Below, in pieces: positions 1 through 64,000 of a stretch of 64,000 nucleotides of DNA. The translations under genes and the position numbers were made by a program. This DNA is from an archaeon (lineage in GTDB: Archaea; Nanobdellota; Nanobdellia; Woesearchaeales; UBA9642), in the NCBI GenBank assembly GCA_020057295.1, contig JAGVGF010000003.1:62001-126000 (forward strand). The letters are read 5' to 3'. The notes under the pieces were generated by a model. The model made no database searches and was not told where the DNA came from. It worked only from the letters and a program-made list of their open reading frames with translations. The number at the start of each line of letters is the position of its first letter. Position 1 is the stretch's first letter.

Positions 1-360
1 TCAGCAACATATAAAATTAATGGACGTATCAATCGAAGATTCTCTGCAGTAGCACCTGGTATAGATAAAAGAATACCTTCTGATTTAGAAATGAATGTTT
101 TGGATGGCGCAGAATCTGTTGTGTCAATACCTATTACTGAAGATCAGATTTTAGGATGCTCAGAAGTAGTTGAATTTAATCAACCTGGTTTTAAAAAAGG
201 TAAGGGAAAATATTCTGGATCTCTTGGCATACCTACTCCAAAACGTGATTGTTTAGATGTAGTTTGTTCTTTAGGTTCTAATTTAGTTTATCTAAGAATG
301 GATCCTGAAGTTGCACAACATCTTGATAACTTAAAAAAAAGTATGGAACAAGAAAAATAA
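1..360 (+). CDS. Hypothetical protein, 5' end outside window
   Basis: The frame is open from the first base, so the gene starts upstream; the ATG at 91 used by the track is internal. The visible 119 residues are basic at the start, have a compact Gly/Pro-rich middle, and end in a short charged helix (MDPEVAQHLDNLKKSMEQEK). There is no membrane segment, Cys motif or catalytic signature I recognise. A T-rich terminator follows directly. The function is unknown; only the reading frame and 3' end are well supported. Confidence 0.6.
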   Translation, partial: SATYKINGRINRRFSAVAPGIDKRIPSDLEMNVLDGAESVVSIPITEDQILGCSEVVEFNQPGFKKGKGKYSGSLGIPTPKRDCLDVVCSLGSNLVYLRMDPEVAQHLDNLKKSMEQEK

Positions 361-406
361 TTTTTTATTTTTTTTAATTAAAAAACATTCTTTAAAAGGA
401 TGTTTT
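361..406 (+). terminator. T-rich terminator followed by a 9-bp hairpin
   Basis: A run of almost only T (361-375) directly follows the stop codon, as expected for archaeal intrinsic termination. It is followed by AAAACATTC / GGATGTTTT (382-390 with 398-406; one G-T pair), enclosing a 7-nt A/T loop. Confidence 0.55.
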
Positions 407-476
407 CATTACATTTTTAAAGTTCTTCTTCTGAACATAATTACATTTGATACAAGATAAAATAAAAGGATTAAAT

Positions 477-492
477 ACTAGTAATAACTAGT
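477..492 (+). promoter_or_regulatory. ACTAGT inverted repeat in the RNase J leader
   Basis: ACTAGT-AATA-ACTAGT can form a 6-bp hairpin with a 4-nt loop about 30 nt before the RNase J start codon. The purine-rich GAGGT ribosome binding site lies after it. It could be a leader structure or an operator; the sequence does not decide. Confidence 0.3.
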
Positions 493-522
493 GATAATAA
501 ATATAGAGGTAAAATAAATAAA

Positions 523-1842
523 ATGATAGAAATTATGCCAATTGGCGGATTTAGAGAAGTCGGTAAGAATTGTACCGCAATAAAAGTTGATAATGAAGTG
601 ATTATTCTCGATATGGGTTTACATTTACAGCATTACATAGATTATACACAAGATGAGGATGAAGCAGATTTATCCTTAGAAAAATTGATTGAAATAAAGG
701 CTGTGCCAGATATTAATATGATTAAGGATTGGATTCCATTAACAAAAGCTATCTGTATTAGTCACGCACATTTAGATCATGTAGGTGCAGCACCATTCTT
801 AGCATCAAAGTTCAAATGTCCGATACATGGAACACCTTATACTATAGAAGTTTTAAAGGCATTAATTGCAGATAAGGAGATACGCGTACATAATAAATTA
901 ATATCACACGATGCTAATGCCATGTTCAGAGTTTCTGACAATATAAAAATAGAGTTTATCAGCGTAACACATTCAGTAGTTCATACAGCATTAGTGGCTG
1001 TGCATACAAAGTATGGCACAGTAGTTTATGCTAATGATTTCAAGCTAGATAATCAACCAACTCTTGGTTTAAAGTCGAATATAGGGCGAATGAAAGAAAT
1101 GAAAAACGTTAAAGCTTTGATAATTGATTCATTATATGCGCATAAGCCTATAAAGACTCCATCGGAATCAGTTGCCAGGGAATTGTTAAGAGATGTGATG
1201 TTGAGTACTAATAGTAAAGGAAAAGCAATGATTATATCTACATTCTCAAGTCATCTTGCAAGAATAAAATCTATACTAGAATTTTCAAAAATTCTTAATA
1301 GACAAGTAGTATTTCTTGGTAGAAGTATTGAAAAATATATTATGGCGGGAGAAAGATGTGGTATTGTCGAATTTTCTAAGCAAGCAAAGATAATAAAATA
1401 TCGGCGTGAAGTTCAAAAATTCTTGAAAAATTGTAAAAATCCAGAAGATTATGTATTTGTAGTTACAGGACATCAGGGAGAACCAAAATCTGTTCTAGCA
1501 AGAATGATATTCAACAATTATTTCCAGTTTAGGACTGAAGATATTGTAATATTTAGTTGTCACGTCATTCCAGGAGAAGCTAATATCAAGAACAGAGAGA
1601 TAATGGAGACAGAATTAAAACGTAAAAAAGTAAGGATTTTCAGAGATATTCACGTATCTGGACACGGTGCAAGAGAGGATCAAAGAGATTTAATAAATCT
1701 TATAGAACCGCAAATACTTTTGCCAGCACACTCAGAAATAAACGTAACAGAACAATTCTTAGAACTAGCAGAAGAAATGGGATACAAAGAAAATAAGAAC
1801 GTCTTCATATTAAAGAATGGACACAAGTTTAAGATAGAATAA
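523..1842 (+). CDS. rnj: Archaeal ribonuclease J (5'-3' exonuclease)
   Basis: A metallo-beta-lactamase/beta-CASP RNase of 439 aa, the usual size for archaeal RNase J, expected to degrade RNA 5'-3' in the cytoplasm with two zinc ions. The metal motif SHAHLDH is at about residues 80-86, followed by SVTHS (about 148), YANDFKLD (about 170) and the beta-CASP C-terminal histidine motif LLPAHSE (about 400). The N-terminus MIEIMPIGGFREVGKN is typical of the family. The start follows a GAGGT site. The HD-domain gene follows after 12 nt and is probably co-transcribed. The family assignment is firm. Confidence 0.93.
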   Translation: MIEIMPIGGFREVGKNCTAIKVDNEVIILDMGLHLQHYIDYTQDEDEADLSLEKLIEIKAVPDINMIKDWIPLTKAICISHAHLDHVGAAPFLASKFKCPIHGTPYTIEVLKALIADKEIRVHNKLISHDANAMFRVSDNIKIEFISVTHSVVHTALVAVHTKYGTVVYANDFKLDNQPTLGLKSNIGRMKEMKNVKALIIDSLYAHKPIKTPSESVARELLRDVMLSTNSKGKAMIISTFSSHLARIKSILEFSKILNRQVVFLGRSIEKYIMAGERCGIVEFSKQAKIIKYRREVQKFLKNCKNPEDYVFVVTGHQGEPKSVLARMIFNNYFQFRTEDIVIFSCHVIPGEANIKNREIMETELKRKKVRIFRDIHVSGHGAREDQRDLINLIEPQILLPAHSEINVTEQFLELAEEMGYKENKNVFILKNGHKFKIE

Positions 1843-1854
1843 GCTATTATAAAA

Positions 1855-2508
1855 ATGGAAAAATATCTCGGAATATTAGAAAATGAATTAAAGAAAACAT
1901 TTAAGAAAGATTATTCTCATGATGTACATCATTTGAAAAGAGTTCTAAAACTATCTTTGTTTATTCAAAAACATGAAGGCGGAGATAAGAAAGTGATTGC
2001 GATAGCAGCATTATTGCATGACGTTCATCGTTTAATTCAATCTGAAACAGATAAGTATTGTTCTCCAAAAGATTCAATCTCTGAAATAAATAAATTTTTG
2101 TTAAAAATTAGTTTGACGGAAGAGCAGAAAGAAAAAATATTATATGCTATAGAATGTCATGAGAGTTATCCTTTTGGTAAAAATTCTGTGAAGATAAAGT
2201 CTATCGAAGCAAAAATATTGCAGGATGCTGATAGACTCGATGCTACCGGAGCGATAGGTGTAGCTAGATGTTTTATGTATTCTGGAAGGTATAAACAACC
2301 ACTGTATGTTCCAGAAATTTCTCTTAAAGGAAAATATGATGTTTCGAAAATGACTGATCCATCAAGCATACATCATTTCTACTATAAATTACTAAAATTG
2401 GGTTCTAATATGAACACTAAAACTGGTAAGAACTTGGCATCGGAAAGACATAGATTTATGGAACATTTCTTAAAAGAATTCTTCGATGAGTGGGAAGGAA
2501 AGAAATAA
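1855..2508 (+). CDS. HD-domain phosphohydrolase
   Basis: A 217-aa HD-superfamily protein, expected to be a metal-dependent phosphohydrolase acting on nucleotides or related phosphates. An early His region (HDVHHLKRV, about 22-30), the HD doublet LLHDVHR (about 52-58), a later CHESYPFG (about 101) and LQDADRLDATGAIG (about 122) match the family order, including the second Asp that coordinates metal. It starts 12 nt after the RNase J stop, with no separate promoter evident. The substrate cannot be told from sequence. The link to RNA decay is suggested only by position. Confidence 0.85.
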   Translation: MEKYLGILENELKKTFKKDYSHDVHHLKRVLKLSLFIQKHEGGDKKVIAIAALLHDVHRLIQSETDKYCSPKDSISEINKFLLKISLTEEQKEKILYAIECHESYPFGKNSVKIKSIEAKILQDADRLDATGAIGVARCFMYSGRYKQPLYVPEISLKGKYDVSKMTDPSSIHHFYYKLLKLGSNMNTKTGKNLASERHRFMEHFLKEFFDEWEGKK

Positions 2509-2535
2509 GTATTTTTACTTTCTCTCAACGTTGTT

Positions 2536-2934
2536 CTAATCAAAATATCTCGGATCATCGCTTCTAACGATTTGATTACGAGATTCTTGTTTCTTTTTAA
2601 TTTCAGGATTTTTCTTTTCCTGTTCAAATTTTATTTGTTTAACTTTGTTACTTATAATTTGTTCTTTAACCTTTGGCGTTTCCATGACTTGAGAATTTAT
2701 TTCTAGAGCTTTTTTCATGTTTATATTTCCGCATCTTAAACAATTAAAGAAAACACCGAATTTTCCTTCTTGCATTAATAAGTATTCTCCGCACGCACAC
2801 TTCATGTCTTTTAGTATAGAATCTTTGTGATCCTTACATACAGGAACTCCTTGAGAATTCTTGATAAATGCTTGTCTACCACAGAATGGGCACGAGTCTA
2901 TCTTCGATTCACCATAGCGTTTTGGAATAAACAT
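2536..2934 (-). CDS. Small zinc-ribbon protein (topoisomerase C4-type zinc finger-like)
   Basis: A 132-aa protein with two metal-binding segments: CPFCGRQ plus CKDH near the N-terminus (about 18-45), then CACGEYLLMQEGKFGVFFNC followed by LRCG (about 50-75). The second block resembles the C4 zinc ribbon at the C-terminus of type IA topoisomerases. The remainder is a charged, Lys/Gln-rich tail ending PRYFD, likely disordered. The start is leaderless: the TATA-like ATATAAATAAG lies about 25 nt upstream on this strand. It probably binds nucleic acid; a specific role is not visible. Confidence 0.7.
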   Translation of the reverse strand: MFIPKRYGESKIDSCPFCGRQAFIKNSQGVPVCKDHKDSILKDMKCACGEYLLMQEGKFGVFFNCLRCGNINMKKALEINSQVMETPKVKEQIISNKVKQIKFEQEKKNPEIKKKQESRNQIVRSDDPRYFD

Positions 2935-2976
2935 TATAAAAGTTCAGAGAACTTATTTATATGTTTTTGTATTGAT

Positions 2977-4791
2977 TTATTTTAACTTCCTTAATTCTTC
3001 AATTTCTTCTCTTATTATATTAAATCCACGTTGCCAGAATTCTTCAGATTCAACATCTATCTCTATATCTTTTAATAATTTCATTGGAGGAACGCTTCCG
3101 CCAGCACTTAATAATTTAATATATTTGTCAACAAATTTCTTTCCTTCTTTTTTATACATGTCGAATAAGGATAATACTAATAAATTACCCCATGAATAAG
3201 AATAACAATAGAATGGATGATTGAACATGTGTGCAATGTATGCCCACCCTTTATCGAATACTTCTGGTATATCCATATCTCCGAATTGTTCTACTAAAAG
3301 CTTTCTGTTTTCGACTTCTAAATCTTTAGATGTTGCTCCTGCTAGTATTTTATCATGAGCAATTTGCTCAAACAGTGTGATATATGTTTGTCTTGTTATT
3401 GTTGCAAATTGGTTGTCTAATAATTGTACTAAAACATATTTTCTCTCATTATTGTCTTTAGATTCTTTTAACAACCTATCAGCTAATAACATTTCACTAA
3501 ATACTGATGCCGTTTCACATATAGGAAGTCCAGCATGGTATTGCAGATTATTGTTTTTATTTGCAAACACGAAGTGCACAGCGTGTCCGGTCTCATGAAC
3601 CATTGTAAACAAATCTCTTAATTTATTATTATGATTTAAGAATATATAAGGTATTACATCCGTAGTTGTTGGTGAACAAAATCCTCCTCCACGCTTATTT
3701 GGTGTGGATATAGAATGTATGTGTTTTCCATCGAATATCTTTAGTGCATTATTATAAAATCTCGGATCAAATTTCTGGAAAGTTTCTAGTGTGAAATTTT
3801 TGCAATATTCATAATTGTAAAATTTTTCTTTAATTTTTACAGGTGCGTAAAGATGATATCTTGAGTAAGGATACTTTTGCCCGTCTTTAATGTTTATTGA
3901 ATATTTAAGTTTAAAATATTCTTGGAATAATTTAGTGTTTTTCTTTACAGTATTCATCATTGCATTAACTGCCTTGTCCGTAACATCATCACTAAATGTT
4001 CTTATGCTTATAGGATTTTTATATCCTCTTATTTTTACACCATCATTATACCATGATAATACTACATTTTTGTAAATTTCAGAAAGCAACGTAATATCTT
4101 GTCCGAATCTAGTGAATAGTTTATCAAAAGCCTCTTTACGAAGTTTAGGACTATCCGAATGAATATAAGACACCAGCTCTTCCATGCTTACTTTTTTCCC
4201 TTCAATCTCAAAAGAGTAGTTTGATGTTATAATATCATACATGTCAGAAAATGCTCCAGAACCCGTAACATCTTTTATGTTTATTATTTTCTCAATCTCT
4301 TCACTTTTAGTGTAAGGTTTGGATTTGCGTAATAACTCTAAATAATATTTATAATCTTGTAGATCTTTTGATTCTAGATATCTTTTAGCATCGTTATCAT
4401 TTAATGCTATAAACCATAAAGAGAAGAATATTCCATCATTAGAAAACGTACTAGCTAGCTGTTTTAATTGTGACATCTTAGCAAGGGCATCTTTATCAGT
4501 CGTATTCTCTGCGAACTTCATCTCATAATATGCGCCTATTTTACCAGCGCGAACAATTATGCTTTCTTCAAGAAGAAGTATTTTCCTAAAATCCTCAGGA
4601 TTTAAGTCTTTATTAAGCATAACTCTAAACTTTTTGAATTCTTCAACCATTCCTGTTATTTCTCTAATATGTTGATCAAAACTTTTGCCATTAAGGAGTT
4701 CTTTAAGATCCCACACATCGCCTTTAGCTTTATTGGAGCCAGAATTCGTCTTGATTATGTTTTTAGATGTCTTTGTAGATTTTTGTTTCAT
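2977..4791 (-). CDS. pepF: Oligoendopeptidase F, M3 family metallopeptidase
   Basis: A 604-aa zinc metallopeptidase that would cleave short peptides in the cytoplasm. The active-site motif HETGHAVH (HExxH) is at about residues 398-405, with the downstream glutamate helix ICETASVFSEM (about 425) supplying the third ligand. The length and the N-terminal helical PepF domain fit M3B enzymes. I moved the start from the track's TTG to the adjacent ATG (4791), which lies about 25 nt from a TTTAAATAT box and gives a leaderless transcript. It is divergent from pcn across a hairpin-rich intergenic region. Confidence 0.9.
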   Translation of the reverse strand: MKQKSTKTSKNIIKTNSGSNKAKGDVWDLKELLNGKSFDQHIREITGMVEEFKKFRVMLNKDLNPEDFRKILLLEESIIVRAGKIGAYYEMKFAENTTDKDALAKMSQLKQLASTFSNDGIFFSLWFIALNDNDAKRYLESKDLQDYKYYLELLRKSKPYTKSEEIEKIINIKDVTGSGAFSDMYDIITSNYSFEIEGKKVSMEELVSYIHSDSPKLRKEAFDKLFTRFGQDITLLSEIYKNVVLSWYNDGVKIRGYKNPISIRTFSDDVTDKAVNAMMNTVKKNTKLFQEYFKLKYSINIKDGQKYPYSRYHLYAPVKIKEKFYNYEYCKNFTLETFQKFDPRFYNNALKIFDGKHIHSISTPNKRGGGFCSPTTTDVIPYIFLNHNNKLRDLFTMVHETGHAVHFVFANKNNNLQYHAGLPICETASVFSEMLLADRLLKESKDNNERKYVLVQLLDNQFATITRQTYITLFEQIAHDKILAGATSKDLEVENRKLLVEQFGDMDIPEVFDKGWAYIAHMFNHPFYCYSYSWGNLLVLSLFDMYKKEGKKFVDKYIKLLSAGGSVPPMKLLKDIEIDVESEEFWQRGFNIIREEIEELRKLK

Positions 4792-4866
4792 CAATTAAAA
4801 AGTATTATGCTTCTTTAAATATTTTGTTAAAAGAATAACTCTCATAATTAGAATAATCAAATTTTC

Positions 4867-4973
4867 TCACTACGTTCGAAACTATTCCTTTTAGACTCTA
4901 AACGGAATATTCTTTCACTTCGTTCAAGGATGTTTTATCTTGGACAAAACATTTTTAAACTCTAAAGAGTTTA
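4867..4973. repeat. Cluster of three hairpins with TCACTACGTTCG-type repeats
   Basis: Between pepF and pcn lie three consecutive potential hairpins: ATTCC-T-TTTAG / CTAAA-C-GGAAT (4884-4908), ATGTTTT / AAAACAT (4930-4952) and TAAACTC / GAGTTTA (4956-4973). Two degenerate copies of a (T)TCACT(A/T)CGTTC motif flank the first hairpin. The 12-mer TCACTACGTTCG at 4867-4878 recurs exactly at 61289-61300 next to the tRNA gene, so this is a dispersed element. No ORF fits here. Confidence 0.5.
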
Positions 4974-4992
4974 CAACACTATAATAAGAGTT

Positions 4993-5014
4993 AATATTTA
5001 AGATAATATTTAAG
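4993..5014 (+). promoter_or_regulatory. Tandem TATA boxes of pcn
   Basis: AATATTTAAG occurs twice (4993-5002 and 5005-5014), 12 bp apart. The first would start transcription near 5022 and give a short leader carrying GGGGGCG. The second would give a nearly leaderless transcript at the ATG at 5037. Confidence 0.55.
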
Positions 5015-5036
5015 CACATTAATGGGGGCGTTTAGT

Positions 5037-5774
5037 ATGAAACTAGTCTTAGCTGAAACAAAGCTTATCAAAGAGCCAATAACAATAATTTCTGATCTTG
5101 TTACAGAGGCAAAATTCAAGATAGGAAAGAATGGTATTGAAATGATTGCTATGGATCCAGCAAATGTTGCTATGGTAGTATTCAGATTATTGAGTTCTGC
5201 ATTTGTAGAATATACTGTCAAAGAAGAAACATCTATTGCAATAAATCTAAACAATCTTAAGCAAGTATTGCGTAGAATCAAAGGTAATGATAATTTAACA
5301 TTAGAAGTTGCAGAAAACAAGTTAAAATTGATATTGAGTGGTTCTACTGTTAGAACATTCTTTTTACCATTAATAGATCAGCAGGAAAAAGAGTATAAAG
5401 AGCCAGATTTAAAATTCAAGAGCGTAATTAAGTGTCCATCAACGATGCTTAATGATGCTATTGAAGATGTAGAGATTGTTGCAGAAAGTGTAACATTTCA
5501 ATCAGAAGATAAAAAATTCATTGTAAGCGCTTCAGGCGATTCTGGTAAAGCAACTGTAGATATCAAGGCTGAAGAAGGTGTAAATATTGAAACTACTGAA
5601 AAAGTAAAATCCAAATATTCTGTAGAGTATTTGAAGAAGATGATTCAGGGAAGTAAGATTAGTGGTCAAGTGCACATACAGTTTAGTAAGGATTATCCAT
5701 TAAAACTTGAATATAAAGAAGTAGACAAGATACAGATGGCATTCATCTTAGCACCAAGAATCGAGAACGATTAA
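5037..5774 (+). CDS. pcn: DNA polymerase sliding clamp (PCNA)
   Basis: A 245-aa PCNA, the usual archaeal length, which forms a homotrimeric ring tethering polymerase, FEN1 and ligase to DNA. Typical features are the N-terminal clamp fold, AMDPANVAMVVFRL (about 45), the centre loop followed by RTFFLPLID (about 109-117), and the C-terminal FILAPRIEND, the terminal peptide lining the PIP-box pocket. The track start at 5022 adds MGAFS, but those bases contain the GGGGGCG ribosome binding site, so I use the ATG at 5037. Identification is secure. Confidence 0.95.
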   Translation: MKLVLAETKLIKEPITIISDLVTEAKFKIGKNGIEMIAMDPANVAMVVFRLLSSAFVEYTVKEETSIAINLNNLKQVLRRIKGNDNLTLEVAENKLKLILSGSTVRTFFLPLIDQQEKEYKEPDLKFKSVIKCPSTMLNDAIEDVEIVAESVTFQSEDKKFIVSASGDSGKATVDIKAEEGVNIETTEKVKSKYSVEYLKKMIQGSKISGQVHIQFSKDYPLKLEYKEVDKIQMAFILAPRIEND

Positions 5775-5784
5775 ACTCGATTAA

Positions 5785-5806
5785 TTTTTTATTCTCTATT
5801 TTATTT
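5785..5806 (+). terminator. T-rich terminator of pcn
   Basis: Two T-rich tracts begin 10 nt after the pcn stop codon. No hairpin is needed for archaeal termination. Confidence 0.45.
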
Positions 5807-5845
5807 AATCACAACTTTTTTTAATTCTATATTATTCCATCTATT

Positions 5846-6364
5846 ATGAAGACATATTGCGAAGCTGTTAGGGGTTTACCTGAAGATAATGTTCACAGGA
5901 TTCATCATGACACGGAACACGGTTCAATGCCTGAAAGTGATGATGATATATTCAGAAGGTTAATTTTGGAAATTAATCAGGCAGGATTATCTTTTGATAT
6001 AGTTCTTAAAAAGAAGAAAACACTATATGAAGCATATCCTTCTATAGCTAAAGTTGCCAAATACACGCAAAAGGATATTAAGCGATTAATGAATAATTCT
6101 GGAATCATTAGAAATAGATTAAAAATAGAAGCCGCGATATACAATGCTAAGAAAATACAAGAATTACAAAAAGAATATGGGTCGTTGAGGAAATGGTTAG
6201 ATATAAATCATCCAAAAACTAAAGATGAATGGGTTAAATTATTCAAGAAAAATTTTAAATTTACTGGCGGAGAAATAATCAATGAATTCATGATGAGTAT
6301 ATGTTATTTGCCCGGAGCACATGTCAAAGGCTGTAAATTATATATTAACAGATTACATAAATGA
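5846..6364 (+). CDS. tag: DNA-3-methyladenine glycosylase I (Tag family)
   Basis: A 172-aa base-excision repair glycosylase removing alkylated adenine. Hallmarks are YC at residues 4-5, HHDTEHG (about 20) where bacterial Tag has YHDTEWG, LILEINQAGLSFDIVLKKK (about 40-58), and the C-terminal HVKGCK. The early Cys and His plus this last His/Cys pair match the zinc snap of Tag. The W-to-H change in the HDTE motif is unusual. The length is a little short of the usual ~185 aa. The start lacks an obvious ribosome site and is probably leaderless. Confidence 0.88.
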   Translation: MKTYCEAVRGLPEDNVHRIHHDTEHGSMPESDDDIFRRLILEINQAGLSFDIVLKKKKTLYEAYPSIAKVAKYTQKDIKRLMNNSGIIRNRLKIEAAIYNAKKIQELQKEYGSLRKWLDINHPKTKDEWVKLFKKNFKFTGGEIINEFMMSICYLPGAHVKGCKLYINRLHK

Positions 6365-6437
6365 TAATTTCAATCTTGTTAGAAGATATGGTCTTATTTA
6401 TATATCGATAAGATATTATAATATTAAAGGTGAAATC

Positions 6438-7175
6438 ATGAAATATGTTGAATATATATTATTAGGCTTATTTATTGCTGTAATTATTGTTTCTGGATGT
6501 GAGAACTCTATACAGACAGACAATCCACCATTTAACGCTCCATGTACTGCCGATGCAAAACTATGTTCTGATGGTACTTCTGTTGGAAGAAATGCAACTA
6601 ATAATTGCGAATTTAATCCTTGTAACGATATAATTTTGAATGAAAAAATATATGTGAGTAATGATACAGAGCAATGTAAAGTTATTAGATTTATGTGTGT
6701 TCAAGGAAAACAACCCTTTTCAAATGAAAATGGCTGTGGATGTGAGTCTATTCCAGCAAACAATTTAACAACAGGTAAATTAAAAACTTATGAATGCATT
6801 GATCCTAGACCAATTGCGTGTACAAAAGAATATATACCTGTATGCGGAAGAACAAACATACAATGTATTACAACGCCATGTAATCCTATAGATGAAACTT
6901 ACGCAAATAAATGCGAAGCATGTTCAAATAAGCTTGTGGATTATTATATAGAAGGTGTATGTCAAAAATCCGCTAGTGAATTGGAGGGACAATGTTTAAG
7001 TGTTAATGGAAGATGGCTTTCCGAGTCAAGAGAATGTGAAGGAATATCACAAGATCATTGCGAATTTATGGGTGGACAGTTTGATGAATGTGCAAGTGCA
7101 TGTAGAAATTATCCTCCAGATGTAAACAGGGCATGCACAATGCAATGTGTTCAAACGTGTCGTTTTAAAATATAA
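6438..7175 (+). CDS. Cys-rich surface lipoprotein with Kazal-like domain
   Basis: I use the ATG at 6438 (AAAGGTG site 12 nt upstream), not the track start, giving 245 aa. The N-terminus is a lipoprotein signal: a hydrophobic stretch ending VSGC with Cys21 as the likely lipidation site. A CTADAKLCSDGTSVGR block follows (about 36-51), then a Kazal-type domain at about 128-175 with spaced cysteines and the signature PVCGRT...TYANKCEA. A Cys-rich tail completes it. Kazal domains inhibit serine proteases in other organisms; a protective or partner-binding role outside the cell is inference. Confidence 0.75.
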   Translation: MKYVEYILLGLFIAVIIVSGCENSIQTDNPPFNAPCTADAKLCSDGTSVGRNATNNCEFNPCNDIILNEKIYVSNDTEQCKVIRFMCVQGKQPFSNENGCGCESIPANNLTTGKLKTYECIDPRPIACTKEYIPVCGRTNIQCITTPCNPIDETYANKCEACSNKLVDYYIEGVCQKSASELEGQCLSVNGRWLSESRECEGISQDHCEFMGGQFDECASACRNYPPDVNRACTMQCVQTCRFKI

Positions 7176-7191
7176 TTTTTTTCTTTCTTTT
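7176..7191 (+). terminator. T-rich terminator after Kazal lipoprotein
   Basis: A pyrimidine tract with runs of T starts directly after the stop codon. Confidence 0.5.
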
Positions 7192-7260
7192 CAACAAATT
7201 TATAAACTTATTATTCCATGGTTAATCTATCATTAAATCAGATGACCAGGGGTGGTTTTA

Positions 7261-7506
7261 TTGGCTGAAGACAAAATTGAAAAGAATATGGCAATAGTTG
7301 GTCTTGTATTGAATGTAATAATTCTTCCAGGACTTGGAACATTAATTGGTGGCGGATCAAAGTATAGAACTCAAGGAATCTGGCAATTAATAGTTGCTAT
7401 AGTTAGCATACCATTAATGCTTTTAGTTATAGGATTCTTCTCATGGGCCGCTATGTGGATTTGGGCATTAATCACTGGAATAAAGATGATTCAAGAATCA
7501 ACTTAA
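7261..7506 (+). CDS. Small two-TM membrane protein
   Basis: An 81-aa protein starting at TTG (7261) behind GGGGTGGTTTTA; the track's GTG at 7252 lies inside this ribosome binding site. There are two hydrophobic segments, at about 10-30 (NMAIVGLVLNVIILPGLGTLIGG) and 40-72, separated by a short polar loop KYRTQG. The Gly/Pro-rich first helix with LPGLGTLIGG recalls small TM2-like archaeal membrane proteins, but the TM2 signature is incomplete. No function can be assigned. Confidence 0.65.
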   Translation: MAEDKIEKNMAIVGLVLNVIILPGLGTLIGGGSKYRTQGIWQLIVAIVSIPLMLLVIGFFSWAAMWIWALITGIKMIQEST

Positions 7507-7572
7507 ATTTTCATTTTATTTTTCTTTTCTTCTTTCACAATCTTTAAATAACCCTATCTGATATCATATTCT

Positions 7573-8097
7573 ATGCGTAACAAGTATGTAGGAATAATTG
7601 TTGTTGGTATTTCCTTGCTTATAGGATTTTTAGTATGGTTATTCAATAAATCATTATCAACTATTGTTAACGATAGTTGTAGTCATGGTCCTACATGTCC
7701 TATGTGGGGAAGTATAAGTTTTCAGACTAATGTGGGTTTAGGATTAATGGTTTTTGTAACAGTCGTCGGTTTGTATTTAATATTTTTTGCTAAGGATGAT
7801 CCACAGATAATCAGGGAAGTTCATAGAGAAACAAAAATTGTCAAGGAACAAGTTAAGCCTCGAACTTTAAGTAAAGGGCATTATAGAGATATTTTAGAAA
7901 AATTAGAAGGTGATGATAAGAAAGTTCTTAGTTTAATTATAGATTCTGAAGGTTCTGTATTTCAATCAGAGATAGTTTCAAAAATCGGATTAACAAAAGT
8001 TAAAGTAACAAGAATTCTAGATCGATTAGAAGGTAAAGGTCTTATAGAAAGAAAGAGACGTGGAATGACTAATGTTGTTATACTAAAAAATAATTGA
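7573..8097 (+). CDS. Membrane-bound winged-helix regulator with Cys/His/Met external loop
   Basis: A 174-aa protein with TM helices at about 5-26 and 54-72 and a C-terminal winged helix (about 103-172: two helices, then GLTKVKVTRILDRLEGKGLIERKRRG), as in MarR-like archaeal regulators. The loop between the TMs, predicted outside the cell, contains CSHGPTCPM (C36, H38, C42, M44), all good Cu(I) ligands. It sits immediately upstream of the copper operon. The start is leaderless: TTTAAATA lies about 26 nt upstream. A copper-sensing transcription factor is inferred from the motif and context; metal binding is not shown. Confidence 0.75.
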   Translation: MRNKYVGIIVVGISLLIGFLVWLFNKSLSTIVNDSCSHGPTCPMWGSISFQTNVGLGLMVFVTVVGLYLIFFAKDDPQIIREVHRETKIVKEQVKPRTLSKGHYRDILEKLEGDDKKVLSLIIDSEGSVFQSEIVSKIGLTKVKVTRILDRLEGKGLIERKRRGMTNVVILKNN

Positions 8098-8109
8098 TTC
8101 TTCATAATA

Positions 8110-8157
8110 CTTATAAATGCTTATTTTATACTTAGTTCTATGCGTAACAGTTCTTGA
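8110..8157 (+). promoter_or_regulatory. Leader promoter and 5-codon mini-ORF before the copper operon
   Basis: CTTATAAATG (8110-8119) is centred 26 nt before an ATG at 8140 that opens MRNSS-stop, the same TTCTATGCGTAAC start context as the regulator gene at 7573. A second TATA-like box (GTTTATAAG, 8176) could serve the first operon gene directly. The mini-ORF may be a decoy of the start context or a translated leader. Confidence 0.35.
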
Positions 8158-8237
8158 AACTGGTTTCACTACTATGTTTATAAGGAGTTTCATTATCCTA
8201 TATACTAGAACTATTGAATTAGCTCAAGGGTGTAACT

Positions 8238-9053
8238 ATGAAAGATTTTATTATTAAGAGAAAATTTGCAGTAATACTAACATGTATATTGCTTATAGTT
8301 GGTACAACACTATATTTTACATTGGGTGCTTACAATCTTGGAGAAATGTCAATAAAAAGCGCAGCTACAATTGAAGAATTAAATGTATTACGTAATGTCC
8401 AATTGAAAGCAGCATATACTGAAGAAGGTAGTATAGATATGTTTGTTCTTGCAAGAAATAATGATCTATCTAAGATTAAACCATTACAAGGTAATTCTAT
8501 ACCCGAAATAGGTGGTATGGTTATAGGTAATGTCGAAGGATCGATGATGCAAGAAGAAAACGAGTTTAAGAATATAGGAGATACTTTAGTTGATTATGAT
8601 ATTACTTTTAGAATTGATGGAATTCTTGATAAGACAGGAACATTCATGGATGATTTTCATTTTATAAGTTCAGAAGAATACACTAAACTATCTGGTGAAG
8701 AAAATGTTTTATTTGTAAAGTTCAAAGATGCAAAAACTCCCAAACTATTTTATTTGTACGATAAGAATAATCCTTCACCAGCGAAAATATCTTTATCAGA
8801 AGGTAATATAAATTTTTACTACAAACATATTATCGGCAAAAAAATCTATTATCCTATAATCATTGGCTATGAAGAGGCTAAGATGATGCGTGAAGAAAAA
8901 TTATTCAATAAAGTAGGAGATACTCTTGAAGGATTTTTTGATAGAGATGTTATGATTGTCGGAATAACACAAAAAACAGATACGGGCTTAGATATGATGC
9001 ATGTTGTAGAAAAAGATTTTTTCGATGAATCATTAAGAGGAACATTAGTATAG
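8238..9053 (+). CDS. Membrane-anchored extracytoplasmic protein with duplicated MacB-PCD-like module
   Basis: A 271-aa protein, first gene of the copper operon, with ribosome site AGGGTG. One N-terminal TM helix (about 10-30) anchors a large external part. Residues 92-144 and 205-257 are an internal repeat with matching elements: V/IIG, MM.EE, F..GDTL, I.GI..KT.T, then D..H. Each unit ends like the GDxxxxxxxxxxVxGI segment of MacB/FtsX periplasmic core domains. Paired methionines (MM three times) are notable. No permease TM helices are present, so it is not an FtsX permease. A role in copper binding or delivery is inferred from the operon only. Confidence 0.65.
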   Translation: MKDFIIKRKFAVILTCILLIVGTTLYFTLGAYNLGEMSIKSAATIEELNVLRNVQLKAAYTEEGSIDMFVLARNNDLSKIKPLQGNSIPEIGGMVIGNVEGSMMQEENEFKNIGDTLVDYDITFRIDGILDKTGTFMDDFHFISSEEYTKLSGEENVLFVKFKDAKTPKLFYLYDKNNPSPAKISLSEGNINFYYKHIIGKKIYYPIIIGYEEAKMMREEKLFNKVGDTLEGFFDRDVMIVGITQKTDTGLDMMHVVEKDFFDESLRGTLV

Positions 9054-9061
9054 GTGAAAAT

Positions 9062-9271
9062 ATGAAAGATATTGAATTAAAACTTAAAGGAATGCATTGC
9101 AAAAGTTGTGTGATATTAGTTAATGATGCCTTAACAGATATTAAAGGTGTAAAATCTGCAAATGCCAATTTAGAGAAGAGTAATGTAAAGATATCATTTG
9201 ATGATAATTTAGTAAAAGAAAAGCAATTGATTGACGCGATTGAAAAAGAGGGCTATAAGGTGAATAAATAA
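9062..9271 (+). CDS. copZ: Copper chaperone, heavy-metal-associated domain
   Basis: A 69-aa stand-alone HMA domain with ferredoxin-like fold; GMHCKSC (C13, C16) binds Cu(I). It would carry copper to the ATPase encoded next, whose start codon overlaps this stop by one base (TAATG). It begins 8 nt after the preceding stop with a GGTG site. The metal could also be Ag(I); zinc is less likely given the partner. Confidence 0.9.
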
Positions 9272-11505
9272 TGGCAAAGAAGACAGATCTTAATATTGTA
9301 GGAATGCATTGCGCAAGTTGTTCTACACTAATAAATAGAGCTTTATCGAAGACTGAAGGAATAACGGAAGCAAATGTTAATTATGCTACAGCTAAAGCAC
9401 GCGTAGTTTATGATGAAAATAAAGTCTCTGAAGAGGACTTAATAAAAATTGTTCAATCTAAAGGTTACGATGCATCTATTAGCAGTAAAAATGATGCTGT
9501 TAATAAAGAATTATCTCAGAAAAAAGAAATTGAGGAAATAAAGAATAGCTTATATTTTAGTTTAATATTTACGATTCCAGCATTTTTAATCGGAATGGTC
9601 TTAATGTCGCTTGGTGTTAATGTTCCTTACGATCTATTTATATTATTCTTACTTGCAACACCGGTTCAATTTATTGTAGCATCAGATATCTACAAAAGTG
9701 CATGGGTCGCATTAAAAAATAAGACTGCAAATATGGATTCTTTAATAGCCATAGGAACTAGTGCAGCATACTTGTTTAGTATTTATGCAATATTTTTTGA
9801 TCCTATTCTTGGTCAATATTTTGAAACATCAGCAATTCTTATAACTTTTGTAATATTTGGAAGATATCTTGAAATTAATGCTAAAGGTAAAACATCCGAG
9901 GCAATAAAGAAACTTATGGAATTATCACCAAAAATAGCGACAGTTATTAGAAAAATTAACGGAAAAAATAAAGAAATGCAGATACCTGTAGATCAAGTAG
10001 TTTTGAATGATATTATCATCGTAAAACCTGGAGAAAAAGTTCCAGTTGATGGAATCCTGTTAGAAGGATTATCTTCTGTCGATGAAAGTATGATTACAGG
10101 AGAGAGCATCCCCGTAGAAAAAAAGAAAGGAGATACAGTAATAGGCGGAACAATAAACAAACACGGAACTTTTACATTTAAGGCAACGAAAGTAGGCGAA
10201 AATACTACTCTTGCAAATATAATAAAATTAATTGAAGATGCTCAAGGAAAGAAAGCTCCAATACAAAGATTTGCGGATAATATTTCTGCATATTTTGTGC
10301 CTGTAGTAATACTTATTGCGATTGTAACATTTAGTGTGTGGTTTTTCTGGGTAGGAAAACCCATAGCATTTGCACTGATTACAGCAGTTTCAGTATTAGT
10401 AATCGCATGTCCTTGTGCTTTAGGTCTTGCAACACCTACATCAATAATTGTGGGAACAGGAAAAGGTGCGAAAGAGGGAATACTAATTAAAGGAGCAGAT
10501 TCTCTTGAAGCAGCACACAAAGTTAAATATGTTATATTTGATAAAACAGGAACTATAACTAATGGTAAACCAGAAACAACTGACGTGATATCTTTTGAGA
10601 AGAGCATATCTCAAGATTCATTACTAAAGATAGCAGCATCTATAGAAAAACCTTCAGAACATCCTCTTGCAGATGCAATAGTCAGAAAGGCAAACGAAGA
10701 AAAATTAGCTATAATAAAAATTAAGAATTTTAAAGCAATACCAGGTTATGGAATTTCTGCGAAGATATCAAGCAAGCAATATTATTTTGGAAATACTAAA
10801 TTAATGCAGAAACAAAAAATTTCTGTAAGTAAATATGAAAGCAGAATTCAAGATATTGAAGAACAAGGAAAAACTGTAATGATATTATCTAATACAAAGA
10901 AAATTCTTGGAATAATCGCTGTTGCCGATACTATTAAGGAAACATCAAAACTTGCTGTAAAACAATTACAAGATATGGGTGTTGAAGTTTATCTAATTAC
11001 AGGAGATAATGTTAGAACTGCAGGAGCAATTGCAAAGCAGGCAGGTATAAAGCAAGATAATGTATTTTCTGAAGTCCTTCCTGAAGATAAGGCAAACTAT
11101 GTGAAGAAATTGCAGGATAAAAAAGATAAAAAGGGAAATTTTGCAAAAGTTGTAATGGTTGGTGATGGTGTAAATGATGCTCCAGCACTTGCACAGGCCG
11201 ATATTGGAATTGCAATGGGATCTGGAACAGATGTTGCTATGGAGTCAGGAAATATTGTATTAATGAAAAATGACTTACTTGATGTTCCAAAAGCGATCAA
11301 GTTAAGCAAACAAACCATGACTAAAATAAAACAGAACATGTTCTGGGCATTATTTTACAATGTCTTAGGAATACCAATAGCGGCAGGAGTACTGTATCCT
11401 TTTACAGGATGGCTTCTAAGCCCTATAATCGCTGGTGGAGCAATGGCACTTTCAAGCGTTAGTGTTGTAACAAATAGTTTATTGTTAAAGAGTTCAAAAT
11501 TGTAA
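9271..11505 (+). CDS. copA: Cu(I)-exporting P1B-type ATPase
   Basis: A 744-aa P1B-1 ATPase of usual length that pumps Cu(I) out of the cytoplasm. In order it has an N-terminal HMA domain (GMHCASC, C14/C17), TM helices, the actuator TGES (about 276), the transport motif [10 protein letters not shown] (about 379), the phosphorylation site DKTGT (about 424) and the hinge [10 protein letters not shown] (about 630). The CPC motif indicates Cu(I)/Ag(I). Translation is coupled to copZ by a one-base overlap. Downstream are a Met-rich membrane protein and cupredoxins. Confidence 0.95.
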
Positions 11506-11543
11506 ATTAATAAAAATATACATTAAGATTATAAGGTGATAAA

Positions 11544-12251
11544 ATGGTTAAAAATGAAAATTTAAATAAGAAAAAGCTTATGGCATTAAAATTTACAGAC
11601 AGCAATAAAATGTATTCTTATATGTTAGTTGCTTTCTTAGTATTATTAATATTAGATTTGATTGCATATTTTGGTTTTTTAAATAGAATTCCTGATTTTG
11701 CAAACAAATTCGGTTTCTGGATTTTTTATTTGAATATTAGTATCGTCACAATTGGTGGTTCTGTATGGTATTATGTAACTCACAAAGGTTATGTAAGCTG
11801 TATGGCTAGCATGATGATTGGAATGACTATAGGAATGCAAACTGGAATGATGATTGGAGCAGTATTCGGAGCTGTTAATGGATATTTTGTTGGTGCAATG
11901 GTCGGCATGATTCTTGGTGCATTAACAGGAGCGTTAAGCGGTAAAGATAGTATAATGGGATGGCTTCAGGGAATGATGATGGGATTAATGGGTGGAACAA
12001 TGGGTGCAATGATTACTGTAATGATGTTCACAGATAATGTATTATGGTTCATGCCATTCTATACTATACTCAATGTCTTATTGTTATTAGGATTTAATTA
12101 CATGTATTATGATGAAGTTGTAAGAGATAATAAAGAATTAATTAAAACAGATATAGATATTTTCACATTCATATCTGCATGTGTAATAGTAACTACTATC
12201 TTAACTGTTTTAATGATTTATGCACCAAAATCGGTGCTGTTCGGAGGATAA
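11544..12251 (+). CDS. Met-rich glycine-zipper membrane protein in the copper operon
   Basis: A 235-aa integral membrane protein with about six hydrophobic segments. Residues about 86-160 are packed with Met and Gly (for example ASMMIGMTIGMQTGMMIGA and LQGMMMGLMGGTMGAM) with glycine spacings typical of tightly packed helices. Methionine-lined helices are known in Cu(I) transport proteins such as Ctr1, but this sequence is not Ctr1-like in length or layout. It follows copA by 38 nt with an AGGTGAT site. A Cu(I) channel or binding role is inferred; I do not recognise the family. Confidence 0.65.
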   Translation: MVKNENLNKKKLMALKFTDSNKMYSYMLVAFLVLLILDLIAYFGFLNRIPDFANKFGFWIFYLNISIVTIGGSVWYYVTHKGYVSCMASMMIGMTIGMQTGMMIGAVFGAVNGYFVGAMVGMILGALTGALSGKDSIMGWLQGMMMGLMGGTMGAMITVMMFTDNVLWFMPFYTILNVLLLLGFNYMYYDEVVRDNKELIKTDIDIFTFISACVIVTTILTVLMIYAPKSVLFGG

Positions 12252-12252
12252 A

Positions 12253-12849
12253 ATGAAAGATGTTTCAAAAATAATATTAGGAATAGTTGCGAGTTTAATA
12301 GTTATATCGGTGTTAGGACTATCTGCTAAAGCTCTAGTTTCGCCGACATTCTTGTCAACAAACAACTACGGCAATAATGGTGCACAGGTATCGCAAACAC
12401 AAAATACTTTATCAGGAAATACTCAAATTAATACTCAGACATCGCCCTTAGTTCAAGGAAATGTTCAAGAGGTTTCTCTTAAAGTTGTAGGTTCATCATA
12501 TGTTTTGAATCCTTCAGTACTAAAGAAAGGAGTTCCAGTTAGAATGACCGCAGATATTAATAATATGCCTGGTTGTTCTAAAGGTTTTAGAATTCCAGAC
12601 TTTAGTGTTACAAAGTCTATCCGTCCAGGAGATACTGTTGTAGAATTTACTCCTGATAAAACAGGAACATTTACGATTGCGTGTTTTATGAATATGTACC
12701 GTGGAACATTTAGTGTTACTGATGATGGAAGTGCTCCAACTGGAGAAGCGGCAAAGCAAGCAACACAAGTTCAAGCAACAGTTGCAAAACCAAGCGGTGG
12801 CGGATGTACAATGGGTGCGGGTGGCGGTGGCTGCGGTTGTGGTGGATAA
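12253..12849 (+). CDS. Secreted cupredoxin-like protein with Cys/Gly tail
   Basis: I use the ATG at 12253 (TCGGAGG site), one base after the previous stop, giving 198 aa. A hydrophobic N-terminal segment (about 5-25) exports or anchors it; a Ser/Thr/Asn/Gln linker follows (about 30-72), then a cupredoxin-like beta domain (about 73-152). Candidate ligands are the Cys in PGCSK and the Cys and Mets in ACFMNMYRG, so the site looks thiolate/thioether-type rather than the classical His2-Cys-Met. The tail ends GGGCTMGAGGGGCGCGG, a second likely metal site. It is paralogous to the next gene. Confidence 0.75.
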   Translation: MKDVSKIILGIVASLIVISVLGLSAKALVSPTFLSTNNYGNNGAQVSQTQNTLSGNTQINTQTSPLVQGNVQEVSLKVVGSSYVLNPSVLKKGVPVRMTADINNMPGCSKGFRIPDFSVTKSIRPGDTVVEFTPDKTGTFTIACFMNMYRGTFSVTDDGSAPTGEAAKQATQVQATVAKPSGGGCTMGAGGGGCGCGG

Positions 12850-12890
12850 ATAGTTATCTAATTAATTAAATATCTTATAGGTGTGGCTAA

Positions 12891-13391
12891 ATGACTGATG
12901 ATAAAATAAGATGTGAGCTTTGTGATAGAGAATTTGCTAGTCAGGAAGCTATAGATGCACATAACAAATCTAAACATCACACTATTCACAGAGAAAAACG
13001 CAATAAATTTCCAACTATAATTATATCAGTTACAGCAATAATAATTCTTATTATAATAGGATTTGTAATATTTAGTACTACGGTTAATAAACCTATTAAT
13101 ACAAATAATACTTCCTCATCAGGCAACGTTCAAACAGCCACACTAAGTGTTTCTGGATCTAAATATATACTTGAGCCTTCTGTTTTTAAGAAAGATGTTC
13201 CTGTACAATTAACCGCAGATGTTAGTAGTATGCCTGGTTGTTCTAAATCTGTAACTATACCAACATTTGGTGTATTAAAATATGTTACGCCTAACGATAA
13301 CACCATAACATTCACACCGACAAAGGTAGGAACGTTTAGAATAGCATGTTCAATGAGCATGTATATAGGAAGTTTTACAGTTACAGAATAA
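12891..13391 (+). CDS. C2H2 zinc finger - TM - cupredoxin fusion
   Basis: A 166-aa protein with three parts: an N-terminal C2H2 finger (C8-x2-C11-x12-H24-x4-H29), a basic stretch and one TM helix (about 41-63), then a cupredoxin-like domain (about 85-166) sharing PGCSK and AC.M.MY.G.F with its neighbour. The basic residues before the TM predict the finger inside and the cupredoxin outside. It is last in the copper operon, 41 nt after the previous gene, with a GGTG site. It could signal external copper to a DNA- or protein-binding finger; this is inference. No gap or frameshift suggests an artefactual fusion. Confidence 0.8.
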   Translation: MTDDKIRCELCDREFASQEAIDAHNKSKHHTIHREKRNKFPTIIISVTAIIILIIIGFVIFSTTVNKPINTNNTSSSGNVQTATLSVSGSKYILEPSVFKKDVPVQLTADVSSMPGCSKSVTIPTFGVLKYVTPNDNTITFTPTKVGTFRIACSMSMYIGSFTVTE

Positions 13392-13433
13392 TATTATAAC
13401 AAAGTAATATTAAAAAATTATAGAAAAATATTT

Positions 13434-13751
13434 TTAAGGTTTTGGTTTTTCTTCTGTCATCAAATCTTTGTAGCTTTCACTCATAGGTTCTCTTAGTTCT
13501 TCATGATTTTTTGTTTTACGTATTAACTTCTCTAATGCTATATTATGATTTGCTGAGCTATGAAGTGATACAATAAATAATCCTATTGCTCCTATTACCA
13601 TTACAATCCCGACTATAGATACTAATCCTGCGTTGGGTCCGCTTGCACCAACAACGTTTGCTGTAATGCTTGCACTGTCAGAAAAAACATATGCTGTTCC
13701 TAAAGCAAATGCACTAACACTCGCTATAATATTAAAAACTCTAACATTCAT
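13434..13751 (-). CDS. Small two-TM membrane protein
   Basis: A 105-aa protein with TM segments at about 7-30 and 42-62 and a charged cytoplasmic tail rich in Glu and Lys (about 70-105). The start has a clear AGGTGATTTC site. It is convergent with the end of the copper operon. No family is recognised and no motif suggests enzymatic activity. Confidence 0.6.
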   Translation of the reverse strand: MNVRVFNIIASVSAFALGTAYVFSDSASITANVVGASGPNAGLVSIVGIVMVIGAIGLFIVSLHSSANHNIALEKLIRKTKNHEELREPMSESYKDLMTEEKPKP

Positions 13752-13797
13752 GAAATCACCTATTGTATGAATTGTTTCTAATATATAAAATTTTGGA

Positions 13798-14805
<1,008 letters not shown>

Positions 14806-14886
14806 TTAACATATTATTATATCTCCTACTATATCTCGCGTATTAGAATTTATAAATATTGTGAACGGCTGGTTGATTATGTTTTC

Positions 14887-15621
14887 TTAAGAGTATCCAC
14901 CATCAATTTTTATGGTTGTTCCGGTAATAAAACTAGAATCTTCAGAGGCTAAAAATAGTGCTAGTTTCGCAATTTCTTCTGGTCTTGCAAACCTTTTTAA
15001 TAATATTCTAGCTGTTTCTTCTTTGATGAATTCTTTTGATAATCCTTTGTTAATATCTGTATTTACCCATCCTGGAGCTATGCTATTAACAAGAATGTTT
15101 GGTGCGAGTTCTGTTGCTAAATTCTTTGTCAATGATACTACTCCTGATTTTGATGCATCATAATCCATAGAATCTGGAGCAAGGCTATCTATAGCGTTAG
15201 TAGATGAAATATTTATTATTCTTCCTCCTTTCGGAATATGTTCTAATGCGTATTTTACACATAGAAATGGCCCTATTAGATTAACTTCTAATGTTTTTTT
15301 CCATTGTTCTGCTGTTTTTTCTTTAAAAGGAATATCGTAAACAATACCTGCATTATTTACTAATACATCTATTCTTCCGTATTTTGTAACAGCCTCTTTA
15401 ATCATCTTTTGAACTTGCTTCTCATCAGAAACATCGCATTTTATTGCAATCGCATCAGAACCTAATTTTTTTATATCCTGAACGACCTGTTTTGCTTCTT
15501 TTTCTGCATTAACATAATTAACAATTATTTTAGCTCCTTCTTTCGCAAATTCTAAAGCTATTGCTTTTCCTATTCCTCTGCTTGATCCTGTTATTAATGC
15601 AATCTTATTTTTTAGTTTCAT
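14887..15621 (-). CDS. Short-chain dehydrogenase/reductase, FabG-like
   Basis: A 244-aa classical SDR with the Rossmann motif TGSSRGIGKA (about 11-20), NNAG (about 88), the catalytic Ser in NISSTN and YDASK (YxxxK, about 154), and the C-terminal PEEIAKLALFLASE...GTTIKIDGGYS. The length and motifs fit 3-oxoacyl-ACP reductase FabG and related sugar or alcohol dehydrogenases. The substrate is not decidable; no fatty-acid synthesis genes are nearby. It is next to gap but has its own GTGAG site. Confidence 0.88.
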   Translation of the reverse strand: MKLKNKIALITGSSRGIGKAIALEFAKEGAKIIVNYVNAEKEAKQVVQDIKKLGSDAIAIKCDVSDEKQVQKMIKEAVTKYGRIDVLVNNAGIVYDIPFKEKTAEQWKKTLEVNLIGPFLCVKYALEHIPKGGRIINISSTNAIDSLAPDSMDYDASKSGVVSLTKNLATELAPNILVNSIAPGWVNTDINKGLSKEFIKEETARILLKRFARPEEIAKLALFLASEDSSFITGTTIKIDGGYS

Positions 15622-15647
15622 TTGTATAATCTCACTCGCGTGTGTTG

Positions 15648-15884
15648 TTATTTCTTTTCATTTTCTTTAAATGTCTCGTTAGTTTTCTTCCAAACTTCAT
15701 CATATGTTGTTATGCCTTTCTTTATTAATATTTCAACAACCGAGTCTAGTTGTGCTCTAGTTAATGCTAACTTGTATGTATTTATGAGAAGTAATTCTTT
15801 AATTTCATCGTTGCTCATCTTATTTAATTTCTTTTCAAAATCAGTAATTTCTGAATCAATTTTCTTTTTAGAAGTTTTAGGCAT
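15648..15884 (-). CDS. Small charged helical protein
   Basis: A 78-aa, Lys/Glu-rich, apparently all-helical protein with no Cys or membrane segment. The start appears leaderless, with a TTTAAA box about 26 nt upstream on this strand. A helix-rich segment (DEIKELLLINTYKLALTRAQ) could pack as a dimer. The function is unknown. Confidence 0.6.
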   Translation of the reverse strand: MPKTSKKKIDSEITDFEKKLNKMSNDEIKELLLINTYKLALTRAQLDSVVEILIKKGITTYDEVWKKTNETFKENEKK

Positions 15885-15915
15885 AATAATCTAATGTTAT
15901 AGAACTTTAAAAATT

Positions 15916-17223
15916 TTATTCTTGAGGAACGATTTTATCAGAAAGTAATGAGTCTGTTAAATCATCTTTGATGTTTACACTTTTGTGCATTAGTCCTTCC
16001 AAATCTTTTTTTATTTTTCCTACTACTTCTTCATTATCTATCTTTAATATATCGATATTCTTTTGTAATTTGTCAATGTTTAACTTGTGATATTTTATTT
16101 TATCCTCTGTTGCATTGATCCAATACTGTTGTTCAGAAAGATTTAGTGATGCACTATTGTGTGTTATCTTTGCTTGTGCTCTATGTCTCTGATCTTCTAA
16201 TTTTAATATCTTAATTTGTAATGTCTTCAAGTAATCTATTGTTAATTTATCGATAGTGTTTAAACATTTATCTTTATTTTTATCTTTCAAATCGATTTTA
16301 TTATCTTGAATGGCGTTCTTTATATCTTTTAATATTTCTACTATTTGTAAATTAGAATCCTTGATTAATCCGTTCTTTATATCTTCTAAATATTCTTTAA
16401 TTATTTTCTTGTCAGGATTTAAGTAGTAATATTTTTTTAACGGTGTGTCTAAGCATGAAAAGAATTCACCTTCGACTTGTAATACTCTTTTACTTTCCAT
16501 TTCTGATTCTTCTTTTTCTTTTTTGAACGTGTCTAAAGCACGATAATCTGTTCCGGTGGTTATTGTTTTAATTCGTTCATTTAATTTGTCAAGCTTTTCC
16601 TTATGTAGTGATATTTCTCTTTCTTCCTCTAATGTTTGTCTATTGAAATCCTTTATTTTTAGAACATTACCTGTAAAATCCTTGATATCTTTTTGTATAT
16701 TTTTTAATAGTTCTATTCCGTTCTTCTCAAGCATTACTCTTATATCTATTATTAGTTCTTCTAACTCGTGTAGTTTCTTATTTGTTGTTCTTACTTCATT
16801 ATCGAAGAAATGTTGTAGTACGAATATGTTTTTTTGTATGTCGCGATTTAATTGTTCTAGATTATGTGAAAATTGTATACAATAATCGTATGTGTCTAAA
16901 TAACTTTTTGGTACATCGATAGAGCTTACAAAGTGTGAGATTCTTTTAATGTAGTTCTCACGATTACCGTCCATTATATGTATTTCCCGTTCTGGAATGT
17001 TGCTATTCATTAAATGTGCTTTATGTAACCCTCTTAATGACAATATTACTTCCTCTTTTTTGGCGCTTATATCAACAATTTTTGATGTAATACTTCTATT
17101 AATGTATCCTAAACTATCTCTTAGAATAAAATTCATATGTTTATCTATCTTTGACAAAGAAACTTCTTCTGCTTGAGGTATTTCTGTATCTTTCTTAAAC
17201 CGGTCTAGGAATCTCTTAAGCAT
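15916..17223 (-). CDS. Long coiled-coil protein
   Basis: A 435-aa, strongly charged protein, almost wholly helical, with long heptad-like stretches (about 100-270 and 320-410) and no membrane segment, Walker motif or Cys pairs. It resembles rod-like structural or scaffold proteins rather than an SMC ATPase, since no nucleotide-binding heads are present. The start is leaderless (TTTAAAT about 24 nt upstream). The family is not recognised. Confidence 0.65.
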   Translation of the reverse strand: MLKRFLDRFKKDTEIPQAEEVSLSKIDKHMNFILRDSLGYINRSITSKIVDISAKKEEVILSLRGLHKAHLMNSNIPEREIHIMDGNRENYIKRISHFVSSIDVPKSYLDTYDYCIQFSHNLEQLNRDIQKNIFVLQHFFDNEVRTTNKKLHELEELIIDIRVMLEKNGIELLKNIQKDIKDFTGNVLKIKDFNRQTLEEEREISLHKEKLDKLNERIKTITTGTDYRALDTFKKEKEESEMESKRVLQVEGEFFSCLDTPLKKYYYLNPDKKIIKEYLEDIKNGLIKDSNLQIVEILKDIKNAIQDNKIDLKDKNKDKCLNTIDKLTIDYLKTLQIKILKLEDQRHRAQAKITHNSASLNLSEQQYWINATEDKIKYHKLNIDKLQKNIDILKIDNEEVVGKIKKDLEGLMHKSVNIKDDLTDSLLSDKIVPQE

Positions 17224-17345
17224 ATTCTAGTGATATGATAAAGATTTAAATGCTTTACTAAAACATCCTACTTGTGATACTATTTTATAGGAGAAACTTT
17301 ATAAAAGATATTAGTTGTCCATAGGCATAGTTGCGGGGTGTTTTT

Positions 17346-18017
17346 ATGCCAAGACCAGATGAATTAGTGTTAGTAGTACAAAACAACGTATTATTTAATG
17401 ATAATGACGGATATTTTGAAGGATTTATGGATGCTTCTAAAGCAGATTATATGTCAACAATTTTAAAAAATCATTCTTTTATGAGACACGATAAAGCAAG
17501 TCTTTTGGCCGGTAAATATAAGCAACCTATAGCTTATTGTGCTATTGTTAATCCTACTACTAAAAAGGTTTACGTGTATACTAGAGCTTCAGGTGCAGAA
17601 GGAGATGCTGCTAATGTTGAAAAATTATTACAAGGCAATATATCTTTTGGCGCTGGTGGTCACATGGTTGAATCAGCTAAAGGAGTTGACGTGATTGTCG
17701 ATAATAAAATAAGAGAGCTTGCTGAAGAAACAGACATACAAGGTTCTAAGCAATTCCAATTCTTCGGATATATTAATAATGATGATGATCGTAATAATGG
17801 TGTCGGTAAGGTTCATTTCGGATTAATGTATTTGGTTATTACTGATGCAACTGTTGTTAGACCACTTGATAAAGAAGCTCAAATCGGCGGGATGGTTCAT
17901 ATTAGTGATTTAGAAAGAACTATCAGAGAATCTAGAAGAAAAGGTTCTAGTGTTATAGTTGAACCATGGTCGGAAATATCTTTCGAACCTCTTATGAGAT
18001 ATTTAGGACATAAATAA
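17346..18017 (+). CDS. MutT/Nudix-like predicted phosphoesterase (COG4112-like)
   Basis: A 223-aa protein; I use the ATG at 17346 because the track's TTG start lies within the GGGGTG ribosome site. The N-terminus RPDELVLVVQNNVLF and GAGGHMVES...IRELAEETDI form a stretched Nudix box: GG, then after an insertion RELxEE. This layout matches archaeal and bacterial predicted MutT-family phosphoesterases. The REL.EE glutamates for metal binding are present. The substrate is unknown, possibly a nucleoside diphosphate derivative. Confidence 0.75.
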   Translation: MPRPDELVLVVQNNVLFNDNDGYFEGFMDASKADYMSTILKNHSFMRHDKASLLAGKYKQPIAYCAIVNPTTKKVYVYTRASGAEGDAANVEKLLQGNISFGAGGHMVESAKGVDVIVDNKIRELAEETDIQGSKQFQFFGYINNDDDRNNGVGKVHFGLMYLVITDATVVRPLDKEAQIGGMVHISDLERTIRESRRKGSSVIVEPWSEISFEPLMRYLGHK

Positions 18018-18052
18018 GTATCTTTATAAAATCTTTAGTACACTTTCTTTTC

Positions 18053-18361
18053 ATGCGTACTAAAGCACCTGGTTATTTAAAAATAGCTTCTGAACGTATT
18101 AGTAAATTATTATCTGAAGCAGATTCTGGATTTAAGGAGCATCCAGAACTTAGTAAAAGATACGTTTATCTTGCAAGAAAAATATCTATGAAGTACAAAA
18201 TTAAATTTACGCCTGAGCAAAAAAAGTTGTTTTGTAAAAAATGTAATTCTTACTTAAGAAATGGTGTTAGCTCTAGAGTTAGATTAGAACATGGAAAGAT
18301 TGTGACAACATGCTTAGGTTGCGGTGCCATGAAGCGAGTTTTATATAAGAAAAAGAAATAG
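18053..18361 (+). CDS. rnp4: Ribonuclease P protein component 4 (Rpp21/Rpr2)
   Basis: A 102-aa zinc-ribbon subunit of archaeal RNase P, which removes tRNA 5' leaders. Helical N-terminus with RYVYLARKISMKYKIK (about 43-58), then CKKCNSYLRNG (about 63) and the second pair CLGCG (about 91) bind zinc. The basic C-terminus RVLYKKKK fits RNA binding. The start is leaderless: TTTATAAA lies 26 nt before ATGCGT. Confidence 0.92.
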   Translation: MRTKAPGYLKIASERISKLLSEADSGFKEHPELSKRYVYLARKISMKYKIKFTPEQKKLFCKKCNSYLRNGVSSRVRLEHGKIVTTCLGCGAMKRVLYKKKK

Positions 18362-18426
18362 TATCACTCTCAAGTAACAACAAAATCGAAACATTTATAA
18401 ATTTAGATTTTTCACATATTTCTAGC

Positions 18427-19599
18427 ATGAGTCACAACAGATCATTTGCCTACATGTCAACCGATGAGCTTTATGTCAAGAAAGCCTTCGATGAATACAG
18501 GCTTAAATCATTGGAAGAAGGAATAGTTAGACCTATCAAAGCATATGGTTTTGATGGCTTAGATGAATCTATATTTGTTCTAAAGAACAGTTTATTGCCT
18601 GGAGCAAGAGCAAAAGCAGCAAATTATTACAAGGGACAAGTAGAAATTATTGAAAGAGAATTAAAAAAGCGTCCTTCTGAAGAAGTTTCTGCTTCATATA
18701 AAAAAATTTTAGATGTAAACATAAATCCTGCAACATTCAATGTTCTAAAAGAAGAAAGAGAAAAATTAAGAATTCAAAGAATAATGGATATGGGTTATCA
18801 GGGAGAACAATTATATCCCTCAGAGCGTTTCAGACGTTCAAGACAAAATATCGAAGACACAGTCAGCTCTGGTCTTTCCATATTTGGAAGAGCAGGAGAA
18901 TATTTTAGAAGAAATAGACTATGGTTTTCTACAGCAGCATTTTTGATAATGACTCCTATTACAATTCAGCAATATGTAGAAAAATTAGATGTGTATAATG
19001 AAGTTGCTTCTGAATATGTACAATCACATGAAGTAGGTCCTAATGCTAGAGCATTAAAAAGAGATATTCCTAGTCAATTAGAAAATGTGGTTTTAAATCT
19101 AACTCATACAAGCGAAGTAAGTATAGAACTTGATGAAGATACAGAGTTTACGATTCCAGAAAAACTTTCTGATCCACAAGCAGCAAGAATTAATATTCAT
19201 ACAATGGGTCAAATACTAAAGCAAAACATTTCACCAGAAGTTACTAATTCATATAAGACTGTTTTCGATGAAGATAAAAGACAGATATTAGCGCATGGTG
19301 CTGCTGCTAATTCTCGTTTTGAAAGTGCATACAATAGTTTAGCATTTGCATCAAATCCGCACGTATCTTATCCTGTAGAGATGGGTATAACTATTATGGG
19401 GAATTCTGAAGTTCAAAAAGCTGTAAGTGTAATGGAAAAATATATGCCCAAAGGCATTATTGAAGAGGAGAATTCAGCACATACCGATATGACTATATGG
19501 AAATGGCTTGCTAGAATCTCTGGCGGCTTGACAGTATTATTCGGCGTTAACGCTTATAGGAATCACAGAAGAAGAAAATTAATGGGAGAATATTATTAA
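18427..19599 (+). CDS. Two-TM protein, first gene of an orphan operon
   Basis: A 390-aa protein not recognised. The cytoplasmic N-terminal part (1-165) is charged and helical; TM1 is at about 169-190, then an external domain of roughly 165 residues, then TM2 at about 358-378 and a basic tail HRRRK. Topology by the positive-inside rule is N-in, C-in. A TTTATAAAT box about 27 nt upstream predicts a leaderless start. It heads a chain of seven genes spaced by -8 to +14 nt, suggesting a common complex. Confidence 0.7.
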   Translation: MSHNRSFAYMSTDELYVKKAFDEYRLKSLEEGIVRPIKAYGFDGLDESIFVLKNSLLPGARAKAANYYKGQVEIIERELKKRPSEEVSASYKKILDVNINPATFNVLKEEREKLRIQRIMDMGYQGEQLYPSERFRRSRQNIEDTVSSGLSIFGRAGEYFRRNRLWFSTAAFLIMTPITIQQYVEKLDVYNEVASEYVQSHEVGPNARALKRDIPSQLENVVLNLTHTSEVSIELDEDTEFTIPEKLSDPQAARINIHTMGQILKQNISPEVTNSYKTVFDEDKRQILAHGAAANSRFESAYNSLAFASNPHVSYPVEMGITIMGNSEVQKAVSVMEKYMPKGIIEEENSAHTDMTIWKWLARISGGLTVLFGVNAYRNHRRRKLMGEYY

Positions 19600-19613
19600 T
19601 TGGAGGGATAAAT

Positions 19614-19976
19614 ATGTTAGAAGAATTAGCTTATCATTATCATTTTACTGGAACAACTCCAGATAATGGTGTTCCACAAAATAGTGTGCCAGAACCAAGA
19701 AATTATGATTTAATAAAATCTTTGAAACATGAATTCGGAAAACTGTTGATGATTGGCGGTCTTGTAGTAGGTACAGCAACATATATTGCAATAGTTCCTA
19801 GAGATATTAATTTCTACACCGATCCTAATTACAAAATTCCAGAAAAACAGCAATTACATTTAAACGATGTAAAAACTGCAACAGGATTTGCAACAGTATC
19901 ATTAGTATCATTAATAACTGGACTGATATTATATGACTCTTCTTCAAGAAGAAGAACTGTTAAGACAAAGAGATAA
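19614..19976 (+). CDS. Small two-TM protein of the orphan operon (paralog of 20199)
   Basis: A 120-aa protein with TM segments at about 40-62 and 85-108. It shares the element I.PRD..FY with the 122-aa protein two genes on, in the same position just after TM1, so the two are diverged paralogs. The start has GGAGGGATAA. The C-terminus is basic (SSRRRTVKTKR), predicted inside. The function is unknown. Confidence 0.65.
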   Translation: MLEELAYHYHFTGTTPDNGVPQNSVPEPRNYDLIKSLKHEFGKLLMIGGLVVGTATYIAIVPRDINFYTDPNYKIPEKQQLHLNDVKTATGFATVSLVSLITGLILYDSSSRRRTVKTKR

Positions 19977-19990
19977 TTAAAGAGAGCAAA

Positions 19991-20206
19991 ATGACATATC
20001 ATAGAATGATAAATCCAAAATATTTAGAGATATGTGAAATTATACAATCCGATACCGGATTACTTACTAGAATAGAATATCATCCTGTAGGAACATTCGA
20101 TAGACGTGTAACACAATCCCATGGTGCAAGTTACATGCATATAAGAAGTGATTATGAAAAATTAGAATTACACAGACTAGCTAGAGAGGCAAACAAACAT
20201 GACTGA
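19991..20206 (+). CDS. Small soluble protein of the orphan operon
   Basis: A 71-aa protein with several His and Tyr residues (YHRMINPKYLEICEI; HGASYMHI) and no TM segment. It starts 14 nt after the previous gene with an AGAG-type site and overlaps the next gene by 8 nt, indicating translational coupling. No family is recognised. Confidence 0.6.
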   Translation: MTYHRMINPKYLEICEIIQSDTGLLTRIEYHPVGTFDRRVTQSHGASYMHIRSDYEKLELHRLAREANKHD

Positions 20207-20567
20207 ATCAAAATATTTTACAAACACTATGCCTAATGAACAGATAGAACCATTAGAGAATATTGCAAGCACATCAAGCAAGCCATCATTAACACGTAAA
20301 CAAAAAATTGGTAGATGGGGAAGAAGAATGGCTGTTGCAGGTTTATTGACTGCTACAGTTTCTTGTTTGTATGCAATAATGCCAAGAGATCCAGAATTTT
20401 ATAGTCACGATAAGTGGGTTCGAACAGAAGAAAGTCTACCATCCGCAGAAAATCAGAAGAAGGCAGCATATCTAGCTGGAGCATCAGTGCTTACAGCAAT
20501 TGCAGGATTTGCAATGGGTCTTTACAGTATCAAAGGCGAATATGAAGGTAAAAATAATCAGAGGTAA
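20199..20567 (+). CDS. Small two-TM protein of the orphan operon (paralog of 19614)
   Basis: A 122-aa protein with TM segments at about 45-63 and 88-108 and the shared motif YAIMPRDPEFY after TM1. The N-terminal 40 residues are Ser/Lys-rich and cytoplasmic. The ATG overlaps the end of the 71-aa gene by 8 nt. The conserved PRD..FY between two otherwise diverged proteins suggests a common partner or a heteromer. The function is unknown. Confidence 0.65.
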   Translation: MTESKYFTNTMPNEQIEPLENIASTSSKPSLTRKQKIGRWGRRMAVAGLLTATVSCLYAIMPRDPEFYSHDKWVRTEESLPSAENQKKAAYLAGASVLTAIAGFAMGLYSIKGEYEGKNNQR

Positions 20568-20573
20568 ATTAAA

Positions 20574-21446
20574 ATGAACGCAGCATTTAATTTAGGACAA
20601 ACAAGTCAACCATTAGAAGTAACTTTGAAAATAGATTCAAGAGGCTTTGAGATAAAAGCTGGAAGAGAAAGGATAAGATTTGCAGAAGAACGAGAGGAAA
20701 TCGCGTCTCTAATAGGAAACTTAACCATAGAAACAGCACAAGGAGACTTAATTTATGGAACATATATTCAGCCAAGTTCAAGAAGCGTTCCCGGACTTAT
20801 TATGATAAGAGAAACACTATCTCAAAATTATCTTCGTGCACTTCTTGATTCTCCCAAGAGAAAAAAATCAGAGCTTAATCTAGAACTAATAAAATATCTA
20901 CCTGAAGATTCTCATCCCTCCGCACTTAGACAAATGCAAAGGGATTCAACTGCGAGAGTAGAGGAACGAGAAGAAGAAAGAAGAAGACTGGAAAAAGAAG
21001 ATTTTTACTTCAGACCAAACAGTAAATCTTTGATAGATAGAATGTATAAATTACCCCCTGAACCAAAATTCAGATGGGAATTGGACGCGCAAGGAAAATT
21101 TGGTGAAAGACCTGAAAAGCTTACTGAAACTCCGATTCCATCAGATAGAAAATCTTTACACAACTACAGATTTGAAAAAGATCCGACTGATTCTTCTGAA
21201 ATTTTAAAAACGGAAAGAATCTTGAAAAAACCAATAATAGACTTGACAGATTTAAGTGCTGAACTAAGAAATCTTTCAGATGAAAGAACACAAATGAAAC
21301 TCGCTCAAGCAACAGCAAGGCATATGGCTGCAAGACTTGGACTTGACAGAGCATATCAAATAAGTCAATCAGTAAGAGCAATATTTTCAGCAGATTTCTC
21401 TCAATTAAGAGAAGGAATAACCTGCACGTACAAAGTTGACCAATGA
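20574..21446 (+). CDS. Soluble charged protein of the orphan operon
   Basis: A 290-aa protein without TM segments. The N-terminal 100 residues appear as a beta-rich domain, followed by a Glu/Arg-rich helix (about 120-142, REEERRRLEKED), a Pro/Lys-rich linker and a C-terminal helical region (about 225-280). It has no recognisable motif. It begins 6 nt after the previous stop with an AGAGGT site and belongs to the same transcript. Confidence 0.6.
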   Translation: MNAAFNLGQTSQPLEVTLKIDSRGFEIKAGRERIRFAEEREEIASLIGNLTIETAQGDLIYGTYIQPSSRSVPGLIMIRETLSQNYLRALLDSPKRKKSELNLELIKYLPEDSHPSALRQMQRDSTARVEEREEERRRLEKEDFYFRPNSKSLIDRMYKLPPEPKFRWELDAQGKFGERPEKLTETPIPSDRKSLHNYRFEKDPTDSSEILKTERILKKPIIDLTDLSAELRNLSDERTQMKLAQATARHMAARLGLDRAYQISQSVRAIFSADFSQLREGITCTYKVDQ

Positions 21447-21451
21447 GGTAA

Positions 21452-21625
21452 ATGAAAATGAATGAAGATGATAGTAAAGATTTCGAATTTGATGAAGTTC
21501 GTGGAGAGCATGGAAGAAAGCCTAAGATGGCTATATTGAATAAGACCAAGCTTTCAAAATATGAAATGGATGATTTATTCACCGCTGAAGATGTAGATGT
21601 TGCAGCGGCAGACGAGGCAGAATGA
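21452..21625 (+). CDS. 57-aa acidic protein, missed by the ORF track
   Basis: The ATG at 21452 follows TGAGGT and opens a 57-codon frame ending TGA at 21623-21625. That stop overlaps the next start in ATGA, so the gene is embedded exactly in the operon spacing. The protein is acidic with a basic centre (GRKPKMAILNKTKLSK) and the tail DVDVAAADEAE. It is too short for family recognition. The ribosome site and the 4-base overlap are the evidence. Confidence 0.6.
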   Translation: MKMNEDDSKDFEFDEVRGEHGRKPKMAILNKTKLSKYEMDDLFTAEDVDVAAADEAE

Positions 21626-22050
21626 TTTTTACATTTAAACCAAGAGTTACGGAGTATTTGTTAGGTGACAGACACAAAGGTTCTGGAATAATAACACCAA
21701 ACACGCTTCAAGATTATCAAGACATATGTATAGGTTTTAGAGGAAGAGCTTCTGTGGCTTCTGAGAAAGGAAAATCTCTAATTAACGAACAATTCTACAT
21801 GCACAAAGATGGCATTGCATTAGAGGTTAGGAACGTTACACATAATAGTTTACCTTTATCTCCTAAAGATAATACTGAAAAATGTCTAATATATATTGGA
21901 TGTGTTTCTTTGTCTTTCAAATCAAGAATTTTTAAACCTGAATATTTGAATAAATTATTGGAACAATTCAATGCTGATATATCTTTAAGACCTACATATA
22001 AGACTTTAGACCAATTAACACAATTTAGAGGGATAATACCAGGTGTGTAA
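21622..22050 (+). CDS. Last protein of the orphan operon
   Basis: A 142-aa soluble protein whose start overlaps the 57-aa gene's stop (ATGA). It appears mixed alpha/beta, with a central strand-rich part (IALEVRNVTHNS; CLIYIGCVSLSFKS) and a C-terminal helix. No catalytic motif is seen. The next gene, bud32, has its own leaderless promoter, so the operon probably ends here. Confidence 0.6.
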   Translation: MIFTFKPRVTEYLLGDRHKGSGIITPNTLQDYQDICIGFRGRASVASEKGKSLINEQFYMHKDGIALEVRNVTHNSLPLSPKDNTEKCLIYIGCVSLSFKSRIFKPEYLNKLLEQFNADISLRPTYKTLDQLTQFRGIIPGV

Positions 22051-22110
22051 TTCTTTTATAAACCACATTTTTTCATAAACATTAAAAACCATCAATTATT
22101 CTCTTGTTAT

Positions 22111-22722
22111 ATGCGTAAAGTACTCTCTTCAGGGGCAGAAGCCACAATATATATTGATGGAGCAAATAAATCTCAGACTGTAGATAAGGAACGTTCTAAA
22201 AAAAATTATAGACATAATTCTATTGATGAAACACTCAGAAAAGCACGCACTAGAAAAGAATCAAAAATATTACATAGTTTAGAAAAATATGGTTTCGTTC
22301 CAAAAATTTTGAAACAAGACGAATACAATATAATTATGGAATATGTTGATGGTGTACAGTTAAAAAAAGCAATCGATAAGGATCCAAAGCTTGCTCTTCT
22401 TGTAGGTAAGAATCTTACAATTATGCATGATAATAATATTATTCACGGAGATTTAACTACTAGTAACATGTTATTAACAAAAAAAGGAAAAATCCAAAAA
22501 CTATATTTTATAGATTTTGGTCTCAGCTATACCAGCACTAGAGTTGAAGATATGGCTGTCGATATACATCTGTTTAAGCAAGCTTTAGAAAGTAAACATT
22601 ATAAAATTGCAAGTAAAGCATATATACAATTTATTAAAGGTTACAATCCAAAAAATAAAAAAGAGATTTTAGAGAGATTAGAGATTGTCGAACAACGTGG
22701 ACGCTATAAGGAGAAAACATGA
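22111..22722 (+). CDS. bud32: Kae1-associated kinase Bud32 (KEOPS)
   Basis: A 203-aa small atypical kinase/ATPase of the KEOPS complex, which makes t6A in tRNA with Kae1. GAEATIYI is the start of the N-lobe; IHGDLTTSNML (about 110-120) is the catalytic loop and IDFGLS (about 133) the DFG-like metal site. It is a stand-alone form, not fused to Kae1. The start is leaderless (ATGCGT, with an A/T-rich box about 26 nt upstream). Its stop overlaps the next gene in ATGA. Confidence 0.93.
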   Translation: MRKVLSSGAEATIYIDGANKSQTVDKERSKKNYRHNSIDETLRKARTRKESKILHSLEKYGFVPKILKQDEYNIIMEYVDGVQLKKAIDKDPKLALLVGKNLTIMHDNNIIHGDLTTSNMLLTKKGKIQKLYFIDFGLSYTSTRVEDMAVDIHLFKQALESKHYKIASKAYIQFIKGYNPKNKKEILERLEIVEQRGRYKEKT

Positions 22723-24488
22723 AAAAAATATATATCACATTAATATTTTTGTTAGTATCGCTGCTAGTAACAACTTCTGGCACAGCAGCATCTTCAGGAC
22801 ATATAGGATTACTAACGGTTTCAGAATCATCATTAAATTCTTCTGACTCTAGTGTTGAAAAAGGCGGGATTGCAGATTTATATCTGGTTGTTAAACAGGG
22901 ATCTGGAAGAATATTTATCGACAGTTTTCCATTATCCAAAATCGATACTCAAATAACTATGCGTTTTGCTACAGAAATAGCTTGTGATTTATTAGAAAAG
23001 GATTGTTCAGATTACGATTTCTTTTATACAATCACTGCAAATAGTGCCATTGTGGGCGGTCCAAGTGCTGGAGCAGCGGCAACAGTATTGACTGTAGCAT
23101 TGCTTGACAATCAAGAATTATCGAATGACACTATAATGACTGGAACAATTAATTCAGGAAATCTTATCGGCCCAGTAGCTGGTGTTCCTGCTAAAGCTCT
23201 AGCAGCACAAGTTAATGGATACACGCGAGTTCTCATACCAGAGTGGGACATTGCTAATAATACTCCACAAAATCTATCTATAAGCGTTATACCAATTTCG
23301 ACACTCGAGGAAGCATTATACTATTTTACTGGAAAGAATTATAGTATTGGCGACGATGTAGTTATACATTCCAAGGAATACAGCAAAATCATGCGTGAAG
23401 TCACACTTGATTTATGTTCAAAATATGGTGCTATACAAGATGGTGTGTTAATACTTCCTAATCTTACATCATACGATATTAATTTGACTAATGAAAGTCA
23501 AGATAATTTCAAATTAGCAATAAATGCTATTAATAACGGATCTTATTATAGCGCTGCAAGTTTTTGTTTTGGTGGTAATGTAAGAATTACGAGTGCATTG
23601 TTCAAAAATTTGACAAATAATCAATTAAAGATATTATATGCTCAACAATTAGAAAATGTAAGTACTTTTGAAAGAAATTTTGATTCTAAATCTAACAAAT
23701 TATCAACTATTTCAGAACTAGAAACTTATATGATTGTTGCCGAGAGATTATATGACACTAAACAAGTTTTATCAAAGCAAGATCTTAATAATATCTCATC
23801 ATCGGATTTAGCTTATGCCCGTGAACGTTTTAGTACGGCGATTGTTTGGGAAAAATTTTCAACTATTCCTGGTCAGAAATTTGTTATGGATCAAGATTTA
23901 TTAAAAATTGCTTGTTCAAAGAAATTATCTGAAGCAGAAGAAAGAATTAATTATATGGAATTATATTTCCCTAAGAAAGATATTCGAGAAGAATTATCTA
24001 AAGCGTATAATTACTATTATCAGAAAGAATATGCACTATGTATATTTACTGCATCAAAGGTTAAGGCACAATCAGGTATAGTATTAAGTGCTATATTTGT
24101 TCCAGAAGACAATATGCAAAAATTATTGGAAGAAAAAATCAGTGCAGGAAAAAGGGCAATATCTAAACAAGAATCAGCAAATATTTTCCCAATACTTGGT
24201 TATAGTTATTATGAATATGCTAATACGTTAAAGAATACTGATCAGTATTCATCATTATTATATGCTGAATATAGTTTAGAATTGAGTAATTTAGATATGT
24301 ACTTCAAGAAAAGACCTCCCGTACAAATAATAGACACTACTAATATAAATTATGTTTACGTTTTTGCAATAGGTGCAATTGCAGGCATAATATTTACTAC
24401 AATAGTTTTCGTAATATTTAAACTAATTAGTAATTACATTAAGAACTCTTCTGTAAAAAAGAAAATTAACAAGAAACATAAAAAATAA
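22719..24488 (+). CDS. Membrane-anchored S16 (Lon-like) serine protease
   Basis: A 589-aa protein with a signal peptide (about 1-24), a Lon-type proteolytic domain with the catalytic Ser in GGPSAGAAA (about 116) and the Lys in GPVAGVPAKALAA (about 158), a long helical region, and a C-terminal TM helix (about 545-568) with a basic tail. There is no AAA+ domain, unlike LonB. The catalytic dyad would lie outside the cytoplasm. Similar secreted S16 peptidases occur in archaea. Its start overlaps bud32 by 4 nt. The substrate is unknown. Confidence 0.85.
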   Translation: MKKIYITLIFLLVSLLVTTSGTAASSGHIGLLTVSESSLNSSDSSVEKGGIADLYLVVKQGSGRIFIDSFPLSKIDTQITMRFATEIACDLLEKDCSDYDFFYTITANSAIVGGPSAGAAATVLTVALLDNQELSNDTIMTGTINSGNLIGPVAGVPAKALAAQVNGYTRVLIPEWDIANNTPQNLSISVIPISTLEEALYYFTGKNYSIGDDVVIHSKEYSKIMREVTLDLCSKYGAIQDGVLILPNLTSYDINLTNESQDNFKLAINAINNGSYYSAASFCFGGNVRITSALFKNLTNNQLKILYAQQLENVSTFERNFDSKSNKLSTISELETYMIVAERLYDTKQVLSKQDLNNISSSDLAYARERFSTAIVWEKFSTIPGQKFVMDQDLLKIACSKKLSEAEERINYMELYFPKKDIREELSKAYNYYYQKEYALCIFTASKVKAQSGIVLSAIFVPEDNMQKLLEEKISAGKRAISKQESANIFPILGYSYYEYANTLKNTDQYSSLLYAEYSLELSNLDMYFKKRPPVQIIDTTNINYVYVFAIGAIAGIIFTTIVFVIFKLISNYIKNSSVKKKINKKHKK

Positions 24489-24494
24489 TTTTTT

Positions 24495-25973
24495 TTATCT
24501 CGAAACGTAATCTGTAATTACTTGTTCTCTTCTAGGACCTGTGGCTATGGTGTTTACTGGTAATCCTGTATACTCCGATATGAAATGTATAAAATTCTGC
24601 GCATTTGTTTCTATGTCTTTGAAACTTGTTTTTCCGTATGTATTATTAAATCCTGGTAGACTTATTATTTTTTTGCCGTTGTGTTCGTCATCAACTAGTA
24701 CATGTATTGTCTTTATTCCATCATACACATCTAATTTTGTGAATGCTAAATGTGTGAATCCAAATTTTTCATTATGTTCTTTTACAAGTGTTAAATCTAA
24801 CATTCCTATTCTTCTTGGTCTTGCAGTAGTCGCTCCGTATTCTCCGCCGTTTGTTTTATCGTCATTTACTCCGACATTTCTGAAGTATTGTCCGATTTCG
24901 AAAGGAGTTGCTGTTCCGTTATTAATCTTTTCTAGTATTAAAGAATTATCTTTTCTGTTTAATCCTAATTCTTTTCTTGTTTTTCCTCTTATATCACTAT
25001 ATTCTCCATACTCTCCTACAAACGGACCTTCTCCTACCCTGCTAGGAACTAACTTTACTACAGCAACGTAATTTCTTATGAATTTTCTTGGTATTCCTAG
25101 ACCTGTTTCTACTGATACTGTTCCACAGTTTGACGCAGTTACGTAAGGGTATGTTCCCTGATCTTTATCTAGTCCAGCACCCTGTGCTAATTCTACAATC
25201 ACATTTTTTCCTAAGTTTAGATTTTCTAAAACGAAAGTTCTAGTATCTATAACATGAGGTTTTAATTCTTGCCCCATCTTATAATAATCTTCTACTATTT
25301 TATCAACTTTTAATCCGGTTTCTTCATCGTAGTATTCTATTATTCTTTCTGATAAAAACAATTTTATATCTTCTAACTTACTTCCGCTATACTTTCCATC
25401 TTTTACTCTTTGTTTTAATTTTGGAACGAATGCTTTTGCATATTGATCAAATTCTTCTTTATCATCAAGTAATGCTTCTCTTAATGTTTCAACGTTAAAT
25501 AAATCTTGTACTCTTAACCCTGTTCTATACATTTGTCCTGCGTATGCTGGTCCTACCCCGCTTCCTGTCGTTCCTATAGGATGTCTTCTTATAGAATCTT
25601 TAATAACATCAATATATTTGTGATGCGGAAATGTTACAAAAGCTTTATCGCTTATCATTAACTTGTGTGCATCTATTTTTAATCCAGCATCTCTTAGTTG
25701 ATATATCTCTTTTAGTAATTGTTTAGGATTTATTAGAACGCCATTTCCTATTATAGAAATCATATGATCATTAATTATAGATGATGGAACTAAATGCATT
25801 ATGTATGTTTTTCCGTTAACATCTACTGTATGTCCTGCATTATCTGCGCCGTTAGTTCTTGCTCCTATACTCGCTTGCTCGCCCATTTGGTCAACTACTT
25901 TTCCTTTTCCTTCGTCTCCAAATTGGCTTCCGCCTACAACATCAATGTATCCTTGTTTGTGCTCTTGTTTCAT
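24495..25973 (-). CDS. purA: Adenylosuccinate synthetase
   Basis: A 492-aa GTP-dependent enzyme joining IMP and aspartate, the first AMP-specific step; PurB at 54669 does the next. The P-loop GGSQFGDEGKGK is near the N-terminus, NAGHTV follows, then GTTGSGVGPAYAG (about 140) and the C-terminal GPRREQVI. It is longer than most PurA (around 430), mainly in the middle. I use the ATG at 25973 behind GGGGGATATTACT; the track's TTG is part of that site. It lies far from the pur operon and is convergent with the S16 protease. Confidence 0.93.
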   Translation of the reverse strand: MKQEHKQGYIDVVGGSQFGDEGKGKVVDQMGEQASIGARTNGADNAGHTVDVNGKTYIMHLVPSSIINDHMISIIGNGVLINPKQLLKEIYQLRDAGLKIDAHKLMISDKAFVTFPHHKYIDVIKDSIRRHPIGTTGSGVGPAYAGQMYRTGLRVQDLFNVETLREALLDDKEEFDQYAKAFVPKLKQRVKDGKYSGSKLEDIKLFLSERIIEYYDEETGLKVDKIVEDYYKMGQELKPHVIDTRTFVLENLNLGKNVIVELAQGAGLDKDQGTYPYVTASNCGTVSVETGLGIPRKFIRNYVAVVKLVPSRVGEGPFVGEYGEYSDIRGKTRKELGLNRKDNSLILEKINNGTATPFEIGQYFRNVGVNDDKTNGGEYGATTARPRRIGMLDLTLVKEHNEKFGFTHLAFTKLDVYDGIKTIHVLVDDEHNGKKIISLPGFNNTYGKTSFKDIETNAQNFIHFISEYTGLPVNTIATGPRREQVITDYVSR

Positions 25974-26050
25974 AGTAATATCCCCCAAAGTTCATTCCTC
26001 TTTCTATTTATTAATTTATTTTTTTTGTTCCTCTTTTTTTTAATTATAAA

Positions 26051-26130
26051 CCCTGGAAGGCTCTGCATTGCTGCAGAGTTTCTTCCCGGGAAAAAGAGGT
26101 GAGCATAATATTATTAGAATGAAACACCTC
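26051..26130. other. Structured intergenic element, two hairpins
   Basis: Within the 311-base gap between purA and the small gene at 26285, CCCTGGAAG / CTTCCCGGG (one mismatch) encloses a perfect 7-bp stem CTCTGCA / TGCAGAG with a TTGC loop. A second inverted repeat, GAGGTG / CACCTC (26096-26101 with 26125-26130), follows. It is strikingly GC-rich for this sequence. It sits upstream of the likely purA TATA box (26041-26050), so it is not part of the purA leader unless transcription starts earlier. The rest of the gap shows only A/T-rich promoter-like sequence and a 12-codon frame at 26193. Confidence 0.45.
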
Positions 26131-26284
26131 AAATTTCCAAGATTAAAGTTATCGTAATACTATTTAAAGGTTTCGATTGTAACTATTTAATAATGGTTAA
26201 AAAATTAAAATTTATCGTTCCAATTTGGTGACGAAAATTAAGATAATTAGTAAAATGTTTAAATTTGTTCAATAAAATAGTTTC

Positions 26285-26455
26285 ATGCGTAAAAATAATT
26301 CTAAAGAGAAAAAAATAGAGAAGAACAAGAAATCACACGAATCTTTAGACAAATTTTACTCTGATGAGCAAAAACATCGTGAAAAGATAGAAAAAATAGA
26401 AGATGAAATATTTGAACATCTAAAAAATCATACTAAAAAAGTGTTAAAAAAATAG
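26285..26455 (+). CDS. 56-aa lysine-rich helical protein, missed by the ORF track
   Basis: ATGCGT at 26285 is preceded about 25 nt upstream by a TTTAAATT box, the same leaderless pattern as rnp4 and bud32. The 56-codon frame encodes a highly charged protein (Lys/Glu) with an amphipathic stretch HREKIEKIEDEIFEHLKN. It has no Cys and no TM. The promoter spacing and codon makeup support a real gene; the function is unknown. Confidence 0.5.
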   Translation: MRKNNSKEKKIEKNKKSHESLDKFYSDEQKHREKIEKIEDEIFEHLKNHTKKVLKK

Positions 26456-26517
26456 TTCTTCGGATATTTTACGGATAATAAGAGCAAATATTATAAAAAA
26501 ACACATAATAATATATT

Positions 26518-27183
26518 ATGCGCAGATGTTTAATTATAATTATATTCATGCTTTCAATAATTCTATCTTCTGGTATAGTTATTGCATGGACTTCTTATAC
26601 GCATGAATGGATATGTAATAAAGCAGGACTTTCTGAACTCGATTGTAAATCTGCAGATTATAATAATATAAAATCACAACACCCAGATTTAAGATCTGTT
26701 AATCATCATTGTACTAGCGATTTTGATAATTGCAATGCGAGAGTTTATGCAAGGAAATATCTTGATATTAATACTGAAGAATCTAAAGGATTCGCCGCAC
26801 ATTTATTCGCTGATAGTGTGGTTCCTGCACACTGGTATAGTCTTGACTATGATTCATGTCATAAAGTATTTGAAGATAAGGTAGAAGAAAGATTGAAGCA
26901 AGCTGAAAACGTGAAGTACTCGATACTCGGATCGACATTTGATTTTTCGTCATGGAATGTTACTATGCAGTGTGATGATAAGAAGAATAATACTATACAC
27001 TTATCCGCTGATAATCAATATATGAATCAAGTTGCAAAGTATGTTGCTGAAGAAATGCATTCTAACTATATTGAGCAGAATGTTGAAGAGTATGATTTTT
27101 CTTCAGTTGTGATTATAGTATTAGTACTATTGACGCTTGTTTTAATATTATTTCTATATACAGGTTTTAAAAATAGAAAATAA
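26518..27183 (+). CDS. Exported, C-terminally anchored protein like zinc-dependent phospholipase C / S1-P1 nuclease
   Basis: A 221-aa protein: signal peptide (about 1-23) with probable cleavage giving a mature N-terminal Trp (AWTSYTHEW), as in the trinuclear-zinc phospholipase C / S1-P1 nuclease fold where Trp1 binds zinc. HH at about 62 and HLFADSVVPAHW (about 100-111) supply further His and Asp ligands in the family order. A C-terminal TM helix (about 196-217) anchors it. It is smaller than usual for the fold (about 245+). The start is leaderless (ATGCGC). Phospholipase versus nuclease activity cannot be decided. Confidence 0.6.
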   Translation: MRRCLIIIIFMLSIILSSGIVIAWTSYTHEWICNKAGLSELDCKSADYNNIKSQHPDLRSVNHHCTSDFDNCNARVYARKYLDINTEESKGFAAHLFADSVVPAHWYSLDYDSCHKVFEDKVEERLKQAENVKYSILGSTFDFSSWNVTMQCDDKKNNTIHLSADNQYMNQVAKYVAEEMHSNYIEQNVEEYDFSSVVIIVLVLLTLVLILFLYTGFKNRK

Positions 27184-27199
27184 AAAAATAGTTATAGAT

Positions 27200-28207
27200 T
27201 TAGTTATTTTTCTTTGCAAATGTTGATGCAACTATTAATGGAAATACTAAGCTTGCTTCCGCGTGTACTTTTGCGTGAAGTCCATTAACTTTTATTTTTG
27301 TCCATGTAATCGCTTCCTGAGGTCCACCGCCTGAATCTGATGCGTCATATTCTTCTGCTGTTGTTACGTAAACTGCATAGTCAAATCCATCTCGGAAAAT
27401 ATTTGCATTCAATATATAGTGTTTTGCGATTCCTCCACCAAGCATTATTGCGCCTGCTTTTTCTGCAGATAAAGCTAAATCTATAATCTTTTTATGATCT
27501 CTAATTATATCTACATAGAAATCTTTCTTATTTTGAAGTTCATAATACATGAAATGTCCTAATGTTCCATCCGTAAATCCTGGACAAAATATAGGTATGT
27601 TGTTCTTGTATGCCCAGTACAAAACCGATTCTTCTTTTGTATCTAACCTTTCCATTTCTTTTCCAAGTTCGTAGATGAATTCAGAAGGGGTGAACGGGAT
27701 TCCTCGTGCTTTATACTTTACATAAAGTTCATCAAAGAACTTTTCTGTAAACTGTTCAAAATAGGTATATCTATCAACAGGTACAAAAATATTTCCTATG
27801 CGAGAGATGCTTTTATCAAATAATACTCTTCCAGGAATATCAAATTTTCCAACAACAAATGGTTTAAGACACTTAATTATATCTTCTTCGATTCCTCCTG
27901 CTGTTATAGATATAGCATGAATCATCTTGTGCTTAACAAGATATTTTATTATTTCTCTATTTCCAGAACTAATCATATTTGAAGTGCACGAAAGAAATAT
28001 GGTTGCATTATCTGAAATCATCTTATTTATTATGTCGATTGCCATTCCAAGATTTGTCGCTTGAATTCCCATATATTTATATGAATCCATGAATTTGTCA
28101 AAATCAAATTTTTGATCAAAATCGTATCCTTTAATTTCTGGAAATCCTTCTAAAGTATCATACCCTCGCATTTGTTGCGCCTGTTCATCTGTATTTTCAT
28201 CAGTCAT
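27200..28207 (-). CDS. dys: Deoxyhypusine synthase
   Basis: A 335-aa enzyme transferring the aminobutyl group of spermidine to a lysine of aIF5A, using NAD. EEYDASDSGGGPQEAITWTKIK near residue 295 carries the catalytic Lys (TWTKI, as in SWGKI of the human enzyme), followed by KVHAEASLVFPL. The NAD-binding region is in the N-terminal half (SITAGGIEED). The start has GGAGGAT. No aIF5A gene is in the window. Confidence 0.95.
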   Translation of the reverse strand: MTDENTDEQAQQMRGYDTLEGFPEIKGYDFDQKFDFDKFMDSYKYMGIQATNLGMAIDIINKMISDNATIFLSCTSNMISSGNREIIKYLVKHKMIHAISITAGGIEEDIIKCLKPFVVGKFDIPGRVLFDKSISRIGNIFVPVDRYTYFEQFTEKFFDELYVKYKARGIPFTPSEFIYELGKEMERLDTKEESVLYWAYKNNIPIFCPGFTDGTLGHFMYYELQNKKDFYVDIIRDHKKIIDLALSAEKAGAIMLGGGIAKHYILNANIFRDGFDYAVYVTTAEEYDASDSGGGPQEAITWTKIKVNGLHAKVHAEASLVFPLIVASTFAKKNN

Positions 28208-28401
28208 TGTAAATCCTCCAATATAATTTTATAATCTTTTTATAACATTTTGAATAAAAAATAAATATTTTTAATAATATTAAACAATATAGAAAAATCT
28301 AATTAGAACCTGTAATGACAATATGTTCCATAAACAAACAATTTAACCATAGAAATAGGATGATTTAACGGTTTTTAAATTTGATTAAATTTCTAGAACG
28401 C

Positions 28402-28632
28402 TTATCTTACGCTTATTAATCCTATCGTAGTCATTAATAATGTTATGGCTGCTATTAATGTAAATGCTGCAAAGAAGTACATGTATATTTCATCGGATAC
28501 CACGAATGATAATGTTAAAATATTAAATTTTTGTAAGAAAAATATCACACTTGTTATAATTCCGATTACTCCTGCAAGTAAGGCTAATGGCTCGAAGGCA
28601 CTTCTTGAACTGTTGGACATAATTCCTGTCAT
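28402..28632 (-). CDS. Small two-TM membrane protein
   Basis: A 76-aa protein with TM helices at about 15-34 and 48-72. The TTTAAATAA box about 26 nt before ATG 28632 predicts a leaderless start. No family is recognised. The 194 bases between it and dys contain only A/T-rich sequence. Confidence 0.55.
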   Translation of the reverse strand: MTGIMSNSSRSAFEPLALLAGVIGIITSVIFFLQKFNILTLSFVVSDEIYMYFFAAFTLIAAITLLMTTIGLISVR

Positions 28633-28735
28633 ATCTTTAATTCTATCAAATTATTATTTAAAGCTTGTGGTTTTATACATAATATTTATAAAAAGCCCTT
28701 CTTTTCTATTAGTACAACAATTGTGAGGGATTATT

Positions 28736-29203
28736 ATGGCTATTGTAGGATTTAACTTTACTAAAATTAATGCTGAGAGAAAACCTGTTACTGAACAGAA
28801 TGTGAATATTGAAAGTAATGCTGGGGTTTCTAACATTACAGAATTAAGTTCTATCGATCCTAAGAAGACTCTTATAAAATTTGATTTCAACTATTTATGT
28901 AAATTCGAGCCAGGACTCGGTAAGATAGAGATAGCTGGTGAAGTTGTTGAAATTTATGATAAAGATTTTGCAACTAAAGTTCTAGACTATTGGAAAGTTG
29001 AAAAAAAGATATATGGTGAAGTATTACAAGATGTGTTTAACAATATTCTTGCAAGATCTAATATGGAAGCAATATTTATCAGTAGAGAATTAGGCTTACC
29101 ATCACCAATACAGATGCCTAGAGTAGACTTAAAACAAGTCGAAAAAAAAGAAGAAAAACCTAAGGAAGACAAGGTTTCAAAATCAGAATCTAAGAAGAAA
29201 TAA
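28736..29203 (+). CDS. Conserved-looking archaeal protein of unknown function
   Basis: A 155-aa protein starting MAIVGFNFTKINAER, with a strand-rich core (LIKFDFNYLCKFEPGLGKIEIAGEVV, about 43-68) and a helical half (about 75-115) ending in a short Pro-rich segment LGLPSPIQMPRV. The last 25 residues are a Lys/Glu tail. This pattern is familiar from small archaeal proteins without assigned function; a distant SecB-like fold is a guess. The start follows TGAGGG. Confidence 0.65.
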   Translation: MAIVGFNFTKINAERKPVTEQNVNIESNAGVSNITELSSIDPKKTLIKFDFNYLCKFEPGLGKIEIAGEVVEIYDKDFATKVLDYWKVEKKIYGEVLQDVFNNILARSNMEAIFISRELGLPSPIQMPRVDLKQVEKKEEKPKEDKVSKSESKKK

Positions 29204-29252
29204 TTTCTGTAATTTTTAAGTATGATTCTGTAAAGAGCGTGAGGTGAAACTC

Positions 29253-30347
29253 ATGACAAAAGAAATCATAAGGAAAGAAAATGGTAAGGAAGTAGCTTAT
29301 GATAGAACATTCTTTGGAGACGTATCAAAACGCGAGCTTCATGAAAATTTGGATGGAAGCAAGGATACAAGAAATGTTTTTGGTACTCAGGTACATGTAG
29401 AAAGACAGGGATTTCTTGATAATGAAGTTAGAGGAACTGTCGATGGTGTGGAAGGTACCTTTCGTCACGGGTTCTTTGATACAAAAGATAGTCCTAGAGA
29501 GTTTATACCAGACGAGACAAAACGGAATACATCTGAGGATGATGATTCTTCTAGTTCTGATGATTATGTTCCTAGTCGAAATGATGGTTCAAGTTCTAGT
29601 ACATACAGTCATTCACAAAGTTCATCTGTTTCTACTCCTAAAAAGCATATAGAAAGAGAAATATCTTGGCATCCTATCCTTAAACTAATGGCGGCGCGTC
29701 ATCCTCACCCCTATACTCGTTTGTGTGCTGCGAAAGAAATGAAAAATCCTTACGTATTTTATATGATGGCGTTAAATGATAAGGATAATATTTATGAAGG
29801 AGTTTATGGTTTATGCAGTACGCTTGGCGTACAAGGAGAACCAACTGATGATAATTATTTTAGGACTACAACAGGACTTGTTTACAAGCTTGCACTTGAA
29901 AGAACGTTCGAGTCAAGTGTAAATACTATTCTTATAGATAGAGGTTTGTATTGGGCGAAACCAACTATTCCAGATTTAGAAAATTTAGTATCGCATGCTG
30001 TAAGTAAAGAAATCAGACTTAAATCTAAACAACTTATGTACAATAGATTTTTTTCTACTTCCTTTCCAAAACCAATCAAATTTGTTGTAAGCTTACTCGA
30101 TCCGAATAAATCAGATCATATCCCTAGACTTATTAGTGCATATAAAGGTCTTGATCCGGGAGGTTTTTTATTAGACCTAGAAGATAATTGGAAGTTTGAT
30201 TCTAAAACACTAGATCCAAATTCACATTTTGGGCGCATAATGTTAGCTTTAGAAGAAGGATGGAGAGAAGATTGTGCTAAAGGTGATCCTGAATCACATC
30301 TGAGAAGTATTATCTCTGGAGATGAGAGATATGTTCTTGAACTTTAG
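29253..30347 (+). CDS. Hypothetical protein with Ser/Asp low-complexity linker
   Basis: A 364-aa protein; I use the ATG at 29253 since the track's GTG is inside the GAGGTGA site. Residues 1-85 look like repeated beta hairpins (FFGDVSKRELHENLDG; FLDNEVRGTVDGVEGTFRHG), followed by a Ser/Asp-rich linker (about 88-130), then a helical C-terminal half with HPILKLMAARHPHPYTRLCAAKEM. No family is recognised. The helical half might be HEAT-like, which is uncertain. Confidence 0.6.
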   Translation: MTKEIIRKENGKEVAYDRTFFGDVSKRELHENLDGSKDTRNVFGTQVHVERQGFLDNEVRGTVDGVEGTFRHGFFDTKDSPREFIPDETKRNTSEDDDSSSSDDYVPSRNDGSSSSTYSHSQSSSVSTPKKHIEREISWHPILKLMAARHPHPYTRLCAAKEMKNPYVFYMMALNDKDNIYEGVYGLCSTLGVQGEPTDDNYFRTTTGLVYKLALERTFESSVNTILIDRGLYWAKPTIPDLENLVSHAVSKEIRLKSKQLMYNRFFSTSFPKPIKFVVSLLDPNKSDHIPRLISAYKGLDPGGFLLDLEDNWKFDSKTLDPNSHFGRIMLALEEGWREDCAKGDPESHLRSIISGDERYVLEL

Positions 30348-30500
30348 GAAATAATAACAAGCATAGTATCTATTCATAAGTAAATACTCTGTTTTTTCCT
30401 CCCTTTCAAAAATCATAACATTTATATTCTATTATCGCATATTTTTACTAATTATTGGGGTCGTTTAGAGATTTCACACTATTGATGTTGAGGTGGTTTC

Positions 30501-33125
30501 ATGGTCATTCCGGAAGTCAAATTAAAGGTTGCTGAAGCAATTCAGGATGATGTTACTAAAGGTATTGTTAGAGTTGATTCTGGATATATGAAACAAATCG
30601 GTATTCGTTCTGGTGATATTGTTGAAATTCAAGGTGGTCGAAAGACTGTTGCAATTGTTGATAGAGCATATCCTGGTGATATTGGATTAAACATTATTAG
30701 AATGGATGGTTTAATCAGAAGAAATTCTAAGACAGGAATAGGCGAAGTTGTTACTGTAAGAAAAGCTAATGTTAAAGAAGCCAAAAAGATTATTATTGCT
30801 CCAGCAAAAGAAGGCATATTAATTAGAGCAAATCCAATCATATTCAAACAAGGTTTACTTGGCAGAGCAGTTGTTAAAGGAGATATTGTTTCTTTAGGAG
30901 GAACAAGAACTAGAAGAACTGCAATGAGTCAAAGTCCGTTCTTCGATGATATTTTTAATATTGCCGGTGATGAGGCATTAATGGGTTTTGGTCTTGGTGA
31001 CCTAAAATTTATGATTGTTGATGTAAATCCTGCAAAGGAAGCTGTTATAATTACTGATTCTACTGAAGTAATATTCAATCCAGAAGCAATTCCTGAAGTT
31101 AAGGAAGATAAATTGCCAGATGTTTCTTATGAAGATATTGGTGGATTAGAAGAAGAATTAAAGAAAGTTCGTGAAATGGTCGAGTTACCGTTAAAACATC
31201 CCGAAATTTTCGAAAGATTGGGAATTGAACCACCAAAAGGAGTTCTATTACATGGTCCACCAGGAACTGGAAAAACTCTTTTAGCAAAAGCTGTTGCAAA
31301 TGAAACGCAATCAAACTTTATTCTAATTAATGGTCCAGAAATAATGAGTAAATATTATGGACAGTCAGAAGAAAATTTACGTAAAAAGTTCGAAGATGCT
31401 GAAAAGAACGCTCCTTCAATAATATTTATTGATGAAATAGATGCAATCGCATCAAAGAGAGAAGAGACACACGGTGAAGTTGAGAAACGTGTTGTTGCAC
31501 AATTACTTGCAATAATGGATGGCTTAAAATCTCGAGGAAAAGTCGTTGTTATAGCAGCATCAAATATTCCAAACGCTCTTGATCCAGCATTACGTAGACC
31601 AGGAAGATTCGATAGAGAAATAGAAATTGGCGTTCCGACAAAGGCGGGAAGACTTTCAGTTATGAAGATTCATACAAGAAATATGCCATTTAAAGGTTCA
31701 TTTCATAATGAAGTTGCACTTGATGCATTGAAACATGTTATTGAAGAAAAATCTAAGGATGGTAAGGATTCAAAAACAAAAAAGAGTTCTAAAACTGAAG
31801 TTGACAGGTTAAAGAAATTTTTAGAATCAAGCGATAAAGTTGAAAGATTGCTTAGTGAATTAAAAGCTATAGAAAATAGTGCTGAAATATGGGGTAGTAA
31901 TGATCCTAAAAGTAAATTTTTAGATATTGCTAAGAAGAAGTTAGATGATGAAATAGTAGAAATTATATGTACATTATTTGATGTAGGAATTTTGGGCAAA
32001 TCATTTTATGATGATGTTAGACAAAAAGGAGTTATTAATGATTTAAATGACATTGCGGAAATTACTTACGGATTTGTTGGCGCAGATATTGCATCATTAT
32101 GTAAAGAATCTGCAATGGTGGTTTTAAGAAAAGTTATTTCTGATTTAAACTTGCAAAGTAATGATCCGTTATCTGAAGAAATATTAGAAAAATTAATTAT
32201 TACTAAGGATGATTTCATGTCCGCATTAAAAACAGTAAGACCAAGCGCTCTAAGAGAAGTATTGATTGAAAAACCAACAACTACTTGGGAAGATATTGGC
32301 GGGGCTGATGAAGCTAAGCAAGAATTAAAAGAAGCTGTAGAATGGCCTTTGCAGAATAGTGTAGCATTCGAACGTTTAGGTATTAAACCACCAACAGGTG
32401 TATTATTATACGGTCCTCCAGGAACTGGAAAGACGCTTTTAGCGAAAGCAGTTGCTAATGAAAGTAAAGCTAACTTTATTTTGGTTAATGGTCCGGAATT
32501 AATGAGTAAATGGGTTGGAGAATCTGAAAAAGCTGTGAGAAAAATATTTGAGAAAGCAAGACAGACAAGTCCTAGCATAATATTCTTTGATGAGATTGAT
32601 AGTTTAGTTCCGAAAAGGGGCGCTAACTCGGATTCATCTGGTGTTACGGAAAAAGTTGTAAATCAATTATTAACAGAAATGAATGGGTTGCAAGAAATGA
32701 AGGATGTTGTTGTAATAGGTGCAACAAATAGGCCTGACTTACTTGATTCAGCATTATTAAGGCCTGGAAGATTTGATAGAATAGTGTTAGTTAGCGTTCC
32801 GGATGCTAAGTCACGTAAAGATATATTCAAATTACATACTAAGAGGATGCCATTATCTAAAGATGTTAAAGTTGAAGAATTAGTTTTAAAAACTGAAGGA
32901 TATGTTGGAGCAGATATTGAATCTGTATGTAGAGAAGCTGCAATGCTTGCATTAAGAGAAGATATGACTGCACGAGATGTTAAGATGAAATATTTCACTG
33001 AAGCATTAAAGAAAGTAAGACCATCAGCATCCAAGGATATTGAAAAAACATATGCAGAATTCAATGAAAACTTCAGAAAGACAAGAGCTGAAGAGATGAA
33101 AGATAAACCAAACTACTTTGGTTAA
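30501..33125 (+). CDS. cdc48: CDC48/VAT-type AAA+ ATPase with insertion in D1
   Basis: An 874-aa double-AAA+ unfoldase that extracts and unfolds proteins. N-domain about 1-200, D1 Walker A GPPGTGKT (about 252) and Walker [10 protein letters not shown]2 Walker A GPPGTGKT (about 640) and IIFFDEID. Family members are usually 730-800 aa; the extra length is a Lys/Ser-rich, helical insertion of roughly 115 residues (about 400-514) in the D1 lid between HTRNMPF and [15 protein letters not shown]. The aromatic-hydrophobic pore residues are in place (SKYYGQ in D1, SKWVGE in D2). Ribosome site GAGGTG. Confidence 0.95.
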
Positions 33126-33134
33126 GGTTGTTCT

Positions 33135-34442
33135 ATGAAACATGTAAAGATTCTATTAGAGAACGAACATCTTGAAGGATTATTAATTAAAGAAGATGAT
33201 AAACATTTAGCTCTCAAATTATCTAATGGATATAATATCGGAATAAGTAAAAACAGAATAAAGAAAATTGAAGACATAAATTCTCGTGAAGATTTAGTTA
33301 AAGAACAACATTCCGAAAGGGTGCATAAAGAAATAGTCCAACATGTTTCGAAAGATGCAGTCAGTGATTTGCCTAAAGTTTTAATTTTACATACTGGAGG
33401 AACTATTGCAAGTAAAGTTGATTATCAAACTGGTGCAGTAACTCCTAAATTTACTCCTGAAGAATTGAATTCTATGTTTCCAGAAATAAAAGATATTGCA
33501 AATATAGAGAGTAGATTATTTAGGAATATGGCTTCTGATGATATGAGATTTTCTCATTACAACCTTATCGCAAAAGAGATTGAGAAAGAATTAACTGAAC
33601 ATAAAGATCTAAAAGGAATCATAATTACGCAAGGAACAGACACGATACATTATACGAGTGCAGCTCTTAGCTTTATTTTTGAACATTTACAAATTCCTGT
33701 GGTTATTGTTGGTTCACAACGTAGCTCTGATCGGGGAAGTTCTGATGCGGCAATGAATTTGATTAGTGCTGTAGCATTTATTGCAAATACAAGCCTTAAA
33801 GGAGTGTTTATATGTTTTCATGAAAATATTTCAGATGAATCATGCATAATACTTAACGGTCTTAATGCTAAAAAATTGCATTCATCAAGAAGAGATGCAT
33901 TTAAGCCAGTAAATGTTCCTTCAATCGCAAGGATAGATTATAATACTAAAAATATAGAATATGTTTCAGAACATCCAGAATCATCATTAAATAGTCCAGG
34001 AAAATTAAAATTGCATTTATTTAATGAAGATTTGAAGATTGGAATGTTAGTTTCTCATCCTAATATGTTTGCTGCAGAAATAGAACCTTTCTTGAAAGGA
34101 TTTGATGGAATAATTTTACAAGGAACAGGATTATGTCATTTTCCAATAAATGAAATTGATGAATTTACGAAAGAGCACACTAAAATAAAAGATGTTTTAA
34201 CAGAATTATCTAGTAAAATTCCTGTGGTTATGAGTTTGCAAACAGTTTACGGAAGCGTAAACATGAATGTATATAGGCCAGGAAAAGCATTAATAGAAAT
34301 GGGGATTATAGGAAATTATTCTTCATTGATAACGGAAACCTCGTTCATAAAACTTTCTTGGTTGTTATCGCAAAAACTTGATCCTAAAGAATATTTTATG
34401 AAAGATTTACGAGGAGAATTCTTGGTTAAATCTGTCGAGTAA
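33135..34442 (+). CDS. gatD: Glu-tRNA(Gln) amidotransferase subunit D
   Basis: A 435-aa asparaginase-like subunit that releases ammonia from glutamine or asparagine for GatE. An N-terminal small beta domain (about 1-50) is followed by the asparaginase domain with LILHTGGTIASK (about 85), the second catalytic motif TQGTDTIHYT (about 167) and GSQRSSDRGSSDAA. It begins 9 nt after cdc48, so it may share its transcript; gatE lies about 9 kb downstream rather than adjacent. Confidence 0.94.
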   Translation: MKHVKILLENEHLEGLLIKEDDKHLALKLSNGYNIGISKNRIKKIEDINSREDLVKEQHSERVHKEIVQHVSKDAVSDLPKVLILHTGGTIASKVDYQTGAVTPKFTPEELNSMFPEIKDIANIESRLFRNMASDDMRFSHYNLIAKEIEKELTEHKDLKGIIITQGTDTIHYTSAALSFIFEHLQIPVVIVGSQRSSDRGSSDAAMNLISAVAFIANTSLKGVFICFHENISDESCIILNGLNAKKLHSSRRDAFKPVNVPSIARIDYNTKNIEYVSEHPESSLNSPGKLKLHLFNEDLKIGMLVSHPNMFAAEIEPFLKGFDGIILQGTGLCHFPINEIDEFTKEHTKIKDVLTELSSKIPVVMSLQTVYGSVNMNVYRPGKALIEMGIIGNYSSLITETSFIKLSWLLSQKLDPKEYFMKDLRGEFLVKSVE

Positions 34443-34547
34443 TGCATAATCGCTGTAAAACATTTTTTTAAAGCGAATTAGTCTTATTTTGTCTTCTTTT
34501 ATCTAAATAGACATTTAAAATGCTTATATTACTCTATAAACGTCTTT

Positions 34548-34570
34548 CTTAGTGTTTAAATTACACTATT
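34548..34570. promoter_or_regulatory. NAD-regulon operator O1
   Basis: CTTAGTGT-ttaaatt-ACACTATT: the left half is perfect against the local consensus CTTAGTGT-N7-ACACTAAG, and the right half differs only at the last two bases. It lies upstream of the pncB TATA box. Confidence 0.7.
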
Positions 34571-34588
34571 ATATTCTCGAGTACAACA

Positions 34589-34600
34589 ATATTTATATAT
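34589..34600 (+). promoter_or_regulatory. pncB TATA box
   Basis: ATTTATATATTA places transcription start near 34620, so operator O2 lies between the box and the start site, a position typical of repression. Confidence 0.5.
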
Positions 34601-34602
34601 TA

Positions 34603-34625
34603 CTTAGTGTTTACAATACAATAAG
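34603..34625. promoter_or_regulatory. NAD-regulon operator O2
   Basis: CTTAGTGT-ttacaat-ACAATAAG, one mismatch from a perfect 8-bp inverted repeat. It is identical in both half-sites to O4 before pncA. Confidence 0.72.
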
Positions 34626-34651
34626 CTAATTAAAGTTTGATTAACAAAATA

Positions 34652-34674
34652 CTAAGTGTAAAAGATACACAAAG
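34652..34674. promoter_or_regulatory. NAD-regulon operator O3
   Basis: CTAAGTGT-aaaagat-ACACAAAG, one mismatch per half from the consensus, with the same N7 spacing, in the pncB leader. The centres of O1, O2 and O3 are about 50 bp apart. Confidence 0.65.
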
Positions 34675-34700
34675 GTTAATTCGAAATCAATGAGGTCAAA

Positions 34701-36080
34701 ATGAAATTAACACATCCAGAAGAAACGGATTTATACAATGAAACAATGGATAATTTAGGTCCGAAAGAAACAGAAACAGGTTATTCAGTATGGCAGGCTA
34801 TTCCACGAGATGTTAACAAATATTTCAAACCACGAGTAATGGCTGGCACTAGAGCAATACTTAGAGATTTCTTAGACAGGAGTGATGGAGGCCTGGAACT
34901 ATGCATACTACAAGATGGTATGCCCTTTCTTCCAGGAGATCCTGTCGTTCAAGTAATAGGAGAAAAAAGTCAAGCAAGAAAATTAGAAGCTAAAATTCTA
35001 TCAACATTATTCTATATGACAGAAGTAGCAACAAGAACGAAAGAGTTAATAGATTTAGTAGGCGCTGACAGATTAATAGAAGTAGGAATGAGAGGATCAG
35101 CTCCAGGCGCATGGACATACAGTGCAGAAGCATTTTTGATTGGCGGAGGAAAATTAACTTCTAACACAACACTTCGAAACGTTCCCGGATTAGTTGAAGG
35201 AAGAGATTACAAATTAGTTGGAACAACAGGACACTCACTATATATGGAATACTTAGCAGCAGGATATACACAAAAAAATACATTCAAGATAATATTAGAA
35301 AAATTTGAGAAAAATTATTCTGGAAGACCATGTTCAATATTAGTAGATACGGTTGAACCAATGCTTGGAATAAACCAAGCATTAGATGTAATTAAGGAAA
35401 GAAAAAAAATCAGCGGACAGACACACTATATAAGATTAGATTCAGGAGATTTACTCAGTCAAGCGATTTATGCACTAAGAGAAACAGTTGAAGAAATACC
35501 TGATTTCAAAGTAATAATTGAAGACGGATTAACTGCAGATAAAATAAAACATTACGAAGCAGAAATACAAAAAGCAGGCTTCGATCCAAAGAAACACATC
35601 ATATATGGTGCAGGAGGATACTTCTTTAACAACATAACAAGAGACAGTAATGGTGCATGGGCATATAAGCCATCAGTCTATAGAACAACAAATAACGGAG
35701 ACGTAGATGTAGTAAAACTTTCTGGAAATATACTAAAGCAATCATTGCCAGGTCTAATAGGAATATCTTATGATGTTCTTGGAAAGAGATTGAATGTTCA
35801 TAACAGATATGCAGCAAACAGGATTATTACAGGAGAAACTTCTCAGGCGTATCTTGACAAAAGCATTGATGAATTAAAAAATGAAGCAAAATATTACTGG
35901 GGAAAAATGCAAGATATGCCAAAGAAATGGTATGCTGCGTATGATTTAAGTGACGAATTAACACAGATGCAGCATGATGCAGTAAAAAGAACTTACGAGT
36001 TCGGATACAAAACTATTTCATCAGAAGATTCAACACAATCTAAACAGAATCTAAAATTAGTTGTAAACGATTCTGTGTGA
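34701..36080 (+). CDS. pncB: Nicotinate phosphoribosyltransferase
   Basis: A 459-aa type II phosphoribosyltransferase converting nicotinate and PRPP to nicotinate mononucleotide. VGMRGSAPGAW (about 133) is the equivalent of the substrate-binding R-rich motif; LVGTTGHSLYMEY, SILVDTVEPM and HYIRLDSGDLL (about 242-252) are family hallmarks. Nicotinamide-specific relatives look similar, but the adjacent nicotinamidase gene and NadE favour nicotinate. It opens the NAD island behind three operators, with a TGAGGT ribosome site. Confidence 0.88.
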   Translation: MKLTHPEETDLYNETMDNLGPKETETGYSVWQAIPRDVNKYFKPRVMAGTRAILRDFLDRSDGGLELCILQDGMPFLPGDPVVQVIGEKSQARKLEAKILSTLFYMTEVATRTKELIDLVGADRLIEVGMRGSAPGAWTYSAEAFLIGGGKLTSNTTLRNVPGLVEGRDYKLVGTTGHSLYMEYLAAGYTQKNTFKIILEKFEKNYSGRPCSILVDTVEPMLGINQALDVIKERKKISGQTHYIRLDSGDLLSQAIYALRETVEEIPDFKVIIEDGLTADKIKHYEAEIQKAGFDPKKHIIYGAGGYFFNNITRDSNGAWAYKPSVYRTTNNGDVDVVKLSGNILKQSLPGLIGISYDVLGKRLNVHNRYAANRIITGETSQAYLDKSIDELKNEAKYYWGKMQDMPKKWYAAYDLSDELTQMQHDAVKRTYEFGYKTISSEDSTQSKQNLKLVVNDSV

Positions 36081-36121
36081 ATATAATTTGATAATATTAT
36101 GGCTGACAAAATAACAAATAA

Positions 36122-36144
36122 CTTAGTGTTAATTTAACAATAAG
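36122..36144. promoter_or_regulatory. NAD-regulon operator O4 (before pncA)
   Basis: CTTAGTGT-taattta-ACAATAAG, the same half-sites as O2, in the 91-nt gap between pncB and pncA, implying an internal regulated promoter. A/T-rich TATA-like sequence lies just upstream. Confidence 0.7.
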
Positions 36145-36171
36145 AAAAGAAGATTATTGGAGGAAAATAAA

Positions 36172-36858
36172 ATGAAAACAAACGACTTAAAAGAAATGAG
36201 CAAAGAAAATACATTTTTTTACATGGTAGATATGCAAAACGATTTCGTGAAACCAGGAGGAGCATTATACGTTCCAAAAGCAGAAACGCTAATATCGACG
36301 ATACAAAAATTACAAGGATATGCAAGAAAGAACGGGATAAGAGAATACGCAAGCGTTGACAATCATTTCTACAGTGATGCGGAGATATCTGATAATCCTA
36401 CATGGTCTACAACATTCCCTCCACATTGTATGGATGGAACAGTAGGACAAAAGATTGTTGATGAATTAACAATTCCAGATGTATTTCCTATTGTAAACAA
36501 GATTGATGAAAAGGGAACAAAAAACGAAATCAATATTTATGATTTAAAGAGCGGCTTAACATATAATAGAAACGTTGTTTTCAGTAAGCAATCTACAGAT
36601 GTAACGACGAATCCACATTTTGCAGCAGCGATGAGTTATCTGAAAAGCGAAGGCGTAAGAAATGTGGTAGTATATGGTGTGGCAACAGATTATTGTGTAA
36701 AAGATGCAGTATCGGGTCTTCTTGCAAATGGTCTTGACGTATTTGTTGCCCAAGATGCAATAACAGGCATAGTTCCAGAGAACTGCAAAAAAACACTGGA
36801 CGATTTCATAACAAAGAATGTCAAGCTGATACAAACTTCAGACTTGTTAAGTCAATAA
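36172..36858 (+). CDS. pncA: Nicotinamidase
   Basis: A 228-aa cysteine hydrolase deaminating nicotinamide to nicotinate. The catalytic triad is visible: Asp in VDMQNDF (about 18), Lys in the KIDEKGTKNE region, and Cys in VATDYCVKDA (about 175). The metal site DNHFYSDAE is present, where H-x-H is commoner. I use the ATG at 36172 behind GGAGGAAAA; the track's TTG overlaps this site. Confidence 0.9.
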   Translation: MKTNDLKEMSKENTFFYMVDMQNDFVKPGGALYVPKAETLISTIQKLQGYARKNGIREYASVDNHFYSDAEISDNPTWSTTFPPHCMDGTVGQKIVDELTIPDVFPIVNKIDEKGTKNEINIYDLKSGLTYNRNVVFSKQSTDVTTNPHFAAAMSYLKSEGVRNVVVYGVATDYCVKDAVSGLLANGLDVFVAQDAITGIVPENCKKTLDDFITKNVKLIQTSDLLSQ

Positions 36859-36876
36859 AAACTAAAGGTGATTTCA

Positions 36877-37806
36877 ATGACAAACAAAAATTTAACAAAT
36901 AAAAATTCGATGAGAAAAATAAATTTACCTCACATGAATCCTAAAATTGTAAGTGAAGAGATAGGATCATTCGTTATCGAGACAGTAAATTCTGTAAATG
37001 CATCAGGATGTGTCATAGGATTATCGGGTGGTATTGACTCTAGCACGACTGTTGCCTTAATAAAAAATGCATTCGATATCTACAACAGCAGTCATGAGAA
37101 AAAATTAGAAGTTGTAGGATACATATTGCCCTCTAAAATCAACAGCGCAAAAGATACAGAAGATGGTGTGCGTATAGCTGACATTTTGAAAGTACGTTAT
37201 GAAGTGATAAATCTTGACAGAGCTATTGAGGGATTCAAGACAACAAATCCTGAGGCATTTGAAAGAAGATATGATCAAGGAAATATGATTTCTAGAATAA
37301 GAGCAAACGTTCTATCAACAAAAGCAGCAATAGAAAATAAAATAATTGCAGGCACAGGCAATAAGGATGAAGATTTTGGTGTAGGATATTATACTTTATT
37401 TGGAGATGGAGCAGTTCATCTAAGTCCTATAGGCGGGTTATCAAAAAGACTTGTGAGACAAATGGCGGAGCATTTAGGATTGCCGAAAGATTTAGTGTAT
37501 AGAGAACCTACAGCTGGATTGGAACATGGACAAACAGATTTCACAGATTTAGGGTATAAATATGATGTTGTGGAACTAGTTACAGAAGGCATTCATCAAG
37601 GATTTAGTGTTGACGAATTGATATCTCATGAACAAATAAAACCTTTGGTCGAATCGCAGATAAAAATGCTGACGAACCCTAAATTACAAACTGTAGACGC
37701 AGTAGTTTATGATATTATGCGAAGACATGAAATCGCAAATGCAAAGGTAAAGATAATACATCCGCCAGCAGCGCCTATAACATTAGGTTATAATGGATAT
37801 AGTTAA
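36877..37806 (+). CDS. nadE: NAD synthetase (ammonia-dependent)
   Basis: A 309-aa enzyme amidating nicotinate adenine dinucleotide to NAD. The PP-loop GLSGGIDSS (about 48), GTGNKDEDFGVGYYTLFGDGA (about 168-188) and LPKDLVYREPTAGLEHGQTDF (about 208) are diagnostic. No glutaminase domain is fused, so ammonia is the likely nitrogen donor. Start ATG 36877 behind AAAGGTGATTTC. The next gene starts just past its end, with the upstream ATG of that frame inside nadE. Confidence 0.94.
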   Translation: MTNKNLTNKNSMRKINLPHMNPKIVSEEIGSFVIETVNSVNASGCVIGLSGGIDSSTTVALIKNAFDIYNSSHEKKLEVVGYILPSKINSAKDTEDGVRIADILKVRYEVINLDRAIEGFKTTNPEAFERRYDQGNMISRIRANVLSTKAAIENKIIAGTGNKDEDFGVGYYTLFGDGAVHLSPIGGLSKRLVRQMAEHLGLPKDLVYREPTAGLEHGQTDFTDLGYKYDVVELVTEGIHQGFSVDELISHEQIKPLVESQIKMLTNPKLQTVDAVVYDIMRRHEIANAKVKIIHPPAAPITLGYNGYS

Positions 37807-37822
37807 AATCGGTGTGATTAAA

Positions 37823-38869
37823 ATGAAACAAATTGAAGAGCTCGTTGGAAAAAGCTATATGACATGTTCAGCATGTATGTCTGTATGGGCTGATGGTTTG
37901 AGCTGGGCCAATGCACATACTGAAGCAGTGACAACCAAACTTTCCGAGGCAGATAATATTATTGTATTATCCTGTCAAGTTACGGATTTAGCTGTACTGA
38001 GTGATTTACGAACCATAGAAAAATATCATTCAATGTTTCCTGAGAAGAATTTTTTCATTAGCGGATGTCTGGCAAAACGCGAAGATGTTTCATTGCCAAG
38101 TTTTGCTGAAAGATTAGATACTCCGCGAGAGAATTATCAATTCATAACTAATCGTCGACTTGTGAATTTCGAAAAACCTTTTTGGACTCCAGAATTTAGT
38201 GAACAAGATTCAGACAAGGTTGATGGACATCTATTCAGAGATATGTATCCATTGCGTATAAGCAAGGGTTGTCCAAAAAAGTGTTCTTATTGTACTATAA
38301 GAATTACACGCGGAGATTTCGAGAAATTAGAAACATCACTCTTGGAGAAAGAATTCTTGAAATTTGATGATATACTATTAATTGCAGACAGCCCGACGGT
38401 TAGTCAAATCAAACAATGGTATGGCATTGCATTGAAACATCAAAAACCTTTTTCGATAAGAAATGTCGAACCTTCTGTGACTGTGGCGTGTCGTGAAGAA
38501 TTAAATGATTTGGCAGATAAAGGATTGTTAAAGGTTTATCATTCTCCTGTTCAGAGTTCAAATCCCGAAGTTTTACTAGATATGCGTCGTCCTGTAAATG
38601 CGACTTTAGAAACTATGGCTATAGCTAGTGAATTAAAAAATAAAGGTGTGTATATAGCGACTAATATCATAATCGATTATAAAAACTATTCTCAAGATTT
38701 TAGCAAGATATATGCATTGTATGATTATGTTAGTTGGAATCCTCTATGGGATGGTGTTTGGAATAGAGATAAGGCCGAGAAAAGATTTGATTTGTATATT
38801 AATTCAGGGATAGTTCCTGGAGAAGTTGAAAGAGCACTTGTAAATTGTGGAAAATCATTATCAAAATAA
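37823..38869 (+). CDS. Radical SAM protein, MiaB/RimO-like, in the NAD operon
   Basis: A 348-aa protein with a methylthiotransferase layout: an N-terminal domain with three Cys positions (TCSAC, LSCQVTD, SGCLAKR; about 9, 47 and 77) that in MiaB bind an auxiliary Fe-S cluster, and a radical SAM core with CPKKCSYC (about 152-159). The C-terminal TRAM RNA-binding domain of MiaB/RimO is missing. I use the ATG at 37823 (CGGTGTGATTAAA). Its place between nadE and nadD suggests a nicotinamide-related or tRNA role; the true substrate is unknown. Confidence 0.8.
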   Translation: MKQIEELVGKSYMTCSACMSVWADGLSWANAHTEAVTTKLSEADNIIVLSCQVTDLAVLSDLRTIEKYHSMFPEKNFFISGCLAKREDVSLPSFAERLDTPRENYQFITNRRLVNFEKPFWTPEFSEQDSDKVDGHLFRDMYPLRISKGCPKKCSYCTIRITRGDFEKLETSLLEKEFLKFDDILLIADSPTVSQIKQWYGIALKHQKPFSIRNVEPSVTVACREELNDLADKGLLKVYHSPVQSSNPEVLLDMRRPVNATLETMAIASELKNKGVYIATNIIIDYKNYSQDFSKIYALYDYVSWNPLWDGVWNRDKAEKRFDLYINSGIVPGEVERALVNCGKSLSK

Positions 38870-38896
38870 AATTTAATAATTATTCGGAGGCAAAGT

Positions 38897-39901
38897 ATGA
38901 ATATAGGATTATATGGTGGAAGTTTTAATCCCGTGCATAATGCACATTTAGATATTATTAAAGATATCTTGTCAAAAAAACTCGTTGATCAAGTATGGAT
39001 TCTGCCTTGTAAGAATCATGCATTTGACAAAGAGTTGGCACCAATTGATAATCGTTTGGAAATGTTAGAGTTAGCTTTATCAGATTTAAAATCTGATTCT
39101 CATCTTCCTGTGAGAGTAGATTTGACAGAATTAGAGATGTCAGGAAAGAGTTATACTTCTGATACTGTAAAATTATTACGAGAAAAATATTCTTCTGAAA
39201 AATATAGATTTAGTTTTATTTGCGGTGCTGATGTCTTGCCCACATTTGATAAATGGCATGATGTTGAATATATTAAAAAAACCCTTCCAATAATTTTAGT
39301 CAAACGTCCAGGATACATTATTAATTCAACTATAAGAGAAAATTTGCTCCTAGATGCAATAATAGAAAATGATAGCAATATATCTTCTTCTATAATAAGA
39401 GAGCGTATAGCGTTGAATAAATCTCTCGCGGATCTTGTTCCGCAAAAAGTAGAAGAATATATAAATATTCATAAATTATACTCTAACATGGTCAGATATA
39501 CTAATCCTGCAAGTACTGTAGATTTAATAGTTCCAACACAAAAAGGAATAGTTTTCATTAAAAGAAAACATCCTCCATTCAAGGGTAAATGGGCTTTTCC
39601 AGGAGGATATCTTAACACTGATAAAGAGACTTTAGAAGAAGCAGGTGTCAGAGAGCTTTTTGAAGAAACACATCTTGTCGCAAAGCCAGAAGACTTAGTG
39701 TTGATGGGTGCATATTCTGAACCTAAACGCGATCCGCGCGGACATGTCATTGCTCATGCTTATATCGTAACAAAATTTTCTGGGACATTAAAAGCAGATG
39801 ATGATGCAGCTGAAATCGCTGTGTTTAAAATCAAACCTGAAGATTTGGCTTTTGACCATTCAAGAGTATATGATGATTACATTAAAAAATATGGTGTATA
39901 A
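38897..39901 (+). CDS. nadD: Bifunctional NaMN adenylyltransferase (NadD type) - Nudix hydrolase
   Basis: A 334-aa fusion. The first ~195 residues are a NadD-type adenylyltransferase: GGSFNPVHNAHL (H-x-x-H, about 7-18) and ISSSIIRERI (about 160) bind ATP and substrate. Residues about 200-334 are a Nudix domain with AFPGGYLNT...EEAGVRELFEETHL, of the ADP-ribose pyrophosphatase type. Cyanobacterial and Francisella fusions instead use NadM. Archaea normally use NadM, so the NadD type is unusual. The ribosome site is CGGAGG; nadK starts 1 nt after the stop. Confidence 0.88.
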   Translation: MNIGLYGGSFNPVHNAHLDIIKDILSKKLVDQVWILPCKNHAFDKELAPIDNRLEMLELALSDLKSDSHLPVRVDLTELEMSGKSYTSDTVKLLREKYSSEKYRFSFICGADVLPTFDKWHDVEYIKKTLPIILVKRPGYIINSTIRENLLLDAIIENDSNISSSIIRERIALNKSLADLVPQKVEEYINIHKLYSNMVRYTNPASTVDLIVPTQKGIVFIKRKHPPFKGKWAFPGGYLNTDKETLEEAGVRELFEETHLVAKPEDLVLMGAYSEPKRDPRGHVIAHAYIVTKFSGTLKADDDAAEIAVFKIKPEDLAFDHSRVYDDYIKKYGV

Positions 39902-39902
39902 C

Positions 39903-40772
39903 ATGAATATAAAAAATGTTTTAATAACCACTAAGCAAACAGCCTTAGAATATTATAGGCAAAATTATGATGTTCCGGAGGAAGTAATTCCTGCTGATTT
40001 GTTAGTGTCTAAAAAGCGAGAGCATTCTGAGCATTATAATTCTATAAAAATAATTAAAGATGCTTTAGAGAAACATAACATATCTTATCATGTTGTGTAC
40101 ATGCCTTATGCTGCGCACGAGGAGTTTATTGGCAGAGATCTTGTTATAGCTGTTGGTGGCGATGGTACTGTATTAAATACGGCTAGATATATCAGAGATA
40201 ATACTCCTTTACTAACTGTGAAATCAGAAGGTGATAGTGTGGGTGCTTTGTGTACTATTAAAGCCAAAGACTTTGTTGAAACTTTTGAAAAGATACTTTC
40301 TGGAAATTTTAGGATAGAATTATGGAATAGAGCTGAAGGAAAATTTGGTAACAAAACAGACATAGCTCTTAATGAAATAGCTATAGGAACCAAACATTTT
40401 AACGGTATGGCCACTTATGAAGTAAAGTTTGGTGATAAGAAAGAAATTCAGAGAAGCAGTAAAATAATTGTCAGTACAGGTGCAGGATCAACAGGATGGT
40501 ATAATAATATTCATAACAGTAACGGCGTATTTCATCCATCAATATCGGAATTAAGGTTTACAGTATCAGAGAGTATCAAGTCGCATAATTATAAGATGTT
40601 GCATGGTCATGTCATGCCCGGAGATGTTTTAGAGATAGTGTCTTTGATGGATACTGAAGGAACTATAAGTTTTGATGGTGATAAAAATAAGCGCATGTAT
40701 AATTTTCCTATTGGTCAAAAGATTTGTATAAAAATTTCTGACAAGCCGTTACATATGATTTTTACTAAATAA
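39903..40772 (+). CDS. nadK: NAD kinase
   Basis: A 289-aa enzyme phosphorylating NAD to NADP. AVGGDGTVL (about 79-87) is the GGDGT motif; NEIAIG (about 157) and STGAGSTGWY (about 191) match the NE and conserved Gly-rich segments of the family. The track's longer start lies inside nadD; the ATG at 39903 is 1 nt after its stop, consistent with coupled translation. The N-terminal 60 residues are longer than in most archaeal NadK. Confidence 0.9.
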   Translation: MNIKNVLITTKQTALEYYRQNYDVPEEVIPADLLVSKKREHSEHYNSIKIIKDALEKHNISYHVVYMPYAAHEEFIGRDLVIAVGGDGTVLNTARYIRDNTPLLTVKSEGDSVGALCTIKAKDFVETFEKILSGNFRIELWNRAEGKFGNKTDIALNEIAIGTKHFNGMATYEVKFGDKKEIQRSSKIIVSTGAGSTGWYNNIHNSNGVFHPSISELRFTVSESIKSHNYKMLHGHVMPGDVLEIVSLMDTEGTISFDGDKNKRMYNFPIGQKICIKISDKPLHMIFTK

Positions 40773-40823
40773 TAATTCAGTTTAGTTATAGTTTATTTAG
40801 CTGTATATCAAGATGAGATAAAA

Positions 40824-41285
40824 ATGAAATATATTGAATGCCCGGAAAATTATGAGAAAGAATTAAATTCGCCAGTTTCTCTCTTCATTGCTGGAGGTAT
40901 CACTGGTTGTACTAATTGGCAGAACAAATTTATTGAGCTGCTTAAAGATGAAGATGTTGTTTTATTAAATCCTAGAAGAAAGATATTCTCTGAAAATGAT
41001 CCTAGCATTTCTGAACAGCAGATACTGTGGGAACATGTTTATCTAAAAAGTGCTGATGCGACTTCTTTTTGGTTTACTCCAGAAACGTTATGTCCTATAA
41101 CTCTATTCGAGTTAGGAAAACAACTTTCATTGAACAAGCCGTTGTTTGTAGGCATACATCCTGAATATGCTAGGAAAAAGGATTTGGAGATTCAGGTGAA
41201 ACTTATAAGACCAGATATTAAGATAGTATACGATCTAGAATCTCTTTCTTCTCAAGTAAAGAACTGGCTTAAGCAAAAAATTTAG
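40824..41285 (+). CDS. Nucleoside 2-deoxyribosyltransferase-like protein
   Basis: A 153-aa protein with FIAGGITGCTNWQ (about 21-33), LLNPRR (about 50), and an FE segment in ITLFELGKQLSLNKPLFVG (about 93-111), which match the nucleoside deoxyribosyltransferase-like family: a Rossmann-like fold with a catalytic Glu. As the last gene of the NAD chain it might cleave or transfer the ribose of a nicotinamide or purine nucleoside; that is inference. Site GATGAGAT; the gap to nadK is 51 nt. Confidence 0.75.
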   Translation: MKYIECPENYEKELNSPVSLFIAGGITGCTNWQNKFIELLKDEDVVLLNPRRKIFSENDPSISEQQILWEHVYLKSADATSFWFTPETLCPITLFELGKQLSLNKPLFVGIHPEYARKKDLEIQVKLIRPDIKIVYDLESLSSQVKNWLKQKI

Positions 41286-41317
41286 ATGTACAAATTTTTA
41301 TAATTATATTCTTTTGT

Positions 41318-42817
41318 TTAATCTACTTGTTTTTTCTCTGCTGCTAGAATCATATTAGTAGGAGGATATTCTATTTTCTCTAAGTTCTTTCCGTTCATTA
41401 CGTATAAATTAACTTTTCCCGTATACATTTTATCTATAATATATTTACTACTAAATGTTTTTGAACCATTAACTACTCTATATCCGATTTTGTTCAATTT
41501 TTTTGTCCAATCACTAAAACTCCAGAATCCAAATTCTTCGTGCATTTCACTCTTCCAATTATCCGTGTAGTTCATTTTACTTATGTACTCGTATGCATTC
41601 TGTAAGGTTGTTTTGATATATGTTTTGTTTTTTATAACTGTTTTAATATAGGTTATTTTTCTCTTATTGAAATCTTTGACAAACTGGAAAAATTTATGGT
41701 ATGTTGATAGTTGGTTTATTTTTCCAGAACTTTTTCCATCTGTGCTATTTAAATCCATATAGACTATTTTCTCTCCATGTTCTGGTCCGACCACATCACG
41801 TATTATTATTCTTCCACCATCTAATAACTGGTTATGCGTATGTTCCAAAACTTTTACAAGTTCTTTTTCACCAATATATGAGTACACTTCATGAAGAACT
41901 GAAGAGTATATAAATGAATTTATAGTGTTATTCTTAAAATTCTGATCCATGATATTTCTTCTATAAAAAAACACGAAAGGATTGGAGTAATCCTGTAACT
42001 TACAATATTCGTAGAATTTTCTTGTAGCTTCAATGCCTATTATATCTGATTCTGGAAAATTCTTTGCTAACAAGTTAATCAACGCTCCAGTTCCGCATCC
42101 AACATCAACAATTTTTCCTTCGCAAATGAAAGGCTTTATATCATTAAATTTGAATTCCATATTCTGGTCCATTCCTTTAGCATATGTTCCATAATCTCTG
42201 GTGTCTGTTATATCTGCATCTTCATTTAGTAATCCGTCCGAAAATAATTCTATTATTAAATCTCCTACATTATATTCTAAGAATATGTCTTGGGTTGCTG
42301 ATGAAGCATATTTTTTCCAATTATTGTCATTTTTCCAGTTTTTTCCTGATTTAACTAATATATTGATTACCTCAAAAGGTCTTAATGTTGAATACTTATT
42401 TTTTCTTTCATCTAAAAGTTCTGCTGGTAAATTTTTGAATTTTAATTTCCTAAATTGTTTAATAACATCTGGTGTAGAACAAGCAAGTATAGTGTTTGCT
42501 GGAGTTAATTTTTCCTGTCCTTGATAGAATATCTGACTTATTATGTATTTAGCGAATTTCTCTGTCTGTTGAACATCTGGTACAGGATATATTTTAACTT
42601 CACAGCCGAGATCCCTAGATAATTTTTCTATTGCCATAGATCTTAAGTATAAAGGCACAGGATTTCTTCTGGTGTTCGAATGATTTGCCGATGTTATTGC
42701 AAATATTATTTTATCAACTTTTAATCCATCAATACCTTGATCAACTATTGATCTTAAGTAAGTGTATTGAAAATTTGTTAACATATGATGTCTTCCAGGG
42801 AATAATATGCTTACCAT
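41318..42817 (-). CDS. NadM-like domain fused to a SAM methyltransferase
   Basis: A 499-aa protein. Residues 1-190 resemble archaeal NMN adenylyltransferase: FPGRHHMLTNFQ aligns with GRFQPFHNGH, and TSANHSNTRRNPVPLYLR with the GSAQ.SHT..NPF..GER segment, followed by YPVPDV. The HxGH histidines are not conserved, so adenylyl transfer may be lost. Residues about 235-400 are a class I methyltransferase with VDVGCGTGALI (motif I) and GIEAT (acidic end of strand 2). Leaderless start with ATTTAAAT about 24 nt upstream, divergent from nrtR. A role in nicotinamide metabolism is inferred from the island. Confidence 0.7.
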   Translation of the reverse strand: MVSILFPGRHHMLTNFQYTYLRSIVDQGIDGLKVDKIIFAITSANHSNTRRNPVPLYLRSMAIEKLSRDLGCEVKIYPVPDVQQTEKFAKYIISQIFYQGQEKLTPANTILACSTPDVIKQFRKLKFKNLPAELLDERKNKYSTLRPFEVINILVKSGKNWKNDNNWKKYASSATQDIFLEYNVGDLIIELFSDGLLNEDADITDTRDYGTYAKGMDQNMEFKFNDIKPFICEGKIVDVGCGTGALINLLAKNFPESDIIGIEATRKFYEYCKLQDYSNPFVFFYRRNIMDQNFKNNTINSFIYSSVLHEVYSYIGEKELVKVLEHTHNQLLDGGRIIIRDVVGPEHGEKIVYMDLNSTDGKSSGKINQLSTYHKFFQFVKDFNKRKITYIKTVIKNKTYIKTTLQNAYEYISKMNYTDNWKSEMHEEFGFWSFSDWTKKLNKIGYRVVNGSKTFSSKYIIDKMYTGKVNLYVMNGKNLEKIEYPPTNMILAAEKKQVD

Positions 42818-42847
42818 ACCATTATAAAAACCTAAACATTTAAATAC

Positions 42848-42870
42848 CTTATTGTTTTATAGACATGAAG
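42848..42870. promoter_or_regulatory. NAD-regulon operator O5 (nrtR promoter)
   Basis: CTTATTGT-tttatag-ACATGAAG, three mismatches from the consensus over both halves, with the same N7 spacing. It lies between the divergent TATA boxes and the nrtR start, so autoregulation, and control of the methyltransferase gene, is plausible. It is the weakest of the five sites. Confidence 0.5.
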
Positions 42871-42902
42871 TCAAATTAAAGCTGAAAATTAAAGGTGTTG
42901 GG

Positions 42903-43562
42903 ATGGATAACGAGTTGTCTAAATATGAAAAGCCTTCTGTAACTGTAGATACGGTTATTTTTAGTATAAAAGAAAATGATTTGAAAGTTTTATTAGTAAA
43001 AAGATCTTCTTCTCCGTTTAAGGATAAGTGGGCTATTCCTGGAGGATTTGTCAAGATTGATCAATCTCTAGAAGATGCTGCAAAATTTAAATTAGAAGAA
43101 AAGACAGGCGTTAAAGATGTATATTTAGAACAATTATACTCTTTTGGCAGTCCTAAAAGAGATCCTAGGGGACGAGTTATAACAGTAACATATTTTGCAT
43201 TAATAAATTCTGATAATGTAAAGCTTAAAGGCGATGATGCTAAGTGGTTTTCCATTACTGAATTACCACAAGTTGCATTCGATCATAATACAATATTAGA
43301 TTATGCATTAAAAAGATTAAAATGGAAATTTGAGTATACCGTTGTAGCATTTTCTTTACTACCTAAAAAATTCACTATGACTCAAGTTCAAGATTTATAT
43401 GAAATTGTTTTTAATCAAAAATTTGATAAGAGAAATTTTAGAAAGAAAATTTTATCTCTTAATATCCTTGAAGAACAGGAAGTTATGAGGAACGTTTCAT
43501 TTAGACCGCCACAATTATATTCTCTAAAAGCAAATATTGGAGAGATAGTTAATATTTTGTAA
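42903..43562 (+). CDS. nrtR: NrtR-type Nudix-related transcriptional regulator
   Basis: A 219-aa protein: Nudix domain (about 12-140) followed by a winged-helix C-terminal domain (about 150-219, MTQVQDLYEIVFNQKFDKRNFRKKI). The Nudix box AIPGGFV...SLEDAAKFKLEEKTGV has lost the RE of RExxEE, as in regulators that bind ADP-ribose-type ligands without hydrolysis. I use the ATG at 42903 behind AAAGGTGTTGGG. Bacterial NrtR represses NAD genes; the five palindromes in the island are the predicted targets. Confidence 0.88.
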   Translation: MDNELSKYEKPSVTVDTVIFSIKENDLKVLLVKRSSSPFKDKWAIPGGFVKIDQSLEDAAKFKLEEKTGVKDVYLEQLYSFGSPKRDPRGRVITVTYFALINSDNVKLKGDDAKWFSITELPQVAFDHNTILDYALKRLKWKFEYTVVAFSLLPKKFTMTQVQDLYEIVFNQKFDKRNFRKKILSLNILEEQEVMRNVSFRPPQLYSLKANIGEIVNIL

Positions 43563-43583
43563 ATCGCTTATTTTGTGAACATT

Positions 43584-45461
43584 ATGAATAACACTCTAGA
43601 TTATAAAAAGATTGGATTGAAGGCCGGTTTGGAGATTCATCAGCAGCTTGATACGAAGAAATTATTTTGTGATTGTCCTTCTGAAATGAGAGATGATTCT
43701 CCTGATAAGACTGTTAAAAGAGTTTTGAGAGCGATTGCTGGAGAGACAGGAGATGTTGATATTGCCGCGAAAGCAGAAATGGAAAAAGGCAAAAATTTTG
43801 TGTTCGAATATTATGATGACACAACATGTCTTGTGGAATTGGATGAAGAACCTCCACATGCGATTAATAATGATGCTTTGAATGTTGTTCTGCAATTTTC
43901 TAAAATTGTTGATGCACAAGTTGTTGATCAAGTTCATGTTATGAGAAAGACTGTTGTTGATGGAAGTAATGTTTCAGGATTTCAAAGGACAGCTCTTGTT
44001 GCAAGAAATGGAATAATGCCTGTAGATATCTCAGAAGGATCTGAGTCTAAATCGGAATCAAGAATTTTGAATGTTGCTATTGATACTTTATGTATTGAAG
44101 AGGATGCTGCTCGTATAATTAAAAGAGAAGCAGGACAAGACATTTACCGATTAGATAGACTAGGAATTCCATTAATTGAAATTGCAACAGGTCCTGACAT
44201 GAAAACTCCTAAAGAGGTCAAAGAGGTTGCTGCACACATTGGAATGTTGCTCAGAAGTACAGGAAAAGTAAAGAGAGGTTTAGGAACAATCAGACAAGAT
44301 GTGAATGTTTCTATCGAGAGTGGTGCAAGGGCAGAAATTAAAGGTGTTCAAGATTTAAGATTAATCGATACTGTTGTTGAGTTGGAAGCATTACGTCAAG
44401 TTAACATGCTTAAATTACGTGAAGAGATGCGTGTAAAAGGAATTAAAATCGAAAATTTAAATGATGAAGTTAAAGATTTTACTGAAGATTTCAGAACTGT
44501 TCAAAAAGGGTTCATAAAAACAGGAATAGATTCTGGACTTAAAATATACGGTAAATCTTACGCATTATTCAAAGGATTCTTTGGTTATGAGATAAATCCT
44601 GGCAGAAGATTTGGCACAGAATTAAGTGATAGAATTAAAGTTTTAGGATTAAACGGTCTTATTCACTCGGACGAAGTTTTAGAAAAATACGGAATAATTG
44701 ATATAGTTCAACATATTTATCATAAATGTGAATTGGGTTCAGATGATGGCATAATATTTATTCTAGGTTCTGAAGATAAATGTTTATTAGCATTCAAAAA
44801 AATTGATGATTCAATAAAATATTTTTTAGAAAAAGGTTTATCTAAAGAAGTAAGAAATGCGAAAGAAGACGGAACATCACAATTCTTAAGACCTATGCCG
44901 GGAAGTAGTAGAATGTATCCAGAAACAGATATTCCGGTAATACATCCAACATTAGAAGGTGTTGGGATGCCAGAATTAATTAAGGATAAGACAGAAAGAT
45001 TTGTTAAAGATTATGGATTACCAAAACAGGTTGCTAAAGAATTAATCTTTGAACCAAATTTCGAACTATTCGTTAAGAAATATCCTCAAATAAAGGCGGT
45101 AACTATTGCTGAAGGTTTAGATAGTATGTTAAAAGATCTTAAAACAAGATACTCCTTGGATGTTCAACCATCATTCGAACAATACGATCAAATATTTTCT
45201 AAATTAAATACGGGCGATATTGCAAAGGAAGCATTATTTGAGATTTTACTTGCTATTGGAAAAAACGAACAAGGAAAAATTATTGATTTCTCAAAATATC
45301 AAACTAATGAAGATGAAGTTATAGAATTTATTACTCGAACAATCTCTGAAAAACCTGGATTGAATAGCAATGCTATTATGGGTTTAGTAATGAAAGAATA
45401 TCGTGGAAAGTTTTCAGGACAAAAAATACTTGAATTAATTAAGAAATACAAAGGAGAATAA
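43584..45461 (+). CDS. gatE: Glu-tRNA(Gln) amidotransferase subunit E
   Basis: A 625-aa kinase/amidotransferase subunit acting with GatD on misacylated Glu-tRNA(Gln), an archaea-specific route. GLKAGLEIHQQLDTKKLFCDCPSE (about 9-30) is the GatB/E signature; an inserted AspRS-like domain is in the middle and YqeY-like helices at the end (about 560-625). The ATG at 43584 with an A/T-rich box about 29 nt upstream is preferred over GTG 43575. Confidence 0.94.
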   Translation: MNNTLDYKKIGLKAGLEIHQQLDTKKLFCDCPSEMRDDSPDKTVKRVLRAIAGETGDVDIAAKAEMEKGKNFVFEYYDDTTCLVELDEEPPHAINNDALNVVLQFSKIVDAQVVDQVHVMRKTVVDGSNVSGFQRTALVARNGIMPVDISEGSESKSESRILNVAIDTLCIEEDAARIIKREAGQDIYRLDRLGIPLIEIATGPDMKTPKEVKEVAAHIGMLLRSTGKVKRGLGTIRQDVNVSIESGARAEIKGVQDLRLIDTVVELEALRQVNMLKLREEMRVKGIKIENLNDEVKDFTEDFRTVQKGFIKTGIDSGLKIYGKSYALFKGFFGYEINPGRRFGTELSDRIKVLGLNGLIHSDEVLEKYGIIDIVQHIYHKCELGSDDGIIFILGSEDKCLLAFKKIDDSIKYFLEKGLSKEVRNAKEDGTSQFLRPMPGSSRMYPETDIPVIHPTLEGVGMPELIKDKTERFVKDYGLPKQVAKELIFEPNFELFVKKYPQIKAVTIAEGLDSMLKDLKTRYSLDVQPSFEQYDQIFSKLNTGDIAKEALFEILLAIGKNEQGKIIDFSKYQTNEDEVIEFITRTISEKPGLNSNAIMGLVMKEYRGKFSGQKILELIKKYKGE

Positions 45462-45462
45462 T

Positions 45463-46326
45463 ATGATTATTGAACTCAGCTTGATATTCGCTTTTCTTGC
45501 AATGTTTTCTTGGGGGATTGGAGATTTTCTTATACAAAAAGTTACACGAAAATTAGGCGATCTAGAGACTCTTACATGGATAGGTGTTGTAGGAAGTATA
45601 TTCTTGCTTCCTTTTGTTTGGAAAGATATAACTCTATTTTCTATTCCTGGGAATATGTTTCTAATAATAGGACTTGGCGTAATAACATTTATCGCTGCAA
45701 TACTTAATTTTGAAGCGTTGAAGAAAGGAAAGATTTCTGTTGTCGATGTAGTACTAGAAATTGAACTACCTATAACAATAGCTTTAGGATTTATATTTTT
45801 AGGAGAGACATTAACAACAATTCAGGCAATAATTATATTCTTTATATTGTGTGGAATAATATTAATAGCAACACAATCATTCAGTCACTTTAAAGCAAGA
45901 ATAGAACGAGGAGTTATAATAGCAATAATTGCATCAATATTTATGGGTGGAGTAAATTTCTTGACAGGTGTATCGGCAAAACAAATAACTCCTTTAATGG
46001 CTGTATGGGGGCCATGGGTGGTTTTTACAATAATATGTGTGATTGTGATATTGTTTAGAGAGGGTCCAAGAAATCTTATTAAAAATGCTTCAGAAAATAA
46101 AAAATTAATACTTTGGATGGGTATCATAGATACGCTCGCATGGGTATTTTATGCATTTGCAGTTCAAGATTATGAAATTTCTATAGTTACTGCAATCACA
46201 GAAAGTTATCCTGCAATAGCATTAATACTTGGTGTTTGGTTAAATAAAGAGAGAATATTATCTCATCAATGGATTGGTGCCGCTTTAGCTTTAATATGTA
46301 GTGTGCTTCTTGCCACTACACTTTAA
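45463..46326 (+). CDS. EamA/DMT-family transporter
   Basis: A 287-aa membrane protein with ten hydrophobic segments in two homologous halves, typical of drug/metabolite transporters. The PALP-like end of the first EamA repeat is seen in LPITIALGFIFLGETLTTIQ (about 105-125), and the second in ESYPAIALILGVWLNKE. It starts 1 nt after gatE, behind AAAGGAG. The substrate is unknown. Confidence 0.82.
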   Translation: MIIELSLIFAFLAMFSWGIGDFLIQKVTRKLGDLETLTWIGVVGSIFLLPFVWKDITLFSIPGNMFLIIGLGVITFIAAILNFEALKKGKISVVDVVLEIELPITIALGFIFLGETLTTIQAIIIFFILCGIILIATQSFSHFKARIERGVIIAIIASIFMGGVNFLTGVSAKQITPLMAVWGPWVVFTIICVIVILFREGPRNLIKNASENKKLILWMGIIDTLAWVFYAFAVQDYEISIVTAITESYPAIALILGVWLNKERILSHQWIGAALALICSVLLATTL

Positions 46327-47154
46327 TTATACTACTCTAATATATACTGTCTTGTCTGGATGTGCTCTTTGTTCAAAACTTTTTCTTCCAATCTTTAATA
46401 ATTCATCTTCATCAGAAATACCGCTAGAATATAATTTTCCACTAACCATTAGCATATCTAATTGTTCATCAAGCGTAGATATTGGTGGTCCGAAACAATT
46501 TATAACAAGCGAACAGTTCTGCAGCACAGAAGGTAATTTTTTGTCTCCGAAAAAATATTTTACTGATCGAATATGTTCTCGTTGTATGGCTTTAAATATT
46601 TCTTTCACACATTTTAAATTATGCTCTATAAATGTTCTGTCTACATCTTTTTGAGCTAATTCTATTGATAATCTTTTAAGATCAACATATACTTTTTCGT
46701 AATCGAACATATCAATAATTATTGGCGCTTCTCCTAATTTATGACCTTGTCTTAAAGCATATTCCACAGGCACATTACTAAATCCATTTCCAATAAATGC
46801 TACTTTGCCACGTTCTGAATATAATCTTGAGGTTATTCCAGGAATTTCTTTCTCTATTTCTTCAATAGTTCTAGCAGTGATTCCTATACCACCTATCCCT
46901 TTAGATCTTTGTAATTCTTTAGCTTCCTCAACCATTATTTTATTATATTCTTCTCTCGTCATTAAATCCTTAAAATTATCATAACCCATTCCGATGCTTT
47001 CAGCTAACGTTATTAATTCAGTATCACACATATTGCACGCTCTCTGTGGACTACTAAATACTATTCCGTTAGGACTTTCATCATAACTATATCTTATACC
47101 GCTTTTAGTTGGCTGTAGAGACTCTAGAATCTTCTGTAAATCGTTTTTGTTCAT
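46327..47154 (-). CDS. Hypothetical protein with possible Rossmann fold
   Basis: A 275-aa soluble protein. KVAFIGNGFSNVPVEYALRQG (about 116) followed by PIIIDMFDYEK (about 143), and LVINCFGPP (about 215), resemble motif I, the acidic strand 2 and motif IV of SAM methyltransferases, but no family is recognised. The N-terminus has a Cys pair, CNMC (about 40). The leaderless start has TTTTTTATA about 24 nt upstream, divergent from the next gene. Confidence 0.6.
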   Translation of the reverse strand: MNKNDLQKILESLQPTKSGIRYSYDESPNGIVFSSPQRACNMCDTELITLAESIGMGYDNFKDLMTREEYNKIMVEEAKELQRSKGIGGIGITARTIEEIEKEIPGITSRLYSERGKVAFIGNGFSNVPVEYALRQGHKLGEAPIIIDMFDYEKVYVDLKRLSIELAQKDVDRTFIEHNLKCVKEIFKAIQREHIRSVKYFFGDKKLPSVLQNCSLVINCFGPPISTLDEQLDMLMVSGKLYSSGISDEDELLKIGRKSFEQRAHPDKTVYIRVV

Positions 47155-47232
47155 TTCAGTTCTCGCGATAGTTTTTTATATCTTAGATAGGAATTCCAAA
47201 GATTTTATAAAATGTTCTATTATCCTAAATTC

Positions 47233-48366
47233 ATGGTAGAACCGTTATGTAAATATTTTGGCGAATGCGGCGGATGTGCATCTCAACAAATATCGTATGA
47301 TAAACAACTTGAGAGTAAGCAGCAGTTAGTTGCGAATAGGACAAATGTTCCACCAGAATTTGTTAAAGTTTTTTCTGATAAAGAATATCACTATAGAAAC
47401 AGGATGGATTTAGTTTTTAATCCCCGAGGGATAGGACTCAGGAAGAAAGGTGATTGGAGAACTACTATAGATATAGAGACATGTGTAATAGGTAATGAAC
47501 GTTTAAATGAACTAATAAAAGAGATTAGACAAAATTTTAGAGATGTAGATGCATTCGATATAAGAAAAAGTCAAGGAACATATAGATATGTAGTTATAAG
47601 AACTCCCGGAATAACTTCAGAAACATCCACATCATCAATATCTTTCGTTTTAAATGAGGATTCAAATAAGACAGGCGAAGCTATTGATAAAATAAAACAT
47701 TATGCGAAAATAAGTACTGCGAATAATATTATTGTCACATACGTTCCAAGACAAACGGATATGAGTATTTCAGAAGAGTTTTTCGTTGTAAAAGGAACAG
47801 ATATGTTGAAAGAAACATATCTAACAAGGGAATTTACTTATTCTGTTCAAGGATTTTTCCAAAATAACACAATCATGGCAAACAAAATGCATGAGTATGT
47901 TCGCGGTTTATGTGTAAAATATTCTGATAAGAAAATGACTTTACTTGATTTATATGCTGGTGTAGGAACTTTTGGAATTAATAACGCGGAATTATTCAAT
48001 AATGTTCATATCGTTGAATCTGACAAGCATTGTGTTGCTGCAGCAAAAATAAATATTGAAACGAATAAAACATTAAATGCTGTAATCACAGAACTTGATG
48101 CAATGCAACTAAAAAAAATTGAGCTTCCAACAAACAGCGAACTTTTCGTTATAACTGATCCTCCACGTTCAGGAATGCATCCAAAAACAATAGAACACTT
48201 GAATAAATTAAAACCGAAAGTCATAATCTATATTTCATGTAATGTTGATCAATTAGGAAAAGATTTACCTAAATTTAAGGATTATGAATTAAAATCTGTA
48301 GCCATGTTTGATTTATTTCCACAAACACCGCATGTGGAAGCGATTGTAGAATTGTTATTAAAATAG
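47233..48366 (+). CDS. TrmA/RumA-type RNA (uracil-5)-methyltransferase
   Basis: A 377-aa enzyme methylating C5 of uridine in tRNA or rRNA with SAM. CKYFGECGGCASQ near the N-terminus forms a 4Fe-4S site with a later Cys (TCVIG); DLYAGVGTFGI (about 244) is the SAM motif, TDPPRSGMHP (about 313) and ISCNVDQL carry the catalytic Cys. The ATG at 47233 lies 25 nt after TTTATAAA (leaderless); the track start at 47212 overlaps that box. Whether the target is tRNA U54 or rRNA is undecided. Confidence 0.88.
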   Translation: MVEPLCKYFGECGGCASQQISYDKQLESKQQLVANRTNVPPEFVKVFSDKEYHYRNRMDLVFNPRGIGLRKKGDWRTTIDIETCVIGNERLNELIKEIRQNFRDVDAFDIRKSQGTYRYVVIRTPGITSETSTSSISFVLNEDSNKTGEAIDKIKHYAKISTANNIIVTYVPRQTDMSISEEFFVVKGTDMLKETYLTREFTYSVQGFFQNNTIMANKMHEYVRGLCVKYSDKKMTLLDLYAGVGTFGINNAELFNNVHIVESDKHCVAAAKINIETNKTLNAVITELDAMQLKKIELPTNSELFVITDPPRSGMHPKTIEHLNKLKPKVIIYISCNVDQLGKDLPKFKDYELKSVAMFDLFPQTPHVEAIVELLLK

Positions 48367-48500
48367 ATTCGTCACTTGTTCCAGACAAAAAACCACCAAA
48401 ATATACTATCTCGTAATTTAATCAATTTATTTATCCTGTCATATTCTATGAAATGATAAACTTTATATAATTCCTAGAAGAGTGATTGTTAGGGGGTTTT

Positions 48501-51476
48501 ATGGTATATAGAATTGAAGTATTTTCAACTATTCCAGACATGCGTGCACGTGTGAGATTAAAGAAGCTTCAAGCTGAAAAATTCTTTGTTGATGCATTAG
48601 AAATTGTTGATGTATATACAATTGATAGTTCTTTAACTTTACATGAAGCTACACAAGTTGCTGACATTCTTTCTAATCCTGTAACTCAAAAAACTATTGT
48701 CAGGGCTTCAGAAGATGATACAGAGAGATTATATTCTGATTTTAATCAAGTTATAGAAATAGGATTTCTTCCGGGTGTAAAAGATAATGTCGCATCCACA
48801 GCGCGTGAAATAATACAAGATTTTTTTAAGAAAAAATTCTCTTCAGGAGAAGATGTCTACACATCACAGATGTTCTATCTTAAAGGAAATTTTTCAGATG
48901 ATATCATAAAAAAGATTGTGGATTCATTATATAATCCTTTAATCCAACGTGCCAGTGTTAAATCTATAAAGGGAAAAATATTGTTTACAGTTCCTAAAGT
49001 AAAACTTACAGTAAAACCTTCTGTAGATATTATTCCCATACTTGAAATGGATGATGAACAACTCGCAGTTCTTGGAAAACAAGGGATACTAAATCCTGAT
49101 GGTACAAGTAGAGGACCTCTTGCACTGAATCTTTCATATATGAAAGCAATTCAGTCATATTGTAAAAAAATAGGTCGTAATATAACGGATATTGAATTAG
49201 AATTTATTGCACAATCTTGGAGCGAACATTGCAAACATCCAAAATTCGCTGATCCAATCGACGAGATTCCGGAAGGTCTTTTCAAGAGATATATTAAATC
49301 TGCAACGAAAGAAATTCGTAAGGCAAAAGCTTCTGAAGATTTTTGTGTTTCTGTTTTTACAGATAATTCCGGAGCGATAGTTTTTGATGATGAATATCTT
49401 ATAACAGATAAATGTGAAACACACAATAGTCCATCAGCGTTAGATCCTTTCGGAGGATCAATAACTGGAATAGTTGGTGTAAATAGAGATACTATAGGAT
49501 TCGGTTTAGGAGCTAAGCCCATAATAAATTGTTATGGTTTTTGTTTTGCAGAACCAACAGATACTCAACCACTGTATAAGGGAAAAAACTTTACACAAAA
49601 GATGCTTTCTCCACGTAGAATAATGGAAGGTGTTATTGAAGGTGTTAATGTTGGAGGAAATTGTTCTGGAATTCCGACACCTCAAGGATTCATTCTGTTT
49701 GATAAAAGATACAAAGGAAAACCGTTAGTTTTCGTCAGAACTTTAGGCATTATACCAAGAGAGACAACTGGAAGAAAAAATTATGAAAAGAAAGCAAACG
49801 CGGGAGATTATATTGTAATGATTGGTGGACGTGTCGGAAAAGATGGTATTCATGGAGCAACATTCTCTTCCGAAGCTATGGACTCGGGAAGTCCAGCAAC
49901 AGCAGTACAGATTGGCGATCCGATAACACAGAAAAAATTTAGTGATGCAATAGTCAAAGAAGCGAGAGATTTAGAGTTATATTCTAGCATAACAGATAAT
50001 GGTGCAGGTGGATTATCAAGTTCTGTTGGTGAAATGGCAAAAGAATCAGGAGGATTTCATGTAAATCTTGAGGGTGTTCCAGTAAAATATCCTGGACTAG
50101 CTCCATGGGAGATATGGATTTCAGAATCACAAGAAAGAATGAGTGTGGCTGTTCCAAAAAATAAGTGGAACTCCTTTTTAGAATTAATGGAAATGCGTGG
50201 TGTTGAAGCAACCATCATTGGAGAGTTTACTAATTCAGGCAAATGTGTTGCCGAATATAATAATAAAAATGTTATAGATATGGATATGGAATTTGTTCAC
50301 GAGGGACTTCCTAAAACACATATTCAAACGCAACCCAAAAATGAAGTTTATGAAGAACCATCATTCGATGTCCCATCAGATTTAACACCTTCAATAAAAT
50401 CTATGTTAGCACGTAATAATATTACTAGTTATTCTTTCATATCACAACAGTATGATCATGAAGTTCAAGGAGGTTCTGTCTTAAAACCTTTACAAGGAAG
50501 AGGGTGTGTAAACGCAGATACGACAGCAGTAAGACCTTTAGTTAATTCTCAAAAGACTGCAATAATTTCTCATGGTTTGAATCCATCGTATAGTGATATA
50601 AGTACATATCATATGGTAGCATGTGCGATTGATACAGCAATAAGAAATAGTATTGCTGCAGGAGCAAATTTAAATCATTTAGCTCTGATGGATAATTTCT
50701 GTTGGTGCAGTGCTGATGATCCTGTGCGTATGGCTGAATTAAAGGATGCTGTGAAAGCATGTTATGATTATTCTATATTATACGGTACACCGTTTATTTC
50801 TGGCAAAGACAGTATGTATAATGATTTTAGGGGATTTGATCATGAAGGTAAACCAATAAAAATATCTATCCCTCCAACATTACTTGTATCCACATTAAGC
50901 GTGGTTGATGATGCAAAGAAATTAGTTTCACTAGATGCAAAAATACCAGGAGATTATGTTTATGTTTTAGGCGAAACTCGCGAAGAACTTGGTGGCTCAG
51001 AGTATTATGCTATGGTTGGTGAACAACAACGCGGAAAAGGTTATGTCGGAAATATTGTTCCTAAAGTTGATGCTACAAAAAATAAAAAATTATACGAAGC
51101 GTTAAGTAAGGCAATAACTGAAGAGATTGTTTCTTCTGCACAAAGTGTTCATCGTGGCGGAATTGCTGTAGCACTTGCTAAAACTGCATTAGGCGGAATG
51201 CTTGGAATACATATCAACTTGACATTCATTCCAGGAACTGTAAAAAGATCAGATAGCATATTATATTCAGAAAGTCAAGGAAGAATTGTTGTAACTATCG
51301 ATCCGAAAAAGAGCCAATTGTTTGAAAAAATGATGGGAGGAAATATTTTTGCTCGAATAGGAATAATAACATCAGATTCCTTATTTAAAATAACAGATAG
51401 CGCTGGAAAACTCATAATAAATACAGATATTAAAACATTACATAATGATTATACTTCGACATTTGGAGGGTATTAG
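48501..51476 (+). CDS. purL: Phosphoribosylformylglycinamidine synthase, PurS-PurL fusion
   Basis: A 991-aa protein: the N-terminal ~170 residues contain PurS-like repeats (YRIEVFSTIPDMRA; VYTSQMFYLKG), followed by PurL with SWSEHCKHP (about 240), KCETHNSPSALDPFGG (about 306), and the nucleotide motif GGRVGKDGIHGATFSS (about 452). It converts FGAR to FGAM with ammonia from PurQ, next door. I use the ATG at 48501 after GGGGGTTTT; the track start lies in that site. It opens the purine operon; TATA ACTTTATATAA is at about 48463. Confidence 0.93.
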   Translation: MVYRIEVFSTIPDMRARVRLKKLQAEKFFVDALEIVDVYTIDSSLTLHEATQVADILSNPVTQKTIVRASEDDTERLYSDFNQVIEIGFLPGVKDNVASTAREIIQDFFKKKFSSGEDVYTSQMFYLKGNFSDDIIKKIVDSLYNPLIQRASVKSIKGKILFTVPKVKLTVKPSVDIIPILEMDDEQLAVLGKQGILNPDGTSRGPLALNLSYMKAIQSYCKKIGRNITDIELEFIAQSWSEHCKHPKFADPIDEIPEGLFKRYIKSATKEIRKAKASEDFCVSVFTDNSGAIVFDDEYLITDKCETHNSPSALDPFGGSITGIVGVNRDTIGFGLGAKPIINCYGFCFAEPTDTQPLYKGKNFTQKMLSPRRIMEGVIEGVNVGGNCSGIPTPQGFILFDKRYKGKPLVFVRTLGIIPRETTGRKNYEKKANAGDYIVMIGGRVGKDGIHGATFSSEAMDSGSPATAVQIGDPITQKKFSDAIVKEARDLELYSSITDNGAGGLSSSVGEMAKESGGFHVNLEGVPVKYPGLAPWEIWISESQERMSVAVPKNKWNSFLELMEMRGVEATIIGEFTNSGKCVAEYNNKNVIDMDMEFVHEGLPKTHIQTQPKNEVYEEPSFDVPSDLTPSIKSMLARNNITSYSFISQQYDHEVQGGSVLKPLQGRGCVNADTTAVRPLVNSQKTAIISHGLNPSYSDISTYHMVACAIDTAIRNSIAAGANLNHLALMDNFCWCSADDPVRMAELKDAVKACYDYSILYGTPFISGKDSMYNDFRGFDHEGKPIKISIPPTLLVSTLSVVDDAKKLVSLDAKIPGDYVYVLGETREELGGSEYYAMVGEQQRGKGYVGNIVPKVDATKNKKLYEALSKAITEEIVSSAQSVHRGGIAVALAKTALGGMLGIHINLTFIPGTVKRSDSILYSESQGRIVVTIDPKKSQLFEKMMGGNIFARIGIITSDSLFKITDSAGKLIINTDIKTLHNDYTSTFGGY

Positions 51477-51482
51477 ATACAA

Positions 51483-52331
51483 ATGAACGAATTTCAAATC
51501 AAAAAATCTGATATGAACAAGTCTAATATAAGTAAACCTCGAGTAATAGTACTCTCAGGGTATGGCTTGAATTGTGAAGAAGAGACAAAATATGCATTCA
51601 TTAAATCTGGTGGAGACGTAGATATAATTCATATAAATGATTTAATTGCTGGTAAGACTTCGTTAAAAGATTATCAAATAATGGCTATTCCTGGAGGATT
51701 TAGTTTTGGTGACGATACTGGTTCAGGAAATGCTTTTGCAAATAGGATGAGAAATCATTTATGGCATATGATTACAGATTTCATTAAAGAAGATAAATTA
51801 GTTATCGGTATATGTAATGGATTTCAAATACTTGCCAATCTAGGATTACTTCCTGCCCTAGATAACAAGTATGGAGAGAGACAAATCGCTTTAGCACACA
51901 ACGATTCTGCAAGATACATTGATAGATGGGTCGATTTAAAATTTGAAGGTTCTAGTCCATGGATTAAAGGAATTGATGTAATTAGTGTTCCTATAGCACA
52001 TGGCGAAGGTAAATTCTTTGCAAGCGAATTAGTGATGCAACAGATTGAGCAAAAAAAATTGGTGACGGCAAGATATTTTAATGGAGAGATATGTAAATAT
52101 TCTAATCTTAATGCAAATCCAAACGGCGCGTTACATGATATTGCAGCAATAACAGATGTTTCTGGAAAAATTCTTGGAATGATGCCTCATCCCGAGAGAG
52201 CTATAGATTTCACTCAAAGACCTGATTGGACGTTAATCAAAGAACAATATAAACGTGAAGGCAAACCAATTCCTGTTCATGCTTCTGGCATAAAAATTTT
52301 TGAGAATGGAATAAAACATTTTTTACAATAA
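51483..52331 (+). CDS. purQ: FGAM synthase glutaminase subunit
   Basis: A 282-aa class I glutamine amidotransferase supplying ammonia to PurL. The nucleophile is in GICNGFQIL (about 116), the oxyanion region in PGGFSFGDDTGSG (about 77) and the His/Glu pair in MMPHPERAID (about 237-246). It is longer than PurQ partners of separate PurS (about 225) and resembles the form found with large PurL. It starts 6 nt after purL. Confidence 0.93.
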   Translation: MNEFQIKKSDMNKSNISKPRVIVLSGYGLNCEEETKYAFIKSGGDVDIIHINDLIAGKTSLKDYQIMAIPGGFSFGDDTGSGNAFANRMRNHLWHMITDFIKEDKLVIGICNGFQILANLGLLPALDNKYGERQIALAHNDSARYIDRWVDLKFEGSSPWIKGIDVISVPIAHGEGKFFASELVMQQIEQKKLVTARYFNGEICKYSNLNANPNGALHDIAAITDVSGKILGMMPHPERAIDFTQRPDWTLIKEQYKREGKPIPVHASGIKIFENGIKHFLQ

Positions 52332-52387
52332 ATTATATTTTAAAAATAATTTGAAATAATAATATAGAATGATGTGAAGGTGTATTG

Positions 52388-53851
52388 ATGGGAGAAATTT
52401 TAGACGAATATTTACAACAAGTTATAGGTGGAGGGGATGAAGGCTCAGCACTACTCGCAAAACTTACTTCTCCAACTCTTAAGAATTGTAAATATGTTGA
52501 TGTTGTTAAAGAAGGAATGAACGGGTTAGCTGTTCTAAATCATCTTCCCGAAGATTATTCTGTAATCGTTTATTCTATGACTGGAGACTCTTCTATTGCT
52601 GACTTAGCTGCTTACACAAAATCTGTAGTTCATAGACTTGTTGAAATATCAAAATCTTACGGTTTTATACCTTTAGCATTTGCAGATGTTGTTGATGCAA
52701 GTAAAGGAGAAAGAAAAGATATAGAAATAATTGGTCACGCCCTTAAAGAAGCTTCTGATGAACATAATTTAGCAGTACTTAATGGCGAGTTAGCAATACT
52801 TGGACCAAGAGTTAAGGGTATCGCAAATATCAATGGAACTATGATTAGCTTAGTAAAAAAATCTGAGTTACACAAAATTAGTGATTCTACATTTTTGAGC
52901 CTTGGTCAAGATAAAATTTATTTTGCTCATTTCGAACATAAAGGAAAACCTGTTTGGATAAATTCTGATGGTCAAGGAACTAAAGGAGAATTTCAAGAAA
53001 GATTAAGATGTTTTGAATTAGGATTGCTTGACTCGCTTGCAATGAAGCTAGATGATACTATAAAATATGGTGCAGAAGCTCAAGTCGTATCAGATGTAGT
53101 AGAATGGAATGGAGATGTAAATACAAAATCGTTAACGCACTCTGTATTGGAGTTATCAAAAGAGCTAGGATTATCTTACATTTTACAACTAGAACATTCT
53201 ACACATATAGAAGGACACAGTCCTAAAGCTCCTGTCTTCAATATCAGTGGATCAGTTGTAAGTCTTATAGATCAAGAGAGATTAAAAAATCCTCCAAAGC
53301 CTAAAGAAGGAGATTATCTTATAGCTATAAGAGGAAAACCTAATCCGCGATCAAACGGAATAACAGATAAAAGAAAGACAATGATAAACTTGTTTGGAGA
53401 AAATTATCATAACACTGAAATAGGCAAAATCTTTTTAGAATATCTTTCTGCACCATCTATAATTTTCTATCCACATTTTAGAGACTTAATAAACAGGAAT
53501 TTAGCAACAAGCGTATATCATATGAGTGGTGGAGCGTATAATGGTAAACTTGCAAGACCACTTGCTAAACAAGGATTGTTTGTAAAAATAGAAAATTTAT
53601 TCCAACCAGATTGGAGAGAACTAGCATTAGGTGGAGCAATGTTTACTTCTGCTCAAGTAGCTTACGCAAAATGGCCTATGGGGAATGATGGATTCGTCAC
53701 AACACAACATCCTGACGAAGTATTATCTTACTTGTCTGGTAAAGGCTTAGATGGACGAGTTGTCGGAAGATTAGAAAAAAATGCTGAAGGTAAAACAGGT
53801 GTAGAATTAACAGCATTTAATGGAGAAAAAATATATTATCCTGGAGTATGA
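52388..53851 (+). CDS. Divergent, extended AIR synthase (PurM-like)
   Basis: A 487-aa protein. The C-terminal part has an AIRS_C-like segment (VYHMSGGAYNGKLARPL, about 378, and ALGGAMFTSAQVAYAKWPMGNDGFV), and its place between purQ and purN predicts formation of AIR from FGAM. It is about 140 residues longer than normal PurM, with extended N-terminal and middle regions, and the canonical N-terminal GVDG segment is not obvious. Start ATG 52388 behind GAAGGTG. Function by context is likely; the enzyme is divergent. Confidence 0.7.
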   Translation: MGEILDEYLQQVIGGGDEGSALLAKLTSPTLKNCKYVDVVKEGMNGLAVLNHLPEDYSVIVYSMTGDSSIADLAAYTKSVVHRLVEISKSYGFIPLAFADVVDASKGERKDIEIIGHALKEASDEHNLAVLNGELAILGPRVKGIANINGTMISLVKKSELHKISDSTFLSLGQDKIYFAHFEHKGKPVWINSDGQGTKGEFQERLRCFELGLLDSLAMKLDDTIKYGAEAQVVSDVVEWNGDVNTKSLTHSVLELSKELGLSYILQLEHSTHIEGHSPKAPVFNISGSVVSLIDQERLKNPPKPKEGDYLIAIRGKPNPRSNGITDKRKTMINLFGENYHNTEIGKIFLEYLSAPSIIFYPHFRDLINRNLATSVYHMSGGAYNGKLARPLAKQGLFVKIENLFQPDWRELALGGAMFTSAQVAYAKWPMGNDGFVTTQHPDEVLSYLSGKGLDGRVVGRLEKNAEGKTGVELTAFNGEKIYYPGV

Positions 53852-53852
53852 A

Positions 53853-54629
53853 ATGACTTTACAACCATTATATGATTCAAAAAAAGGAATAATGCAAGTT
53901 GCGGGATTGATGTCTGGTAGCGGAACTAATCTAAGAAGAATTATAGAACAGGAAGTATATTTAAGACAAAATAGTTCATCGCCTTATCATGTTGCAGTAA
54001 TATTTAGTGATACTCCTGAAAGCAACGCAGCAACTATAGGTAAGGAACACGATATTCCTGTAGTTGTAAATGACAAAAAATTATTTTATAAAAATAGAGG
54101 AAAACCTTTAAGAGATTTGACTGTACGTGCAGAATTTGATTCTTTGACTGTTGAAATGTTGAAACCTTACAATATTAATGTAGCCGCATATGCAGGATAT
54201 ATGTCGATAGCTACTATGCCTTTGATAAATGCCTTTTTAGGAATTAATGTACATCCTGCCGATTTATCTATATTGAACGAACAAGGAAAACCTAAATACG
54301 TAGGTGATCATGTTGTACGTGATGCAATACTTGCCGGAGAGAAAAATATTTATTCTACAACACATATTATATCGGGAGATGTGGATTGTGGACAAATACT
54401 AATGGTATCTTCTCCTATTGAAGTAATTCTAGAAAATTTTGATAGCACTGTTCCTCAGAACGTAGTTGATGCAGAGAAATCTAATCAAGATAGATTAAAG
54501 AAAGATGGGGATTGGATAATATTTCCAAAAACAATACTAGATATAGCGCAAGGAAGATTTTCTTTCTACAGAGGCGTGTTATGTTATGATGAAAAACCTG
54601 TTCCACATGGATTAAGGTTAGGAAAATAG
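53853..54629 (+). CDS. purN: Phosphoribosylglycinamide formyltransferase (PurN)
   Basis: A 258-aa folate-dependent GAR transformylase. LMSGSGTNLRRII (about 19) is the nucleotide loop, GINVHPADLS (about 142) carries the catalytic Asn and His, and GDVDCGQIL (about 183) the catalytic Asp. It is about 50 residues longer than bacterial PurN. The ATG at 53853 is 1 nt after the purM-like stop; the track start lies inside that gene. Confidence 0.87.
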   Translation: MTLQPLYDSKKGIMQVAGLMSGSGTNLRRIIEQEVYLRQNSSSPYHVAVIFSDTPESNAATIGKEHDIPVVVNDKKLFYKNRGKPLRDLTVRAEFDSLTVEMLKPYNINVAAYAGYMSIATMPLINAFLGINVHPADLSILNEQGKPKYVGDHVVRDAILAGEKNIYSTTHIISGDVDCGQILMVSSPIEVILENFDSTVPQNVVDAEKSNQDRLKKDGDWIIFPKTILDIAQGRFSFYRGVLCYDEKPVPHGLRLGK

Positions 54630-54668
54630 ATTTTAAATGGATTTTAAATACAACAAAAGGTGATTTGA

Positions 54669-56135
54669 TTGAATATTGAAGATATAAAAAAAACAGACAC
54701 AAAACCTTTGTTAAGGTTTCCTAAAGATTACGTCGTTAATCCAGCAACGTTAACTGCTGGACGCTATGGTACTCTCGAAATGGTAGATATATGGGGCGCA
54801 GACAGAACATTTCAATACAGTTTAAGAGTTCAAGGTCAAGCTGCAAAAACTCTTGCCAGACTTCATCCAGAAATTGTTCATCCAGCATTAGCTGACGAAA
54901 TGTTTAGGTTAGCATCTACAGAGTTTGTATCTCCTGATAGAATCAGAGAGTTAGAAGAGAAAGGTTCGCATGATGTTATTGCTATAAATACTGCTTGGGA
55001 AGAAGTATTGCCTAAAGAAGCAAGATCGCATGTTAATAAATTCAAAACAAGTGCAGACACAACTGAACCAGCAAAAGCTTTGCAATTAAAATCATCGTTA
55101 GAAGTTATTGCGCGGTCAGTAGAAAATCTTAGAGATATAGTTATAGAAAAATCTGTAAAGTGGATTGATATACCATATATGGATGTGACACATAAATATG
55201 ATGCCCTACCGACAGTTGCCGGAAGACCTTTAGCACATTATGTCGAAGCTATCAGTGAAGGTCTGGAATTTTTGAGATTTGTTTATCACCATTCTATTGT
55301 TGGCAAATGGGGCGACGCTACAGGTAATCATCATTCAGCATCAGCTGTTGGTGTAGATGGATTAAAATTACAGGAAGAGTATTGTAAAGATTTAGGTATA
55401 AAAAATAATATTGCACCTGCTCAGGTTCCATCATTAGAATATCAGGCAGATATAGTATATGCTGTAACGAGACTGTCTGAAACAATGAATAATCTTGCTA
55501 ATTTTATAGCAGATGGTAGAAGCGATGATGTGAATATATTTGTGAATCAGAGTCCAAAAAAACAGAAAGGATCATCTGCAATGCCGCATAAAGATTCGAA
55601 AAACGGTAATCCGGATTCTGAAGAACAATTTATGTCACAAAGAAATTTTTCTGTTGGAAATTTGGTTACTGCTGTGATGAATTGTGAAATGCCATATGCA
55701 AGAAATTTGGAAGCGTCTTCTAACATGCGTATAATATTAGAGGATGAATTTAAATTTTTAGATCATGTGACTAGAAGATTATCTAATATTGTTTATTGGA
55801 TTGGAATAAATGAGGAACGAAGTAGAGAACGTGTAGCAAGAAGTTATGGTGTGGTAACATCGCAGCAGGTGATGACTTATTTAACCGATGGAAGAAAGAC
55901 AAGTAATCCGATGAGTAGAAGCGAGGCACATGACTTGATGGGTAATCTAGCAACTTTAGCTTGGAGTACTAAAACGCCGTTTATAGATGTGTTATTACAA
56001 AATTCTGAAGTTACATCAAGATTAGATGAAGCAACTCTTAGAGAAATAACAGATCCTTTCAAATATGTTGGCTTAAGCAAAGAAATAGTAAGAAGTGTTG
56101 CAGAAAAATATTACGGCAAGAAAACATTAGGATAA
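54669..56135 (+). CDS. purB: Adenylosuccinate lyase
   Basis: A 488-aa fumarase/aspartase-superfamily enzyme acting twice in purine synthesis (SAICAR and adenylosuccinate cleavage). The superfamily signature GSSAMPHKDSKNGNP is at about 300, and the earlier GKWGDATGNHHSA (about 215) supplies catalytic His residues. The start is TTG at 54669 with AAAGGTGATTTGA; no in-frame ATG fits. It closes the purine operon. Confidence 0.9.
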   Translation: MNIEDIKKTDTKPLLRFPKDYVVNPATLTAGRYGTLEMVDIWGADRTFQYSLRVQGQAAKTLARLHPEIVHPALADEMFRLASTEFVSPDRIRELEEKGSHDVIAINTAWEEVLPKEARSHVNKFKTSADTTEPAKALQLKSSLEVIARSVENLRDIVIEKSVKWIDIPYMDVTHKYDALPTVAGRPLAHYVEAISEGLEFLRFVYHHSIVGKWGDATGNHHSASAVGVDGLKLQEEYCKDLGIKNNIAPAQVPSLEYQADIVYAVTRLSETMNNLANFIADGRSDDVNIFVNQSPKKQKGSSAMPHKDSKNGNPDSEEQFMSQRNFSVGNLVTAVMNCEMPYARNLEASSNMRIILEDEFKFLDHVTRRLSNIVYWIGINEERSRERVARSYGVVTSQQVMTYLTDGRKTSNPMSRSEAHDLMGNLATLAWSTKTPFIDVLLQNSEVTSRLDEATLREITDPFKYVGLSKEIVRSVAEKYYGKKTLG

Positions 56136-56211
56136 TTTTATTAATTTTTAATAATAGATTTTTTTCAATAACTTTAAAAAGTATTTCGTGTATCAAATCG
56201 TAGGTGATTTA

Positions 56212-56484
56212 ATGGCTAAAACTAAAACAAGAAATAAAGCAAAAAATGTCAAATCAAGCAAGGAAACAAGAGTATATGTTAATGTTCGTGAAGTAAATTG
56301 GGTTTTGTGTTTAATTATGTCTATAATTTTCGGATGGATTGGTGTAGACAGATTTATGATGGGAAAGATAGGTACAGGAATACTAAAACTAATTACTTTT
56401 GGTGGTTTAGGAATTTGGTGGCTAATAGATCTAATATTAATAGCTACAAAGTATCAATTCAAAAACGTACATTGGGTCGGATAA
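56212..56484 (+). CDS. TM2-domain membrane protein
   Basis: A 90-aa protein: a basic N-terminal 25 residues, then a TM2 domain of two helices (about 30-50 and 58-76) around the conserved GWIGVDRFMMGK (G.hG.hrFY.G pattern). Start ATG 56212 behind TAGGTGATTTA. The function of archaeal TM2 proteins is not established. Confidence 0.8.
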   Translation: MAKTKTRNKAKNVKSSKETRVYVNVREVNWVLCLIMSIIFGWIGVDRFMMGKIGTGILKLITFGGLGIWWLIDLILIATKYQFKNVHWVG

Positions 56485-56496
56485 ATCGGTGATAAC

Positions 56497-56802
56497 ATGG
56501 GTATTATGAAAGAATTTAAAGAATTTTTACAAGAGTACAAAGTTACAGGTCTAGCTGTAGCATTTATTATTGGTGTTGCTGCAACTACGCTAATAACTTC
56601 ACTCGTAAATAATATAATTATGCCAATAATTACAGTATTTATCCCTGGTGGAGAATGGCAGACAGCAACATTTAACATTGGCTCAATAGTTATTGGATGG
56701 GGACCATTTTTAGCAGCAGTAATAAATTTTGTAATAATAGCGTTCGTAGTATTTATGATAGCAAAATTTGTATTAAGAGAAGAAAAAGTAGGAAAGAAAT
56801 AA
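56497..56802 (+). CDS. mscL: MscL-family mechanosensitive channel
   Basis: A 101-aa protein: amphipathic N-terminal helix KEFKEFLQEYK, TM1 LAVAFIIGVAATTLITSLVNNIIMPI (about 19-44) typical of MscL, an extracellular loop, TM2 (about 68-90) and a short basic tail. It is shorter than bacterial MscL (about 130). It would release solutes on hypo-osmotic shock. The start follows CGGTGATAAC, 12 nt after the TM2 gene. Confidence 0.8.
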   Translation: MGIMKEFKEFLQEYKVTGLAVAFIIGVAATTLITSLVNNIIMPIITVFIPGGEWQTATFNIGSIVIGWGPFLAAVINFVIIAFVVFMIAKFVLREEKVGKK

Positions 56803-56813
56803 AGGTGATAATT

Positions 56814-57122
56814 ATGGATAAAAAAACAGGAAATACATGTGATGTTGGTGCTTACTTGAAATGGGGATTCTGGGCAATGATAGTGTTGTTTGTATTAAAC
56901 ATCGGAGTATCGTTTCTTGGACAGCCAGTGATTGGATATGTTGTAGAAGTTTTGTTGTATTTAAGCGCATTATTTGTGTTTGTAACATCTATACTATATC
57001 TTTCACCAAGTAAAGGATTTGCAATACTAGCATTAATATTTAGTAGCATACTATTCCTAGCAATGTTATTAATAGTATTAGGCGTAGTTATGAGTGCAGC
57101 ATCTGCAGGATTAGTAAGATAA
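56814..57122 (+). CDS. Small three-TM membrane protein
   Basis: A 102-aa protein with hydrophobic segments at about 17-35, 40-62 and 70-95. I use the ATG at 56814 behind AAAGGTGATAATT; the track start lies inside mscL. Third gene of a small membrane-protein operon (TM2, MscL-like). No family is recognised. Confidence 0.6.
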   Translation: MDKKTGNTCDVGAYLKWGFWAMIVLFVLNIGVSFLGQPVIGYVVEVLLYLSALFVFVTSILYLSPSKGFAILALIFSSILFLAMLLIVLGVVMSAASAGLVR

Positions 57123-57130
57123 TTCAAGAA

Positions 57131-57150
57131 TTTTTTAATTTTTTTTCTTT
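57131..57150 (+). terminator. T-rich terminator between convergent genes
   Basis: TTTTTTAATTTTTTTTCTTT follows the membrane-protein operon. Confidence 0.5.
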
Positions 57151-57186
57151 ATAATTTTTATTTAATGTCTTAATTTCTAGATTATT

Positions 57187-57525
57187 CTACTTTTTTACTA
57201 TTATAGATCCGATTCTATATATTATTATGAATTCAAAACCCCATAATAGTGGAAGCCATAATGGTATTCCAAGAAATGATGCTGTGTTCCAATATTGAAG
57301 TTTATACAATAAATCTCCACCAACTTCTAGTATTATTCCAACAATTATTCCAATAAGTAATAATAACCATTCTCTCTTATTATGTCTTACTGTAAATGTT
57401 ATTATTATACATGCAAGAAGTATTAATGTAGACCATAATTCGCTCTTCAAGACAGCTAACGTGATAAAGAATATTATTAATAGTATTAACGGGACAATAA
57501 GCTTTTTCCATAAGTCTTTAATCAT
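57187..57525 (-). CDS. Four-TM membrane protein (DUF2878-like guess)
   Basis: A 112-aa protein with about four hydrophobic segments and the C-terminal element GIPLWLPLLWGFEFIIIYR, a pattern seen in small DUF2878-type membrane proteins; this match is from memory and weak. Its ATG overlaps the stop of the glycosyltransferase upstream (ATGA), so the two are coupled. Confidence 0.6.
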   Translation of the reverse strand: MIKDLWKKLIVPLILLIIFFITLAVLKSELWSTLILLACIIITFTVRHNKREWLLLLIGIIVGIILEVGGDLLYKLQYWNTASFLGIPLWLPLLWGFEFIIIYRIGSIIVKK

Positions 57526-58583
57526 TTTGTGACCTCTTTTATGAGTTCTTCAACTTTCAAAATTATTCTGCTATTATCTTCTTTCTTATAATTCTTAAGA
57601 TTGTTATAATATTTTTCATTATGTTTTATGAAATTCTTCAATTTTTTTGTTGTTATAAAGTCGCACATGTCGCCATAACCTAATTCTTTTATTTGCATAG
57701 CATTTAATGTTTGTTCAAATGTTCCCTTGATAGGGATGGATAAAACTGGTTTGTGAAGAGATACTGCTTCACTAATAAAGCTAAATCCTCCGTTTGCTAT
57801 ACATGCTCTGCAATCTTTAAAATCTTTGAAGAATTGATCGTTATTAGTCTTTCTAAACGTGATATTCTTATCAACTTCTTCTTTTTCAAATCCGTAGACC
57901 ACAAATTGTGCCTTTACACTCTTAAGAACTCTGATAAGTTTCTTATTGGTTGAAACAGGAGACATTCCTGTGGTTTGATATACTAGGTAATAGTTTTTTC
58001 TAATGGGATTCATTTCTAATATTTGTTGACGTAATACTGGAGGATAAAGGAAAGTATATTTATGCCTTATCGGAGGATAGAAAAATGTAGTAATAACATG
58101 ATATCCTATATTGCTTGTGAATATTTTAATAAGAGCGTTCATAGTATAGTATGCTTTTTTATGCTTTTTTGGAACATCATACTTTAATTCAGTCATTGCA
58201 TGAATGTTACACACACATATTAACGGGATATTAAATAGGTTAGAAACATTTATAGTCAAATAATCACAATCTGTAACTATTACATCAGGCCTAAATTTTT
58301 TTATTATACTAAATACTGTCTTAAAATTTGAGGATTTACTAAATATTATCTTAGCATTACGTCCTATAGTTTTGTATAATTTTACAGAATTTTTATCATA
58401 TACAAATCTTAAACCTTCAAATGGAGTCACATTTTTAATGTATTTGTTCATAAATTCGCATGATCTTTTACTACCAACTATCACTTTTACATTATACTTT
58501 TTAGATAATGCTTTGATTATAGGTATGCTTCTAGTAGTATGTCCTAGACCATCACCATTTACTGCATATAATATTCTTATCAT
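57522..58583 (-). CDS. Glycosyltransferase, GT-B fold (MJ1255-like)
   Basis: A 353-aa protein with the N-terminal Gly-rich loop AVNGDGLGHTTRSIPII (about 7-23) and C-terminal NGGFSFISEAVSLHKPVLSIP (about 265-285), as in the donor-binding half of MurG-type and GT28-like enzymes. It is similar in layout to archaeal proteins of the MJ1255 family. It probably transfers a nucleotide-activated sugar to a lipid or glycan at the membrane; the acceptor is unknown. It is coupled to the downstream membrane protein. Confidence 0.8.
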   Translation of the reverse strand: MIRILYAVNGDGLGHTTRSIPIIKALSKKYNVKVIVGSKRSCEFMNKYIKNVTPFEGLRFVYDKNSVKLYKTIGRNAKIIFSKSSNFKTVFSIIKKFRPDVIVTDCDYLTINVSNLFNIPLICVCNIHAMTELKYDVPKKHKKAYYTMNALIKIFTSNIGYHVITTFFYPPIRHKYTFLYPPVLRQQILEMNPIRKNYYLVYQTTGMSPVSTNKKLIRVLKSVKAQFVVYGFEKEEVDKNITFRKTNNDQFFKDFKDCRACIANGGFSFISEAVSLHKPVLSIPIKGTFEQTLNAMQIKELGYGDMCDFITTKKLKNFIKHNEKYYNNLKNYKKEDNSRIILKVEELIKEVTK

Positions 58584-58741
58584 TTTTGTTATATTTCTTC
58601 TTTAGCTTTGTATTTAATAAAGTTTATTGATTTATCCCGTAGTTTTTTAAAATAACTTACTTATTTATTGAGTGTATTTTTTAGAGTAGCATTTTATTTA
58701 TCTTTCACTAAATTTATTAAGTAAAAGTTATTTATAATGAC

Positions 58742-59923
58742 ATGCGAATAGCAATATTTACTGATGCATTCCTTCCGATGGGTGGAGGAATTGTAGTCTA
58801 TGTTAAAAGTGTAGCTACAAAACTTGCCCAAAGAGGACATAAGATATTCATATTCGCTCCGAAATCAGACAAAAATTTTAGGATGCCTAAACTTCATAAG
58901 AATATTAGTGTTATACAGCATCGTGGCATGAAAATGTTCTTTTATCCAGATTTTAAGTTAACTTCAATTCTAACTATAAATGATATAATGACATTTAAGA
59001 AATTAAAAATAGATTTAGTGTTCTTTCAATCACCATTTAGTATAGGTTTAAAAGGTATTTTACTTTCTAAAATTTTCAAAAAGCCATTAATCGGAGTATT
59101 TCATACTAGAATTGATACTCCAGATTATTTGTCCAATGTAAAAATTTTCTCCAAGAATAAAAAAATTTTGAAAATTGCAAGGTTATATGTTTACTCTTAT
59201 TATAATCAATCTGATCTAATATTGAGTCCTTCAAAAGATATTAAAGATGAATTATTAAAAAATAATATTAAAAGACCTGTTGTAGTAATAAACAATTTTA
59301 TCGATGATAGTTTATTATCTGATAAAGATAGCAATATCTCTATTCATCCGAATTCTTTCGTATATCTTGGAAGAATCTCTATAGAGAAAAATCTTCCTTG
59401 TTTGCTTAAAGGATTCAAAATAGTTTTACACAAAAGGCCAAGTTCGCATTTTTATTTTGTTGGTAGAGGACCTTATGTCGATAAATTAAAACATCTAATA
59501 TTACAAAACAGTCTTTCAAAGAATGTTCATATAATTGGTCCGATTGACAATAGTGTGGTTTTAGGAACAAATTTTTTAACTAAGTTTAAAGCATTTGTTA
59601 CAATGAGCAATAGTGAAGTCCAACCGCTTAGTATTTTAGAAGCAATGTTTAAAGGCGTCCCTATAATTGGTCCGGATTCTGCAGGAGTTAGAGAATTGAT
59701 AGCAAATAATGGTTTACTCGTCAAGAAAAACTCTCCTCAAGAATTATCAAAAGCGATGATAAAGATACTTGAGAACGAGAAATTACGTTTAGAATTATCA
59801 AAAAATTCAATTATTTATTCTAAAAATTTCACTTCAAAAAAGATTATCTATGATTTAGAAAAGTTATTTAATAAACAACTCAAACGCCAACCAGGCGAAT
59901 TAAATATAGAAATAGTTTCATAG
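58742..59923 (+). CDS. Glycosyltransferase family 4
   Basis: A 393-aa GT-B enzyme: N-terminal MRIAIFTDAFLPMGGGIVVYV, mid-protein VYLGRISIEKNLPCLLKGF (about 203) starting the donor-binding half, and MSNSEVQPLSILEAMFKGVPIIG (about 285), the E-x7-E region of GT4. Related enzymes glucosylate diacylglycerols. The start is leaderless (AATTTATTA about 27 nt upstream). It is divergent from the other glycosyltransferase and convergent with the flippase-like gene, suggesting a surface glycan or glycolipid cluster. Confidence 0.86.
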   Translation: MRIAIFTDAFLPMGGGIVVYVKSVATKLAQRGHKIFIFAPKSDKNFRMPKLHKNISVIQHRGMKMFFYPDFKLTSILTINDIMTFKKLKIDLVFFQSPFSIGLKGILLSKIFKKPLIGVFHTRIDTPDYLSNVKIFSKNKKILKIARLYVYSYYNQSDLILSPSKDIKDELLKNNIKRPVVVINNFIDDSLLSDKDSNISIHPNSFVYLGRISIEKNLPCLLKGFKIVLHKRPSSHFYFVGRGPYVDKLKHLILQNSLSKNVHIIGPIDNSVVLGTNFLTKFKAFVTMSNSEVQPLSILEAMFKGVPIIGPDSAGVRELIANNGLLVKKNSPQELSKAMIKILENEKLRLELSKNSIIYSKNFTSKKIIYDLEKLFNKQLKRQPGELNIEIVS

Positions 59924-59929
59924 ATACGT

Positions 59930-60961
59930 TTATGGCGCTACTTTTTTTGAATGGTATTTACGTTTTATAGTTGTTTTAACGTCAAATCCGAATGTTGCTA
60001 ATAATAATAGTCCTACTAGCGCCCACAAAAAATCTTTCATTCTTACAAGGAATGCGAGTGCAACACCTGCACTGCCCGCAAGTCCTATAATTCTAAATGC
60101 AGATACCTGTCCTGCTTCTAATACTCCTACCGCCATTGGTACGGGGAATAATATCGCAAGTCCGATGAATGTTATTACAAAGAATAATTGTATGAATCCC
60201 ATGTCTAATCCTAACAGTGTTGTTGCTATTTTGTATTCTACAAACATTACAGCCCAACTTAACAGCGTTATTAATATAGTATATAGGAAAGTTTTTTTGT
60301 CATGTCTATAGAATTGTATCATTATTAATTCTATCTCTTCTATTTTTTTCTCAAGATTTAATATGGTCTTATTTTTAGTATTTTCTAACTTAAAGAATCT
60401 GAATATGTGTAGAAAGAAATGTTTGTCATTCAACATCTGATAATAAAACAATATAACTATAGCTAAAAATATTATTCCTCCCATAGTCATGTATATTCCC
60501 GCATCTTGAGGCACAGCATATTGTACACTAACAAGCAGCGCTCCTATAATAAATAATATTCCGCATGTTGTTGTGTCTATAATTTTATCAATCATTACAG
60601 TGCTTAATCCTTCCGTAAATTCTACATTGTGTTTTCCAAGCAATGCTGCCTGTGTCGGTTCTCCACCAACTCTTGGTCCGGGTGTGAAGAAATTAATTCC
60701 TTGACCAATAATTCTATAGATATATAACCTGAAGAAGTTTATTTTGTGACCTCGTGATCTTAATATAATATCCCATCGCCATGTTAACACAGCGAATAAA
60801 ATCATTATAGTGAAGGAGTATGCTACTAGTAACCATCCGTTAAAGTTTGAATAGAAACCTATAATATTATTTATACCATACTCTTTGATTATAATATATG
60901 TAGCAATAAGTCCCAATACTAAGAAGAATCCTACAAAAAAATTTCTCCATGACCATTTCAT
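59930..60961 (-). CDS. LPG synthase TM-domain (UPF0104/AglD-like) membrane protein
   Basis: A 343-aa protein with about eight TM helices, the conserved RIIGQGINFFTPGPRVGGEPTQA (about 84-106) and AVGVLEAGQVSAFRIIGL (about 276) of the lysylphosphatidylglycerol synthase TM family. Archaeal relatives take part in lipid-linked glycan assembly. No catalytic MprF domain is present. Context with two glycosyltransferases fits a glycolipid pathway. Confidence 0.82.
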   Translation of the reverse strand: MKWSWRNFFVGFFLVLGLIATYIIIKEYGINNIIGFYSNFNGWLLVAYSFTIMILFAVLTWRWDIILRSRGHKINFFRLYIYRIIGQGINFFTPGPRVGGEPTQAALLGKHNVEFTEGLSTVMIDKIIDTTTCGILFIIGALLVSVQYAVPQDAGIYMTMGGIIFLAIVILFYYQMLNDKHFFLHIFRFFKLENTKNKTILNLEKKIEEIELIMIQFYRHDKKTFLYTILITLLSWAVMFVEYKIATTLLGLDMGFIQLFFVITFIGLAILFPVPMAVGVLEAGQVSAFRIIGLAGSAGVALAFLVRMKDFLWALVGLLLLATFGFDVKTTIKRKYHSKKVAP

Positions 60962-61047
60962 ACAATAAGACTAAAGTAAAAAGGTCTTTAAAAAGATAGT
61001 TGTTTTGGGAGTTAATAATCTCTTTTTGTGATAATTATTTCCTATCT

Positions 61048-61212
61048 TCAGTATTTTCGTTTAAAACCGCCATTTATTGAGCCAACAAAAATAGCTATGG
61101 ATTCTGGAGGTTCGCCTTTTGATTTCATGCCTTGGGCAGTAGAAACATCATCAGTTATAGTTAAGGGCTTTCCATCTCCGCTAGTGTCCCATACAAGATA
61201 TAGTTCTGTCAA
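61048..61212 (-). CDS. 54-aa small protein
   Basis: TTG at 61212 is placed right after GGAAGGTGATTAT, a clear ribosome site, giving 54 aa (MTELYLVWDTSGDG...). The track's ATG at 61230 lies before that site. The sequence reads as a small globular domain (DTSGDGKPLTITDD; IAIFVGSINGGF). The opposite-strand ORF at 61028 is its shadow. Function unknown. Confidence 0.55.
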   Translation of the reverse strand: MTELYLVWDTSGDGKPLTITDDVSTAQGMKSKGEPPESIAIFVGSINGGFKRKY

Positions 61213-61272
61213 AATAATCACCTTCCACAATGTGTTATGTATACTTTTAGCATATATTATTTAAAAATATTA

Positions 61273-61325
61273 CGGGCGTGATGTTCAGTCACTACGTTCG
61301 GAACATCAGCCGTTCGTTTCACTAC
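61273..61325. repeat. Partial duplication of the tRNA-Arg 3' end with hairpin
   Basis: CGGGCGTGATG at 61273-61283 repeats the last bases of the tRNA gene (61326-61336) 53 bp away. Between the copies is GATGTTC / GAACATC, a perfect 7-bp stem whose loop holds TCACTACGTTCG, the 12-mer also present at 4867. This resembles a small inserted element with a target duplication, or an old attachment site. Confidence 0.5.
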
Positions 61326-61400
61326 CGGGCGTGATGGGATTTGAACCCACGACCTAAGCATTAGGAGTGCTTCGCGCTATCCAAGCTGCGCTACGCGCCC
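61326..61400 (-). tRNA. tRNA-Arg (anticodon CCT)
   Basis: Folds as a full cloverleaf on the minus strand: acceptor GGGCGCG / CACGCCC, D-arm GCGC-AGCTTGGATA-GCGC, anticodon arm AAGCA-CTCCTAA-TGCTT, T-arm GTGGG-TTCAAAT-CCCAT. The anticodon CCT reads AGG (Arg). The discriminator is G; CCA is not encoded. The acceptor has one C-A mismatch (C6-A67). A TTTTTAAAAG box lies about 25 nt upstream. Confidence 0.93.
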
Positions 61401-61440
61401 ACTTTCTTAGAATGGATAGAGCTTTTAAAAAGTTTTAGAA

Positions 61441-61599
61441 TTAAATTTTTGCTATTTCAAATAGCTTTCTACTTTTTATTCTCATAAAAACTTTGCCACC
61501 TATCTTTTCTATTTGTCTATGAGTGTATATTCCATTCTCTACACGGATGTAATTCTCTACCTCTGTAGTGCCATCTCTGACAGTTTTGATAATTTCCAT
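61441..61599 (-). CDS. 52-aa small protein, missed by the ORF track
   Basis: ATG at 61599 follows GTTGGGGGACAAATT, the same strong GGGGG ribosome site as other genes here; 52 codons end in TAA at 61441. The protein (MEIIKTVRDGTTEVENYIRV...) looks like a small beta-alpha domain with a basic C-terminal half (MRIKSRKLFEIAKI). A TTTATATA box about 45-50 nt upstream is shared with the divergent promoter region. Function unknown. Confidence 0.55.
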   Translation of the reverse strand: MEIIKTVRDGTTEVENYIRVENGIYTHRQIEKIGGKVFMRIKSRKLFEIAKI

Positions 61600-61771
61600 A
61601 ATTTGTCCCCCAACGAATTAATAGTGTATACTATAGTTAGACCTATATAAACTTTTAGTGTATTTGTATAGTGAATACTTTAAGACGAGAAACAATATAC
61701 ATTATAGTATACCAATACCGATAAATATATAAAGAATCTTGCCCTAACTTGTCTTATTGTGGGGGTAAATT
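61600..61771. promoter_or_regulatory. Divergent promoter region with inverted repeats
   Basis: It serves the 52-aa gene (minus) and the winged-helix gene (plus; TATA AATATATAAAG at about 61725). GTATACTATA (61626-61635) and TATAGTATAC (61703-61712) form a 10-bp inverted repeat across it, with TAGTGTAT elements between. The motif differs in spacing from the NAD operators. A shared regulator is plausible, perhaps the winged-helix protein itself. Confidence 0.45.
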
Positions 61772-62053
61772 ATGGGTATCTTAGATGGTACTGAGTTTGA
61801 TGATGTAGTTAGGCTTCAGAAGCAACTTGCTTCAAGTATGCTTGACGATTTCGAACTAGATTCCAAAATAAAAATATTAACCATAATCGACGAAATAGCA
61901 GGCCCAGGCAGAAAAAAGATTCACACAGAAAAATTACTCATTGAAGCTGAAAATCGCGGAATGAGTGAATTCGAAGTAACTTCTATTATAGAAAAGTTAA
62001 AACGTGACGGTCTAGTAATCGAACCACAACCAGGATATTTACAAAAATATTAA
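61772..62053 (+). CDS. Small winged-helix protein resembling the MCM C-terminal domain
   Basis: A 93-aa protein: an N-terminal helical part (1-28) and a winged helix (about 30-93) with KLLIEAENRGMSEFEVTSIIEKLKRDGLVIEPQPGYLQKY-like pattern: a helix-turn-helix followed by a wing ending in PGYL, as at the end of archaeal MCM helicases. The ATG follows GTGGGGGTAAATT. It may be a stand-alone MCM-tail homolog or an ordinary transcription factor. Confidence 0.65.
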   Translation: MGILDGTEFDDVVRLQKQLASSMLDDFELDSKIKILTIIDEIAGPGRKKIHTEKLLIEAENRGMSEFEVTSIIEKLKRDGLVIEPQPGYLQKY

Positions 62054-62064
62054 GCGAGTTTCTC

Positions 62065-62487
62065 ATGAAAGATTACTCTAAATTGATTTTAGAAGCAAAG
62101 AAAGCCAGAGAAAAATCTTATTCACCATATTCTAAATACAAAGTTGGCGCAGCATTACTCGCAAAAAACGGAAAAATATATGCGGGAACAAATATTGAAA
62201 ATGCAATATATCGGGGGACACACGCTGAAAAATTTGCTCTAGATACAGCTGTTTTTAACAGCGAGAGAGAATTCGAAGCTATTGCCATTGTTTCAGCAGG
62301 TGAAGATCCAGCACGTCCTTGTGGGCAATGTCTTCAAGATTTGACGGAATTCGATATCGATGGTAGAGGATCATTAATAGTAATAGTTGCAAATCTTAAA
62401 GGAAAAATAATAACATTTACGCTTGCAGAATTATTACCTCAAAGATTTGGACCAAAAAATCTCGGCATAGATGTAAAAAAATATTAA
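62065..62487 (+). CDS. cdd: Cytidine deaminase
   Basis: A 140-aa enzyme deaminating cytidine/deoxycytidine. SPYSKYKVGAAL (about 20), NIENAIYRGTHAEKFAL (about 46; the HAE zinc/catalytic site) and PARPCGQCLQDL (about 86; PCxxC) are diagnostic. It is the tetrameric short form. It starts 11 nt after the winged-helix gene, so the two may be co-transcribed. Confidence 0.93.
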   Translation: MKDYSKLILEAKKAREKSYSPYSKYKVGAALLAKNGKIYAGTNIENAIYRGTHAEKFALDTAVFNSEREFEAIAIVSAGEDPARPCGQCLQDLTEFDIDGRGSLIVIVANLKGKIITFTLAELLPQRFGPKNLGIDVKKY

Positions 62488-62489
62488 TT

Positions 62490-64000
62490 CTACTCAAAAT
62501 TAAATTTCTCCATTAGTCTCTTTTTTACTGTAAATGTCACAATTAAGTAAATAGATACTATTCCAAATATTGTTGCGATATAATACCACGGTAATGGCTC
62601 AAATCCGAAGAATTTTCCTATTGGCAGCATAGTTATACTAAGTCCTGTTAACACAACAAGTACTGTAGTAAATATCAATGCCTTGCTTGGTCTGCTTTGT
62701 ATAAATGGTATTTTGTTAGTTCTTATTATATGTACTACTAATATTTGTGTAAACATAGATTCTATAAACCATGCTGTCTGAAATGCTGGTATAGTTGCTT
62801 TAAAGATTAAATACATCACAATAAATGTTGTAAAATCAAATATAGAGCTTATCGGACCCATAAATATCATATATCTTTTTATTGATTCAATATTCCAAGG
62901 TCTCGGTTTTTTGAGATATTCATCATCGACATTATCTGTCGGTATAGATAGTTGTGAAATATCATACATAAAATTATTTAATATTAGTTGTATTGGTAAC
63001 ATTGGAAGAAAAGGAAGAAATAGGCTCGCGCCAGCTAAACTAAACATATTACCAAAATTACTGCTCGCACCCATTCTGATATATTTTACTAAATTGCAAA
63101 ATACTTTACGCCCATCAATGATTCCGTCTTTTAATACCATTAAATTTTTGTTTAATAATATTATTCCTGCAGATTCTTTAGCAATATCTACTCCGTTATT
63201 TACACTTATGCCAACATCTGCCTTTTTTAATGTTGGCGCATCGTTAATTCCATCTCCTAGAAATCCTACCGTATGTCCATTCTTTTGTAATGCTTCAACA
63301 ACTCTCTCTTTCTGCAATGGTGCAACTCTAGTGAATACTGAAACATTTTCTACTAACGCACGCAATTCTGCATCGTTTAATTTATCAATATTTGCGCCCG
63401 TAGTATATCCTTTAATCTTTAATCCTAATTCAGTGCATATTTTTCTAGTTACTAATTCGTTATCTCCTGTTAATATTTTTACTTCCACACCCAGTTCATT
63501 TAATGCATTAATAGCATTTCTGGCGTCATGTTTTGGAGGGTCTAAGAATGCTAAATATCCTTTGAATACTAAATTAGTTTCATCTTTAAAAGTATAATTC
63601 CCTTGCTTCTTTATAGGCTTATATGCTACTGCAAGTACCCGGAAACCGTCAGCACTTAATTTTTCATATTCTATATTTGCTTTTGATAATGCACCTTTAT
63701 TAATTTTGTAAGTTCGATTATTTATTTCATATTTAGTACATCTACTCAATATTTCCTCTGGGGCTCCTTTAGATATTATAACTAAACCTTTATGCTCCTC
63801 AGATTCTATGTCTGCTACTATGGACATCATTTTTCTTGTAAAATCAAAGGGTATCTCATCAATTTTTTTAATATTTTTGAATGTTATATGTTCATGTCTT
63901 AACACTGCTTCATCCATAACATTTCGTAATCCTGTCTGATAGAAGCTATTAATGAATCCGTATTTCATTACAGTATAATCTTCGCTTCCATTAATGTCTG
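62490..64000 (-). CDS. MgtA-type P-type ATPase, N-terminal part outside window
   Basis: The frame stays open past the track's Met (63968) to the window end, reading DINGSEDYTV, so this is the C-terminal ~500 residues of a larger P3-type magnesium-importing ATPase. SFYQTGLRNVMDEAVL, ISKGAPEEIL (nucleotide-binding domain), ILTGDNELVTRKI, GDGINDAPTLKKADVGISV (hinge) and six C-terminal TM helices are present; the DKTGT site lies beyond the edge. Import of Mg2+ is the usual role; a Ca2+ pump is less likely. Confidence 0.85.
   Translation of the reverse strand, partial: DINGSEDYTVMKYGFINSFYQTGLRNVMDEAVLRHEHITFKNIKKIDEIPFDFTRKMMSIVADIESEEHKGLVIISKGAPEEILSRCTKYEINNRTYKINKGALSKANIEYEKLSADGFRVLAVAYKPIKKQGNYTFKDETNLVFKGYLAFLDPPKHDARNAINALNELGVEVKILTGDNELVTRKICTELGLKIKGYTTGANIDKLNDAELRALVENVSVFTRVAPLQKERVVEALQKNGHTVGFLGDGINDAPTLKKADVGISVNNGVDIAKESAGIILLNKNLMVLKDGIIDGRKVFCNLVKYIRMGASSNFGNMFSLAGASLFLPFLPMLPIQLILNNFMYDISQLSIPTDNVDDEYLKKPRPWNIESIKRYMIFMGPISSIFDFTTFIVMYLIFKATIPAFQTAWFIESMFTQILVVHIIRTNKIPFIQSRPSKALIFTTVLVVLTGLSITMLPIGKFFGFEPLPWYYIATIFGIVSIYLIVTFTVKKRLMEKFNFE

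Follow-up and report, generated by a model that had tools for sequence, protein, structure and literature searches.

The gene at 7573-8097 of the analysed window, a 64,000-nucleotide stretch of DNA, is predicted to encode a one-component transmembrane copper regulator that senses Cu(I) outside the cell and recognises the sequence GAAACTRGTTTC, probably as an apo-repressor. We give this reading a probability of about 0.7. A preliminary description of this DNA had proposed a compact transmembrane copper switch, with metal ligands outside and a DNA-binding domain inside in a single polypeptide. The support now available for that proposal is genomic: the architecture, the invariant ligand set, the directional linkage to copper genes, an operator that follows those genes, and co-loss.

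Architecture and candidate metal-binding loop of the predicted regulator

The open reading frame had been placed exactly, its opposite strand is closed by many stop codons, and the membrane hairpin and winged helix described for its product are found in the profile and AlphaFold2 results (Table 1). All four residues named as candidate ligands, C36, H38, C42 and M44, stand at the claimed positions between two hydrophobic segments. The regulator transcript is probably leaderless: a TATA-like box precedes the start codon by about 25 nt, and the AT-rich box recurs in the upstream regions of orthologs, about 25-30 nt 5' of the start codon.

Table 1. Features of the regulator gene and the adjacent cop operon (positions in the window).
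Feature	Position	Strand	Basis or remarks
TATA-like box of the regulator's own promoter	7543..7550	+	sequence reading
Regulator gene	7573..8097	+	ORF, 174 aa + stop, protein with two transmembrane (TM) helices and a winged helix
Helix 3-35 including TM1	7579..7677	+	AlphaFold2 secondary structure, alignment of close orthologs
Hairpin tip C36-S-H38-G-P-T-C42-P-M44, predicted external, candidate Cu(I) ligands	7678..7704	+	conservation
Helix 43-72 including TM2	7699..7788	+	AlphaFold2
Winged helix, residues 101-171, predicted cytoplasmic	7873..8085	+	profiles, alignment, AlphaFold2, structure search
Predicted operator of the cop operon, GAAACTGGTTTC-N19-GTTTC	8156..8191	+	palindrome 8156-8167, half-site 8187-8191
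TATA box TTTATAAG of the cop promoter, inside the predicted operator	8177..8184	+	sequence, conserved register
First gene of the cop operon, 271 aa, no family assigned	8238..9053	+	ORF, profile searches
CopZ-like HMA chaperone	9062..9271	+	PF00403, 1.5e-15
CopA, Cu(I) P1B ATPase	9271..11505	+	TIGR01511, 647 bits against a cut-off of 397
Glycine-rich membrane protein, recurs in cop operons	11544..12251	+	
Cupredoxin-like protein 1	12250..12849	+	PF13473 1.7e-6, TIGR03096 2.9e-9
Cupredoxin-like protein 2, N-terminal zinc finger + TM	12891..13391	+	profile search

The structure was predicted with AlphaFold2 as a monomer from an alignment of 58 sequences and reached a mean pLDDT of 88.2 and a pTM of 0.51, the latter probably owing to a loose connection between the two parts of the protein. 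The chain runs from helix 3-35 through a tight turn (36-42) into helix 43-72, followed by a linker helix (77-92) and the winged helix (101-171). Because of this modelled helix-turn-helix order, the CxHxxxCxM motif forms the tip of a helical hairpin. According to the positive-inside rule, the loop should lie outside and both termini inside, since the N-terminus is positively charged (MRNK; M-[KR]-N-[KR]) and a charged stretch follows TM2.

The winged helix, with the recognition helix TKVKVTRILDRLEGK and the wing RKRRGMTN, exceeded the thresholds of two Pfam profiles, DUF7343 (PF24034; residues 113-171, E 1.2e-12, 47.9 bits against a gathering score of 27.6) and MarR (PF01047; E 7e-9, 35.9 bits against a cut-off of 24.6). 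The N- and C-terminal dimerisation helices of soluble MarR proteins were absent from the AlphaFold2 model; the TM hairpin and the linker helix stand in their place and the chain stops after the wing. A search of solved structures returned winged-helix relatives only (MarR, CodY, ArsR and CadC of pI258) and gave no match to the hairpin. We assign the DNA-binding domain to the MarR-like/DUF7343 type and do not file the whole regulator as a MarR protein: classic MarR proteins are soluble, and the hairpin sensor lies outside both the MarR and the DUF7343 profiles.

Across the order, 97 of 193 genomes contained homologs and 23 a close ortholog, with orthologs spread over 17 families. When 22 close orthologs were aligned (mean column identity 57%), C36, G39, C42 and M44 were invariant and H38 was present in 21. 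Relatives in named contigs came from Woesearchaeota, Pacearchaeota, Aenigmatarchaeota, Micrarchaeota, Nanohalarchaeota, Parvarchaeota and one Altiarchaeota bin. The architecture that the preliminary description had suggested searching for thus recurs in many DPANN lineages, and the accompanying C.H...C.M signature proved near-invariant: C36, G39, C42 and M44 were found in 78 of 78 relatives with a readable loop and H38 in 76, the other two having one Met and one Glu. The scan of named contigs relied in part on the loop as its query; the DNA-binding pattern RKRRGMTN could have found 62 rows without the loop, and 60 of these retained both His and Met. Even among 58 homologs with 26-61% identity to the query, C36 belonged to the only five invariant columns and C42 was kept in at least 90%. 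Invariance across lineages excludes the loop as a chance coincidence.

Copper genes and the conserved promoter element

The regulator had been described as standing directly upstream of a copper operon. CopZ, CopA and cupredoxin genes do follow on the same strand, but the nearest gene is that of the 271-aa protein and not copZ. This protein matched no Pfam or NCBIfam family; its relatives are present in two other DPANN cop loci (L058 and L124), which makes a copper role likely. From 9053 onward the gaps between genes do not exceed about 40 nt, and an alternative in-frame ATG of cupredoxin-like protein 1 lies upstream at 12220. In the complete 1.2-Mb genome CopA is the only match above the Cu-ATPase cut-off and CsoR (PF02583) was not found. 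The TRASH domain (PF08394) is absent from the regulator and from the whole genome, which has no TRASH-type CopR.

Copper genes (CopA, CopZ, cupredoxin or related) were found downstream on the same strand in 54 of 62 named loci and upstream in 3 of 64 (flank of at least 3 kb), a directional bias that argues for a regulatory relation over loose clustering. The same linkage in other genomes excludes a peculiarity of the window's genome and establishes copA as a frequent neighbour beyond it, a point that the preliminary description had proposed to check. Of the two outcomes it had named as refuting, homologs devoid of the Cys/His/Met residues and a copper link confined to this genome, neither was borne out. 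Other recurrent members of the operons are FtrD-like and DsbA-like proteins. Furthermore, we observed a recurrent single-chain fusion of HMA, DsbD_2 and cupredoxin domains of about 500 aa (L045:6070-7641, L046:8789-10273, L053:8796-10202 and many others) in DPANN cop operons; it is plausibly a membrane protein that relays copper.

Side-by-side reading of ortholog intergenic regions revealed a 36-bp element that is absent from the preliminary description and is newly recognised here. It consists of GAAACTRGTTTC, exactly 19 bp and GTTTC, with the TATA box TTATAAG within the spacer. The window copy, GAAACTGGTTTCACTACTATGTTTATAAGGAGTTTC, lies within 8098-8237, the region earlier proposed as the DNA target; it is the only match with up to three mismatches in the window and the only one with up to one mismatch in the 1.2-Mb genome. 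Across 88 sites the consensus reads TGAAACTAGTTTCA ... TTATAAG ... GTTTCA, with TTATAAG at a constant register; these sites were collected by a pattern fixing most bases, and its independent part consists of the flanking T and A, the terminal GTTTCA and the register of the TATA box. The downstream GTTTC stands 2-3 bp past the TATA box at the fixed 19-bp spacing and is conserved equally with the palindrome.

Exact copies of the element occur in 42 of the 193 genomes, where base composition predicts about 0.14 for the full set, and 39 of these 42 genomes have a regulator homolog (Fisher p 5e-11, kinship of the genomes ignored). The three others are G128 and G189, where the operators lie near contig ends, and G158, where the TATA box is absent. 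With up to one mismatch the element is present in 22 of the 23 genomes of the order that have a close ortholog (subfamily I); the exception, G162, carries the only H38E regulator and lacks both the element and copper neighbours. Of eight genomes without an exact element right after the regulator gene, five carry one elsewhere, two further along the regulator's contig and three on other contigs. These displaced elements stand before CopZ, FtrD-DsbA-CopZ, an HMA-membrane protein, CopZ-TM-cupredoxin and the operon of a dsL073-type protein. The element often starts at or overlaps the regulator stop codon; that it is part of the regulator's 3' end is excluded, as it stays with the copper genes after the regulator has moved away. 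From these positions the operator is read as belonging to the copper genes and not as a by-product of the regulator coding sequence. On genomic grounds, linkage of both the gene and its operator to Cu(I) transport genes marks the protein as a putative copper metalloregulator. No element was seen upstream of the regulator genes examined, except for a degenerate copy in L059, and on this comparison autoregulation is not generally supported.

Two side observations concern the same region. An identical 14-mer, TTCTATGCGTAACA, occurs at 7569-7582 (regulator start codon) and at 8136-8149 (intergenic), both copies about 25-30 nt past a TATA-like box, and two matches were obtained in 0 of 100 shuffles. 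The pair is possibly a partial duplication of the promoter and start of the regulator; a first suspicion that this repeat was the operator was dropped, as it was not seen in the ortholog upstream regions compared. In a same-genus genome, a reverse-transcriptase ORF with a C-terminal HTH_40 match (L111:2118-3515) lies just 5' of the operator preceding the copper genes.

Proposed mechanism and the nature of the signal

In the mechanism we propose, Cu(I) would be bound outside the membrane by C36, H38, C42 and M44 of the hairpin tip, alone or across a dimer. Binding would alter the packing of the hairpins, and the signal would pass via TM2 and the linker helix to the winged helices. A dimer of these cytoplasmic MarR-like domains would recognise GAAACTRGTTTC directly upstream of BRE/TATA, and the GTTTC directly downstream of the TATA box probably marks a second site. 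The apo form most likely blocks TBP/TFB; its release by copper would switch on CopZ, CopA and the cupredoxins.

The same transmembrane sensor could possibly act as an activator, the metal-bound dimer recruiting TFB/TBP from the palindrome, since in Pyrococcus the sites of CopR directly upstream of BRE, the position of the palindrome here, serve activation (PMC7830388). Against this less favoured sign of regulation stands the invariant GTTTC 2-3 bp past the TATA box, where a bound protein would be expected to collide with TBP/TFB. Repression is, moreover, the usual role of MarR/ArsR-like winged helices. A repressor that leaves on copper binding is therefore moderately favoured, as the second GTTTC would put protein on both sides of TBP.

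With regard to the signal, the wider family retains C36 and C42, and the His and Met positions shift between divergent subfamilies. Subfamily II has the loop LC-x8 to 10-M-x2-CPAH and the same operator as subfamily I; its operons contain a DUF411 protein and small genes without assigned function, often with CopA nearby. Subfamily III combines a C-x-H...CP loop, DUF411 or Fer4_5 genes and the same operator. Other subfamilies (CACADTC; CxC...CPM; C-x6-C-x-H) have the recognition helices HKSKLS... or KEKGKT and lack the operator, so that recognition helix and operator co-vary; several subfamilies without this operator still adjoin CopZ/CopA. The loop chemistry varies within a two-Cys theme.

This Cys pair, the sole loop feature common to all two-Cys subfamilies, speaks for a thiol-redox sensor, in which an external C36-C42 disulfide would form and break with DsbA-like or VKOR partners, the winged helix would report envelope redox, and the copper genes would be induced because copper stress oxidises thiols. 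DsbA-like, DsbD_2-containing and FtrD-like genes (thiol-redox or iron-type) also recur in the regulated operons. Although this is the strongest rival on the signal, we consider it unlikely: M44 (78/78) and H38 (76/78) equal the cysteines in constancy within the CopA-linked subfamily, neither residue is required for a simple disulfide, and the single H38M change still leaves a metal ligand. In addition, the operons carry the DsbD_2 domain in fusion with HMA and cupredoxin domains, which points to copper handling. The conservation of Met44 and His38 thus argues against a mere disulfide switch and leaves room for mixed metal/redox sensing.

A further alternative to copper sensing is that the protein responds to a different soft metal (Ag, Hg, Zn or Cd) or to thiophilic metals broadly. 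The candidate ligands would also accommodate Ag(I) and Hg(II), and subfamily IV, with its CACADTC loops, adjoins heavy-metal ATPases that are less CopA-like (37-38% identity). Nevertheless, the window and most orthologs have an ATPase of the Cu(I) type beside CopZ and cupredoxins, which renders a soft metal other than copper improbable as the signal.

Least probable is a purely structural disulfide in a regulator that senses membrane state or a partner protein and owes its copper link to where the gene lies. Paralogs with the 2TM-wHTH fold but without the cysteines do exist, one of them in the window's own genome (G000:C1:230468), so the fold can serve other signals. Yet copper genes lie downstream of 0 of 9 paralogs without the Cys pair and 9 of 12 with it, in a small sample counted by hand, and the operator and copper genes stay together even where the regulator gene is elsewhere.

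Two further observations were made on the divergent subfamilies. In five loci (L115:5138-9258, L113, L118, L123 and L124) 6-8 small proteins, mostly without a Pfam match, surround the DUF411 protein together with a subfamily II regulator and the same operator. The DUF411 operon under subfamily II is an unexplored candidate copper pathway, and a literature search on CopG/DUF411 found no papers. Subfamily IV seems to have its own conserved downstream element, GTCTARAGCC...GGAATTAGCCC, in L063 and L069 (inspected by eye).

Relation to known regulators and implications

Proteins of the bacterial CadC/ToxR family have an N-terminal OmpR-type winged helix, one TM helix and a large C-terminal periplasmic domain, and respond to other signals. 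With two TM helices, a MarR-type winged helix and no outside domain, the regulator falls outside this group, though both are transmembrane one-component DNA-binding regulators (PMC5430869). ArnR/ArnR1 of Sulfolobus likewise combine an HTH and two TM helices in one archaeal polypeptide, but in the opposite domain order, with an N-terminal HTH, a HAMP and sensor domain and C-terminal TM helices; their signal is starvation, their output the archaellum, and a metal loop is not described for them (PMC6396743). Here the TM pair is N-terminal and the winged helix C-terminal, which sets the protein apart from the ArnR type. The Lrp-like, TRASH-type CopR of Pyrococcus, Thermococcus and Sulfolobus is also archaeal, copper-responsive and encoded next to copA, and has a palindromic site directly upstream of BRE (PMC7830388). 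In contrast to our regulator, it is soluble and octameric, with a cytoplasmic TRASH (and His) sensor and without a membrane segment.

Most DNA-binding one-component regulators have no transmembrane region and respond to cytoplasmic signals; in bacteria, external copper is sensed by two-component kinases and the one-component copper sensors are cytoplasmic (PMC10141476). The histidine kinases CusS/PcoS/CopS resemble the proposed regulator in sensing Cu/Ag outside the cytoplasmic membrane (PMC10141476), but they act in two-component systems of kinase and response regulator and sense with a folded periplasmic domain, where our regulator has a 9-residue hairpin tip. CsoR, CueR and CopY are one-component copper sensors, the CsoR site being Cys-His-Cys (PMC10141476); unlike our regulator they are soluble, sense in the cytoplasm and have unrelated sensor sites. 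By its predicted architecture the regulator is of a membrane-bound one-component type that belongs to none of the CopR, CsoR, ArnR and ToxR groups. A family description was not found in the literature on DUF7343, copper control in DPANN archaea and membrane-bound one-component regulators of copper, nor any paper on copper regulation in DPANN archaea, in a search that covered subscription journals thinly. The family thus looks undescribed as a one-protein transmembrane copper sensor.

We regard it as rather probable that a family of transmembrane one-component metalloregulators extends across the DPANN archaea, with the minimal external hairpin tip as the entire sensor, and that a single protein of 170 residues thereby reads extracytoplasmic copper directly onto the core promoter. 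Several loop variants (C-x-H-G-x2-C-x-M; C-x8-M-x2-CPAH; C-x6-C-x-H; CxC...CPM) would then be joined to one conserved DNA-binding domain and one TATA-enclosing operator. If this is true, a single protein that senses outside copper and binds DNA would rank with the smallest transmembrane metal switches, and its targets would make up the first predicted metal regulon for DPANN archaea, with a defined 36-bp operator. Through this operator, members of the regulon such as the DUF411 operon, the HMA-DsbD-cupredoxin fusions and the 271-aa protein, whose functions are not assigned, could then be attributed to copper handling.

Follow-up and report, generated by a model that had tools for sequence, protein, structure and literature searches.

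The window analysed here, a stretch of 64,000 nucleotides from a Woesearchaeales archaeon, contains a copper locus in which genes for a CopZ-like chaperone and a CopA-type ATPase are followed by genes for a Met/Gly-rich membrane protein and two cupredoxin proteins, and which also has a gene for a membrane-bound wHTH regulator (Table 1). The second cupredoxin gene closes the locus, as the earlier note had stated, and the next gene lies on the opposite strand. This gene starts with ATG, and its product has the unusual order of domains that the note had read from it, namely a C2H2 finger, a TM helix and a cupredoxin, together with all the motifs named there (C8/C11/H24/H29, PGCSK at residues 115-119 and ACSMSM at residues 152-157). 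A miscalled start or frame was ruled out, since full-length relatives share the boundaries of the gene.

Table 1. Features of the copper locus and parts of its finger-bearing cupredoxin protein (positions in the window).
Feature	Position	Strand	Basis
2-TM membrane-bound wHTH (MarR/DUF7343) regulator, CSHGPTCPM loop between the TMs	7573..8097	+	Pfam; conserved; co-located with cupredoxin genes
CopZ-like HMA copper chaperone	9062..9271	+	Pfam HMA, E 1.5e-15
CopA-type P1B ATPase (HMA, E1-E2 ATPase, hydrolase)	9271..11505	+	Pfam
Met/Gly-rich multi-TM membrane protein (MIGMTIGMQTGMM) of the copper locus	11544..12251	+	ORF; homologous-looking ORF in L019
Fingerless cupredoxin paralogue with Cys/Gly C-terminal tail (GGGCGCGG)	12220..12849	+	54% identical in cupredoxin domain
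Whole gene: C2H2 finger, basic linker, TM, CupA-like cupredoxin; 166 aa	12891..13391	+	ORF; whole-length alignment with full-length relatives
C2H2 finger, residues 7-30; predicted Zn ligands C8/C11/H24/H29, C-x2-C-x12-H-x4-H	12909..12980	+	Pfam zf-C2H2_jaz, E 6.1e-6; invariant ligands; beta-beta-alpha model; Foldseek C2H2 matches
Basic juxtamembrane linker, residues 31-41	12981..13013	+	Sequence; charge asymmetry across 79 head proteins
Single TM helix, about residues 42-64	13014..13082	+	Hydropathy 3.3 over 19 residues; helix 42-64 in model
N/S/T-rich flexible spacer, residues 65-80	13083..13130	+	Low pLDDT at 66-77; sequence
CupA-like cupredoxin, residues 81-166; predicted Cu(I) ligands C117/C153/M155/M157	13131..13388	+	CupA profile match; pLDDT about 87-95; Foldseek 4f2f/4f2e; ligands as in PMC5646241

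Among the neighbouring genes, the L019 ORF resembling the Met/Gly-rich protein overlaps the start of a cupredoxin gene. The Gly/Cys tail of the fingerless cupredoxin is conserved, being found in the window and also in L007, L009, L011, L013 and L063, and is possibly an extra copper-binding tail. The copper locus is headed by a gene for a protein of 271 aa (8238-9053, + strand), which has no match in Pfam or NCBIfam and has similar-looking ORFs in L063 (2440-3270) and perhaps in L148 (3964-4824). Further upstream lies a gene (6321-7175, + strand) whose Cys-rich product looks exported and has a Kazal-like stretch (YIPVCG...TYANKCEACS), as judged by eye.

The cupredoxin domain is of the pneumococcal CupA/CopA-MBD type, and Cu(I) binding is predicted for it. 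Pfam Cupredoxin_1 matches residues 68-164 with an E-value of 4.6e-4 and 20.6 bits, under its gathering score of 27, but the assignment is secure because both a profile and the fold lead to the same structures. With a profile of seven full-length relatives, the nearest solved structures were CupA (2mry/4f2e, E 6.7e-13) and the CopA metal-binding domain (4f2f, E 2.1e-11); the full-length AlphaFold model is confident over the domain in every ten-residue block, and Foldseek with this model placed 4f2f and 4f2e at ranks 1 and 2 (target-normalised TM 0.73/0.66). In CupA, a membrane-anchored Cu(I) chaperone of Streptococcus pneumoniae, the high-affinity site S1 is formed by C74/C111 and the low-affinity site S2 by C74/M113/M115 (PMC5646241). 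The cysteine pair of S1 aligns with C117/C153 and the methionine pair of S2 with M155/M157, all invariant in the finger-bearing relatives, so that the thiolate-type cupredoxin proposed in the earlier note can be specified as a CupA-type site with all four ligands matched. CupA also resembles the present protein in its cupredoxin fold, its N-terminal membrane anchor and its place in a copA operon; unlike it, CupA has no finger, and the CopA of the window has an HMA metal-binding domain, not a cupredoxin.

The finger, linker and TM helix together form the head of the protein. The match of zf-C2H2_jaz to residues 7-30 (26.7 bits) is above the gathering score of 22.6, and the classical pattern C-x2-4-C-x3-F-x5-L-x2-H-x3-5-H fits residues 8-29, where I takes the place of Leu; the C, F and H positions do not vary across 23 diverse heads. 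In the genome from which the window comes, zf-C2H2_6 has a single match, which is this gene. In the full-length AlphaFold run, which had a shallow alignment, the finger was poorly modelled (pLDDT 52-64 for residues 1-30). A head-only AlphaFold2 run on a 16-head alignment gave strands at 6-7 and 14-15, a helix at 18-28, the linker and the TM helix, with a pLDDT of 84-88 over residues 11-30, and structure prediction agrees with a beta-beta-alpha finger followed by a TM helix and a confidently folded cupredoxin. Foldseek matched the head to C2H2 fingers without exception; many of these superpose at 0.4-1.1 A on about 26-29 residues, and their E-values, above 0.1, are weak because the head is so short. 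The finger is predicted to bind zinc and the cupredoxin to bind copper.

The orientation of the protein is suggested by its charges. Over the 79 head proteins described below, the 15 residues preceding the TM helix carry a net charge of +4.7 on average, against -0.5 after it, and the charge before exceeds the charge after in 78/79, which favours the topology of the earlier note, with the finger inside and the cupredoxin outside. The charge rule thus puts the cupredoxin outside, whereas CupA is modelled as giving Cu(I) to the metal-binding domain of CopA on the cytoplasmic side. This strong positive-inside asymmetry, together with a constant spacing between finger and TM helix (median gap of 17 in the 79 proteins), would also be expected if the head were purely a device for topology and insertion, in which a fast-folding finger and a basic linker, with no specific ligand, keep the N-terminal end inside the cell and retain the protein at the membrane by a signal anchor that is not cleaved. 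Ordinary signal anchors, however, need no domain, and the pattern of conservation in the finger (see below) makes this explanation rather unlikely.

A search with the whole protein in 99 related genomes found six other proteins with finger, TM helix and cupredoxin (G001, G002, G040, G043, G078 and G083), and wider searches added finger-cupredoxins in L066, G234, G354 and G624, giving eleven in all; the named relatives are MAGs of Woesearchaeota and Pacearchaeota. Residues C8, C11, H24, H29, C117, C153, M155 and M157 are invariant in all eight full-length finger-cupredoxin sequences (the window and seven relatives), so the protein is not a product of chance. Many other cupredoxin relatives, including the adjacent paralogue, are fingerless, and these are likewise anchored or exported, which fits a head that serves for topology only. 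Every cupredoxin relative that was read has an intact finger or none at all, and degenerate fingers were not found. The earlier note had taken relatives without the finger, or with degenerate zinc ligands, as signs of an incidental tail; the former exist and the latter were not seen, and the intact-or-absent pattern speaks for a conserved finger. In the copper locus of G001, the finger protein is adjoined by a cupredoxin paralogue (L063:7076-7861) that has a TFIIB-like zinc-ribbon head in place of the C2H2 finger, with a weak Pfam ribbon match (E 0.005). As this head is not homologous to the finger but has the same cargo, one small zinc domain may serve as well as another, again as expected of a pure topology device.

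Searches with the head found this unit of finger, linker and TM helix on 79 distinct proteins, only 11 of them with a cupredoxin. These proteins were gathered by profile searches with the head only, partly by motif, and by reading of the matching ORFs, and they occur in Woesearchaeota, Pacearchaeota and Nanohaloarchaea with at least eight kinds of exported domain; the head is not confined to one class, since two nanohaloarchaeal loci (L075 and L076) carry it. With cargo classes outside the Pfam-tested members assigned by simple motifs, the most frequent cargo is an unnamed His-rich HxH domain (HWHPH...HTHD..., 26/79), followed by VKOR-type thioredoxin (21/79), DUF3105 or like (13/79), cupredoxin (11/79), DsbA/Thioredoxin_4 (3/79), Trx+DsbA (2/79), AhpC/TSA (1/79) and DUF1573 (1/79), while one truncated copy (1/79) has no assigned cargo. 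A head specific to copper is ruled out by the seven other cargo types. The spacing C-x2-C-x12-H-x4-H is kept in 75/79 of the head fingers, and a different type, mostly H-x3-H, is seen in the small soluble C2H2 proteins that were sampled from the same class. A search with the DUF3105 tail had matches in 2/118 genomes, both finger-headed, which are too few for judging whether headless forms occur there. In the finger-headed HxH family (L040, L044, L046-L055, L070, L089 and others), the motif continues as HWHPH...HTHD...IHLE with a C-x4-C pair, and no Pfam or NCBIfam name was obtained for the domain in the members tested.

Conservation of the finger extends beyond its zinc site. The ligands are constant over 77 aligned fingers, which is partly a product of how the set was selected, because heads were collected by profile and partly by motif; the cupredoxin relatives, in turn, were found with the whole protein, and their ligand invariance is free of that selection. 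Among non-ligand positions of the 77 fingers, K/R is present at 6 (73), F at 8 (74) and K at 21 (73), and in the helix S/T is found at -1 (59), E/D at 2 (66), A/S/G at 3 (75), L at 4 (67) and Q/M at 6 (59); variation is seen at positions 1 and 5 of the helix and in the linker. Helix capping may account for part of the conservation at -1 and 2. The recognition positions -1, 2, 3 and 6 are thus conserved across eight cargo types, where those of C2H2 transcription factors would be expected to diversify with the regulated gene, and the shared face speaks against a separate operator for each finger. Since a non-ligand face is kept over eight cargo types, one shared ligand is indicated, and the conservation of K21, K/R6 and helix position 6 across cargos exceeds what a mere plug would need, which weighs against a head without a specific ligand. 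With ligands and face kept in relatives and across cargos, a finger that is a chance or incidental tail was ruled out.

A tree of the heads requires 25 cargo changes against a minimum of 7, although it is poorly resolved (66 columns, 49/75 forks open). In a supported clade (95), a DsbA head is nested among HxH heads of the same family, and in G301 a DsbA gene and an HxH gene are adjacent with near-alike heads (L054, C36, about 9182-10700), which looks like a recent duplication or swap of the head. The five cupredoxin heads nearest to the window form a clade of their own (100), and as the cupredoxin members keep their own head subtype, a role specific to this cargo would also fit.

The earlier note had suggested that the protein couples external copper loading to a response in the cytosol, in which case it would be a membrane-tethered regulator whose finger, altered by copper loading outside, binds DNA, RNA or protein and changes expression. 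The strict conservation of the finger ligands in the cupredoxin members is compatible with this, and 7/11 finger-cupredoxins lie in copper loci (the window, L063 of G001, L067, L066, L148, L149 and L150), that of L067 directly after CopA. A regulator of comparable layout has also been proposed for zinc-ribbon-TM-YARHG proteins of Gram-positive bacteria, which have a cytosolic zinc domain, thought to be a nucleic-acid binder, one TM helix and an extracellular domain, but differ in having a ribbon pair (CxxC...CxxC) against one classical C2H2 finger and a peptidoglycan-type cargo, and in being bacterial (PMC3355149). Moreover, a DNA-binding C2H2-like finger is known from the archaeal virus protein AFV1p06, likewise a single classical finger fold from the archaeal world, which unlike the present head is soluble, has Glu as its fourth ligand and is without a TM helix (PMC3541406).

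This coupling was nevertheless not borne out, and we regard it as improbable. The same finger face is found on cargos unrelated to copper, at least seven of the exported domains under the head being other than cupredoxin; 3 to 4 of 11 members lie outside copper loci (G002, G043 and G083, as well as G078, on a short contig without copper genes); and the copper paralogue in the same operon has no finger. Furthermore, the protein has a lone finger on a flexible linker, where a C2H2 transcription factor would have at least two fingers or a specificity extension, and in the model the TM helix and the cupredoxin are joined by the low-confidence spacer only, with no helical coupling element. The operon also holds its own conserved membrane-bound wHTH regulator, relatives of which (L162-L181) lie within 6 kb of 24/42 cupredoxin places in related genomes. 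This protein, with its wHTH in the cytosol, is likely the one-component copper or thiol sensor of the locus, and it is a better candidate for a copper sensor than a single finger.

Because the same finger-anchor piece occurs on many exported proteins, the finger seems to be a common cap for docking or anchoring and not a copper switch. The gene product is probably a portable N-in/C-out anchor of this kind, that is, a type-II single-pass membrane protein in which, outside the cell, the CupA-like cupredoxin would hold Cu(I) via two cysteines and two methionines and would probably receive, buffer or pass on copper within the CopA/CopZ export locus. Inside the cell, the single C2H2 finger would cap the anchor. 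The finger would most likely dock to a cytosolic partner shared by all these heads, either a protein or an RNA (for example a factor in membrane insertion, assembly or scaffolding), or would at the least fix the N-in topology, and it would not read out copper. The head itself is a portable module that many envelope proteins of these archaea have in common, among them thiol/disulfide, copper and His-rich ones. The gene neighbourhoods are consistent with this, as the finger-cupredoxin of G043 is one gene away from a DsbA gene and finger-headed DUF3105, HxH and Trx proteins (L069-L073) have DsbA-type, DsbB, DsbD_TM or TlpA-like genes within about 3 kb, and Dsb-type and copper neighbours together indicate that the head is part of the general handling of thiols and copper in the envelope. 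The same Dsb-type neighbours, and cargos that are nearly all thiol/disulfide or metal proteins, might also suit a zinc buffer or a zinc/redox sensor, in which the thiolate finger would respond in the cytosol to zinc or to the thiol state and adjust the envelope redox or copper protein fused to it; as no conserved signalling element is present between finger and exported domain, this seems very unlikely. As a tentative extension of the docking-cap reading, which we would put at somewhat below even chances, anchoring could be DPANN-type and lineage-wide, with one cytosolic receptor recognising the single conserved C2H2 'plug' of numerous envelope proteins for redox and copper that are otherwise unrelated, and gathering or inserting them at the membrane via a zinc-finger code.

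C2H2 fingers are usually regarded as eukaryotic DNA or RNA readers. The archaea considered here have small genomes, and in them one conserved finger type caps the inner end of many exported proteins of the thiol, copper and His-rich kinds. Should a partner common to these heads be identified, it would reveal how oxidative folding and the handling of copper are organised at their membrane, and why a typical eukaryotic domain is retained there. In the open-access literature, we found no description of a classical C2H2 finger as a cap common to many archaeal redox and copper cargos, and nothing on C2H2 fingers in connection with Woesearchaeota or DPANN. The general layout of zinc domain, TM and exported domain is already known (PMC3355149, PMC4628341). 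For instance, zinc binding and membrane topology have been measured for Llmg_0524 and Llmg_0526 of Lactococcus, which also have an N-terminal cytosolic zinc-binding Cys motif beside one or more TMs, but which differ in their four-Cys CX2CX10CX2C motif, another exported part and the lack of a copper domain (PMC4628341).

A distinct architecture was also observed in L059, L060 and L079-L083, in which a C2HC-type finger is followed by TM helices and a Cys-rich exported tail, and in L059, L079 and L080 this finger is preceded by zinc ribbons.
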